Shown here: piece by piece, positions 1 to 32,994 of the stretch
Layout of the letters: each line of letters starts with the position of its first letter
Position numbering within the stretch: the stretch's first letter is position 1
From: a virus
Reading direction: 5' to 3' (one strand)
Length of the DNA stretch: 32,994 nt
IMG/VR virus record: IMGVR_UViG_3300030104_001840
Coordinates: 382-33,375 of that record
Notes under the pieces: model-generated
Database searches by the model: none
Told to the model about the DNA's origin: nothing
Seen by the model: the letters and a program-made list of their open reading frames with translations, nothing else
Made by a program: the position numbers and the translations under genes

Positions 1-83
1 CTAATTTTAGTTTCCTTAGCCAGTTTGCTGATATTGCCTTTAAATTTTCTTGTATATAGTTTAAATAGTTTTTCATAGTACCA
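1..83. repeat. terminal direct repeat, left copy (circular contig overlap)
   Basis: Bases 1-83 reappear as 32912-32994. The only difference is position 3 (a here, g at 32914). The repeat lies inside a coding frame, and joining the ends through it restores a single gene. This fits assembly overlap of a circular or circularly permuted molecule better than a true short terminal repeat. The mismatch falls in the third position of an Ile codon and is synonymous. Confidence 0.9.
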
Positions 84-434
84 GTAAAAATTGTCAATAA
101 TAGAATCAATCTTTTCTAAGAATTGTGTTTGTTCTTCTTCTTGTGTGTTGATTAATTCGTCTTTTAATGGAAGTGTTTCTTGTTCAGTTCTAAAAACATC
201 ATTACTTAAATTAATAAGTGTTACATATATATAATTGAATTGAACTTTGCCCTCCTTTACTATTAACGTTTTTTTTATTTTTTTTTCCTTTAATTTTTGA
301 TAAATTTTTAAATACATATCTTGAACTATATCTTCAGCAGTTATTGGCGCATACATTGGCAGTCTGTTTTCTACCATTAATAACCAAACAGAATGCTTTC
401 TATATAGCTTATCTAATATTTCTGAACTTGTCAT
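1..434 (-). CDS. sigma-70-like DNA-binding protein, N-terminal 144 codons (gene crosses the circle join)
   Basis: The ATG at 434 overlaps the stop of the nuclease gene (ATGA). The frame stays open to base 1 and continues in frame at 32994, ending at 32839, for 168 residues in all. Residues 31-50 (ITAEDIVQDMYLKIY...) look like sigma-70 region 2, where the EDxVQ motif is typical. The joined C-terminus (about 134-162) is a basic helix-turn-helix-like segment similar to region 4. Proteins of this type recur in Bacteroidota phages as small sigma-like regulators. It is the last gene of the early operon on this side and could direct transcription of the virion genes; that role is inference. It could instead be a general DNA-binding regulator without sigma activity. 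The 5' part shown here is intact. Confidence 0.65.
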   Translation of the reverse strand, partial: MTSSEILDKLYRKHSVWLLMVENRLPMYAPITAEDIVQDMYLKIYQKLKEKKIKKTLIVKEGKVQFNYIYVTLINLSNDVFRTEQETLPLKDELINTQEEEQTQFLEKIDSIIDNFYWYYEKLFKLYTRKFKGNISKLAKETKI

Positions 435-805
435 CTAACCAATACCAGTTTTGTTTTGTCAGGGTCTTCACCTTCAATCTGTCCTGAATAGAGTAGGGCT
501 TCGGTCAGTTTCCATTTAACTTTCCACAGGTCAGTAGCAAATCCTTTAACTTCAATTAATTCGTAAGTATCGTCTGTTAGGGTGGTTTTAAAATCTATGT
601 AGTAATTAGTAATTAATTTACCATTTACATAAAGGGGTAGTTTGTGTTGGGGTTTAATATGCTTTATTTCGCCAGCTAGTTTTCTTAATTCTAGTTGTTC
701 AGCGTAAGCAGCTTCTTTTTTAGAATGGTAGGAACGACCGCCAAAAGTTTGCCTTTTAGCACGGTACTTGTTTCCTCGATTTTGGTATTGTTTTGTGTAA
801 CGCAT
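431..805 (-). CDS. DUF1064-type phage nuclease (PD-(D/E)XK fold)
   Basis: This 124-residue protein has the DUF1064 pattern: a basic N-terminus (KYRAKR), an SKKEA helix with Glu31, a central IDF with Asp71, and an IEVKG motif with Glu85 and Lys87. Together these give the E...D...ExK metal-binding centre of PD-(D/E)XK enzymes. DUF1064 proteins are regarded as endonucleases or Holliday-junction-resolvase-like enzymes of phages, so a role in recombination or processing of replicating DNA is likely. I chose the ATG at 805; a GTG directly before it (808) would add one residue. The stop overlaps the start of the sigma-like gene (ATGA), which suggests coupled translation. The family call is fairly secure; the exact substrate is unknown. 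Confidence 0.75.
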   Translation of the reverse strand: MRYTKQYQNRGNKYRAKRQTFGGRSYHSKKEAAYAEQLELRKLAGEIKHIKPQHKLPLYVNGKLITNYYIDFKTTLTDDTYELIEVKGFATDLWKVKWKLTEALLYSGQIEGEDPDKTKLVLVR

Positions 806-820
806 CACTCATTGGTGATG
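803..820. promoter_or_regulatory. inverted repeat at the nuclease gene start
   Basis: CATCAC and GTGATG form perfect 6-bp arms around a 6-base spacer, and the repeat includes the start codon of the nuclease gene. A second pair, CGCAT (801) and ATGCG, encloses it more loosely. It could be an operator, or an RNA hairpin that masks the start. It lies in an 84-bp spacer, long for this operon. There is no direct proof of function. Confidence 0.3.
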
Positions 821-889
821 ACTAAGCAATGCGAATGTATATATTTTTTTATTTAATTTTTATATATCTTTTTTATATTTTATTAACAA

Positions 890-1144
890 TTAGTTGTTTC
901 TAAGTTGGTTTTGTTCTTTTTTTCTTTCTTCTTCAAATAAATCTTCAAGGTTAAATTGAAACATAGTTCCGTTTAAAACTACAGGTATTTCTTCATCTAA
1001 TTCCATTACATCTACATATCGTTTTCCATCTTCATCAAACTTAGTTACTGGAACTGTAATGTCTTTAGCTAATAGCCAAAGGAATTGAACTTTTTCTTCA
1101 GGTGTTGATTTATTGTAAAAATCATTAATTAGTTTAGTGTTCAT
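890..1144 (-). CDS. hypothetical acidic 84-residue protein
   Basis: I do not recognise this family. The protein is soluble and acidic in its second half (VMELDEEIPVV, LEDLFEEERKKEQ), with no membrane segment and no Cys pairs. Its ATG overlaps the stop of the small ribbon-helix-helix gene (ATGA), so the two are probably co-translated. Pairs of this shape can be toxin-antitoxin-like or regulator-partner units, but nothing in the sequence proves this here. It is followed by an AT-rich spacer of about 84 bases before the nuclease gene. Confidence 0.6.
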   Translation of the reverse strand: MNTKLINDFYNKSTPEEKVQFLWLLAKDITVPVTKFDEDGKRYVDVMELDEEIPVVLNGTMFQFNLEDLFEEERKKEQNQLRNN

Positions 1145-1272
1145 TTTTTTTGGTTTTTAATATGGTCAGTTAATAATTCCTCAAGATATGCTTTGAATGT
1201 CATTTTTTTTCTAATAGCTAGTATCTTTAACTCCATAGCTGTTTCTTCTGATATGTCAATTAATTTTTTCAT
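1141..1272 (-). CDS. small ribbon-helix-helix (Arc/CopG-like) DNA-binding protein
   Basis: This 43-residue protein starts at the ATG at 1272 behind the leader AAAAACA. The beginning MKKLIDIS is a short beta strand, followed by the helices EETAMELKILAIRKK and TFKAYLEELLTDHI. This is the strand-helix-helix layout of Arc/MetJ/CopG repressors, including the typical 'MTFKAYLEEL' start of helix 2. Such proteins dimerise and bind short operators. The stop overlaps the next start (ATGA at 1141-1144). The size, fold pattern and coupling make it a confident gene. It probably regulates early phage transcription or its own operon; the target is not visible. Confidence 0.7.
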   Translation of the reverse strand: MKKLIDISEETAMELKILAIRKKMTFKAYLEELLTDHIKNQKK

Positions 1273-1288
1273 TGTTTTTATTATTTAT

Positions 1289-1570
1289 TTAAATTATAGA
1301 AAATAAGACTAAAACTTTTCTGCCTCCGTCGTTCCATTGTTTTTGCAACTCTTTTTGAGCATCTTTAAAAGTTATTTTCCATTCGCTAACAATTTTAGCC
1401 CAATTTTTTCTTGTAATATTAATTTGAATTGTGCCGTTGCCACTTACCAAAAATTCTGTTGGAACAGATGTAAAATTCATTGCGTCAATATCTTCTTGTA
1501 AAGTTGAACCAACTTCCAAAAATGTTTGTGTTTCTTCATCCATAAATGATTGTATAAATATATTTTTCAT
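1289..1570 (-). CDS. hypothetical protein (93 aa)
   Basis: I do not recognise this family. The sequence is a mixed alpha/beta protein with an acidic N-terminal half and a short hydrophobic C-terminus (VLVLFSII). The start follows an A-rich leader (AAAACAAAAACAATG) shared almost exactly with the genes starting at 1824 and 6727. The start also overlaps the stop of the gene at 1567 (ATGA). It belongs to the early operon and is probably a small host-takeover or accessory protein; this is inference from position only. Confidence 0.6.
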   Translation of the reverse strand: MKNIFIQSFMDEETQTFLEVGSTLQEDIDAMNFTSVPTEFLVSGNGTIQINITRKNWAKIVSEWKITFKDAQKELQKQWNDGGRKVLVLFSII

Positions 1571-1824
1571 TGTTTTTGTTTTAGTGAGTTATTAATTAAA
1601 TCCTTGTTCAACTCCATCCATTTAAAAGCTTCTACTAACTCCCATTTAGTAGATGAAGTTCCAATCCAATCTCCATTTGAATCAAAAGCAATCCATTCTC
1701 CAGATTCTGTTGCTCCAGTTTCTTTTCCATTCTCTAACTGGCCTAAAAATTTATTAGTTTCTTTATTATAAACTTTATAAAATCCTCTATGAACTTTTTT
1801 TACTTTTACTTCTTGAACTGTCAT
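1567..1824 (-). CDS. hypothetical protein (85 aa), first gene behind an internal promoter
   Basis: I do not recognise this family. The protein is soluble, with beta-rich repeats around Gly and Trp (ESGEWIAFDSNGDWIGTSS) that suggest a small beta-barrel or sheet. It is the first gene downstream of the promoter at 1851-1882, leaving a leader of roughly 20 bases, and its start has the A-rich context AAAAACAAAAACAATG. The promoter would drive it together with the genes down to the circle join. Role unknown. Confidence 0.65.
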   Translation of the reverse strand: MTVQEVKVKKVHRGFYKVYNKETNKFLGQLENGKETGATESGEWIAFDSNGDWIGTSSTKWELVEAFKWMELNKDLINNSLKQKQ

Positions 1825-1850
1825 TGTTTTTGTTTTTCTTAATTACAATA

Positions 1851-1882
1851 CAAACATATAACAAAATATATTAATAACCAAA
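1851..1882 (-). promoter_or_regulatory. Bacteroidota-type promoter overlapped by a 20-bp palindrome
   Basis: On the minus strand a -33 TTTG (1882-1879) is followed by exactly 20 bases and then TATGTTTG (1858-1851), a full match to the Bacteroidota -7 consensus TAnnTTTG. Transcription should start near 1845, just before the gene starting at 1824. A second TAnnTTTG match, TATATTTG, lies at 1886-1879. A perfect 20-bp AT-only palindrome at 1880-1899 covers the -33 element and could be an operator, although AT-only palindromes arise easily by chance. Confidence 0.65.
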
Positions 1883-1908
1883 TATATTTAAATATATTTT
1901 AATATTTT

Positions 1909-2256
1909 TTACAGTTCCTCGATAGGAAGCAGTATTCCTTTACTTGAATTATTATCTCCACCACGTACATTTCTGGAAGAATAAAGGTATTTTCGACAAT
2001 TTATTTTCAATTGGTTTGTTTTAATTATCCTGATTTTAGAATCGCTTATATTAAACGCCCAGTAATCAGCTTGGCTTTTAGCTAACCCACTTGGTTTTCC
2101 TCTACTTTCATATTCGACAAATACATTGCCAGTTTCATTAGCTTGTAAATCTCTTTTGCATTCTACTGTAAATTTACCTTCAAATATATATGCAAGTTCT
2201 TTTTCAAATACTTGCCCTACTTCTAAATCATAACTAAAGTCGCTACAATATTTCAT
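1909..2256 (-). CDS. PD-(D/E)XK-type endonuclease-like protein
   Basis: This 115-residue protein shows a VECKRD motif (Glu32, Lys34), a following strand with NVFVEYESRGKPSGL (Glu48, Glu50), and the SQADYWAF segment. The arrangement matches small phage and prophage endonuclease-like proteins of the PD-(D/E)XK superfamily, in which the 'EYESRGKPSGI' block is highly characteristic. It would act on DNA, perhaps in recombination or packaging-related cleavage. Its start overlaps the stop of a 31-residue membrane peptide (ATGA). It is the last gene before the AT-rich promoter spacer. Family membership is likely; substrate is unknown. Confidence 0.65.
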   Translation of the reverse strand: MKYCSDFSYDLEVGQVFEKELAYIFEGKFTVECKRDLQANETGNVFVEYESRGKPSGLAKSQADYWAFNISDSKIRIIKTNQLKINCRKYLYSSRNVRGGDNNSSKGILLPIEEL

Positions 2257-2348
2257 TCTGTGATAATCAAAAACATTTTATAAATAAGCACCCCAAATAA
2301 TATTGCTACTAAATGGGATGCGATATAACAAACATATATTGTAATCAT
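2253..2348 (-). CDS. tiny membrane peptide (31 aa)
   Basis: The frame encodes one hydrophobic helix (YIASHLVAILFGVLIYKMFL) with short polar ends. The start ATG shares a base with the stop of the SSB-like gene (TAATG) and the stop overlaps the next start (ATGA). It is therefore joined on both sides as a translated unit would be. It is too short to assign to a family. It may insert in the inner membrane, with roles such as superinfection exclusion or modulation of host proteins, but this is a guess. The coupling is the main argument that the gene is real. Confidence 0.5.
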   Translation of the reverse strand: MITIYVCYIASHLVAILFGVLIYKMFLIITE

Positions 2349-2713
2349 TAAAATGGTAAATCAGATTGTTCAGCTCCTACAGGAACAAATCCTTTTTCTT
2401 TAGTTTCTTCTTGTGGCATTGGGTTTAATTCATTAATTCCCCAACAATCAACTTGAGTGTAATATTTATCATTCCATTCATTAGAATAAACATTAATCAT
2501 AAATTCATAGACATTGCCTTCAATTAATCTTCTAATAAAGTCAACATTGTCGCCAAAAAAACTTAAAGAAAGTTTATTGTTATAAGTTCTGTTTTGCTCT
2601 ATAATAACTTCCTGTTTAGTCCATTCATTACCTTTTTTGCTTTTTCCTGTTATTGGCTTGTTAATCTTTAACACTTGACCAGTCACTGTTGTTTTTTTAT
2701 TTGGTTTTATCAT
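2348..2713 (-). CDS. DUF3127-like single-stranded DNA-binding protein
   Basis: This 121-residue OB-fold-like protein has the DUF3127 layout: TVTGQVLKI, then KKGNEWTKQEVIIE, LSLSFFGDNVDFI, and YYTQVDCWGIN. The tail is unstructured and ends in SDLPF, resembling the acidic DDIPF tip of bacterial SSB that recruits partner proteins. It should coat single-stranded DNA during phage replication and recombination. It sits downstream of the replication genes in the same operon and is coupled to a downstream membrane peptide by TAATG. The call rests on domain pattern and tail; confidence is good. Confidence 0.75.
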   Translation of the reverse strand: MIKPNKKTTVTGQVLKINKPITGKSKKGNEWTKQEVIIEQNRTYNNKLSLSFFGDNVDFIRRLIEGNVYEFMINVYSNEWNDKYYTQVDCWGINELNPMPQEETKEKGFVPVGAEQSDLPF

Positions 2714-2727
2714 ATTTATTTATTTAA

Positions 2728-2883
2728 TTAAAATTTGTAGGCGATTCCTACAGCTACAAAAAACCCTCCTGTAGCAATAGCAATTGTATTAGGGTTGTTA
2801 TTAAACTTCTGCTTGTGCCATAGTATGTTAGTAGTTCCAGCAGTCATTAAACTAAGCCCACCTATAATTGCTAATCTTTTCAT
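2728..2883 (-). CDS. small two-helix membrane protein (51 aa)
   Basis: The protein starts MKRLAIIGG and carries two hydrophobic stretches: residues about 4-22, and 32-48 (TIAIATGGFFVAVGIAY). A polar loop with several Asn and Lys separates them. The ATG at 2883 overlaps the stop of the preceding gene (ATGA). I know no family for it. Two-helix peptides in early phage operons sometimes affect the host membrane or block superinfection, but nothing specific is visible. The next gene starts 15 bases downstream. Confidence 0.55.
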   Translation of the reverse strand: MKRLAIIGGLSLMTAGTTNILWHKQKFNNNPNTIAIATGGFFVAVGIAYKF

Positions 2884-3104
2884 ATTGTTTTGGTTTTAAC
2901 TATTTCTCCGTCTATTGATAATGTGAAAAAGGTATTTCCGTTTTCGTCTTTACATTTTCTTGTTACTATTTCTGCAAAGTGGTGCGAGTTGTTTGCACTT
3001 GTTCCAACGTATATATCTTGCTTATTACGATTTCTAGCTCCATAGCTTTTTGAGGATTTATAAATACAAGCTTGTACATCAATCCATATTGGGTAACTTC
3101 TCAT
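2880..3104 (-). CDS. hypothetical protein (74 aa)
   Basis: I do not recognise this family. The N-terminal half is basic (SKSYGARNRNKQD), followed by beta strands (HHFAEIVTRKC, TFFTLSIDGEIV). This would suit a small single-domain nucleic-acid or protein-binding fold. It starts at an ATG that overlaps the stop of the DUF6633-like gene (ATGA) and ends overlapping the next start. It is part of the replication operon; function unknown. Confidence 0.6.
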   Translation of the reverse strand: MRSYPIWIDVQACIYKSSKSYGARNRNKQDIYVGTSANNSHHFAEIVTRKCKDENGNTFFTLSIDGEIVKTKTI

Positions 3105-3586
3105 TGTTTGTGTTTTAGGTGTTGTTGCATTGAATATTCTGCTGCTATTGCAGTACGCTCGTTTAAATAGTTTCTAAAGAACCCTAATATTTTTGGGGGG
3201 TTTAGTGATTCATATAATTCACCATATTGACCAGAAAGAATTTTTCTAAATAATAAAGTGAGGTCAGAAATTTTAAGGTTAAAAAATTCATCTACTATTA
3301 ACTGAGCCGAAAAAGTAATTTGACTTTCTGTCATTGGTCTTCTAAGGTTTAGTAATTCGTTTAATTCTATTAACCATATTTTTATATAACCTTTTGTAAA
3401 ACTGTCGCCTAAGTCTCTTTTTATTTTAGCTATTGAATCATCTTTAGATTGAAAGACTTCATCATAGTTTTTAATATTAGAACTAGCTATTAGTTTCGCT
3501 GGTTTGTAATTCGTTAAGTAGAATTGCTTCCTTGAACTTATCTGTATATCTTGTTTGGTTTTGGGTATTGTCATACTTGTTTCCAT
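3101..3586 (-). CDS. DUF6633-like replication-module protein
   Basis: This 161-residue, mostly helical protein has a central block (FNLKISDLTLLFRKILSGQYGELY) and a C-terminus (FFRNYLNERTAIAAEYS). These resemble the DUF6633-type proteins that sit beside replication initiators in Bacteroidota phages. By position it may load a host helicase or support initiation; no ATPase motif is present, so this is inference. Unusually, its first 34 codons (3483-3586) overlap the 3' end of the DUF1376 gene in another frame. The ATG at 3586 has the A-rich context (AATAACAATG); a second ATG four codons later (3574) is possible. Either start leaves a large overlap. Confidence 0.55.
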   Translation of the reverse strand: METSMTIPKTKQDIQISSRKQFYLTNYKPAKLIASSNIKNYDEVFQSKDDSIAKIKRDLGDSFTKGYIKIWLIELNELLNLRRPMTESQITFSAQLIVDEFFNLKISDLTLLFRKILSGQYGELYESLNPPKILGFFRNYLNERTAIAAEYSMQQHLKHKQ

Positions 3587-4232
3587 TGTTATTTAGTTTA
3601 TTGGTGTAACATTTTAAATTGGGTATTGTATTTCTAAGGGTTGTTTTCCAGATTTTAATTGGCTTGTTAAAACCATTTTTCCATCCGTTGTCTTTCCAAG
3701 CATCATACTTTGATGTGATTTCAAACTTGGCTTTGTCGTCAAATAATAAATCTAGTTTTGAAAATACTATTGAAGCGTATTGTAAAAATTCTGAAATTTC
3801 TGGAATTTTACTTTTTACTTTTTTATTTACATCTTCATTTATATTTACATCTTCATTTACATTTACATTTACTAAAGGCATTGCCGTGGCATTGCCACTT
3901 TGTATGCCACTTTTATGCGATGGCATACTTTTTTGTTTATCCCATCTTTTTTTAGCATTCTCACTTTGTCGTTTAGAATGTTTAGCTCGTTTTTCTTTTT
4001 CTGTTTTTAATCTTTCGTTGTAATACCCATTTTCACTTTTAATGAACTTATCTAATACATCTGTGCTTATATTTCCATTAAATGTTAAGTGAATTAACTT
4101 TTCACTAATAGCACCTTTTTGATGTTGTAAACATAACAGGGTTATATACTGACCCCTTTCTTCCATAGTTAAGTCAGTGATGCCAGTTAAAAAATCCTTT
4201 GGGTAAAATAAAAATGCTGGGTCTTTAGCCAT
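3483..4232 (-). CDS. DUF1376-type replication initiation protein
   Basis: This protein has 249 residues. The N-terminus (AFLFYPKDFLTGITDLTMEERGQYITLLCLQ) is the DUF1376 winged-helix-like domain found in phage and prophage replication proteins of the lambda-O type. A basic KEKRAKHSKRQSENAKKRW segment follows, then an Asn/Val/Asp-rich linker (about residues 121-137, VNVNVNED...) and a C-terminal domain (about 140-249). In lambda-like phages the corresponding gene contains the replication origin; here an 18-bp tandem repeat codes the linker and could do the same. Its ATG overlaps the preceding stop by eight bases and its end overlaps the next gene by 104 bases. Confidence 0.7.
   Translation of the reverse strand: MAKDPAFLFYPKDFLTGITDLTMEERGQYITLLCLQHQKGAISEKLIHLTFNGNISTDVLDKFIKSENGYYNERLKTEKEKRAKHSKRQSENAKKRWDKQKSMPSHKSGIQSGNATAMPLVNVNVNEDVNINEDVNKKVKSKIPEISEFLQYASIVFSKLDLLFDDKAKFEITSKYDAWKDNGWKNGFNKPIKIWKTTLRNTIPNLKCYTNKLNNNGNKYDNTQNQTRYTDKFKEAILLNELQTSETNS
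3817..3872. repeat. 18-bp tandem repeat inside the replication gene (possible iterons)
   Basis: On the minus strand, GTAAATGTAAATGAAGAT and GTAAATATAAATGAAGAT follow each other, with degenerate GTAAAT units on both sides. They encode the linker VNVNED VNINED VNKKVK. Position between the N- and C-terminal domains of an initiator gene is where the lambda origin lies within gene O. The repeat may instead be only a low-complexity linker, which is common in such proteins. Confidence 0.45.
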
Positions 4233-4677
4233 TGTGTTCTCTCATTAAAAAATTAATAACATTCTGCAATTTGTCATCTGTGAAATTGCTACATATAGAA
4301 TTGATTTGTTCTCTTGCAGTTTCAGCATAGGTTTCTTCTATTGTGTTGCTGTCGTGTAAACGACCTTTACAGGCCTTTGCTATTTCCTGAAACAGTTGGT
4401 CGTGCTTATAAAAAGAATCATATTTCTTCATTGCATTATCTACAGACAATGAATGTTCTTTTCCAGTAAAACCACCACCAAGTGCAATTTCCTGTTTGTT
4501 AAAGCCTGTATATAAATAAGATAGTTTGCAATAGATTTTATAAACAAAACTATTTCTGTAATATTTTGAAACATTGAACTCAAAATCAATGACATATTTA
4601 ACAGTTCTGTAAACTTCTAACAAAGAAATTTTTTTCTTTTTAAGTTCTTTTTTTGGTTTAGTTAATACAGTATTCAT
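4225..4677 (-). CDS. DnaA domain-IV-like replication protein
   Basis: This 150-residue protein starts with a Lys-rich tail. It then carries a helical region whose centre reads IYCKLSYLYTGFNKQEIA, followed by GGGFTGKEHSLSV (about 68-79) and a long helix. The order 'helix, EIA.xxGG, KxHSxxV' resembles DnaA domain IV, the DnaA-box-binding part that carries the DHTTV signature. There is no AAA+ domain. A stand-alone domain of this kind next to a DUF1376 protein suggests origin recognition or interference with host DnaA boxes. The similarity is by pattern only. It could be a phage-specific protein with a convergent motif. Confidence 0.5.
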   Translation of the reverse strand: MNTVLTKPKKELKKKKISLLEVYRTVKYVIDFEFNVSKYYRNSFVYKIYCKLSYLYTGFNKQEIALGGGFTGKEHSLSVDNAMKKYDSFYKHDQLFQEIAKACKGRLHDSNTIEETYAETAREQINSICSNFTDDKLQNVINFLMREHNG

Positions 4678-4728
4678 AATTTAAAATTTAGGGGAGCATT
4701 AGTGCTTAGTCATCTGCTCCCGTTTAGT

Positions 4729-5304
4729 TCATACTTTTTTTATTATAACTGAATCCTTCCTTTGTTTAATGGTGGGTATTTCAACTACTTCGCCATCACT
4801 TAAAACCATACCGCCATCAATAACAGTCGTTGAACCTTTTTCAATTCCAGTTACTGCGTGTTTAAGTTTTTCTTTGATGTCTTTAAGTTCTTGTTCTTTT
4901 TCTGTGTATTCTTTAACATTGGAAAAGTCATAATACTTTCCACCATTTCTTTTTTGAATTTTAAAACCATTGTAATCAAACTCAGAATTGTTAGGAGCAT
5001 ATTGTTCACACTCTGCCAATACTTGTTCGTTGATTTGTTTTTCAGCTTTTTCTAATAGTTTTCTAAGGTGTTGAAAATTGGCTTTAACATTTAGCGCATC
5101 TTGATTACCTTCTGCCACTTCATTAGTAATATTATCAATAAACTGTTCTAAGTTTTTCGATTCACTAACAGTTTGAATTGATTTTTTAACTATCCATTCT
5201 GTTGGTATTCCTGAATCTAATTCATCTTGATAATTGTCAAATTGATTTTCTCTCCAATTTTCAAAATGACCATCTTTTAAGTCTCCAAATTTTATACTTC
5301 TCAT
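4729..5304 (-). CDS. hypothetical coiled-coil protein of the recombination/replication module
   Basis: This 191-residue, highly charged protein has predicted coiled-coil stretches (NFQHLRKLLEKAEKQINEQV and EKEQELKDIKEKLKHA). Between them is a small beta segment (FDYNGFKIQKRNGGKYYDFS). I do not recognise a named family, although similar proteins occur beside single-strand-annealing or replication genes in Bacteroidota phages. Its ATG overlaps the stop of the gene before (ATGA). It could be a structural partner of the recombination proteins next to it. It has no enzyme motifs. Function is unassigned. Confidence 0.6.
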   Translation of the reverse strand: MRSIKFGDLKDGHFENWRENQFDNYQDELDSGIPTEWIVKKSIQTVSESKNLEQFIDNITNEVAEGNQDALNVKANFQHLRKLLEKAEKQINEQVLAECEQYAPNNSEFDYNGFKIQKRNGGKYYDFSNVKEYTEKEQELKDIKEKLKHAVTGIEKGSTTVIDGGMVLSDGEVVEIPTIKQRKDSVIIKKV

Positions 5305-5582
5305 TGGTTTAGTTTTTTATAGGTTTCTAATAATGCTTTAGATGCTTCTAATAACCTTTCTAGACAGTTGTTATAATCCCAATTATTTAATTTTTCAGTT
5401 TCTGGTAAATGCGTTTCTAAAACTGTTCTTTTTTGTGAATAATATTTTAAATCGTAGATAGCATTTTCAAACTTTTGCTTTCTTGATTTTTGAATTATTT
5501 CTTTAGCTTGTTCGTATTCCTTTTTTTCGCCATCAGTCATAAATGGTTCTGGAATATCTAAGGTGTTTGTGTCTTTTTTCAT
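5301..5582 (-). CDS. hypothetical helical protein (93 aa)
   Basis: I do not recognise this family. The protein is almost all alpha-helical and charged, with a region EQAKEIIQKSRKQKFENAIY and a C-terminal helix LLEASKALLETYKKL. I chose the ATG at 5582 because it has the AAAACAATG start context seen throughout this operon and lies five bases after the previous stop. A longer frame from 5636 would run back into the previous gene. It is coupled to the coiled-coil gene downstream by ATGA. It is probably a small accessory factor. Confidence 0.55.
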   Translation of the reverse strand: MKKDTNTLDIPEPFMTDGEKKEYEQAKEIIQKSRKQKFENAIYDLKYYSQKRTVLETHLPETEKLNNWDYNNCLERLLEASKALLETYKKLNQ

Positions 5583-5586
5583 TGTT

Positions 5587-5958
5587 TTATTTTTTAAATG
5601 TGTCAGCTTCTGAATCAGAAAATATTCCATATTCATAGGCGTTAATTAATTTTAGGGTGAGTCTGTCTTTAAGTCTTTTTTCAGCCATAGCAAAAGGGTA
5701 GGGAGCTTTACAATTATTTGGGGATACTTCACCTGTTGTCCAAGTAGTTGTTTCTCCCATTTTTGCACCACCTAACATTGCTACGTTTTTGTTATCGTCT
5801 CTAAAAACAGTGGGCGTTTCAAATTTTATATTTTCTTGATATGCTATTTTTTCACAGGCATCGTGGGTAATTATCCAAATGTCTTTTCCACCACGTTGTA
5901 AGTTCCAAAAGTCGCTTTCAGTAAGTTTATATTTAGTGGCTATTTCTTTAATTTTCAT
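5587..5958 (-). CDS. phage recombination-associated protein (possible single-strand annealing type)
   Basis: The 123-residue protein contains the segments IWIITHDACEKIA, TTGEVSPNNCK and YPFAMAEKRLKDRLTLKL, then EADTF near the end. The last block, 'AMAEKRxKDRxxLKL', is a recurring feature of phage proteins linked to recombination or replication, and some annealing proteins (Rad52/ERF-like) have comparable helices. I cannot prove an annealing fold from sequence alone. It lies next to an HTH gene and a coiled-coil protein in the early operon, and its start overlaps the HTH gene's stop (ATGA). Confidence 0.45.
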   Translation of the reverse strand: MKIKEIATKYKLTESDFWNLQRGGKDIWIITHDACEKIAYQENIKFETPTVFRDDNKNVAMLGGAKMGETTTWTTGEVSPNNCKAPYPFAMAEKRLKDRLTLKLINAYEYGIFSDSEADTFKK

Positions 5959-6173
5959 AGGTGTTTTTTTAATTCTGTTTGACTAATTCTATATTCATAG
6001 CCAATCATTTTATGTTTAATTTTTCCAGAGTGTAATCTGTTTAAAAGTGTTCTGTAATTAATTCGCATATACTTAGCAGCTTCGTGTGCAGTATACCACC
6101 TTTCAGTGCCAAGTATTTTATGCACTTCTTTCATTAATTCAGACAGTATTTTATTTTTATCTTTTCGTGTCAT
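5955..6173 (-). CDS. excisionase-like helix-turn-helix protein
   Basis: A 72-residue protein with a MerR/excisionase-type (HTH_17-like) domain at about residues 26-72: WYTAHEAAKYMRINYRTLLN followed by RLHSGKIKHKMIGYEYRISQTEL. The wing is 'KIKHKMIGYEYRIS'. Such proteins bind DNA as excisionase (directing the integrase toward excision) or as transcription regulators. Because a tyrosine integrase and arm-type repeats are present, an Xis role is attractive; the gene lies about 1.7 kb from the integrase, not next to it, so a regulator role is equally possible. The motif call is firm, the role is not. Confidence 0.7.
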   Translation of the reverse strand: MTRKDKNKILSELMKEVHKILGTERWYTAHEAAKYMRINYRTLLNRLHSGKIKHKMIGYEYRISQTELKKHL

Positions 6174-6184
6174 AATTATTTAGT

Positions 6185-6490
6185 TTAGCTTAATTCTAAT
6201 TCGTTGCATAATTCTAACCCATACCAATACACTAAGTTTTTTACTAAAGTTTCTGCATTGTCATAGGTTGTTAGTAATTCTCCGAAATGTTCTTTCTCAA
6301 ATTCTTGACATATCCCAATAGCTTCAAAAACTTCTAATCCGTGTTTTTTTAGCCATTGCTCAGCTTGATAATATCCAATTATGTAGTAACCCATATTAAA
6401 AGCGTGATAATGTATTTCATCGTTAGAACCTATATTTTCAATAGTTTCATTTAAATGTTCTGTTAATTCTTCTCTAATTGAATTTTTCAT
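6185..6490 (-). CDS. conserved phage hypothetical protein (101 aa)
   Basis: An acidic, helical protein with a distinctive centre (FNMGYYIIGYYQAEQWLKKHG) and aromatic-rich C-terminus (LVKNLVYWYGLELCNEL). I recall similar short proteins in early regions of many phages, without a known function. The acidity and size would fit a protein that binds or mimics nucleic acid or inhibits a host enzyme, but I see no decisive motif. It begins after a leader ACCCACTAAAA nearly identical to that before the genes at 1570 and 6727. Confidence 0.6.
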   Translation of the reverse strand: MKNSIREELTEHLNETIENIGSNDEIHYHAFNMGYYIIGYYQAEQWLKKHGLEVFEAIGICQEFEKEHFGELLTTYDNAETLVKNLVYWYGLELCNELELS

Positions 6491-6511
6491 TTTTTAAATT
6501 TTAGTGGGTTA

Positions 6512-6727
6512 TTAAAGATTGAGGTTTATGTATTTTTTTACATCTTGAGCAACGTGTTTAGTTCCTCTAATTTCAATGTCAAAATAGCCTTCTACTTGAT
6601 TAGTAACATTACCTAAAAAATTACTTTTATTATTTGCTATTTCCATTAATAACATTAAAGCATTACCGTATTCAGGCACTCTAATTCTGACAGGGTTTAA
6701 TTTTACTTCAGCTTGAAAAGTTTTCAT
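6512..6727 (-). CDS. hypothetical protein (71 aa)
   Basis: I do not recognise this family. The short sequence suggests alternating strands and helices (FQAEVKLNPVRIRVPEY, ALMLLMEIANN, YFDIEIRGTKHV). It is the second gene of the early operon and starts right after the HTH-like gene with the repeated leader AACCCACTAAAACAAAAACAATG. Early position suggests a regulatory or host-takeover job, but nothing specific is visible. Confidence 0.55.
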   Translation of the reverse strand: MKTFQAEVKLNPVRIRVPEYGNALMLLMEIANNKSNFLGNVTNQVEGYFDIEIRGTKHVAQDVKKYINLNL

Positions 6728-6737
6728 TGTTTTTGTT

Positions 6738-6947
6738 TTAGTGGGTTATTAATTGTTCTTGTTTTAAGTGGTTTTGTAAGTCGTCAACAACTATATTTTG
6801 ATATTTATCTGGTATTCTGCAAAAATTGCTGAACCAGTTACATTGAATAGATGTTGGACTTTTACCTAACTTTTCAGCTAGATGGATTATAAATCGTTTT
6901 TTGTCTTTTAACTTTTTATAATCACTTTGAATTTTGTTGTTATACAT
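6738..6947 (-). CDS. first gene of the leftward early operon, possible Cro-like DNA-binding protein
   Basis: This 69-residue protein sits directly opposite the repressor, where Cro lies in lambdoid phages. Its middle (FIIHLAEKLGKSPTSIQCNWFS) can be read as helix-turn-helix with the recognition helix near 'SPTSIQCNWF', followed by a short helical tail. No strong family match is evident, so the DNA-binding call is mainly contextual. A TATATTTG promoter box lies 23-30 bases before its start codon. If correct, it would compete with the repressor for operators in the spacer between them. Confidence 0.5.
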   Translation of the reverse strand: MYNNKIQSDYKKLKDKKRFIIHLAEKLGKSPTSIQCNWFSNFCRIPDKYQNIVVDDLQNHLKQEQLITH

Positions 6948-7132
6948 CTTTTATCTATTTAATTTTAAACAAATATATATTAAAATTATTAAAAATAAAA
7001 ATATTATTAAAAAAATAATTAAAAAAAGATAGATATGTGAATAAAATTGTTAGAAAAAAACAGTATAAAAATTAGATATTAAATAAATATTTAACGTATT
7101 TTGCTGAAAATCAAACACTAAACAAACAACAA
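6948..7132. promoter_or_regulatory. divergent regulatory region between repressor and early operon
   Basis: This 185-bp AT-rich spacer separates the two opposing transcripts. It contains repeated ATTATTAAAAA elements near 6986-7020, AAATA/TATTT inverted units near 7079-7093, and no open frame. A leftward -7 box (6970-6977) is clear. For the rightward repressor, TATTTTG at 7097-7103 is a weak match 30 bases before its ATG. Operators for the repressor should lie here. The exact sites cannot be picked by eye because the base composition is so biased. Confidence 0.55.
6970..6977 (-). promoter_or_regulatory. early leftward promoter, -7 box TATATTTG
   Basis: On the minus strand TATATTTG matches the Bacteroidota -7 consensus TAnnTTTG. 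The -33 region 20 bases upstream (7001-6998) reads TTTT, one off from TTTG. The initiation codon of the first early gene (6947) lies 22 bases beyond the box. This would drive the whole early operon leftward. Confidence 0.6.
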
Positions 7133-7666
7133 ATGAAACACCCATCTGAAAGGCTAGAGGAGTTGATTTATGCTTTAGGCCATAATCTAAATTCTTTTTC
7201 TATGGAATGTGGATATATAAACTCAACTACTATTTGGTCAATAATTGCTAAAAAGAAAAAACCAACTACCCCAACTTTAAATAAAATTTGCAAAGCATTT
7301 CCAAACGTAAACAGGCGCTGGATAATTTCAGGAAATGAATCAATGTTTATTAATAAGCCAATTCATAACAGCGAGGAATTAACTATTACAGCCAAGCAAG
7401 TGATTGATAAATTGCTTCCTATAATACCAAACCCAGAACTTATTGAGATAGCAACAAAAACAATGCAAGATTTTGTTGATAATTATAATCACGTAAAAGA
7501 ATTTGTACAAGATTTTGAAGCTACTTGGAAACATTCTTTAAATGAACTAGAAGAAGTAAAAAAAGATATTAAAAACATTAATGCCAAAATAACAACGATG
7601 CAACTTGTTACGGGTTATGAAGCAATTAAAAAAGAACAAAAAGAAAAAAATGGAAACGGGCACTAA
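7133..7666 (+). CDS. CI-like phage repressor (HTH plus coiled coil, no protease domain)
   Basis: This 177-residue protein is one of only two plus-strand genes. The N-terminus (RLEELIYALGHNLNSFSMECG ... TIWSIIAKKKKPTTPTLNKICKAFP, about residues 7-57) is a Cro/CI-type helix-turn-helix. The stretch NVNRRWIISGNESMF is typical just after this domain in Bacteroidota repressors. The remaining part is helical with a coiled coil (about 118-165). There is no LexA-like S24 peptidase domain with its Ala-Gly cleavage site, so induction would not be by RecA-stimulated self-cleavage. It should maintain lysogeny by repressing the early promoter. Confidence 0.75.
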   Translation: MKHPSERLEELIYALGHNLNSFSMECGYINSTTIWSIIAKKKKPTTPTLNKICKAFPNVNRRWIISGNESMFINKPIHNSEELTITAKQVIDKLLPIIPNPELIEIATKTMQDFVDNYNHVKEFVQDFEATWKHSLNELEEVKKDIKNINAKITTMQLVTGYEAIKKEQKEKNGNGH

Positions 7667-7700
7667 AACAAAGTCCTTTTTTAATAATTTTATTTTGAAA

Positions 7701-7714
7701 GTATTTATGAATAC
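7701..7714. promoter_or_regulatory. inverted repeat after the repressor gene
   Basis: GTATT and AATAC form 5-bp arms around TATG. A further ATACTT (7729-7734) faces AAGTAT (7699-7704). There is no T-run typical of a terminator directly behind it. It lies upstream of the small gene 7752-7901 and might be an operator or a weak RNA structure. Low confidence. Confidence 0.25.
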
Positions 7715-7751
7715 ATAAAAAATTTACATACTTAATTGCTATATTGTGCTT

Positions 7752-7901
7752 ATGAAAGATTTATATAAATATGGATTATACATTGATGAATGTGCCGACA
7801 CTTTAACAGGGGATGAATTAGCTTACCATTTGGAAAATTTAAAAAATATGTACTATAATGAATGTAAATCTAGCATTAAAATTCTTTCTAGGCAAATATA
7901 G
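7752..7901 (+). CDS. small acidic protein converging on the integrase gene (49 aa)
   Basis: This 49-residue frame starts at an ATG at 7752, 86 bases after the repressor stop. It reads KDLYKYGLYIDECADTLTGDELAY in its first half, with a helix-like second half and two Cys. I do not recognise it. It is codirectional with the repressor and its last 14 bases overlap the integrase 3' end from the opposite strand. Co-expression with the repressor in lysogens is plausible, for example as an immunity or anti-phage function, but this is inference only. The sequence looks coding rather than random, with Glu/Asp/Leu-rich helices. Confidence 0.45.
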   Translation: MKDLYKYGLYIDECADTLTGDELAYHLENLKNMYYNECKSSIKILSRQI

Positions 7902-9084
7902 AATTTACAAAACCTTCTAATAATTCAGCATTAAATTTTTTATACGTTTTTAAAGTTTTTACATCCTTTATTGCACATATATTCATTATGATATGGTCAG
8001 GCACACCGCTTTCAGCAGCTAAAGTTATAAATGTACGCCTAGCAGTATGAGAACCAACGCAATTGTAAAAAGGTTTTATGCTTTCAATCTTTTTATTTCC
8101 TAAATAAGTTATTTTGGTTACATCTTCCGTAAAACCAGCTAATTGACAAACCTTTTTTATATTCTGATTAAACTTTTGGTTACTTACTTTTGGCAAACGC
8201 CAACCCCATTTATTTAATAATATTTCTAATTTATTGCTAATTGGTATATATGCCTTTTGGTCTGTTTTTTCTTGTCTTTTTTCTATTCTATTATTAAATA
8301 CATCAGCTTTTTTAAACACAGAGTAATCGCTAAATCGTTGCCCTGAATAAATACCTATTAAAAATAAATCCCTGTACTTATCTAACGTTTTATTAAGTTC
8401 TAAATTTTCTAGTATTTTAACTTTTTCTTTAGTTAAATGTATATGGTCTGCTTCACGATTTACAACAGTTACTTTTTTATAACTATCATCTATATTTAAA
8501 CCCATTTCTAAACACCATTTTAAGAACGTTTTAAGGAAGCCAATTGTTCTTCCTAATGATATGTCCGTTAATTGATAATCACCCCTCAAAAACGCTATAA
8601 AATCAATCATAAATTCCTTGTTAACATCACTAACTTTCAATTTAGAATTATAAGCAATTAATTTATCTTTTAAATTTTTGTATTTATATATAGTTTTTTT
8701 GCTGTTTTTAGCTTGTTTTTCCTTGTTTTTAATAAAATATTGTAATTCATCAATTAATGTTTCTCTTTTTGTTTCTGTATTTTTAAAATAATTATCCAAC
8801 CTTTTTTTAAGTTCATACCTAGTTACTTTTAACCCCTCTAGCTCAATATCTCTAATAATTAAATGCAGTTGATTAACGTATTTATTTAATTGGTTGGTGA
8901 TTTGCTTTAATTCAAAACCAGCACCACCAGCTTTAACAATAGGCATACGGTTTTTTTTATTCCAATTTTTGCTTTCAATTGAAATTCCTGTAGAATAAAC
9001 AAATATTTTCTTCTCTGCTTTTAAATAATAGCGTATTCTTATAGCAGATTTTGTTTTGTTAGGTGTATCTAAAAAAAAGTACAT
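7888..9084 (-). CDS. int: tyrosine integrase
   Basis: This 398-residue protein has an N-terminal arm-binding region (1-50), a SAM-like core-binding domain (about 105-200) and a C-terminal catalytic domain. Visible active-site residues are Arg250 (YSGQRFSD), a likely Lys273, His346-x-x-Arg349 (GSHTARRTF) and the nucleophile Tyr381 (VKTLKTYKK). The usual His/Trp between the HxxR box and Tyr appears to be Ile372 (ICAIKD, where relatives have GHKD), an unusual substitution. It integrates the phage genome at attB; the adjacent attP carries a tRNA 3' end. Its start codon sits inside a direct repeat, suggesting self-regulation by integrase or Xis binding. Confidence 0.9.
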   Translation of the reverse strand: MYFFLDTPNKTKSAIRIRYYLKAEKKIFVYSTGISIESKNWNKKNRMPIVKAGGAGFELKQITNQLNKYVNQLHLIIRDIELEGLKVTRYELKKRLDNYFKNTETKRETLIDELQYFIKNKEKQAKNSKKTIYKYKNLKDKLIAYNSKLKVSDVNKEFMIDFIAFLRGDYQLTDISLGRTIGFLKTFLKWCLEMGLNIDDSYKKVTVVNREADHIHLTKEKVKILENLELNKTLDKYRDLFLIGIYSGQRFSDYSVFKKADVFNNRIEKRQEKTDQKAYIPISNKLEILLNKWGWRLPKVSNQKFNQNIKKVCQLAGFTEDVTKITYLGNKKIESIKPFYNCVGSHTARRTFITLAAESGVPDHIIMNICAIKDVKTLKTYKKFNAELLEGFVNSIFA

Positions 9085-9106
9085 TCCGTACAGTATTCCG
9101 TACAGT
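9083..9106. repeat. tandem pair of ATTCCGTACAGT at the integrase start
   Basis: Two exact 12-bp copies lie head to tail (9083-9094, 9095-9106). A third copy, ATTCCGTACACT with one change, is at 9291-9302 on the other side of the tRNA-like core. The placement on both attP arms suggests integrase or excisionase binding sites. The int start codon is formed inside the first copy, so binding here could also shut off int transcription or translation. Confidence 0.6.
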
Positions 9107-9131
9107 TTTTATTACATCAAACTGCACTGTG

Positions 9132-9213
9132 AGTGTAAAATTTCTATAATATTAATGAAAATAATCTGTAAATAACAGTGAAAACTACACTAAGAGTGTA
9201 AAACAGTGTAAAA
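9132..9213. repeat. AGTGTAAAA repeats in the integrase-side attP arm
   Basis: AGTGTAAAA occurs at 9132-9140, 9195-9203 and 9205-9213, with a partial copy CAGTGAAAAC near 9176. All lie between the integrase start and the tRNA-like core. Such short repeats on one arm are characteristic of arm-type integrase sites. Function is inferred from position. Confidence 0.5.
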
Positions 9214-9215
9214 AA

Positions 9216-9240
9216 GTTCAAGTCCCGTCCGGTCCGCAAC
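9216..9240 (+). other. attP: attP core matching a tRNA 3' end
   Basis: The sequence from 9216 begins GTTCAAGTCCC and continues to GTCCGCAAC. This reads as T-loop TTCAAGT, 3' T-stem CCCGT, acceptor strand CCGGTCC and discriminator G. The 5' half of the tRNA is absent, since the bases before TTCAAGT are A-rich and cannot pair. This is the usual result when a phage integrates into the 3' end of a tRNA gene and restores it. GC content is far above the surrounding sequence, which supports a host-derived segment. Confidence 0.75.
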
Positions 9241-9244
9241 CTTT

Positions 9245-9288
9245 AGCTATAACTATTTAATTTCTAGATAGTTATAGCTTTTTTATTT
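9245..9288 (+). terminator. intrinsic terminator directly after the tRNA-like core
   Basis: AGCTATAACTAT (9245-9256) and ATAGTTATAGCT (9268-9279) form a perfect 12-bp stem with an 11-base loop, followed by TTTTT and a further TTTT. Polarity is rightward. After integration it would end transcripts of the restored tRNA gene and keep them from running antisense into the phage late operon. Confidence 0.8.
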
Positions 9289-9344
9289 TGATTCCGTACA
9301 CTATACAGTACAGTTTTGCATTTTTCTATATAAAAAAAGCGGGG

Positions 9345-9412
9345 CAGTTGCGGGGCAGTTGTGGGGCAATTGACTACAGTTGCTTACAGTTGCTAACAGT
9401 TGCTAACAGTTG
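9345..9412. repeat. seven CAGTTG elements phased at 10-11 bp
   Basis: CAGTTG starts at 9345, 9356, 9377, 9387, 9397 and 9407, with CAATTG at 9367. Spacings are 11, 11, 10, 10, 10 and 10 bp, one DNA turn each, so all sites face the same side of the helix. The first three spacers are GGGG-rich and the later ones are CTTA or CTAA. ATATAAAAAAA stretches flank the array on both sides. It lies in the attP arm opposite the integrase and may bind Int, Xis or an accessory protein as a row; a replication iteron role is also possible. Confidence 0.7.
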
Positions 9413-9510
9413 CTTCCATATAAAAAAAACTGGGACAAAACGGGGATGTGCAGGGATGTTTAATTGTATAGGCAAAAAAAATTACATTTTTAGGTAGCAA
9501 AAAGTAGCAA

Positions 9511-10266
9511 CTATAAATCCATCATACAATTAATAGCAGTTTTACCGCCAATTATAACAGCACAACCAACTGCTGGTTTTTTTCCAGATTTAGCATAAGC
9601 CATAGCATAAGAACTAAAGTCAATTCCGCAGCCAACCTGAGTTCCAAAAATTTTAAAACGTCTTCCAACTGTGTATTCTGTGTAAGCCTGTGTATGTAAA
9701 TGCCCTTGTACTGTGCTTTGCATATCTGCTTTAGATTTAGTTCTAGCAGTTCCAGCTTCTCCGTGAATGTATTGTACATTATCATATTCAATACGTTCTA
9801 TAAAACGCCAATTAGGAACTTCCAAAACATCTTTGTAGGCTTTTATCCATTTAGTAGGTATTGATGAAGTTTGTGCTTTACGCATAATCATTCTATCGTG
9901 GTTACCAATTATTACGTCTGCTTTTGGAAAAGATTTATAATACCTTTTTAATCTATTTATAGCTAAATCTAATTCATCAGCCCCACCCATTCCATCAGCA
10001 TCTGTTTCGTGGTAGCTACTGTAATGGTTATCTATGACATCTCCTATAAAAATTACTTGGTTACAATTCCATTTTTGGTAAGTATCTACGCAATGTTGGT
10101 GGTATTCGTCTAAGTCAAAGGGGGTATGTAAATCTCCAATAACTAAAATACGCCTTTCAGTAGGTTTTTTATTTTCCCTATAATTATAAATTAATTCGTA
10201 TTCTTCTTCATTCAGCCTAACCTTTGGGTTTCCTGAATCTGAATACCTTTCTTGAAATGATTTCAT
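9511..10266 (-). CDS. calcineurin-like metallophosphoesterase
   Basis: This 251-residue enzyme has the full set of two-metal motifs: GDLH (44-47), GDVID (75-79), GNHD (121-124), His168 and GHLH (188-191). It should hydrolyse phosphomono- or diesters, possibly nucleic acid ends or cyclic nucleotides. It is the last gene of the late operon, directly after the holin-like gene (ATGA overlap). Some phages carry such phosphoesterases for DNA processing or to degrade host signalling nucleotides; the substrate cannot be read here. No signal peptide is seen, so it probably works in the cytoplasm. Confidence 0.85.
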   Translation of the reverse strand: MKSFQERYSDSGNPKVRLNEEEYELIYNYRENKKPTERRILVIGDLHTPFDLDEYHQHCVDTYQKWNCNQVIFIGDVIDNHYSSYHETDADGMGGADELDLAINRLKRYYKSFPKADVIIGNHDRMIMRKAQTSSIPTKWIKAYKDVLEVPNWRFIERIEYDNVQYIHGEAGTARTKSKADMQSTVQGHLHTQAYTEYTVGRRFKIFGTQVGCGIDFSSYAMAYAKSGKKPAVGCAVIIGGKTAINCMMDL

Positions 10267-10709
10267 TCTTTGTTTTTGGCGATACTTCCAAAATAGTAAC
10301 CCACTATGCTCAAAACTATCCCTTCCACTATTCCAGTTGTATGAATCATTAACTCACTGTTATGTTCTGGTACTGTAATAAATACTATTGCATAAATCAG
10401 AAATATAAAACTTCCTAACCCTATTATGCCTGTAGCATTCATCATCCAATCAGTAGCTCCAGTTTTAACTATTTCAACTTCTCTTTTTCTCGCTGAATTT
10501 CTGTCTTCTACTTCTTGTTTGTATGTTTCTACAGCCTGTTCGTGTAGCATTTGTTTAGTGGCTGGGTCAATAGTTTCATCTTTGTCAATTAAGTTTTTGA
10601 CCACACCCATTACCCCCTGTTCAGGTAAAACATCGCCAACAAAATCTAAAATTTTAGGAGCAACAGTACTAAGCGTTTTTCCTAGTTTTGTTTCTTTTAG
10701 CTTTTTCAT
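10263..10709 (-). CDS. holin-like membrane protein
   Basis: The protein has 148 residues. The N-terminal half is soluble and charged, with a helical segment (MLHEQAVETYKQEVEDRNSA). The C-terminal half carries hydrophobic stretches (about 92-113, IGLGSFIFLIYAIVFITV, and 122-141, HTTGIVEGIVLSIVGYYFGS). This architecture and its place between amidase and phosphoesterase match holins of the '3TM-like' type in other phages. It would open the inner membrane so the amidase can reach the wall. Its start lies 41 bases inside the amidase gene, in another frame. The membrane topology is clear; calling it a holin is by context and similarity. Confidence 0.7.
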   Translation of the reverse strand: MKKLKETKLGKTLSTVAPKILDFVGDVLPEQGVMGVVKNLIDKDETIDPATKQMLHEQAVETYKQEVEDRNSARKREVEIVKTGATDWMMNATGIIGLGSFIFLIYAIVFITVPEHNSELMIHTTGIVEGIVLSIVGYYFGSIAKNKE

Positions 10710-11190
10710 CTTTACCAGCTTTGCTTAATGGTTTAAAATTCTTTGGTTGAAATTCAGCATACTCAATCTCGGCATCAAAACACGGACACATTTTCATAAA
10801 TTCGTGCTTCTCAACCCCATCTCCGTCTTTATCTATGCTAAAATCCCTATGCCCGTGAATTGTTGCCTTTGGGTATAAACCTTTTAATCTTTTTATTAAC
10901 TCAACCATTAATTCTTTTTGAGTTTCTGTCCTTGTGTCTTTTGGTTTTCCGTTACTATCTAACCCCCCAACGTAAGCAATTGCAATAGCATTAGTATTTC
11001 TTCCTTTAACACTAGCTGGACTTCTAAAATCTGGGCGACCTTCTGCCATTTTATTAAGCATACATATATAATGGTAACCCACGTCTGACCAACCACGTTT
11101 TAAATGCCATCTTCTAATAGTATTTACATCAATATTTTGCCCTTCTCTAGTGGCTGTGCAATGAATGTGTATTTCTTTAATTTCTCTCAT
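10669..11190 (-). CDS. N-acetylmuramoyl-L-alanine amidase (endolysin)
   Basis: This 173-residue enzyme belongs to the amidase_2 / T7-lysozyme family. Visible features are IHIHCTAT with zinc ligand His10, WHLKRGWSDVGYHY, HGHRD with His114, and CPCFD with Cys135 as third ligand. It cuts the amide bond between N-acetylmuramic acid and the stem peptide. There is no signal peptide, so it depends on the holin. I chose the ATG at 11190, after the purine-rich AGAAGAAAAAAAG, because the preceding 12 codons would lie inside the upstream gene and precede the conserved strand. The Lys/Arg-rich tail overlaps the holin gene. Confidence 0.9.
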   Translation of the reverse strand: MREIKEIHIHCTATREGQNIDVNTIRRWHLKRGWSDVGYHYICMLNKMAEGRPDFRSPASVKGRNTNAIAIAYVGGLDSNGKPKDTRTETQKELMVELIKRLKGLYPKATIHGHRDFSIDKDGDGVEKHEFMKMCPCFDAEIEYAEFQPKNFKPLSKAGKDEKAKRNKTRKNA

Positions 11191-11473
11191 CTTTTTTTCT
11201 TCTAGTTTGTACTCTGCGTTTAGCATTAGTAATCAACTTCTCTTCCATTCTTGCAACCTTTACTAATAGTTGGGTATTTTCTTCAATAAGTTTTTGAATC
11301 TTTGTTTCTAACTGCTCTATTTTATCAGTTAAATTTTTAATCTGTTCTGTATATAGGCTATCTTTCCTTTCACCTTTTTGTGCTGAAATATCTATTTTCT
11401 TTTTCCAGATATTCCAAATTTCTTTTAATCCCAATGCGGAGATTAACCCTATTAATACTGTGTGGTCATCCAT
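11177..11473 (-). CDS. membrane-anchored coiled-coil protein of the lysis module
   Basis: This 98-residue protein starts with a short hydrophobic stretch (HTVLIGLISALGLKEIWNIW, about 4-23). It continues into a long heptad coiled coil (about 45-85, LTDKIEQLETKIQKLIEENTQL) and ends in a basic tail. Position directly before the amidase suggests a lysis accessory such as an inner-membrane spanin-like or holin-related protein. This is inference, since no spanin lipobox is visible. I chose the ATG at 11473, after the stop of the small basic gene. An in-frame GTG at 11497 would overlap that gene. Confidence 0.55.
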   Translation of the reverse strand: MDDHTVLIGLISALGLKEIWNIWKKKIDISAQKGERKDSLYTEQIKNLTDKIEQLETKIQKLIEENTQLLVKVARMEEKLITNAKRRVQTRRKKDERN

Positions 11474-11480
11474 TTCTATA

Positions 11481-11600
11481 TTATTTACCTTGTCCACGAT
11501 AGACTTTTTTATATCCTACTTGTCCTTTAGATGCGTTCTTACTATGCACACCTTTACGCCTTTTTCTTGGTTTATCCATCTTAGCTACTAAAGTTCTCAT
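11481..11600 (-). CDS. small basic conserved phage protein (39 aa)
   Basis: The 39-residue frame contains MDKPRKRRKGVHSKNASKG followed by YKKVYRGQGK. Basic peptides with this 'KxRRKGVHSK ... KKYRGQGK' pattern recur next to structural or lysis genes in Bacteroidota phages. I recognise the pattern but know of no function. Its ATG overlaps the preceding stop (ATGA at 11597-11600). An internal ATG seven codons later would give a 32-residue form. The strong positive charge suggests binding to nucleic acid or to the virion. Confidence 0.6.
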   Translation of the reverse strand: MRTLVAKMDKPRKRRKGVHSKNASKGQVGYKKVYRGQGK

Positions 11601-11848
11601 TCTTCAGGTAGTGGCTCTGTCCAAGCTGATGTTGCTAATAAAGCAAGTGCTTCTGTTTGTGTCATAACACTTCCTACAATAGGTAAACTAGAATCTGTTA
11701 TAAAACTTGGTTCAACCCTGTAAGAAAGTAAGCATTCTGTATTAGCTAAATTTCTTCTTACTGATTGTGCAGAAGATTGATTTACCTGAGAAAAAAGCAC
11801 CTTGTCAGTATTGCTTAAATCTATTACTATGTATTTTCTATCACTCAT
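11597..11848 (-). CDS. hypothetical protein following the fibre genes (83 aa)
   Basis: This small acidic protein begins with beta strands (RKYIVIDLSNTDKVLFSQV) and ends ALLATSAWTEPLPEE. I do not recognise a family. Small proteins just after fibre genes can be fibre chaperones or minor tail components, which would fit its length and place. It starts 19 bases after the fibre stop behind an AAATAAATAAAA leader. Function not assigned. Confidence 0.55.
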   Translation of the reverse strand: MSDRKYIVIDLSNTDKVLFSQVNQSSAQSVRRNLANTECLLSYRVEPSFITDSSLPIVGSVMTQTEALALLATSAWTEPLPEE

Positions 11849-11867
11849 TTTTATTTATTTAATATTA

Positions 11868-14078
11868 TTAACTTGGTGTATCACTCACTCTATCTTCTAC
11901 ATCCATATTTACACTTAAAGAATTTGCTGTGCTATAAGGTGCATCTCCTATTACTTCATCTCCACCCATTCCAGAACTTAAACCATTAGCTGAACTTCCT
12001 ACTCCGTCCACGATGTCCGCTTCCGTCATATTTACAGAAGTTCCATTGTTACTACCTTTTTCATCTAATACAGTCCAGTTAGTATTAAAAGAACTATTAG
12101 AACCTAACTGCCACCAGCTCACTAAGTTTGAATAGGCACTATGATTATTTAAATTAGATGGTACTCCTTCGTTGTAGATTTCTGTTACTTGTGAAGATGT
12201 TAAAGCATTGTTCCAAATAGAAAGGTTAGAAATATCTCCACCATAAGGAAGTGATAAATTAGTAGCTGTTCCTATTCTTATATTTGCAGTAGATATTGTT
12301 GCAGAATAAGTAAAATTGTAAGAACCAACTAATTGACCGTTTACGTAGCCATAAAAATAACCTGCTGAATTATCATAAACAAGAATAATATTTTGCCAAA
12401 TATTTACATTTATATCAGCAGATAAACTTAGATTTGCTGCTCCATATCCATATTCAATAGCACCGCCTGATGTATTAACACCTAAAAAAAATCTTTTACT
12501 ACCTCCAAAGGAACCCATAAATATCATAAATGAATCTACATCAGTTGGTCTTATCCAGCCACTAATAGTAAATGAAGCATTATCACCTATTTCTGTAGAT
12601 GGATTAAAAGTTGTATTTATGTATTGGCTACTTGTTTGGTCAAAATTTAAAGCATAAGGAGAGTAACCACTTGTAAAACTTAAATCACTTTGTACTAAAT
12701 TGGCTTGTGTCATTCCTGAGCTTGTTCCATCGTTAGAATTAGAACTATCATCAGGGATAGTCCAATCAGAACCATCATAAGTAGCAGAAGCATCTAATTT
12801 CCACCAACCAACTAAAGAACTATAGCCACTCATTGAAGTAAGTGGAGAACCATTATTGTAAAGAGTTTCTACTGAGTTAGAACCAGTTGCTGGTAGTGCT
12901 GTGTTGAATACTTGAAAATTACTTATTTCACCATCAAAATAATAAGCTGTAGTTCCAGCAGCATATTCTAAACCGCTAATCATTAAGTTGGTATCAAAGT
13001 TTGGAGAAGTTGTTCCTAAATTTCCAGAACCAACATAAGCAGTAGCATTTACATAAGTTGTAGCAGTTCCTGTACTACCATCAAAAGTAATTGCAGCGTG
13101 ATACCATTTATTTAAATCAATACTAACGTTGGAAATTCCAGAATTAACATTACCAAAATATACATTTGTTTTTAACTGATTATCTTTTAAATATAAACCT
13201 ATTACGTTATGATACCAAGTTCCTGTCGCAGTACTTGTGCTAAAAATATAATCAGTTGTAAAAGAATGACCTTTAAACCAAACTGAAATAGTAAAAGCAT
13301 TTGCGTTGTTTAAACCAGTATAACCACTAATATCTATGTTATCACCACTCCCATCAAAATCAAAAACATAATCTTTCAAAGAACTATTAGGCACTAAATA
13401 ATCTGCTCCATTGAACGAATCTTGGTCGCCTAAAGGATAGTAAGCAACTGGAGCTGGACTTAAACTCATTGGGTTTCCTATACCAGTAGAGCTTGAACCA
13501 TAAAGAGTTGTTACTTGGCTTGAAGAAAGAGCGTAATCAAAAATGGCTACAGCGTCTATTTGGCCATTAAAACCTGTTGGAACTGTTGTTACAGGTGATT
13601 TAGCTATTCTAAAATCATTTCCAGATGATGTAGGTGTAACCCAAGTAGATGAAGTTCCGTCACTTGTTATAGTTGTTGCTTGTCCATCTAAATAGTACAA
13701 TACATTTGTACCATCATAAGTAAATACAACATTATACCATTGATTAGTGTTTGATGGTCTTGATGCTGAAAATCTTGCCCAATTACCAGTAGCTGGAGCA
13801 GAGTATATTCTTAAATACGTTGCATCAAGTTGAACTCTCCAACCTACATGCCCGTTATCAATCTTTGATAATATATGTGAGTAATTATCAAAAGAATCAG
13901 CATTAAACCAAAAAGAAATACTAAAATTAACAGGTAAATCTAAAGAACTACTTGTTCCACAGTTTATATAATTTGTTCCATCATAATCTAAACTATAGTT
14001 ACTTTGCTTATTAACATTACTTTCTGTGCCATTCCAAGCGTTAGGTAATCTCCATTGTCTATTATAGTAGTTGCTCAT
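11868..14078 (-). CDS. tail fibre-like protein with three LamG (concanavalin-like) domains
   Basis: This 736-residue protein contains three copies of a LamG-like unit, beginning near residues 28, 238 and 475. Each carries the pattern FxxDGxxxYI...FSISFWFN ... WYNVVFTYDG ... YxDGQ ... GQIDAVAIFDYALSSSQVTTLY. Between copies 2 and 3, and after copy 3, are linkers of the form YSSLVGWWKLD and YSNLVSWWQLG. LamG domains bind carbohydrates or surface proteins, so this is probably the receptor-binding fibre. It lies between the second fibre gene and the lysis genes. The repeats suggest growth by domain duplication. No enzymatic motif is visible. Confidence 0.75.
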   Translation of the reverse strand: MSNYYNRQWRLPNAWNGTESNVNKQSNYSLDYDGTNYINCGTSSSLDLPVNFSISFWFNADSFDNYSHILSKIDNGHVGWRVQLDATYLRIYSAPATGNWARFSASRPSNTNQWYNVVFTYDGTNVLYYLDGQATTITSDGTSSTWVTPTSSGNDFRIAKSPVTTVPTGFNGQIDAVAIFDYALSSSQVTTLYGSSSTGIGNPMSLSPAPVAYYPLGDQDSFNGADYLVPNSSLKDYVFDFDGSGDNIDISGYTGLNNANAFTISVWFKGHSFTTDYIFSTSTATGTWYHNVIGLYLKDNQLKTNVYFGNVNSGISNVSIDLNKWYHAAITFDGSTGTATTYVNATAYVGSGNLGTTSPNFDTNLMISGLEYAAGTTAYYFDGEISNFQVFNTALPATGSNSVETLYNNGSPLTSMSGYSSLVGWWKLDASATYDGSDWTIPDDSSNSNDGTSSGMTQANLVQSDLSFTSGYSPYALNFDQTSSQYINTTFNPSTEIGDNASFTISGWIRPTDVDSFMIFMGSFGGSKRFFLGVNTSGGAIEYGYGAANLSLSADINVNIWQNIILVYDNSAGYFYGYVNGQLVGSYNFTYSATISTANIRIGTATNLSLPYGGDISNLSIWNNALTSSQVTEIYNEGVPSNLNNHSAYSNLVSWWQLGSNSSFNTNWTVLDEKGSNNGTSVNMTEADIVDGVGSSANGLSSGMGGDEVIGDAPYSTANSLSVNMDVEDRVSDTPS

Positions 14079-14080
14079 AA

Positions 14081-15319
14081 TTAATCTCCCATTCTATTCC
14101 AGTATACAAGTGATGAACCTGATACTGTGGTTAAATCTTTAGTTAGGTTTGTTCCTTTTGCACTGTATATCTCCGATACTTGTGTAGATGTTAGAGCTGT
14201 ATTCCAGATTCCTACTTCATCAATGTTTCCTATAAATTCATAACTTGTATCATCTCTACCACCAATTATTAAATCATAAGTGCTATGTCCATAAACAGTG
14301 TGTGTATTTGATGCAGTTTCAGAAACACCATTCACATAAAACTTAGTACCATTAGAAACCCCACTATCAATTGTAATTGCTAAATGTGTCCAAGTGTTAA
14401 AAGGAATTGCAAGTGTTGAAGTAGTAGAATCTCCAGAACCAGCACTTGTGCTAAGTTGTATTAATCTTTGATTTGATGCGTGTGGTCTTAAAGCGATAGA
14501 ATATTGCCTTGTACTTCCTGTACCTTTAAAAATAGGAAATAACACATATTCAGCAGTGTCAGTGTACTTTAACCACATTGAAATACTTGTATCTCCACTA
14601 AAATTTAAACTTGAACTATTGGCAACATTTATTTTATTATCAGCTCCATCAAATAAAAATGAATAATTATTAGCAATTCCAGCCACAGCAACTTCTACAG
14701 TTTGAGTTGATGTATTTGGACAAACACTTGAACCACTTGAAGTAGTATCATAAGTAATAGTATAACTTGCTTCAGTAGTAGCACTTAAATCTATCTGACC
14801 TGTTGAACTTCCTGTATTAGTTCCACTATCAACAAATACTAAACCAATACCAGCACTAAATGTACCACCTGTTAATCCTGTAATAGTTGGTGTTGGGTCT
14901 GAACCTGTTGGCTCATAACTACTTGCTGAATAAGCAAAGGCAGCATTATCTAAATTGTTTATTGTTAAACTAAAAGTAGCAGTTGCAGCATTAGTATCTG
15001 TGTAAGTAATTACATAAGTTGCACCAGCAGTAGAAGAAGAAATATTTACTTCTCCTGTAGATGTACTAACAAATACTAATCCAGTAGTTGAACTAAATGT
15101 GCCAGAACCTTCATTACCGCTTACAGTTGGTGTAGGGTTACTTGCATTTTCACAAAAAGCACTTGCAGAATAAGAAATACCTAGTGCTGGGTCGCCTAAA
15201 ATATCTGTATCTCCAGCATAACTTACTTTTTGAGATTCACCCCAACCATTAGTAGCTGAATAAGCACCTTGCCCCCAGCCAATATTGTTATTCTCAGAAC
15301 CTTTTCCCCAACCACTCAT
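14081..15319 (-). CDS. tail fibre-like protein with two Ig-like repeats and one LamG domain
   Basis: This 412-residue protein starts with Gly/Trp-rich repeats (GWGKGSENNNIGWGQGAYSA). Two related repeats of about 75 residues follow, starting near YSASAFCENASNPTPTVSG (about 50) and YSASSYEPTGSDPTPTITG (about 130). Each has a 'GxFS...GLVFV' strand and ends in TYxITY. From about 215 a LamG domain runs to near the end (SISMWLKY ... WTHLAITID ... IGNIDEVGIWNTALTSTQV). The N-terminus would attach to the tail and the lectin domain would face the host. It ends three bases before the next fibre gene, so the two are co-expressed. Confidence 0.7.
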   Translation of the reverse strand: MSGWGKGSENNNIGWGQGAYSATNGWGESQKVSYAGDTDILGDPALGISYSASAFCENASNPTPTVSGNEGSGTFSSTTGLVFVSTSTGEVNISSSTAGATYVITYTDTNAATATFSLTINNLDNAAFAYSASSYEPTGSDPTPTITGLTGGTFSAGIGLVFVDSGTNTGSSTGQIDLSATTEASYTITYDTTSSGSSVCPNTSTQTVEVAVAGIANNYSFLFDGADNKINVANSSSLNFSGDTSISMWLKYTDTAEYVLFPIFKGTGSTRQYSIALRPHASNQRLIQLSTSAGSGDSTTSTLAIPFNTWTHLAITIDSGVSNGTKFYVNGVSETASNTHTVYGHSTYDLIIGGRDDTSYEFIGNIDEVGIWNTALTSTQVSEIYSAKGTNLTKDLTTVSGSSLVYWNRMGD

Positions 15320-15322
15320 AAT

Positions 15323-15829
15323 TTAACTCATTACCCATCCACCAAAATTATCTTCATAATCTGGTGAAATATCTTCATTACTATTTGTATAATATTCTGG
15401 AAACTGACTACCAGCATTAAAATTTAAAAAGTCAATCATTCTTTGTGCAAAATACTGGGCAGCATCACGTTCTTTTTCTACTAAAGTGTTGATTTCATCA
15501 CTATTTAAAGCAGTAGCATTTTCAGGGTTGTTTCTATATACACCGCCATTGCTAATAGTTACACTTAAATAGGGTAGTGCATACATCATAGCATAGTGTA
15601 TTAATATCGGCTTTATATAGGTGTCTACAAGCGTTAAATAATTTCCTGTTAAAGTTCCACCAGTTATATCAGTTTTTAATTTATCATATAATTTTGTGCC
15701 TAATAAACGCTGGACTTCTATACTCTGAGCCATATCAACATACGGAAGCAGTTTGTCCGTGTCAATATTACCATTTGCCGAAGTAAACGTCACTAAATCC
15801 TTTCTCTGTATAAATAAAACTTTGCTCAT
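15323..15829 (-). CDS. DUF6712-like head-tail connector protein
   Basis: This 168-residue protein resembles the DUF6712-type proteins of Bacteroidota phages: FIQRKDLVTFTSANGNIDTDKLLPY, then AQSIEVQRLLGTKLYDKL, a helical core (YIKPILIHYAMMYALPYLSV) and NGGVYRNNPENA. Its form and place after the portal match gp6-type connectors, which close the head and attach the tail. The connector assignment is inference from family position. It starts one base after the portal stop. Confidence 0.6.
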   Translation of the reverse strand: MSKVLFIQRKDLVTFTSANGNIDTDKLLPYVDMAQSIEVQRLLGTKLYDKLKTDITGGTLTGNYLTLVDTYIKPILIHYAMMYALPYLSVTISNGGVYRNNPENATALNSDEINTLVEKERDAAQYFAQRMIDFLNFNAGSQFPEYYTNSNEDISPDYEDNFGGWVMS

Positions 15830-17605
15830 TTATTTTTTCTTTTTTGGTCTTGGGTTTTTATAACCCCTATTTGGCATTTTAAATGGCGCAGTTGAAACTA
15901 ATTTATCGTTTGTTTCATATCTAGCAGCATTTCTTTCTCCATCTTTTATAGGTAAAGCAGTAATCATTCTACGAGCTTGACCAACACTAATTTTTTTATT
16001 GTTTTTTCTTAAATAAATATTACGAACCCAAGTATGGTGACAATTAGCACCGCCTTTGTATAGCCATATATTGTACTTACTTTCTCCTTTAGGTGCTAAC
16101 TCTGTATTAGCAGCACTTTGTTTGTCTAAATCTTCTTTACGATAAACCTTATTTGCTTTTATCATTTTCTCGCAAAATCGTCTGCTATTTTCGCCAGTTA
16201 CAGGTGGGTAATATTTATATCTAATTTTAAACAGTGAAGTATCTTGTTCACTAACTTTTTTTGGTGTTGATTTAACTACTGTTGACCTTGTAGCCATAGC
16301 AAATTTAAAATGGCTTAATATATTGTCTTCATCGTCTGTTGCTTCTTGACTGTGTAATAGCTCATATTCTTGCATTTCTTCATCTTCGCCTAAAGCAATT
16401 AAATCATCAGCTAACTTGTCTAATTCTTCATCTGAAACATCGTGAAAACAAACTTTATTTAATTCAGTTTCTTCTTCCTTAACTCCAGTTTCTTCTTCTT
16501 TTACTTCTTCATTTTCGATGTCGTCAACATCAATATCCATAAAGTGTAATGGGTCTAATGTTTTAAAATAAAGGTTTAATGCTATGTTATTTGTGCTTAA
16601 TATCTCGTCTAAGCAACTTATAATTAAATCCTGATAAGGTTTTATAGTTGTATTGCTAAAAAGTCTTTGAGCGTTCTGTATTTCTTCTGCATTACTTCCT
16701 AAACCACTATTGCCATCACGCAACCCAATTAATAAAGGCGAAGTAATACGATGCGTTAGCATAATTTTTCTGGAACATTCTTCACTTAAGTAACTATAAT
16801 GCTCAGGAGCGTTGTTTAAAGGTATGTCATCAACTGTAGTTTTTTGTTCTGCATTATGGTTAAAAGCAATTATGACTTTTTCACCAAATCCACCAGTTAA
16901 TTTGCCCATTACTTGGTTTTTGATTTCGTGCTGTTTTTCGGATGATGGAATACCACTGTTGAAATTGATAACCTTAGTTCCTGAAAAAGAATTTTGGGCA
17001 TCGTTTATTAAATAGTCAGCTATTTCGGATTCCAGTTTGGGATAAGCCAAACAATAGTCGGCTGGACTGTAATAGTAATAACCAGTTACATATCTTTTTA
17101 TAACGTATATTTCGTTTTTAGCACCACTACCATAAACAGGTATCTTTTTTAGTTCTGTGTTTTGGGTTACTTTAGTCCAATCAGCAGAATAATAATAGTT
17201 TTTTATCTCACCCTTATTATCCATTTTTTCAGCACGTAAAGTTTCTCTAGGAAAATGTGAAATATTACTGATTTTTTTACCTGTATAACTAATTTGCAAT
17301 GATGCTTCACCCAACATTTTTAAATCCAAACAAATTTTACGCATACAACTGTCTTTAAGCAGTTCTTTCATTTGTGCAAATTGTTCGGGTTTTTCGTTAC
17401 TGTCTGTTGCTTCTAATCCTCTACCAAATATTTGTTGAGATATACCATTTATAACACTTTGATTCGTTGTGCTATTCATATAGCTGTCAATCAGTTCTTG
17501 GTAATACCCATTATCATCACCAATGCCTACCCAATCCCTGTTTTTATCTTCAGTTATTAAAGGTGCTTCGTATTGATTTAATTGTATTAAATGTAAATTA
17601 TCCAC
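15830..17605 (-). CDS. portal protein with MuF-like C-terminal domain
   Basis: This 591-residue protein combines a portal-like body with a C-terminal extension. The body includes WVGIGDDNGYYQELIDSY, SVINGISQQIFGRGL, a conserved 'LGEASLQISY', and SPLLIGLRDGNSGLGSNAEE. The extension includes YKYYPPVTGENSRRFCEKMI, KSKYNIWLYKGGANCHHTWVRN and a very basic tail. The CHHTW region resembles MuF-type head morphogenesis domains fused to portals. Between them is an acidic linker (about 365-430). I chose a GTG start at 17605, where GTGGATAA overlaps the previous stop. A farther ATG at 17653 would overlap 56 bases and add a hydrophobic leader that portals lack. Confidence 0.75.
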   Translation of the reverse strand: MDNLHLIQLNQYEAPLITEDKNRDWVGIGDDNGYYQELIDSYMNSTTNQSVINGISQQIFGRGLEATDSNEKPEQFAQMKELLKDSCMRKICLDLKMLGEASLQISYTGKKISNISHFPRETLRAEKMDNKGEIKNYYYSADWTKVTQNTELKKIPVYGSGAKNEIYVIKRYVTGYYYYSPADYCLAYPKLESEIADYLINDAQNSFSGTKVINFNSGIPSSEKQHEIKNQVMGKLTGGFGEKVIIAFNHNAEQKTTVDDIPLNNAPEHYSYLSEECSRKIMLTHRITSPLLIGLRDGNSGLGSNAEEIQNAQRLFSNTTIKPYQDLIISCLDEILSTNNIALNLYFKTLDPLHFMDIDVDDIENEEVKEEETGVKEEETELNKVCFHDVSDEELDKLADDLIALGEDEEMQEYELLHSQEATDDEDNILSHFKFAMATRSTVVKSTPKKVSEQDTSLFKIRYKYYPPVTGENSRRFCEKMIKANKVYRKEDLDKQSAANTELAPKGESKYNIWLYKGGANCHHTWVRNIYLRKNNKKISVGQARRMITALPIKDGERNAARYETNDKLVSTAPFKMPNRGYKNPRPKKKK

Positions 17606-17951
17606 TATAATATAAATATTCGTTAGCACCAGTATTATGCTCTGTATAAACATTGTTTGTTATTACATAGCTACTGGCATTTTGGTTAGTACAAAAAATC
17701 TTGTCTTTAAAAATGATGGTATTGTCAGTTGTGTTTTTAATTTCTAAGTTGTAAAAGCTATCAGAAACTAAATTTTGACTTGTTGCATAAGTAGAGTAGT
17801 AGTCATTGCTTCCAAAAGTTGGTGTACTGTCAGTTAAAATGACTTTATTTTTATTTTCTGATATTAAAGTAAGCTGATAATTTTTAGTAGCTACAATATC
17901 TTCTCTAGCTATAAAATTAATTGTTCCACCTGTTGTACTCAATACTTGCAT
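17598..17951 (-). CDS. hypothetical virion-associated protein (117 aa)
   Basis: A mainly beta protein rich in Thr, Asn and Ser (STTGGTINFIAREDIV, YQLTLISENKNKVILTDSTP), of a type common near portal and tail tube genes in Bacteroidota phages. I cannot name it. Its start codon lies only 13 bases beyond the T-run of an intrinsic terminator, so its expression must depend on readthrough. It overlaps the portal gene by eight bases. Confidence 0.55.
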   Translation of the reverse strand: MQVLSTTGGTINFIAREDIVATKNYQLTLISENKNKVILTDSTPTFGSNDYYSTYATSQNLVSDSFYNLEIKNTTDNTIIFKDKIFCTNQNASSYVITNNVYTEHNTGANEYLYYSG

Positions 17952-17963
17952 TTTTTAACTTTT

Positions 17964-17997
17964 AAAAAAAAAGGTGGATAAAATAAATCCATCCACC
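17964..17997 (-). terminator. intrinsic terminator between tail tube and portal genes
   Basis: On the minus strand GGTGGAT (17997-17991) pairs with ATCCACC (17979-17973) around an 11-base loop, and nine T residues follow (17972-17964). It is a typical Rho-independent terminator. The next start codon is 13 bases further, leaving no room for a separate promoter downstream. It should reduce, not abolish, expression of portal, fibres and lysis genes. Confidence 0.8.
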
Positions 17998-18048
17998 CTT
18001 TCTACACCCTGTATTATGTTACTTTAAACACAACACCCACTAAACATC

Positions 18049-18603
18049 TTAACTGTTTGTTCCAGCAGTAGTAGTTACTGTTCCACTAAACACACTAGAA
18101 TCAGCAAACGGGTTACCAGCAACTGCACCGCTAATAAAATTAGCTGGAGTTACCTCTTGTCCACTAAATGTCAAAGTGTAACCGCTCATATCGCCCATAG
18201 CAGCACCCGTAGCAATTGTTCCACCACTCACGGACATACCGTGCTCTTTACCACATAAAAACGCATTTCCGTTGTAATCTTCTACGATTATTTGAGGTCT
18301 TCCGTATGCAAGTAGCTTTAATTCCTTATGGTCTTCTTTATATAATTTTTGAAGATTTAAAGTCAAAGTTTGCTCGAAAAAAGTTGTTCCATTTTCAGGA
18401 GAACTTGTTACTGCTTGTTCTAAACTGTTACCACCTTTTAATTCGTAAACAAAAGCTGTAAAACTTGCCGTACAGCCAGTTACTTCATCGTTTGTTAATG
18501 TTAAACCGCTTATTGTGCCGAAGTCGCTAATGTATACCCTAGCGATGCCTCCGACAACATCTTTACACGGTACTAATCTTCCTTTGGTTGCTAAACACGC
18601 CAT
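18049..18603 (-). CDS. probable major tail tube protein
   Basis: This 184-residue, beta-rich protein follows the major capsid gene by 26 bases. It carries the segments ACLATKGRLVPCKDVVGGIA, FFEQTLTLNLQKLYKEDHKE, LKLLAYGRPQIIVEDYNGN and GAAMGDMSGYTLTFSGQE. These recur in abundant tail or tube proteins of Bacteroidota phages. It would polymerise around the tape measure. Its place in a terminator-bounded unit with capsid and scaffold fits a protein needed in many copies. A decoration or head protein is the main alternative. Confidence 0.55.
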   Translation of the reverse strand: MACLATKGRLVPCKDVVGGIARVYISDFGTISGLTLTNDEVTGCTASFTAFVYELKGGNSLEQAVTSSPENGTTFFEQTLTLNLQKLYKEDHKELKLLAYGRPQIIVEDYNGNAFLCGKEHGMSVSGGTIATGAAMGDMSGYTLTFSGQEVTPANFISGAVAGNPFADSSVFSGTVTTTAGTNS

Positions 18604-18629
18604 TGTATTTTAATTTTTAAGGTTAATAA

Positions 18630-19571
18630 TTAAGCGTGATACAATACAATCTCTGAACCGATTGCATATTGTACACCACTTGTATATCTCATTACTACTC
18701 TAAAATTCTGACTTCCATCAATTGGGCTCATATCTATAACTTTAGCTTCATTTGCATCATTAAGCAGTCCGCAACCATAGAATAAGTTAGATTTTTGAGT
18801 AGCCATTGCTGTATCGTCATTAAGACCATTAGCAACAAATAATTTTACACCATCAAAAGCTAAAGGTCCTTGTGGAGTATACCACATTGTTCCCTTGTTA
18901 TCAAGACCAGCACCACCTTCACCTTGAGCAGCAAAGCCACCCAAAGCTCTTACGTAAGCCCTTGCAATATTCTGTGATACGTATATGAACATATCATCTT
19001 TAGTATAAAGTTTTGCTGGAATAGCATCTACGATAGAACCTAATTTTGCAATTACGTTGGAACTTGTTACAGCAGCGTGAGATGCTACATCAATAACATC
19101 AGAGTCAGCTAATGCTAAAGGAACAAAACCATCAAATTCACCAGCATTAGCATTTACACCTTCCCAAATATTAGTTTCAGTTTTTTCAGCTATTAATCCA
19201 GCAACGTGGCCTAATACAAAATCAGAAAATGACTTTGGTATGTTTTTATGAGCAGACATTCCTAATTCCATCGCTTCCCACGTTGGAACAAAATCTTTTT
19301 TACAAAACTGTAAGTTGCTTTGAAATTCTTCTGGCTGTAATACTCTTTCTGTTAGAGTTACAGTTGAAGTTGCATCAAAATCGCATCCCCCGTTTTTAAT
19401 TACATTAGCATCAGTAGCAATTTTTTGCATTACTTGCTTATATCTAATGTTTTGTCTTACTTCTATACCACCCTTAGCAATAGTATTTCCTTCTAAAAGA
19501 GCGGCAGCCAAATAACCTTTAGCAGCTTCTCCTGCGTAAGTTGGACTTGTTATTGTTAATGTTGTAGCCAT
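18630..19571 (-). CDS. major capsid protein
   Basis: This 313-residue protein follows the scaffold gene and is of the size expected for HK97-fold capsid proteins. Segments such as LQPEEFQSNLQFCKKDFVPTW, a central NIWEGVNANAGEFDGF, DMFIYVSQNIARAYVRAL, and the C-terminal strand NFRVVMRYTSGVQYAIGSE match capsid proteins of Bacteroidota phages and prophages. Its Ala-rich, soluble composition and its gene neighbours (protease, scaffold, tail tube) support the call. I see no signs of frameshift or truncation. Confidence 0.75.
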   Translation of the reverse strand: MATTLTITSPTYAGEAAKGYLAAALLEGNTIAKGGIEVRQNIRYKQVMQKIATDANVIKNGGCDFDATSTVTLTERVLQPEEFQSNLQFCKKDFVPTWEAMELGMSAHKNIPKSFSDFVLGHVAGLIAEKTETNIWEGVNANAGEFDGFVPLALADSDVIDVASHAAVTSSNVIAKLGSIVDAIPAKLYTKDDMFIYVSQNIARAYVRALGGFAAQGEGGAGLDNKGTMWYTPQGPLAFDGVKLFVANGLNDDTAMATQKSNLFYGCGLLNDANEAKVIDMSPIDGSQNFRVVMRYTSGVQYAIGSEIVLYHA

Positions 19572-19593
19572 TTTGTTTTTTTATTTTTTGTTT

Positions 19594-20202
19594 TTAATTG
19601 TTGTTAATCCTTGCATAGATTCTGTCCATAGCTGTTTCTTCACTTTTTGATGAGATATGGAACTCGAATTTTTGCTTCTCTTCTGCTTCAGGATTGTGTA
19701 CTAATGGCTCAGTGGGTTCAGCAGACAATTCTTCTTTGTTTTCTGCAACAGTTTCCTCTTGCATTTCTTCTTTAGACGATTTGTCAATCATTGCTTTGAT
19801 TTCATCCATCGCCTTATTAAATTCTTCTTTAGTTACGTACTGCATTTCTTCTTCTTCTAATTCAGTTTCTTCAGTACTTTCTTCGCTAGTTTCTTCTGAA
19901 CTTGCTTCAACTTCTTCTTCTACTTTTTCTTCAACTTCTTCCTTTACTTCTCCTATGCTTTCAATTAAACCTTCTTCTTTAACAACTAATTCTCTGCCAT
20001 CTTCTAAAGAATATTTTCCGATAGGTAAAGCAATTTCTTCTTCTTCGGATTTTATGAATACAGAAGCACCAGATTCAAATTTTTCGGCTACTATTACAGT
20101 GCCATTATCTAGTTTAACTTCTTCTAATTTTACTGCTGTGTCTTCTGATAGTTTGACGCCAACAATTTCTTTGATTTGATTAAGTATACTTTGCGCTTTC
20201 AT
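19594..20202 (-). CDS. scaffold-like protein, very acidic
   Basis: This 202-residue protein contains a long Glu-rich middle (VEEKVEEEVEASSEETSEES, about 80-120), a coiled-coil segment (EEFNKAMDEIKAMI) and an N-terminus with KAQSILNQIKEIVGVKL. Acidic coiled-coil proteins between prohead protease and capsid genes are usually scaffolds, removed by the protease during maturation. The short C-terminal basic piece (DRIYARINN) may contact the capsid protein. Its start sits in a 19-bp sequence shared with the tail chaperone gene. Similarity to known scaffolds is by composition and place. Confidence 0.6.
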   Translation of the reverse strand: MKAQSILNQIKEIVGVKLSEDTAVKLEEVKLDNGTVIVAEKFESGASVFIKSEEEEIALPIGKYSLEDGRELVVKEEGLIESIGEVKEEVEEKVEEEVEASSEETSEESTEETELEEEEMQYVTKEEFNKAMDEIKAMIDKSSKEEMQEETVAENKEELSAEPTEPLVHNPEAEEKQKFEFHISSKSEETAMDRIYARINNN

Positions 20203-20214
20203 ACCCTATAGACG
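20196..20214 (-). promoter_or_regulatory. CGTCTATAnnGTATGAAAG motif at scaffold start
   Basis: On the minus strand the scaffold start reads CGTCTATAGGGTATGAAAG. The same 19 bases, with two changes, surround the start at 29280-29298. It lies downstream of an intrinsic terminator, where a promoter is needed, and has no TAnnTTTG consensus. It could be a phage-specific promoter giving very short or leaderless transcripts, or a translation signal. Confidence 0.45.
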
Positions 20215-20246
20215 GGCAGAACACAATTATTATGTAGTAACTATTT

Positions 20247-20279
20247 AAAAAAAAAAGCCACTTAATAAAAAGTAGCTTT
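20247..20279 (-). terminator. intrinsic terminator before the scaffold-capsid unit
   Basis: On the minus strand AAAGCTACTT (20279-20270) pairs with AAGTGGCTTT (20263-20254), with one G-U pair and a 6-base loop. It is followed by a T-run (20253-20247). It ends the transcript coming from the tape measure, protease and Cys-rich genes. The next gene start is 44 bases away. Confidence 0.8.
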
Positions 20280-20352
20280 AATTTGAATGACTATTTGGTG
20301 TTTCCATTGAGCCATTTCGTTGAATATTCAATAATTAAATATACAAATTATA

Positions 20353-20505
20353 TCACACTTTACCTATTCCTTGCGCTTGTAAAGTACCATCGCAGCAGTC
20401 CACGTGGTAAGTAGCATCAGCACACAAACAAGCTCTTTTACCTCCAGCTTTAGATATTTTGCTAACTGTAGCATCTTTCCTCCTTTTATTTATTTTTCTT
20501 TTCAT
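20353..20505 (-). CDS. small Cys-rich conserved phage protein (50 aa)
   Basis: The frame has 50 residues: a basic N-terminus (KRKINKRRKDATVSKISKAG) and then CLCADATYHVDCCDGTLQAQ. The four Cys in a C-x-C...CC arrangement suggest a zinc site or disulfides. Proteins with this 'ACLCxDxTYxxxCCDG.LxAQGIG' ending occur between protease and capsid genes in Bacteroidota phages, in my recollection with no assigned role. Its ATG overlaps the protease stop (ATGA). It precedes the terminator at 20247-20279. Confidence 0.6.
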   Translation of the reverse strand: MKRKINKRRKDATVSKISKAGGKRACLCADATYHVDCCDGTLQAQGIGKV

Positions 20506-21089
20506 TTTAATAATTCTAATATTTCATCAATCTTTTTTTGCGCTTCTAATTCATCCATAGTTTCTGCTTCTTTCAATTTAGCGCGGTCTGCGAAGTAACC
20601 TTCTATACTAAAGCCCTTAACTTTATTTTCTTTAACATATTCTTGCCATACTTCATCATTATTAACTTTCATTGAAATCATCCACGTGCCATTAGGAACA
20701 GTTAAACCATACATTGCAGACTTGTCCATTTTGTTGTCCTCTACAATCCAACTTTCCACAACTGTTAGCCCTTTTAAAGACATATCGTGTTCCAAAGTAG
20801 CATTGTTTTGATTGCCATTTTGAAAAAACATTTCACTCGCTTTACGCACAGTATCTTTTGAAAAGTATACATAAAAGTCAGTATCGTTTCTTTTACGATA
20901 GATAGGCTTGTTGGGTATCAGGGCAGCACCCATTAAAAGTTTTTTTTCTTCATCTACTTTTGCTAATTGTACTTCTTCACTAGCCAGAGCGATAAAGTCG
21001 CTTTCAATGGCTGGTGATTCTACGATAGAAACAGCTTCAATACCTGTCATTTCTTCGTTTTCATCTAATATTAGTTCTATTATTTCCAT
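20502..21089 (-). CDS. XkdF-like prohead protease
   Basis: This 195-residue protein matches the phage serine protease XkdF family: MGAALIPNKPIYRK, FYVYFSKDTVRKASE, NATLEHDMSLKGLTVVESWI, AMYGLTVPNGTWMISMKV and VKGFSIEGYF. Likely catalytic residues are His101 (LEHD), with Ser113 or Ser161 (GFSIEG) as nucleophile; Ser161 is the position typical for the family. It would trim the scaffold and capsid N-terminus in the maturing prohead. It sits between tape measure and scaffold, away from the terminase. The Glu-rich C-terminus may aid packaging into the prohead. Confidence 0.8.
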   Translation of the reverse strand: MEIIELILDENEEMTGIEAVSIVESPAIESDFIALASEEVQLAKVDEEKKLLMGAALIPNKPIYRKRNDTDFYVYFSKDTVRKASEMFFQNGNQNNATLEHDMSLKGLTVVESWIVEDNKMDKSAMYGLTVPNGTWMISMKVNNDEVWQEYVKENKVKGFSIEGYFADRAKLKEAETMDELEAQKKIDEILELLK

Positions 21090-21099
21090 TTTGTTTTAT

Positions 21100-23760
21100 T
21101 TAAAAAGTTGCTTGTTGAATTGTATTGTTTTGTAATTGTTGTGCTGTTGTTACATTTCCAGCTACCACAAATGCTTGTGTTGGTGGTTGATTTGTAAGAG
21201 CCATTGCTACTTGATTTGCTTGACTTTGTCCTACTACATTAAAACTTGGTGGTTGTGTCGCAGCATTTAAACTACCACCACCAGTATCGTCTGTTGTTGT
21301 TGGTTTAGCACCCCCACCAGAATCAAATCTTGTAGCAGATATTGTTGCAATTTGAGCAGCTCCAGCCAATGCCATTGCAGCAGCAGCAGCGTAGTTTGTA
21401 AAAGTTAAACTTTTAACAGGGTGTGAAAGTTCATTTACAATACCTCTTGCTGTGTTAATTGTTGCCTGTGCAATACCAATAGCTTTATTTATTTTAAATG
21501 CTTTCTTTGCCCTTTCTCTATCACCTTGAGCAAAAGCATCAGCAATTTGTCCAATAGAACTTAAAGCATCTAAAGCAAAATCAACTTTTGCATTGTTTAG
21601 GGCTTTTATTCTTTCATATTCATCATCTTCTCTAATAACATCATCACGAGTTGTTTCATCTTTAACTTTTTTAACATATTTAGCAACTTGTTCTTCAGTA
21701 CCAGTTCTAACTTCTACCTTTTGAGCTTCCCTTGCTTGTAGCTTAGGCATTTCTTCAAAGTCCAATTTTTCAATATCAAACTTGGCTGTTCTTAAATTTT
21801 GCAGTTCTTTAATTTCAGCTTGTATTGCTTTTACTTTTTCATTTCTTGCAGCTAATTCCTTTCTTGTTGTTGCCTCAGTATTTTGTATTTCCTTAAGCTC
21901 TTGTTGTTTTAAAAGAATTAAATCTCTTGTTTTCTTTTCAGCTTCATCAATTGCACCAGTGTTATTGTCTAAAGTTAAAGTATTATCTTCAGTTTTTTCA
22001 GATGATTCGTCTGTTGTAATTCCAAGACGCTTCATTAAAGCATCTTTTTCTTTTATTAAATTATTTCCTTTTTCTTGTTCTTTCTGAAAATCTTCTTCTG
22101 CCTGATTTAATGCTTTTATTTTAAAAAATAAATTATTTTGTTCTTTGCCGAGTTTAGATAATTGATTAATGTTTAGTTTGTTTTGCCCATTACCTTCTAA
22201 TCTTAATTTATTTTCTTTTTCTTGTATTTCATTTAATTCGGCAAGAACTTCATTAGGGGAAGTAGCTTTTATTTCAATACCTAAATCAGAATATTTTTGT
22301 CTTAATTTAGCAGTATAATCAAGAGTTTCTGCTTCTTTATCTAAAACTTTATTTAATTCGTCAGCAGTTTCTTCTGCTTGCTCATTTATTTCTTCTTCTC
22401 TTTCTTGAATTAATATTTTATTTATTAATGATTTATTTATTTCTTGAATAGCTTTATTTAAATCTTCATTACTTGCAGTTTCAGCATTAATGTTTTTTAA
22501 ATACTTAGGGTATTGTTTTTGTAGCTCTAAAATTAAAGCTGTTCTTTCTTCTTGCGTTGTGTTTACATTTCCTAATTCTGCTTGTACTCTAAACAAAGAC
22601 AATCTTTCTTTTTCTAAAGATTCAGAAAGTTTTTCAGTTGGGGTAATAAAATTTAACAAACTTGTAGTGGCTTGAACAATACCTCTTGCAATACTGTTAA
22701 ATATACCTTCTCCATCTTCAATAGATAATAAGAAACCTTCCCAAGCTGAACCAAGTTTAGTTGTATCACCAGCCAAATTATCTAATCTTGTTTCTGCTAA
22801 TCTTTGTGCTGCTCCTTGTGAGTTTCTAAAAGATTCAGTTAATACATCTATTTTAGGAGCATTATTAGCTAAAGTTAGAAGTGATTTAGAACCAACAACA
22901 CCAACTAAATCAATAGCTTCATTAAGCGAGTTAGAACTATTTGCAACTCTTTCAAGTGCTTCATTTAATGGAATACCTTTTTTATTTAATTCAATAAATG
23001 TTTTACTTAATCCAGTACCAGCAACTGAACCTTTTAAACCATTATCAGCAAGAGTAGCCAAAAGAGCAGTTGTTTCTTCAATATCTACATTTAAAGCTCT
23101 TGATGTAGGAGCTACTAATTTTAAAGATTCTCTTAGCGCATCATAATCTAAAGCAGATTTACTTGTGGATGCAGCCATTACATCAACAACTCTTTGTGTT
23201 TCTTCAGCTTCTAAGCCAAACGCTCTTAAAGTAGAACCAGCTATCATTGCAGCCTCACCTAAGCCAACATCTAAAGAAGCAGCTAAATCAAGTGTTGCTT
23301 TTGTAGATGCAAGTATTTCTTTAGTTGAGAATCCAAGTTTTGCAAATTCTGTTTGTAATTCAACAACTTGTTTTGATGTAAATTGAGTTGATGCACCAAG
23401 TTCTTTTGCTGAATTAGATAGTTTATTCATTTCAGAATCACTTGCTCCAAGCACGGCTTCTAAACCAGATAATGCTTGTGCAAATTCAGCTCCTTTTTTA
23501 GTAGCAGTAACAAACAAAGAGCCAATTGCAGCTATAGCAGCAACTCCACCACCAACTGCTAACGCTTTAAAAGATGTGCCAAGATTTTTAACTTGCCCTA
23601 TTGCACCTTGTATTGATGCTGGTAAAGCATTAAAAGCTGAAGACATTGCTCCAGATGTTTGTTTTGCTTGTTTTTCTGTAGTTTTAAGTGCCTTATCTAC
23701 TTTTTTTACAGATTTAGTAGCGTTATCTTTAACTTTTATTTCTAAAATCTTAGTTTCCAT
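21100..23760 (-). CDS. tail tape measure protein
   Basis: This 886-residue protein starts with a coiled coil. It continues with the TP901-type block: AEFAQALSGLEAVLGASDSE, AKELGASTQFTSKQVVELQT, LDLAASLDVGLGEAAMIAGS, then a region with DYDALRESLKLVAP and ADNGLKGSVAGTGLS. A hydrophobic region lies at about 70-90. The middle (about 400-660) is a long charged coiled coil, and near the C-terminus (about 740-810) are hydrophobic segments and Gly-rich stretches. Tape measure length sets tail length. At roughly 1.5 angstrom per residue the tail would be about 130 nm, so a siphovirus tail is likely. It overlaps a 47-residue upstream gene by 11 bases. Confidence 0.9.
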   Translation of the reverse strand: METKILEIKVKDNATKSVKKVDKALKTTEKQAKQTSGAMSSAFNALPASIQGAIGQVKNLGTSFKALAVGGGVAAIAAIGSLFVTATKKGAEFAQALSGLEAVLGASDSEMNKLSNSAKELGASTQFTSKQVVELQTEFAKLGFSTKEILASTKATLDLAASLDVGLGEAAMIAGSTLRAFGLEAEETQRVVDVMAASTSKSALDYDALRESLKLVAPTSRALNVDIEETTALLATLADNGLKGSVAGTGLSKTFIELNKKGIPLNEALERVANSSNSLNEAIDLVGVVGSKSLLTLANNAPKIDVLTESFRNSQGAAQRLAETRLDNLAGDTTKLGSAWEGFLLSIEDGEGIFNSIARGIVQATTSLLNFITPTEKLSESLEKERLSLFRVQAELGNVNTTQEERTALILELQKQYPKYLKNINAETASNEDLNKAIQEINKSLINKILIQEREEEINEQAEETADELNKVLDKEAETLDYTAKLRQKYSDLGIEIKATSPNEVLAELNEIQEKENKLRLEGNGQNKLNINQLSKLGKEQNNLFFKIKALNQAEEDFQKEQEKGNNLIKEKDALMKRLGITTDESSEKTEDNTLTLDNNTGAIDEAEKKTRDLILLKQQELKEIQNTEATTRKELAARNEKVKAIQAEIKELQNLRTAKFDIEKLDFEEMPKLQAREAQKVEVRTGTEEQVAKYVKKVKDETTRDDVIREDDEYERIKALNNAKVDFALDALSSIGQIADAFAQGDRERAKKAFKINKAIGIAQATINTARGIVNELSHPVKSLTFTNYAAAAAMALAGAAQIATISATRFDSGGGAKPTTTDDTGGGSLNAATQPPSFNVVGQSQANQVAMALTNQPPTQAFVVAGNVTTAQQLQNNTIQQATF

Positions 23761-23893
23761 ACTTCATTCTAATTTGTTGTATTCCTTCTTTAATAGTCAT
23801 TGGCACTTTATTAATACCTAATGCTATATTTATATGTTTGTCATATAATTTATTCTCTTTACAAAATTCTAATGCTTCTAGTATTGTTTTCAC
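23750..23893 (-). CDS. small protein before the tape measure gene (47 aa)
   Basis: This 47-residue frame begins at a GTG (23893) that overlaps the previous stop (GTGA) and ends 11 bases inside the tape measure start. It reads MKTILEALEFCKENKLYDKH followed by a helical, basic second half (TIKEGIQQIRMKYGN). I do not recognise the family. Tight coupling on both sides and helical coding character suggest it is real, perhaps a tail assembly helper. Without it a 129-base gap would remain between two virion genes. Confidence 0.5.
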   Translation of the reverse strand: MKTILEALEFCKENKLYDKHINIALGINKVPMTIKEGIQQIRMKYGN

Positions 23894-26112
23894 GTTGGTT
23901 CGTTTAGTAGTTCAAAATTTGTTTCTCCTGATTGTAGCTTAGTAGACATTTTATTTATTGTATAAGCTCTTGTTCCAACTACAATTAAATCATCTAAAGT
24001 TAAATTCAATAAAACTTTAAGTGGTAGTATTGCAGAAAACTTAAATATTCTTGTTCTTTTATTAAATACTCTTGTGATGTAGTTAGTATAATAAGTTTGA
24101 AATAAACTGTTATTATTACCACCATAATCTGTAAGTGTATAGGTGTTTATTTCACTACCAAAATTTAAATTGTATGTTGGTGGTATTGAAGAAGTGCCTA
24201 ATATGTTGCAAACGCTTGGAATCCAATAGTCATTTAATGAGTGATTTGTTCCTGTTGGACATAAAGCAGCATAAGTTTCTGGTCTTGTACTTTCTAAAAA
24301 ATTAATATTGTCTTGATTTCTGTGGTAAATACCATAAAACAAAAGTGGTTGGCCTATACTTGGTTCTAAATTATCATCTAAGAAACTACCAACTTGCACA
24401 GTAGATAAACTACCGCTTGTTTTATCTTGTAATCTTTCAAACAACATATGCTCAAATGGTAAAGTGATTTTATACTCACTCTTTTTAGAAGCATCTCCTA
24501 TGTAATTTAACTCTCCATATCTTCTGTTGTTCATAGATTGAAAAGTTTGAGCCAATATGCTTTTAGGTTCTGAATATTCTAAATCTACATTTGAAAATGG
24601 TAGTGCTTCACTTACTGTATGTTCATCAGTTTTGACAAATTCTGTAATATTAAAAGTATCACCACCAGCATAATAGTTATCTAAAGTTTTAACCACTATT
24701 TCACCATTAAAATCTACATAAGCAGTTAAATTAAATGCTCTAAATAAACCATTTAAGAAATCTTTAATTTTTATTTCAGGGATTTGTTCTGTAATTATTA
24801 TTGTGGCACTTGTTACAATGCTTGATGATGAACTTGAATAATTTGCTATGTAATCTCTTTCAAACCTACCAGAACCAGCTCCAGTTGATGAATCACCATT
24901 ATCTTTGTAATTATGACTAATTTGTATAGTTGCAGAAAATGTAATTGGGTCAACGCTTCTTACTCTTGCAAATAACCTTTTAGATTCATTTATATCTAAA
25001 GCATTTGGGTATGAATCGCCATAACCAATTGAATGACTTTGTGCGCCTAATAAATTATTTGCACTTGCAACAATAGTGTCTGTTAAACTATCTACAATTT
25101 CTATTGAATAAGGTATTGTGTTTGATGAAGGTGTTACATTAACTTGAAAAGAATAACCTTGATGGTATTGAACACCTATTGCTATTGGTTGAGTAAAAGT
25201 ATAAGTACCAAAAGAAAAATTTACTTCAGGATATGATACACCATTAAAATGCGGACAGTTAGCAGTAGGAGTTGAGCAAGTAAAACTACTATCATCTAAA
25301 TTAACAACTAAATCACCAGTAATTCTTCCTTTTGCTCTATGTAACCAAAAGTATAAATTATTCATAGCAGCACTATCCAAAAATTCACTTGTTTTAAAAG
25401 TTATATTGTACTGTTGTTCTATTGCTTTAATAATATTCTTTACTGGTATAGCTGGTTTTAAATCTTCAGGAACAACCCCTCTTTGTGCAAGGTTTGTTGC
25501 TTCTTCTCCAACTGCTATATTTAAACCATTTGTTTGATTGTTTGTAGCGTCATAAATATAACTTTGTGAATGTGCTATTAATGGATATATAATTGCATTA
25601 GTATAACTTACACTATCAATAGTAAAATCTTTTCCATTTTCTAAAGCATCTTTTACATAAGCAGCATCTGCATTATGATTAAAGTTATTTAACCAAACTA
25701 AATCGCTAAGTTGGTCTTCATTAATCTTATTTTTAAATGTTACTGTATTACCAAAAAATGTAACCTTATACATTGATGGTTCATTGTGCTTCATTACAAC
25801 CTCGTTTAATTGTATTTTACCAAACCTAAAATGTAAATGGTTTAATTCAATTCTTGCTTCACAAAATACATTAGCATCAAATCCTTGTATGTCTGGATTA
25901 TACCAATGTTTAAAAATCTTGTTATTACTTTTACTTGCTGGTAAATTAAAAGTCCTACTATAATCAGTAAACAGTTTTTCTATATCACTTACATCTTGAA
26001 TAACTTGAGTTAATGAAATGAGTTCTTCTTCCATTAAGTCAACTCTAACAAAATCTTGAGCTGTATTAGTATTTGTTAATTGTGGTTGTATGTATAGAAT
26101 TAGCTTCTGCAT
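23890..26112 (-). CDS. large tail or baseplate-associated protein (740 aa)
   Basis: This protein begins MQKLILYIQPQLTNTNTAQD, continues DLMEEELISLTQVIQDVSDI, and has DYSRTFNLPASKSNNKIF, a pattern of Bacteroidota phage tail proteins that follow tail completion genes. Later sections are beta-rich, with a small hub-like stretch (IPEIKIKDFLNGLFRAFNL, about 445-465). It has no catalytic motif. Placement upstream of the tape measure gene in the same operon suggests a tail tip or baseplate hub component. Its start shares a base with the stop of the gene before (TAATG). Specific role is uncertain. Confidence 0.55.
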   Translation of the reverse strand: MQKLILYIQPQLTNTNTAQDFVRVDLMEEELISLTQVIQDVSDIEKLFTDYSRTFNLPASKSNNKIFKHWYNPDIQGFDANVFCEARIELNHLHFRFGKIQLNEVVMKHNEPSMYKVTFFGNTVTFKNKINEDQLSDLVWLNNFNHNADAAYVKDALENGKDFTIDSVSYTNAIIYPLIAHSQSYIYDATNNQTNGLNIAVGEEATNLAQRGVVPEDLKPAIPVKNIIKAIEQQYNITFKTSEFLDSAAMNNLYFWLHRAKGRITGDLVVNLDDSSFTCSTPTANCPHFNGVSYPEVNFSFGTYTFTQPIAIGVQYHQGYSFQVNVTPSSNTIPYSIEIVDSLTDTIVASANNLLGAQSHSIGYGDSYPNALDINESKRLFARVRSVDPITFSATIQISHNYKDNGDSSTGAGSGRFERDYIANYSSSSSSIVTSATIIITEQIPEIKIKDFLNGLFRAFNLTAYVDFNGEIVVKTLDNYYAGGDTFNITEFVKTDEHTVSEALPFSNVDLEYSEPKSILAQTFQSMNNRRYGELNYIGDASKKSEYKITLPFEHMLFERLQDKTSGSLSTVQVGSFLDDNLEPSIGQPLLFYGIYHRNQDNINFLESTRPETYAALCPTGTNHSLNDYWIPSVCNILGTSSIPPTYNLNFGSEINTYTLTDYGGNNNSLFQTYYTNYITRVFNKRTRIFKFSAILPLKVLLNLTLDDLIVVGTRAYTINKMSTKLQSGETNFELLNEPT

Positions 26113-27269
26113 TATCTAATATTGTTTACTAAAGCAAATGCTTTTTCAAAACTCATTGTATAGTTTATTAACCTATCATTTAAGCCTGTCTTTTTAGTGA
26201 ATGAACTTTCTTTTAAATTAACTGGATATATGTTAGCACTTGAATCAGTTAACCAGATGTACTCACTAACCATTAGCTCCTCAAAAAATGGATTCATTAA
26301 TTCATTGACAAAACCACTATTTAATAGTACAGATTCTGTAGCATTAGCATTGAATGTTTTCTTTGCGTGTGCTGTTGTGGAATAAGTATTAAATGTTAAA
26401 GACTCTTGACAATCTTGACCTTCTTCTTCTGGTGGGTCTAATTGAACTGCTCTTGCTTCAAATATGCTTCTATTAAAATTTTCACTTCTATTTTCTAAAC
26501 TATCTACAGATTTTTTAAAGAAAAATAAATCTTGTATTGCTCCCCATCTATTTACAAATGTTATTTTGTTTACTGGGTATTTACATTCTTCTATTCTTGT
26601 TGTGTAAATTGTAATAAAACTTGATGTATCATAAGTAATTTTAATTCTTGCAATGTCTTTAACATCTGTAGCTGTAAATTGAGCAAATTGAATCTTTTGA
26701 TTTTGATTACCATTATCTGAAAATGTATCAGTACTAACTGAAACACCATTACTTCCTATCCATTCAACTTGACTTACTCTTTCAACGTTTATTGGAATTG
26801 TTAGTGTGCTTCCTTTGTGATGCTCAAAGTGTGTTCCAGTTATCATTGCAATAGGTTCTGTTGTGTAGTTAGCACCTTCTTTAAATGTGTTATAACCTTC
26901 TTGTGCTAAGTAAGTGTTTGTTGTTACTGAACCAATTATAGTTCCGTCTGATTGTCTTGCTGATGTAGCTACAGTTACCCAAATAGAACTTTTAGCTGAT
27001 GATGCAGAATAAGTACCAGTAAATATTTGTTCTATATGGTCATTTACTATTTCACTAATGTCTACAGTTACAGAAACTTCACTTCCTAAAGGTTTCTTTT
27101 GTAGTGCATAAGCAGCATATAAATCATCACAAATTTCTGTTGATGAACTTACCCCCCCGTGTACAGTTATATTAATTTGAAAATAGCTTAGGTTTGCTAT
27201 ATTGGTTGAACCTGTTACTTGTGGTGTTCTTATAAAGAAAGGGCTTCTTGTTCTAATTATTGTGCTCAT
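26112..27269 (-). CDS. tail structural protein (385 aa)
   Basis: This beta-rich virion protein begins RTRSPFFIRTPQVTGSTNIA. It contains NKITFVNRWGAIQDLFFFKK (about 228-250) and ends IYPVNLKESSFTKKTGLNDR. The 'FVNRWGAIQDLFF' motif is shared by tail proteins of Bacteroidota phages, in which one or more copies precede the hub-like protein. It may be a tail-tip or distal tail component. Start and stop overlap neighbouring genes (ATGA and TAATG), so the tail genes are translated as a tightly coupled set. Confidence 0.6.
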   Translation of the reverse strand: MSTIIRTRSPFFIRTPQVTGSTNIANLSYFQINITVHGGVSSSTEICDDLYAAYALQKKPLGSEVSVTVDISEIVNDHIEQIFTGTYSASSAKSSIWVTVATSARQSDGTIIGSVTTNTYLAQEGYNTFKEGANYTTEPIAMITGTHFEHHKGSTLTIPINVERVSQVEWIGSNGVSVSTDTFSDNGNQNQKIQFAQFTATDVKDIARIKITYDTSSFITIYTTRIEECKYPVNKITFVNRWGAIQDLFFFKKSVDSLENRSENFNRSIFEARAVQLDPPEEEGQDCQESLTFNTYSTTAHAKKTFNANATESVLLNSGFVNELMNPFFEELMVSEYIWLTDSSANIYPVNLKESSFTKKTGLNDRLINYTMSFEKAFALVNNIR

Positions 27270-27850
27270 TTTTTAACTAATTTTTTTAATATTTCATTTC
27301 CGTAAGCAACAACAATTTTGTCGCCAAACCTTTTAACACCTGATTCAAATGGTTTTGTGAAAAATAAAGTTGGCCTTAAACCTCTGTTATAAATGTTACT
27401 TGCTATAACATAACCCATTGATTTGTAACCGCCTTTAGCAAAACGCCCAGTAGATTTATTATTAGTGTGTTCTCTAAACCTTATATTTTTCTTTTGAGCA
27501 TAACTTGTCATTTTAGCAACAAAATCTTTAAAAGTTCCTTTATGCGTTCCACTACCAAACTTATATTTAGAATTAGGTGCTTGTTGGCCTTTCTTTATAG
27601 CATTTGGCGACACTTTACTTGGGTTGTTACCTTTTACCCCTTGGTCAACAAACTTTCCGTAATCATCCATATTAAACGTAACTTTGTAACCACTTTCAAA
27701 CCTACCCGAAGCACCCCTGTTTTGTAAAATTATGTAGCTTAAACTTTTATAAAGCGAACCTTTATTTTTACCAGCTTTACTTAATCGGCTTCTAGATTGC
27801 TGAACAACATACTTAGCATAATCTTCTATGGCTCTTTTAAATTCACTCAT
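27266..27850 (-). CDS. HK97 gp10-like tail completion protein
   Basis: This 194-residue basic protein has an N-terminal helix (EFKRAIEDYAKYVVQQSRSR), a VDQGVKGNNPSKVSPNAIKK loop and a C-terminal block (RGLRPTLFFTKPFESGVKRF). The last block, 'RGIxPTxFFxKPFE', is typical of HK97-gp10-like proteins that complete the head-tail joint. I chose the ATG at 27850, which shares a base with the stop of the preceding gene (TAATG), rather than a TTG two codons earlier. It lies between a terminator-like protein and the tail genes. Confidence 0.65.
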   Translation of the reverse strand: MSEFKRAIEDYAKYVVQQSRSRLSKAGKNKGSLYKSLSYIILQNRGASGRFESGYKVTFNMDDYGKFVDQGVKGNNPSKVSPNAIKKGQQAPNSKYKFGSGTHKGTFKDFVAKMTSYAQKKNIRFREHTNNKSTGRFAKGGYKSMGYVIASNIYNRGLRPTLFFTKPFESGVKRFGDKIVVAYGNEILKKLVKK

Positions 27851-28305
27851 TAGCAATATGTCATTTCATCAGTTGTATTAATATCAAAAGTAATTGCCCA
27901 TCCTGCCAAACTGTTTTCAAATCTTTCTGTAAATGGTTCACAGCTAGGGGGGTTGTTAAGTTCAAATTGTTCTTTGTATAAATTCTTTTTTTGTAGCACT
28001 CTGATTATTCTAGTGCCTAACGCCATTTGAGTGTTAAGTACATCCTGTATATTGTTATTGCCTAGAAATAAATCACTAACTGCTTCTTTATTAAAATCAA
28101 CAATATCCATTAAAAATAATGTTACGTTAAATGCTACGTGGTTTTCGTTTATTGTAGCATTATTAATCATTAAATGTGCTAATGGAAATATGCTTTGTTT
28201 GTTTAAATCAATGTCGCTTATATCTCCAAAACTTATATTGTTGTTAAATGGTTCAGCAGTTACTACTGCTTTAATACTGTCTAATATGTTGTAAAAACTT
28301 TTCAT
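27850..28305 (-). CDS. tail terminator-like protein
   Basis: This 151-residue protein follows a typical form: AVVTAEPFNNNISFGDISDI, then SIFPLAHLMINNATINENHV, FNVTLFLMDIVD and a C-terminal segment SLAGWAITFDINTTDE. Such proteins, next to gp10-like genes in Bacteroidota phages, are thought to cap the tail tube at the head end. I assign it by pattern and position; no enzymatic motif exists. The gene starts at an ATG overlapping the prior stop (ATGA) and ends sharing a base with the next start. Confidence 0.55.
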   Translation of the reverse strand: MKSFYNILDSIKAVVTAEPFNNNISFGDISDIDLNKQSIFPLAHLMINNATINENHVAFNVTLFLMDIVDFNKEAVSDLFLGNNNIQDVLNTQMALGTRIIRVLQKKNLYKEQFELNNPPSCEPFTERFENSLAGWAITFDINTTDEMTYC

Positions 28306-28553
28306 AAATATTTAATAAATATTGGAGTCTTATCTCCAAAGTCTAACTCCGTTAATTCGTCTAATGTGTCTTTAGCTGTGTCAAAGTCCATATTCATTTT
28401 TTTTAAAAGAATATCAAGGCATTTAAAATAATCTAGCACAAACTGTTTTTTGTTTGTTGTTATAGCAACAGTTGCTTCTTCCAAACCCTGAGCAATTATT
28501 AAGTTTTCCAAATCGTTTTCAAAAATTATGTCTAATAATTTATCTCGTGTCAT
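28302..28553 (-). CDS. hypothetical tail-module protein (83 aa)
   Basis: A mostly helical, acidic protein (KLLDIIFENDLENLIIAQGL, then MDFDTAKDTLDELTELDFGD). I do not recognise a family. Its start codon overlaps the stop of the -1 frame ORF of the tail chaperone gene (ATGA at 28550-28553). This makes good sense only if that ORF is translated. It may assist tail assembly. Role otherwise unknown. Confidence 0.6.
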   Translation of the reverse strand: MTRDKLLDIIFENDLENLIIAQGLEEATVAITTNKKQFVLDYFKCLDILLKKMNMDFDTAKDTLDELTELDFGDKTPIFIKYL

Positions 28554-29286
28554 TTATTCTTTTTAAGCATTTTAGCTTCTAATTCGTATTTGTCTTTTTC
28601 AAATGCTAAATGGTTTAAACAGGTGTGTATATTTAGTTTAGTAACATTATCTAACCTTTCTATGTTTCCATTACATAAGGAGTAAATAGATTGATACCAG
28701 CCCCATTTAATAGCGAAACCCGCAGTTGCGGAGAGATTTCCACTTCCGTTTGTGTCGCTAAATAGCTCAGGATATTTTTCTGCAATTCCTTGTTTAAAGT
28801 CAAAAAAAAAGTCATTGCTCCAAATACAATATCAAGTGGCATCTGTTTCATATTTGCATTTTCTTTAGCTTCATATTCCTGTATTAAATATTTATTCTTT
28901 TTCTTAAATGTTATTGGCCTAAATAAAACATTCATAGCAATGTGCATTTGTTCCCATTCAGTTAGCAAATTATCTAAGTCAACATACTCGCCCAATGTCA
29001 TATTATTTAAATCGGGTATAAAGCCATATTCAACACCACTTAATGTAAACCTATCCTTAAAAGGAGATTCATCCTTAAACAGCTTTAAAATGTCGTTCAC
29101 TATTGCATCAGCATCAGTTGCTTTAATAGCGGTAACAGTTTTTAGTGGAATGTTGCAAAATATTTCAATCAACTTTTGCTGTAAGAAATTATCCATTTCT
29201 TTTTTATCAGCTATTTTCAACCATTGCTGATACTGGTTTAAAGTAATATCGTTTAATGATGTTGGGATGTTAATACTTACTTTCAT
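28550..29286 (-). CDS. tail assembly chaperone, long product by -1 frameshift
   Basis: A -1 shift on the T9 run (28810-28802) would join the first 161 codons to an open frame that runs to a TGA at 28550, giving 245 residues. The -1 extension has about 83 codons after the slip. Its last part (AIKWGWYQSIYSLCNGNIER, DNVTKLNIHTCLNHLAFEKD) looks like a real domain. This frame contains no ATG, GTG or TTG before its final six codons, so it can hardly be started independently. Its stop overlaps the next gene's start (ATGA). The slip string T TTT TTT fits the X-XXY-YYZ rule. An indel in the homopolymer during sequencing is the main alternative. Confidence 0.6.
28660..29286 (-). CDS. tail assembly chaperone-like protein, short product
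   Basis: This 208-residue helical protein has the form DITLNQYQQWLKIADKKEMD ... RFTLSGVEYGFIPDLNNMTL ... GEYVDLDNLLTEWEQMHIAM ... FGAMTFFLTLNKELQKNIL. It begins the virion operon right after the terminase, behind a 40-base spacer with the CGTCTATA motif. At codons 159-162 the gene contains a T9 run, after which a second frame is open. This is the arrangement of G/GT-type tail chaperones. The unshifted end (GAGINLFTPYVMET) also looks like a conserved terminus, so both products probably exist. The family itself is recalled from Bacteroidota phages rather than proven. Confidence 0.6.
   Translation of the reverse strand: MKVSINIPTSLNDITLNQYQQWLKIADKKEMDNFLQQKLIEIFCNIPLKTVTAIKATDADAIVNDILKLFKDESPFKDRFTLSGVEYGFIPDLNNMTLGEYVDLDNLLTEWEQMHIAMNVLFRPITFKKKNKYLIQEYEAKENANMKQMPLDIVFGAMTFFLTLNKELQKNILSYLATQTEVEISPQLRVSLLNGAGINLFTPYVMET
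28802..28810 (-). promoter_or_regulatory. T9 slippery site for -1 frameshift
   Basis: On the minus strand nine T residues follow ATGAC, with codons ACT TTT TTT TTG in the zero frame. T TTT TTT allows both tRNAs to re-pair after a one-base slip. Both frames stay open for about 140 bases after it. A CCGC/GCGG hairpin lies about 70 bases downstream, further than most stimulatory structures. Confidence 0.6.
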
Positions 29287-29298
29287 ACTATATAGACG
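29280..29298 (-). promoter_or_regulatory. CGTCTATAnnGTATGAAAG motif at tail chaperone start
   Basis: On the minus strand this site reads CGTCTATATAGTATGAAAG, 17 of 19 identical to the scaffold start at 20196-20214. It lies in the 40-base spacer after the terminase gene. The flanks differ, so the match is not a long duplication. Promoter or translation element; see the matching site for alternatives. Confidence 0.45.
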
Positions 29299-29326
29299 TT
29301 AAATAGTTTTAAATTATATATCAGAA

Positions 29327-30499
29327 TCAATACAAATAATATTCTCCTCTGTTTGGGTTTTCTAATACCATCATAATACAATAACGAGCAGCATCAATAG
29401 CGTGGTCGCCATTCATAGGGTTTGGTTTCTGTAGAGTGTTACCTTGTTTGTCTTTCATCCAGATATAACCTTCTAATTCTTTTTTTAGGTTTTTACTTCT
29501 TGTAGTAACTAATATTTCATTTTGGTTAATTAAGTTAATTCCGTATATAATAGAATCTTTGCCTTTAGTAACTGGAAATATATCGTGTCCATAACTGCGT
29601 AATTCTGCTATTGACTTTGGCTCTGCTGAATCAGCATATATATAACCCATTAAATTATTGTTTAAAATAAAGTTGGATATATCACTGTTAAGCATTTTGT
29701 TTCTGTATAATACTTCATCAAATATGTAACTGTCATTGTATTTGTATAATGCTACAATTGATGTGCTGTCTACAGAATAACCAAAGTCCATTCCATAACC
29801 CATTAATCGTGCTTCATTTGGAACAATATCAATTTCTTTCCACGTTGGAATACAAGCACCTTCAAGTGAGCCGATTTGCCCCAACCCGTAAACTTTCCAC
29901 CAGTTTGCCCAATATGTAGATGTCTTTGCTTTTTCCCTGTTTTTTTCTAATTCATCAATTATAGTTTGTGGCAATACATCATTGTCTTTATAAGTCAGGG
30001 TAGTAAAATCTGTATTAGGTTGCCCAACTAATTCTTTATCTACCCAAAATAATGTAGCTGGGTTATAGTCTAACCATATTTTGCCACTTGTTCTGATTGC
30101 TAATTGTTGATATGCTTCAAACGTTACATTGTTACACTCATTGACAAACAAACAATGCCTACGAGCTCCACGTAATTTATCTGGGCTATCAGTTGAAAAA
30201 AACTCTATATAGCTACCATTACTAAATTCGTATTTTAAGGAACTTTTATTATAGTTGTGGGGTTTATATATTCCCGTCGTCTTAAGTATGTTTAGAAAGT
30301 CTTTTAACGCACCACGTCTTAACGCTGGTATAGTGTCAGTAACTACACTTATTTCTGCATAGGGTGTAGCTATTGCATAATCAATTAATAATGATAGTAT
30401 AGCAAATGTTTTACCAGCACTTGTTCCACCCCTTACAATCTTTGTTCTGCTTTTAAGTAATGATAATTTCTTGACTGCTTTTGTGTGCGCCCATTCCAT
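29327..30499 (-). CDS. terL: terminase large subunit
   Basis: This 390-residue packaging motor has a Walker A (GGTSAGKT, 24-31), a Walker B with catalytic Glu (CLFVNECN, Glu121), a motif III-like segment (IWLDYNPA) and an RNase-H-like nuclease domain with Asp238 (GMDFGYSVD), Asp290 (YIYADSAEP) and Asp365/369 (GDHAIDAARY). It cuts concatemeric DNA and translocates it into proheads. The gene sits after a DUF5681 small-terminase-like gene and a 26-codon ORF. Its start codon shares a base with that ORF's stop (TAATG). Length is at the short end for the family, but all motifs are present. Confidence 0.9.
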   Translation of the reverse strand: MEWAHTKAVKKLSLLKSRTKIVRGGTSAGKTFAILSLLIDYAIATPYAEISVVTDTIPALRRGALKDFLNILKTTGIYKPHNYNKSSLKYEFSNGSYIEFFSTDSPDKLRGARRHCLFVNECNNVTFEAYQQLAIRTSGKIWLDYNPATLFWVDKELVGQPNTDFTTLTYKDNDVLPQTIIDELEKNREKAKTSTYWANWWKVYGLGQIGSLEGACIPTWKEIDIVPNEARLMGYGMDFGYSVDSTSIVALYKYNDSYIFDEVLYRNKMLNSDISNFILNNNLMGYIYADSAEPKSIAELRSYGHDIFPVTKGKDSIIYGINLINQNEILVTTRSKNLKKELEGYIWMKDKQGNTLQKPNPMNGDHAIDAARYCIMMVLENPNRGEYYLY

Positions 30500-30579
30500 T
30501 AAAATTTGCTCATATATTTATAAGTAATGTATTTAAGAGCTTCCCAAACAAGAATTAAAATAAATGCTTTAGATATCAT
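30499..30579 (-). CDS. possible 26-residue hydrophobic peptide between terminase genes
   Basis: The frame MISKAFILILVWEALKYITY, followed by a short basic tail, would form one membrane-associated helix. Its ATG overlaps the last codons of the small terminase-like gene (11 bases) and its TAA shares a base with the terminase start (TAATG). It fills a 69-base gap otherwise empty, and would hand ribosomes on to the terminase gene. Coding is plausible but not proved at this length. Confidence 0.35.
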   Translation of the reverse strand: MISKAFILILVWEALKYITYKYMSKF

Positions 30580-30904
30580 CGTAAGTTAAGTTTGGAAATA
30601 GCCGTGGTTCTTCATTAACAGTAATGTCTTTACTTTCTTTTGGCTTGCCATAGACTGAGTTCATTAAAGCATCGTATGCTCTAACATCACCCTGTCTTGC
30701 TTTTTTTAAAACTGCTAATGTCATTATATCTTCCTGAGTTAAATCTTCATACAAACCAGTTATCGGGTTTTTAGATTTCTCTAATGTTTCTAACCATCGT
30801 TTTGCAATACTGCTTCTGCTAAATGCTCCAACTGGTCTTCCTGCTGGATTACCGCTTTGTCCTTTTTTAAATTGATGTTTCTTTATGTTTTCTTCGTTTG
30901 CCAT
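30569..30904 (-). CDS. DUF5681-like protein, probable terminase small subunit
   Basis: This 111-residue protein starts with the DUF5681 signature (KKHQFKKGQSGNPAGRPVGA). It then has a helical part (SIAKRWLETLEKSK, LAVLKKARQGDVRAYDALMN) and ends GKPKESKDITV...LTYDDI. Proteins with this N-terminus precede large terminases in many prophages and are taken as DNA-binding small subunits that recognise pac sites. I start at the ATG at 30904, because the signature begins there; a longer frame adds an unrelated basic stretch. The stop overlaps the tiny peptide gene. Confidence 0.7.
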   Translation of the reverse strand: MANEENIKKHQFKKGQSGNPAGRPVGAFSRSSIAKRWLETLEKSKNPITGLYEDLTQEDIMTLAVLKKARQGDVRAYDALMNSVYGKPKESKDITVNEEPRLFPNLTYDDI

Positions 30905-30979
30905 TATTATTTTTTTGAGCGCATAGGTAGTTGTAAACTCCATCCCCTTGCAGGATTGCAAAGTGCTTTTTATTTAAGC

Positions 30980-30993
30980 TATATGCGCATATA
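30980..30993. promoter_or_regulatory. 14-bp perfect palindrome between Mom-like and terminase genes
   Basis: TATATGCGCATATA is self-complementary over 14 bases and lies in the 94-bp spacer before the packaging genes. A second weak hairpin (TTGCA/TGCAA, 30943-30956) lies next to it. Possible operator, promoter part or pac-like site; no consensus promoter box is clear. Confidence 0.35.
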
Positions 30994-30998
30994 TATTT

Positions 30999-31658
30999 TT
31001 ATTTTCTTTCTGATATTGTCATTTTTTCTCCTTTATACATTCCTGCTCCTCTTTTATCTATTTCATTAAAAGGTATAATTGGAACATTTATTTTTAATTT
31101 TTTATCTATTAAGTAGATGTATCTATTTTGAAAACCTTTTAATGGTTTTGCTCCAGTGAAATTATATTTACTATCACCTCTTTTAGCCACGATTTGACCG
31201 TTTGCTAGTTTATAAATAGTTCCGTTTTTATTTATTTGAGTTAATTTAAAACCGCTTGCTCTATATATAGTACCGTCTCCACATTGGGTTGCATCTGAAT
31301 AAGACAAAAGCCATTTTATTTGTGGAGCATTTTTTTTAATTAATCGTATGCTTATTGCAATACATCTGCTTTCTGAATACTTGGGCAAATAATCGTCAAA
31401 AGCCATTCTGTTTAATTCAAGCATTTCGTTCCACCTTTTATTTAAATCTTTAATACCTGAGTCAACAAGGGGTAAAACATTTCTTTTATCCATAGGAGAA
31501 CCGTAGCTCATAACTCCGTGTAGTTTGCCGTCTAGAAAACATCCAAAATGTAAGTTGCTCATATAAACAACCTTTCCAGAATAGTGGTGTCTCTTTACAA
31601 AATCGTTAGCAGTTTTGCTTTTTATTACTTTGACTATTATTTCTTTTGCTCTACCCAT
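30999..31658 (-). CDS. Mom-like DNA adenine modification protein
   Basis: This 219-residue protein resembles phage Mu Mom, a GNAT-fold enzyme that modifies adenine to protect phage DNA from host restriction. Visible family features are HHYSGKVVYMSNLHFG (24-39), LELNRMAFDDYLPKY (80-94), the RLIKKNAPQIKWLLSYSDAT core (105-124) and GDGTIYRASGFK (127-138). The start overlaps the ParB-like gene by 22 bases. Mom is usually tightly regulated because it is toxic when expressed early; here it is followed by a palindrome and the packaging genes, so late expression is plausible. The modified base itself cannot be read from sequence. Confidence 0.75.
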   Translation of the reverse strand: MGRAKEIIVKVIKSKTANDFVKRHHYSGKVVYMSNLHFGCFLDGKLHGVMSYGSPMDKRNVLPLVDSGIKDLNKRWNEMLELNRMAFDDYLPKYSESRCIAISIRLIKKNAPQIKWLLSYSDATQCGDGTIYRASGFKLTQINKNGTIYKLANGQIVAKRGDSKYNFTGAKPLKGFQNRYIYLIDKKLKINVPIIPFNEIDKRGAGMYKGEKMTISERK

Positions 31659-32233
31659 TGCATTATTAATAAATATAAAGCGTTCCCATTGCTGTTTTCA
31701 TTTCCAAATGTTTCGACGTATTTAAACTCTTCTGTTTTTTTAATTTCAACTATTGCGTTTTTTACTTCTTCAGCTTGCTTATCTGCTAAAACATAAGTTT
31801 GTTGCTGAATCGGTTCTTTATCTCCATTCGGTAAATTAAACTCGTCGCTTGTTTCTAAATCATCGATATTTTGCCAACTATCCATACCCCAGTTTTCAAG
31901 CTCTACAGTATTCCACTCATTAGCAATAATATCCCAGTCCCATTGACCAAAGCCAACATTGTCTTTAATTGTAAATTCTCGCTGTTCTTTCGCTGATAAT
32001 TCACTTGCTTTAACAATATAAACTTCTTTTAATCCAGCTTCTTTACAAGCCTTTAAACGCATATTACCACCCAGCACAATCATATCATCATTCACAACGA
32101 TTGGGCGTAGTTCTAACATCTTAGGAAATTCTTTAATTGAGTTAACTAATTTTTTAAACTTAATGTCTTTAATTAGTCTTGGGTTATCTGGGTTACTTTT
32201 AACCTTTGATATTTTAATTAATTCACTTTTCAC
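31637..32233 (-). CDS. ParB-like nuclease/DNA-binding domain protein
   Basis: This 198-residue protein starts at a GTG (32233) overlapping the previous stop (GTGA). Its N-terminal ParB/Srx-type domain has NPDNPRL (14-20), an I-V-V strand and GGNMRLKACKEAGL (55-68), the ParB box II-like motif. A WDWDIIANEW segment (98-107) and a conserved C-terminal domain (about 150-198) follow. In phages such proteins often stand beside DNA-modifying enzymes or terminases, where they may act as sequence-specific DNA binders, nucleases or CTPases. Here it is coupled to the Mom-like gene. The exact role in modification or packaging is inference. Confidence 0.75.
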   Translation of the reverse strand: MKSELIKISKVKSNPDNPRLIKDIKFKKLVNSIKEFPKMLELRPIVVNDDMIVLGGNMRLKACKEAGLKEVYIVKASELSAKEQREFTIKDNVGFGQWDWDIIANEWNTVELENWGMDSWQNIDDLETSDEFNLPNGDKEPIQQQTYVLADKQAEEVKNAIVEIKKTEEFKYVETFGNENSNGNALYLLIMQWVEQKK

Positions 32234-32403
32234 GAGCCACAGTTTAAACAGTCTTCATCATCTATTTCACAAGTTCTTTCAGGGCTTTCTATAGCTGACC
32301 TAATAATTGGTCTTAACTTGTTTCCTAGTTCTTGGTCGTTTGGAGTTATGCTTTCTATAAAAAAAAGGTTTCTCATAATTTCTGAGTCAGTTTCTACTTT
32401 CAC
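32230..32403 (-). CDS. small acidic protein with C-terminal Cys motif (57 aa)
   Basis: This 57-residue frame starts at a GTG (32403) and ends at a TGA overlapping the ParB-like start (GTGA). It reads KVETDSEIMRNLFFIESITP and ends in ERTCEIDDEDCLNCGS, with three Cys near the tail. I do not recognise it. An ATG eight codons later would give a shorter product. The coupling and coherent composition support a gene, perhaps a partner of the ParB-like protein. No other function can be read. Confidence 0.5.
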   Translation of the reverse strand: MKVETDSEIMRNLFFIESITPNDQELGNKLRPIIRSAIESPERTCEIDDEDCLNCGS

Positions 32404-32515
32404 TTTTTATTGTTTTAATGATTGATAATTTGGTTAATTCTTCTTTGTGTTTAGTTAAGTAGTTCTGTAACTTGTTTAGGTTGTTTGTTCTTTTTTTAAT
32501 CGTTGTATGTATCAT
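32387..32515 (-). CDS. small basic peptide (42 aa)
   Basis: A Lys/Asn-rich helical frame (MIHTTIKKRTNNLNKLQNYL, then THKEELTKLSIIKTIKSES). It begins inside the preceding gene (20-base overlap) and ends 17 bases inside the following one. The heptad-like Leu spacing suggests a short coiled coil. The coding character is plausible, but low complexity of the AT-rich sequence makes a chance frame possible. Confidence 0.35.
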   Translation of the reverse strand: MIHTTIKKRTNNLNKLQNYLTKHKEELTKLSIIKTIKSESRN

Positions 32516-32849
32516 ATAATTTTTTTACTTCATTGTATAAATCTTTAACACAGCTACTGCAACTAGATGGTTGCTTGTTGGTTTTAAAAACCCTGTTATG
32601 TATGTCTAGCATTTTATGCTGTTCGTCACGTGAAATAACACTACGATAGGTTTCAAAATAATCTCTGCACCAATTGAATTCTTCTTCAGTTAAACATTCT
32701 GCTTTTTTGTAAGGAAACATCTTATTGAGTTTTTCTTTACGCTCATCACACCCACAGTCTTCGCCAGCTATCCATTTAACTACCTTTTTAATTCCAGTAA
32801 ATTCTGTAAAGCGTTCAACAGTATCGCCAAGCCCTTTGTTATTTGCCAT
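32496..32849 (-). CDS. conserved Cys-rich Bacteroidota phage protein (117 aa)
   Basis: This protein has the form GLGDTVERFTEFTGIKKVVK ... GEDCGCDERKEKLNKMFPYK ... IHNRVFKTNKQPSSCSSCVK. Six Cys (32, 34, 52, 61, 97, 100) with C-x-C and C-x-x-C pairs suggest a zinc-binding fold. I know this pattern from early/packaging borders of Bacteroidota phages, without a known function. It starts at an ATG that overlaps the sigma-like gene stop. A role in regulation, modification or packaging is possible by context only. Confidence 0.6.
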   Translation of the reverse strand: MANNKGLGDTVERFTEFTGIKKVVKWIAGEDCGCDERKEKLNKMFPYKKAECLTEEEFNWCRDYFETYRSVISRDEQHKMLDIHNRVFKTNKQPSSCSSCVKDLYNEVKKLYDTYND

Positions 32850-32994
32850 TTTCGTATTGTTTTTTTATTAGTTTTTTGATTTGGTTGATGTCGTTCCATA
32901 CCGTTTTATAACTGATTTTAGTTTCCTTAGCCAGTTTGCTGATATTGCCTTTAAATTTTCTTGTATATAGTTTAAATAGTTTTTCATAGTACCA
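32839..32994 (-). CDS. sigma-70-like DNA-binding protein, C-terminal 51 residues (continuation across the join)
   Basis: The frame enters at 32994 in register with the gene at 1-434 and ends with TAA at 32839, overlapping the Cys-rich gene start (ATGGCAAATAA). This part carries the likely region-4 helix-turn-helix: LYTRKFKGNISKLAKETKI followed by SYKTVWNDINQIKKLIKK. It supplies the DNA-reading end of the 168-residue protein described at the left edge. The first 27 codons of this segment are the repeated 83 bases. Confidence 0.65.
   Translation of the reverse strand, partial: WYYEKLFKLYTRKFKGNISKLAKETKISYKTVWNDINQIKKLIKKQYENGK
32912..32994. repeat. terminal direct repeat, right copy (circular contig overlap)
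   Basis: This copy equals bases 1-83 except g at 32914 where the left copy has a. See the left copy for interpretation. Confidence 0.9.

Follow-up and report, generated by a model that had tools for sequence, protein, structure and literature searches.

A helically phased seven-element repeat array in an optional block beside the attachment site of a bacterial virus

In a virus that infects bacteria (IMG/VR record IMGVR_UViG_3300030104_001840, 33,375 bases), we analyzed a stretch of 32,994 nucleotides, positions 382 to 33,375 of the record, hereafter called the window and numbered from its own first letter. Seven copies of the element CARTTG, spaced 10 or 11 bp apart, form a non-random and helically phased array close to the phage attachment region. 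Sequence comparison with the closest relative, which has no such block, identifies the array as an optional add-on rather than as core attP machinery. As a tentative best explanation, we propose that it is an optional operator array for a winged-HTH protein binding head to tail, and that it was partly enlarged by slippage. The features of the block are as follows.

9321–9511, no strand assigned: optional block of about 191 bp carrying the two arrays; the L001/G001 phage lacks precisely this stretch
9345–9412, plus strand: seven CARTTG elements, spacings 11, 11, 10, 10, 10 and 10 bp
9340–9371, plus strand: first sub-array, three 11-bp units (C/T)GGGGCARTTG, G tracts at 9341, 9352 and 9363
9375–9415, plus strand: second sub-array, four 10-bp units TACAGTTGCT, near-perfect copies, slippage-like
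9430–9455, plus strand: second phased array (W2), CTGGGACAAAA/CGGGGATGTG/CAGGG, spacings 11 and 10 bp

The seven elements start at 9345, 9356, 9367 (CAATTG), 9377, 9387, 9397 and 9407. Relative to 10.5 bp per turn, their offsets are 0, +0.5, +1, +0.5, 0, -0.5 and -1 bp, and all seven lie on one face of the DNA, within 34 degrees (one bp) over 62 bp. The original prediction of seven CAGTTG or CAATTG copies at 11 or 10 bp, all facing one side of the DNA, is thus confirmed at exact positions, and the division into two sub-arrays that it suggested fits the output of TRF, which splits the array into 9339–9372 (period 11, 3.1 copies, GCGGGGCAGTT) and 9375–9415 (period 10, 4.1 copies, TACAGTTGCT), with 91% and 93% matches, respectively, among whole units. 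When any 6-mer was considered, with one transition-degenerate column permitted and a spacing of 9–12 bp, the longest chain was seven in the window versus two or three in all 200 dinucleotide shuffles. With exact 6-mers only, the longest chain in the window was four and the shuffles did not exceed three, a length reached by 23 of the 200. Taking at least three short direct repeats one helical turn apart as a mark of an excisionase-type operator array, seven at 10–11 bp are present here. W2 (CTGGG/CGGGG/CAGGG), which the original prediction did not name, comes after the seven-element array. The sole listed open reading frame over the array, a 69-aa TTG-start frame on the plus strand (9288–9497), was judged spurious, and a coding role was rejected.

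The attachment region beside the block contains the following features.

7888–9084, minus strand: tyrosine integrase, 398 aa
9083–9106, plus strand: putative left integrase arm-type pair, two copies of ATTCCGTACAGT at 12-bp spacing
9216–9238, plus strand: attP core, resembling the 3' tail of a tRNA gene
9245–9289, plus strand: terminator-like hairpin downstream of the tRNA tail (9245–9279 plus a T tail)
9291–9314, plus strand: putative right integrase arm-type pair, ATTCCGTACACT/ATACAGTACAGT, 12-bp spacing
9511–10266, minus strand: metallophosphoesterase, the stop of which is the far edge of the gap

Along the plus strand the order is integrase gene, left pair, a spacer of about 110 bp, tRNA-like tail, hairpin, right pair, array block and metallophosphoesterase stop. 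Six integrase relatives came from a first scan of the viral collection, and further ones were obtained through the phosphoesterase and by alignment. The DNA upstream of these integrases carries a direct-repeat pair at the integrase start, which is repeated beyond the core. When spacings of 9–14 bp were searched, 12 bp was the best in 46 of 47 attP regions (the window plus 46 loci), L111 being the failure and L119 fitting 12 bp by one point only. The 46 loci (14, plus 31 of 68, plus 1 of 18) were picked after reading, contain several near-duplicates (e.g. L107 and L108), and omit prophage loci, in which the opposite end may carry the right arm. The arm motif varies among phages (ATTCCGTACAG, ATTCGGTAAAG, ATTGTGTACAG, ATAGGGAATCA, GTGGGTCG, etc.), and within a phage the left motif agrees with the right. 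The 12-bp pairs are therefore named here as probable arm-type sites of the integrase. Their strict spacing shows that the expectation of irregular arm sites was wrong for this phage family. The array itself had been placed within attP; it is situated outside the conserved attP, starting about 30 bp past the right arm pair.

The cores of several relatives are like the 3' tail of the tRNA-Ser(gga) gene in L157. The exact attachment tail of the window was found in none of 8, 299 and 26 host genomes searched, and that of the relatives in none of 26. Reading by eye reveals a further set of repeats beside the core at 9195–9217, at intervals of about 10 bp, with a palindrome-like partner further left. 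Such inner repeats, likewise read by eye in relatives, are GTGTAAAA in the window, L098 and L102, AGGAAA in L015 and CGGAAA in L096, with L014 carrying them too.

The window runs collinear with L001 (record G001), its closest relative, at approximately 90–96% identity over most long aligned stretches and 76–87% over some; the L001 integrase is 94% identical and the phosphoesterase 98%. The alignment breaks exactly at 9320/9512, and the 191-bp block is missing. No pair of CARTTG elements at 10–11 bp occurs anywhere in the 31.6-kb G001 record. The other attP parts and the excisionase-like gene are all present there without the array. Because the closest relative does without the block, phages of this type do not require the array for their attP architecture. 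The original prediction held that absence of the array from a close relative with working integration would count against it, and at the sequence level G001, which presumably integrates, is such a relative. More generally, the next gene ends at most 40 bp from the right pair in 29 of 44 regions, a count that omits L111 and L119 and to which L115 contributed no open reading frame.

Additional arm-type sites for the integrase of this phage would be one explanation of the array. TACAGTT, with which the true arms end, is found again in two 10-bp units of the array, and occurs 11 times in all on the plus strand of the window. Like the array, the arm-type sites of this family are short direct repeats near attP; unlike it, they are pairs at exactly 12 bp, lie on both sides and have another motif, and the 12-bp rule of 46 of 47 regions stands against the 10–11 bp of the array. 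When each phage's own arm profile was scored in its gap against shuffles, the window (p 0.32), L003 (0.84), L017 (0.70) and L096 (0.78) were unremarkable, and only the L100 gap scored above shuffles (p 0.03). Furthermore, the array is absent from L001 despite near-identical arms and identical integrase residues 1–35. We therefore consider extra arm sites very improbable, and rejected this identity by spacing, motif and absence in L001.

Among the loci compared, relatives of the block were found in L003 (84% over 44 bp, left part of the block), L017 (79% over 67 bp, reversed with respect to attP) and L100 (83% over 59 bp). All three have G-rich direct repeats at 10–11 bp in the same gap, with spacings of 11-10 or 11-11. 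The L003 array, CGGAACTAATT/CGGGGTATAAA/CGGGG (CGG/CGGGG/CGGGG), occupies the same position as the first sub-array of the window, and the window G tracts at 9341, 9352 and 9363 align with its cores. Since the phased part of the homologous stretch in L003 is C-GG/C-GGGG, it may be the G tract, rather than CAGTTG, that sets the register typical of the family. L100 and L017 have three arrays each by reading, including relatives of W2 (same orientation in L100, inverted in L017). In L096 and L102, an array CGGAACTAAAA/AGGGGTAAAAA/CGGG in the same gap immediately precedes an inserted HTH gene of 89 aa (1992–2261 in L096) that has matches to PHROG excisionases; L098, with the same next gene by eye, has neither this gene nor the array. 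A test of G phase gave p 0.003–0.007 for the gaps of L003, L017, L100, L096 and L102, and p 0.10 for the whole gap of the window (0.056 for W2 alone). When five array pairs were aligned, differences were seen at 0 of 40 GGG/GG-core positions versus 24 of 112 other positions; the Fisher p of 3e-4 is indicative only, as the cores were picked with the arrays in view and the pairs share members.

Pattern searches matched W2 in the L017 and L100 records only (the window's own record possibly not being in that search) and the first sub-array in the L003 record only; CGGAACTAANNNGGGGTANAAANGGG was absent from 397 Flavobacteriaceae genomes. The block had no match in the annotated phage collection, and one match among plasmids (37 bases, E 0.6, Paenibacillus) is at chance level. 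A supposed conserved gene start (MAKKG..) in L017 and L100 was discarded: the exact string occurs in those two records only, and no gene was found. The gap of L017 beside attP also contains a further tandem repeat, four 7-bp copies of AAACTGC at 4046–4073.

The main and serious rival to an operator array is a functionless minisatellite, that is, tandem copies made by replication slippage in an intergenic spacer and tolerated since nothing there matters. We regard this as doubtful, and yet as a real possibility. The units are near-identical over their whole length, beyond the core, and the array is absent from the closest relative. Three CAGTTG copies at 10–11 bp occur in 82 viral stretches of varied composition, often in open frames (25–40 flanking bases read), so that such satellites are common. 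However, single-unit slippage gives a constant period, and here the period shifts from 11 to 10 bp in such a way that none of the seven elements leaves the one-bp arc; two separate slippage expansions, giving two periods, are possible. The sister arrays in the same gap, moreover, hold cores and phase while their spacers diverge.

Returning to the operator reading, the candidate binder and the neighboring regulator are encoded as follows.

5955–6173, minus strand: HTH_17 excisionase-like protein, 72 aa, candidate binder
7133–7666, plus strand: repressor-like transcriptional regulator

The 72-aa protein belongs to PF12728, and its matches to PHROG excisionases are weak. Its AlphaFold model has a mean pLDDT of 79, and about 90 for residues 31–70. 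The best PDB matches of the model include BldC, NmlR, RdfS, Pukovnik Xis and Tn916 Xis, with weak Foldseek E values (best 7.5e-3); by sequence, BldC is again the best PDB match (E 0.045). The phage is thus predicted to encode a winged-HTH, excisionase-like protein of the RDF type. An HTH_17 relative is present in 10 of the 11 relative records searched, six of those ten having no array in the gap, and G001 keeps the protein at 85–86% identity without the array. Array and RDF are thus not kept together in close relatives, as would be expected of an essential pair, although this is not strictly defining. In 41 Flavobacteriaceae genomes, 3 of 28 HTH_17 loci had upstream arrays at p<0.05 versus 0 of 28 downstream controls (2 of 30 loci were dropped, being too short to be centered), and upstream arrays as a general rule for HTH_17 genes are unsupported by these numbers. 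In one host genome (G051), an HTH_17 gene at locus L277 (1477–1758), beside integrase-like frames, is preceded by AAAGGGGAATT repeats spaced 11 bp apart.

Several known proteins offer precedents. According to PMC7498355, Apl of coliphage 186 recognizes six-bp operators arranged as direct repeats at 10–11 bp, five at attP and seven at pR-pL, and its binding is detected only from three operators up. The array described here likewise consists of six-bp direct repeats at 10–11 bp. In contrast to 186, no second array was found in the early region (6948–7132), where the Apl model predicts one, so that the early promoters lack a counterpart; the present array, a putative operator, is optional and lies outside the arm pair. 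RdfS, Pukovnik Xis and P2 Cox are described in PMC11963761 as excisionases that form filaments by head-to-tail binding near attP, and a matching winged-HTH fold is predicted for the HTH_17 protein. RdfS sites are presented there as lacking a clear consensus motif, whereas the array is highly repetitive, and the likeness in our case is one of sequence and predicted fold. BldC, the best structural match of the HTH_17 model, protects four tracts one helical turn apart with a variable repeat number, according to PMC5859096, and this spacing corresponds to that of the array. BldC differs in being a Streptomyces developmental regulator, the consensus repeat of which has, in the same paper, an AT-rich part.

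Because proteins of the Apl, RdfS and BldC kind bind direct repeats one turn apart, they are the closest known kind, and an excisionase-type operator is the reading that we prefer. In this reading, the array, which lies in its optional block past the right arm pair and before the next gene, would act as an operator. Its binder would be a small winged-HTH protein akin to Xis, Apl and BldC; the HTH_17 product of the phage itself is the simplest candidate, and a sister protein such as that beside the L096 array is an alternative. Monomers bound head to tail, one per turn, could assemble cooperatively into a filament next to the P' arm, bending the DNA there or covering it, and may thereby tune excision, or transcription from the late genes into attP. 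The second sub-array has the look of a later addition, as if slippage had recently enlarged an older array of three elements. The idea of a filament or excisionase-type protein in the original prediction accordingly survives in part: the repeats of 186 Apl and the predicted HTH_17 fold speak for it, and the absence of the array from the closest relative speaks against it. Our confidence is limited because G001 keeps HTH_17 without the array, the second early array is absent, HTH_17 genes are generally without arrays, the block has no counterpart in the annotated phages searched, and similar repeats arise elsewhere, as in the 82 viral stretches.

The array might instead serve another regulator as an operator or transcript-level element, for example by insulating int and attP from late transcription; transcripts of the phosphoesterase operon would then extend over the gap as their 3' region. 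Terminator-like hairpins seen by eye in the long gaps of L016, L017 and L100 favor this, as does the repressor, which is among the more diverged proteins between the window and G001, so that regulator sites may differ as well. However, a scan found no terminator-like site in the block, promoter-like sites were not above the shuffle level, and no Rfam model reached its gathering score in the window, L003, L017, L100 or L096. We consider this explanation unlikely. The repressor-like protein is 63% identical between the two phages and an early gene (6738–6947) 38%, both far more diverged than most neighbors; together they are possibly an immunity-type exchange region, to judge from the comparison.

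A bolder form of the operator proposal, which we likewise hold to be improbable, makes a plug-in site of the gap next to the P' arm. Short phased-array control cassettes would be swapped there among related phages, in either orientation and with or without their own small winged-HTH gene, so that excision or attP transcription gains a new regulator or the excisionase of a competitor is titrated, the integrase and its arms being left untouched. If true, attP here would combine a fixed part, made up of the core and the two arm pairs at 12 bp, with a control part open to exchange, and would show how phages quickly rewire the control of excision.

The arm sites themselves change together with the head of the integrase. 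For 36 of the 47 integrases (near-duplicates and unsure starts were omitted, and one was lost to a length filter), the similarity of arm sites correlated with identity over residues 1–35 (Spearman 0.41; Mantel-type p 0.0005). The correlation was 0.36 after removing the rest of the protein, and that with the rest was -0.05 once the head was accounted for. L003 and L102 have identical left-arm strings, with 89% identity in the head and 68% in the remainder; for L002 and L005, whose arms differ, the remainder is 98% identical and the head 69%. On the far side of the core, at a distance of about 200 bp, the right pair varies along with the left, and for this reason the head and both arm pairs would appear to be exchanged or selected together. 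The pattern (L001–L006, L096–L146 and others) resembles a modular exchange in which the arm-binding head travels with the two arm pairs. No paper on a joint change of integrase head and arm sites was found in the literature searched, the coverage of which was incomplete. Such a natural series of heads and arms makes the recognition code of arm-binding domains testable. By eye, L102 pairs L096-type arms with L098-type inner repeats. Elsewhere in the window, an imperfect 21-bp tandem repeat is located at 16463–16516, within a large open reading frame (15830–17653).

Follow-up and report, generated by a model that had tools for sequence, protein, structure and literature searches.

We identified a phage gene that contains a hidden -1 reading frame and that, on the evidence of its sequence and of its relatives, probably gives rise to two products through programmed slippage of RNA polymerase at a run of T's. 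The gene lies in a 32,994-nucleotide stretch of the IMG/VR virus record IMGVR_UViG_3300030104_001840 (positions 382 to 33,375), hereafter called the window, to which all coordinates refer unless stated otherwise.

In the mechanism that we propose, RNA polymerase would copy the nine T's (T9) faithfully in some transcripts (U9), whose translation would yield a 208-aa zero-frame protein, and in other transcripts one U would be added (U10) or two would be lost. Ordinary translation of the U10-type mRNA would enter the -1 frame and produce a fusion of ~245 aa with a C-terminal, 86-aa helical domain, and transcripts of the U8 or U11 type would meet a stop codon within ~2 codons. The two products would then probably serve tail assembly, as a pair similar to G and GT.

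Organization of the locus

The features of the locus are as follows, in the order of transcription.

29327..30499, minus strand: gene of TerL, the terminase large subunit, upstream neighbour, conserved in 318 relatives
28660..29286, minus strand: zero-frame ORF coding for the G-like product of 208 aa, PHROG 32199, with homologues in 369 relatives
28550..28831, minus strand: open -1 frame from stop to stop, 93 codons, with no upstream start codon, under purifying selection in alignments
28802..28810, minus strand: T9 run (A9 on the plus strand), the putative slippage site, zero-frame codons ACT TTT TTT TTG, at least nine T's long in 368 of 369 relatives
28553..28810, minus strand: translated part of the -1 frame, predicted T-like domain of ~86 aa with a KWGWY core, PHROG 38404
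28799..28802, minus strand: +1-frame stop TGA (TTTGAC), formed directly where the run ends, which closes the third frame
28660..28801, minus strand: dual-coding overlap downstream of the T run, both frames, from the substitution pattern
28550..28553, minus strand: ATGA, in which the -1 frame stop TGA (28550..28552) overlaps the start of the next gene, found in 79 cluster-states
28302..28553, minus strand: next gene, 83 aa, PHROG 13182

The run begins at the third position of a zero-frame codon (phase 2) in the window, and ~140 nt separate it from the zero-frame stop, over which both frames are read. The earliest ATG, GTG or TTG of the -1 frame is located 71 codons in, as was also read on the near-identical sequences L002 and L003, and a shift at the run is predicted to give the fusion of ~245 aa. 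The original prediction, made from the letters of the DNA alone, had described a -1 frame of ~90 codons across the end of the gene, devoid of early ATG, GTG or TTG codons, with about 140 bases of double coding and an ATGA overlap with the next gene; all these elements were recovered, with small differences in coordinates. Besides the 79 cluster-states with the ATGA overlap, 79 more have an ATG at most 15 nt away. Translation of the shifted frame may be coupled to that of the downstream gene, as the ATGA (28550-28553 in the window) occurs in approximately half of the clusters.

The +1 frame is shut no more than two codons past the run in 357 of 363 relatives. However, these conserved stops are largely by-products of the -1 codons TTT-A/G (Phe-Lys/Arg), and we therefore did not count them as evidence.

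Relatives of the gene

As queries against IMG/VR we used the zero-frame protein, the -1 domain, alignments of each and one distant homologue, and many relatives were retrieved. Our sample comprises 369 distinct relatives forming 161 clusters at 85% nucleotide identity, including the cultured Nonlabens phages P12024S and P12024L. The carriers represent a large phage group related to phages of marine flavobacteria. In scans of genome contigs, the zero-frame protein as query retrieved two flavobacterial MAG contigs, and the -1 domain as query led to no confirmed relative.

In 179 of 179 relatives no stop codon interrupts the -1 frame, whose register relative to the upstream frame is always the same, and this layout was then read in 215 sequences and in the pattern sets described below. 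None of the relatives examined has fused frames, and all 369 keep the shifted layout. The original prediction had located the slip at the T9 run and had proposed to look for the run and the second frame in related phages: both are kept there, with at least nine T's in all relatives but one and always in the unfused -1 register.

Coding capacity of the -1 frame

We determined substitution rates at codon positions 1/2/3 by pairwise comparison of 97 disjoint close pairs. Upstream of the overlap, where only the zero frame is read, the rates are 0.043/0.021/0.155. In the overlap they are 0.020/0.073/0.059 for zero-frame codons, position 2 of which is position 3 of the -1 frame, and past the zero-frame stop they are 0.040/0.015/0.129 for -1 codons. 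Most substitutions in the overlap fall on the second and third positions of zero-frame codons, a pattern that the reading of both frames predicts. Judged by these rates, the locus displays the expected succession of one frame, two frames and the other frame. Both frames are constrained in the first 25 codons of the overlap, and the -1 frame dominates beyond. The claim that the hidden frame encodes a coherent domain is in line with this substitution analysis, which shows purifying selection on the -1 frame.

The model of the -1 domain is all helical (pLDDT 72). Foldseek searches with this model and with the zero-frame model both identified certain viral proteins of 234-267 aa, a length that agrees with the fusion predicted here; they include A0A516L611, A0A516L5A8 and A0A6J7WJY4. 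The two-half matches of these distant proteins suggest that they are single-frame fusions. Conservation of an 'NGxGI' motif in the zero frame was considered as an independent signal and rejected, as it is a by-product of the KWGWY motif in the -1 frame. Altogether, as far as can be read from the sequences, the hidden -1 frame is real and so is the second, fusion product.

Run length and the nature of the slip

The original prediction had placed a programmed -1 frameshift on the T TTT TTT heptamer. This corresponds to -1 programmed ribosomal frameshifting, in which two Phe tRNAs would re-pair one base back on U UUU UUU, as in lambda G/GT. The G/GT layout of the locus speaks for it; ribosomal shifts are typical of tail chaperones, and no relative lacks an in-register T TTT TTT. 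Nevertheless, neither the heptamer nor the variety of phases is informative alone, because every run of nine T's contains an in-register T TTT TTT in any phase.

Among the 369 relatives the run is T9 in 273, T10 in 76, T11 in 17, T12 in two and T8 in one, and it is found in all three codon phases. In register, the codons of the slip site are c1 = NNT, c2 = TTT, c3 = TTT and a variable c4. We devised a compensation test with pattern scans of IMG/VR that demanded only seven T's, to collect relatives whose flanks permit T7 or T8. In set i, c4 does not begin with T; in set ii, c1 is not NTT. All 40 members of set i have nine or more T's in a row, mostly through c1 = TTT, and among the matches listed so do 117 of the 118 members of set ii, via c4 = TTG, TTT or TTC. 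Both sets taken together, 157 of 158 sequences among the matches listed hold at least nine T's by virtue of added T's on the opposite flank.

The same trend emerged at the level of clusters. Codon c1 is TTT in 13 of 13 clusters with a non-T c4 against 8 of 149 otherwise (Fisher p = 4e-14), and among the matches listed c4 is TTN in 71 of 72 clusters with a non-NTT c1 against 15 of 90 otherwise (Fisher p = 1e-29); these p-values are rough, as the clusters are not fully independent. In phase 2 (set ii), replacing TTG by CTG at c4 would change neither protein and would leave the heptamer untouched. TTG is kept in all 37 Leu cluster-states among the matches listed (P ~1e-5, given how often the gene uses TTG and CTG). 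The run-length rule might partly reflect covariation of amino acids, but this doubly synonymous site speaks against it. Thus, from the comparison of sequences, selection maintains nine or more consecutive T's whatever the codon phase, and not merely an in-register heptamer.

The exception, L456, has eight T's (GGT TTT TTT TCT) and a good -1 frame, and its 90%-identical relatives have T10. This eight-T run (L456 / L477), the only one among the relatives, may mark how short the site can become, or may belong to a copy in decay.

In the rest of the slip gene, T runs usually attain 4-6 at most, and none has eight T's. In the 815 kb of coding DNA around the loci, only two other sense runs of T9 or longer were found, against 160 slip sites, whereas non-coding DNA contains eight such runs per 100 kb. 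Runs of this length are therefore avoided in genes save at the slip site. We also observed 23 sense A9-A10 runs in the 815 kb, within predicted ORFs of L358, L387, L417 and others; these may point either to additional sites of slippage or to genes with a frameshift. In the window itself, an A9 (17964-17972) and an A10 (20247-20256), which are sense T runs on the minus strand, are intergenic, in contrast to the lack of such runs within genes.

Lastly, we searched for ribosomal stimulators, which often accompany -1 ribosomal frameshift sites but are not indispensable. No conserved RNA structure was detected downstream of the run (mean z of -0.05 over 161 clusters; zero pairs by RNAalifold), and a Shine-Dalgarno-like element is absent upstream of it in 142 of the 161 clusters. 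Ribosomal slippage leaves the extra T's unexplained, because the heptamer needs only seven of them: constraint would be expected on the heptamer only, yet flanking T's are maintained to a total of at least nine in 157 of the 158 listed relatives that could do with T7 or T8, a doubly synonymous position beyond the heptamer never varies, and neither a stimulatory structure nor a Shine-Dalgarno-like element is conserved. We consider a purely ribosomal event unlikely, albeit the strongest of the alternatives, and ribosomal and polymerase slippage could both act. The shift to the -1 frame at the run is among the parts of the original prediction that stand; the assignment to a ribosomal heptamer fits poorly with the nine or more T's and the lack of a stimulator.

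Slippage of RNA polymerase is favoured because the run is kept at nine T's or more in any phase and no RNA structure or Shine-Dalgarno-like element is conserved. In agreement with this, runs of nine A's or T's cause efficient slippage of bacterial RNA polymerase in vivo, and the RNA-DNA hybrid of the Thermus enzyme is 9-10 bp long (PMC5009743). Baranov et al. regarded the conservation of a 9A/9T run among homologues as the sign that transcriptional slippage is in use (PMC1088944).

Two further explanations appear very improbable. The first invokes variation at the DNA level or sequencing errors: long T runs are generally mutable and prone to miscounting (PMC1088944), and a T10 genome, by phase variation or a miscounted homopolymer, would fuse the frames. 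However, although the run varies from 8 to 12 T's, every relative examined is in the unfused register, and selection acts on both frames in the overlap. In addition, an assembly artefact is very unlikely because T9 is also present at the homologous site of the cultured Nonlabens phage P12024L (JQ823123.1, L092:7558-8252).

The second, of equally slight probability, is separate translation of the -1 frame by internal initiation, coupling at the zero-frame stop or a non-standard start. Some relatives do have a start codon of the -1 frame near the run, and a separate small ORF is annotated in P12024L, but 215 of 361 relatives have no ATG, GTG or TTG ahead of the conserved GWY core, the run is invariant, and the fusion-sized proteins match both halves. 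The P12024L record lists gp40 and gp41 as two separate hypothetical proteins, which bears out the claim that gene annotation misses the second product. This record would need a joined gp40/gp41 product.

Genetic environment and putative function

The slip gene is located between the gene of TerL and a probable tail-completion gene. Downstream of it is a conserved set of ORFs of 83, 151, 196, 385 and 740 aa, and the tape measure gene is farther on; in the window, five ORFs separate the -1 frame from the tape measure ORF, so that the slip gene is not directly upstream of the latter. Just upstream of the terminase region, we noted a Mom-like DNA modification gene (30999-31658) and a gene for a ParB-like nuclease or methyltransferase (31637-32233).

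PHROGs 32199 (zero frame) and 38404 (-1 frame) cover the two halves, and neither carries a functional annotation. Sequence searches of Pfam, NCBIfam and the PDB with both products retrieved nothing of known function, and no significant match emerged when the PDB was searched for folds resembling the zero-frame model. The viral models that this AlphaFold model (pLDDT 80) matches are for the most part unnamed; its weak fold matches include a protein annotated as a tail assembly chaperone (probability 0.99, E 0.036) and one annotated as a tail assembly protein (E 0.32). At the sequence level, the two predicted products have a common N-terminus, and one of them a -1 extension, as in G/GT. Based on this layout, a G/GT-like tail chaperone is a plausible if weakly supported identity. 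The description of the gene as a tail chaperone gene in the original prediction hence agrees with the G/GT-type layout, but not with its location away from the tape measure gene, and the matches to known families are weak.

Implications

Overall, we are inclined to think that in a large clade of phages the ratio of a G/GT-type protein pair is set at the RNA polymerase and not at the ribosome. The underlying 'nine-T rule', which agrees with the length of the RNA-DNA hybrid and is upheld in any phase by compensatory codon changes, would be the first such case for an assembly gene of tailed phages, as far as we found. In the literature that we searched, whose coverage is incomplete, we found no transcriptional slippage in a phage assembly gene, and the shifts of tail chaperones are ribosomal. 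G/GT is indeed treated there as a ribosomal event, whereas the comparative test used here separates selection on run length from selection on the heptamer and favours RNA polymerase. If this is correct, the stoichiometry of virion assembly would be coupled to the host transcription machinery via slippage, and gene callers would overlook a conserved protein across this phage group. Frameshift predictors based on the heptamer only could misassign the mechanism, and the test of run length versus heptamer can be reused at other homopolymeric recoding sites.

Comparison with known systems

Like lambda G/GT and its phage analogues (PMC5009743), the locus combines an upstream ORF with a start-less -1 ORF, predicted to yield a short product and a fusion, and the gene belongs to a phage morphogenesis cluster. 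Nevertheless, it differs by a phase-independent run of T9-T12 in place of the heptamer, by ~50-65 codons of double coding, by its position after TerL and not directly before the tape measure gene, and by the absence of detectable sequence homology. The original prediction had equated the layout with that of G/GT, save for the homopolymeric site; this holds for the upstream ORF and the start-less -1 ORF, but not for the position of the gene. Homologous counterparts are gp40/gp41 of the Nonlabens phages P12024S and P12024L (Inhavirus), which share the homologous gene, the T9 run and the -1 frame but have no more than 26-28% identity with the proteins of the window and are annotated as separate hypothetical proteins.

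Transcriptional slippage is known for Thermus dnaX, for Shigella mxiE and spa13 of type III secretion and for IS elements (PMC1088944, PMC5009743). Those systems share with the phage gene a conserved run of at least nine A's or T's and a conserved shifted frame, and RNA structure is unneeded. In contrast, the putative case described here belongs to a gene cluster for virion assembly in phages, features a dual-coding overlap and is conserved across 161 clusters with compensatory changes.
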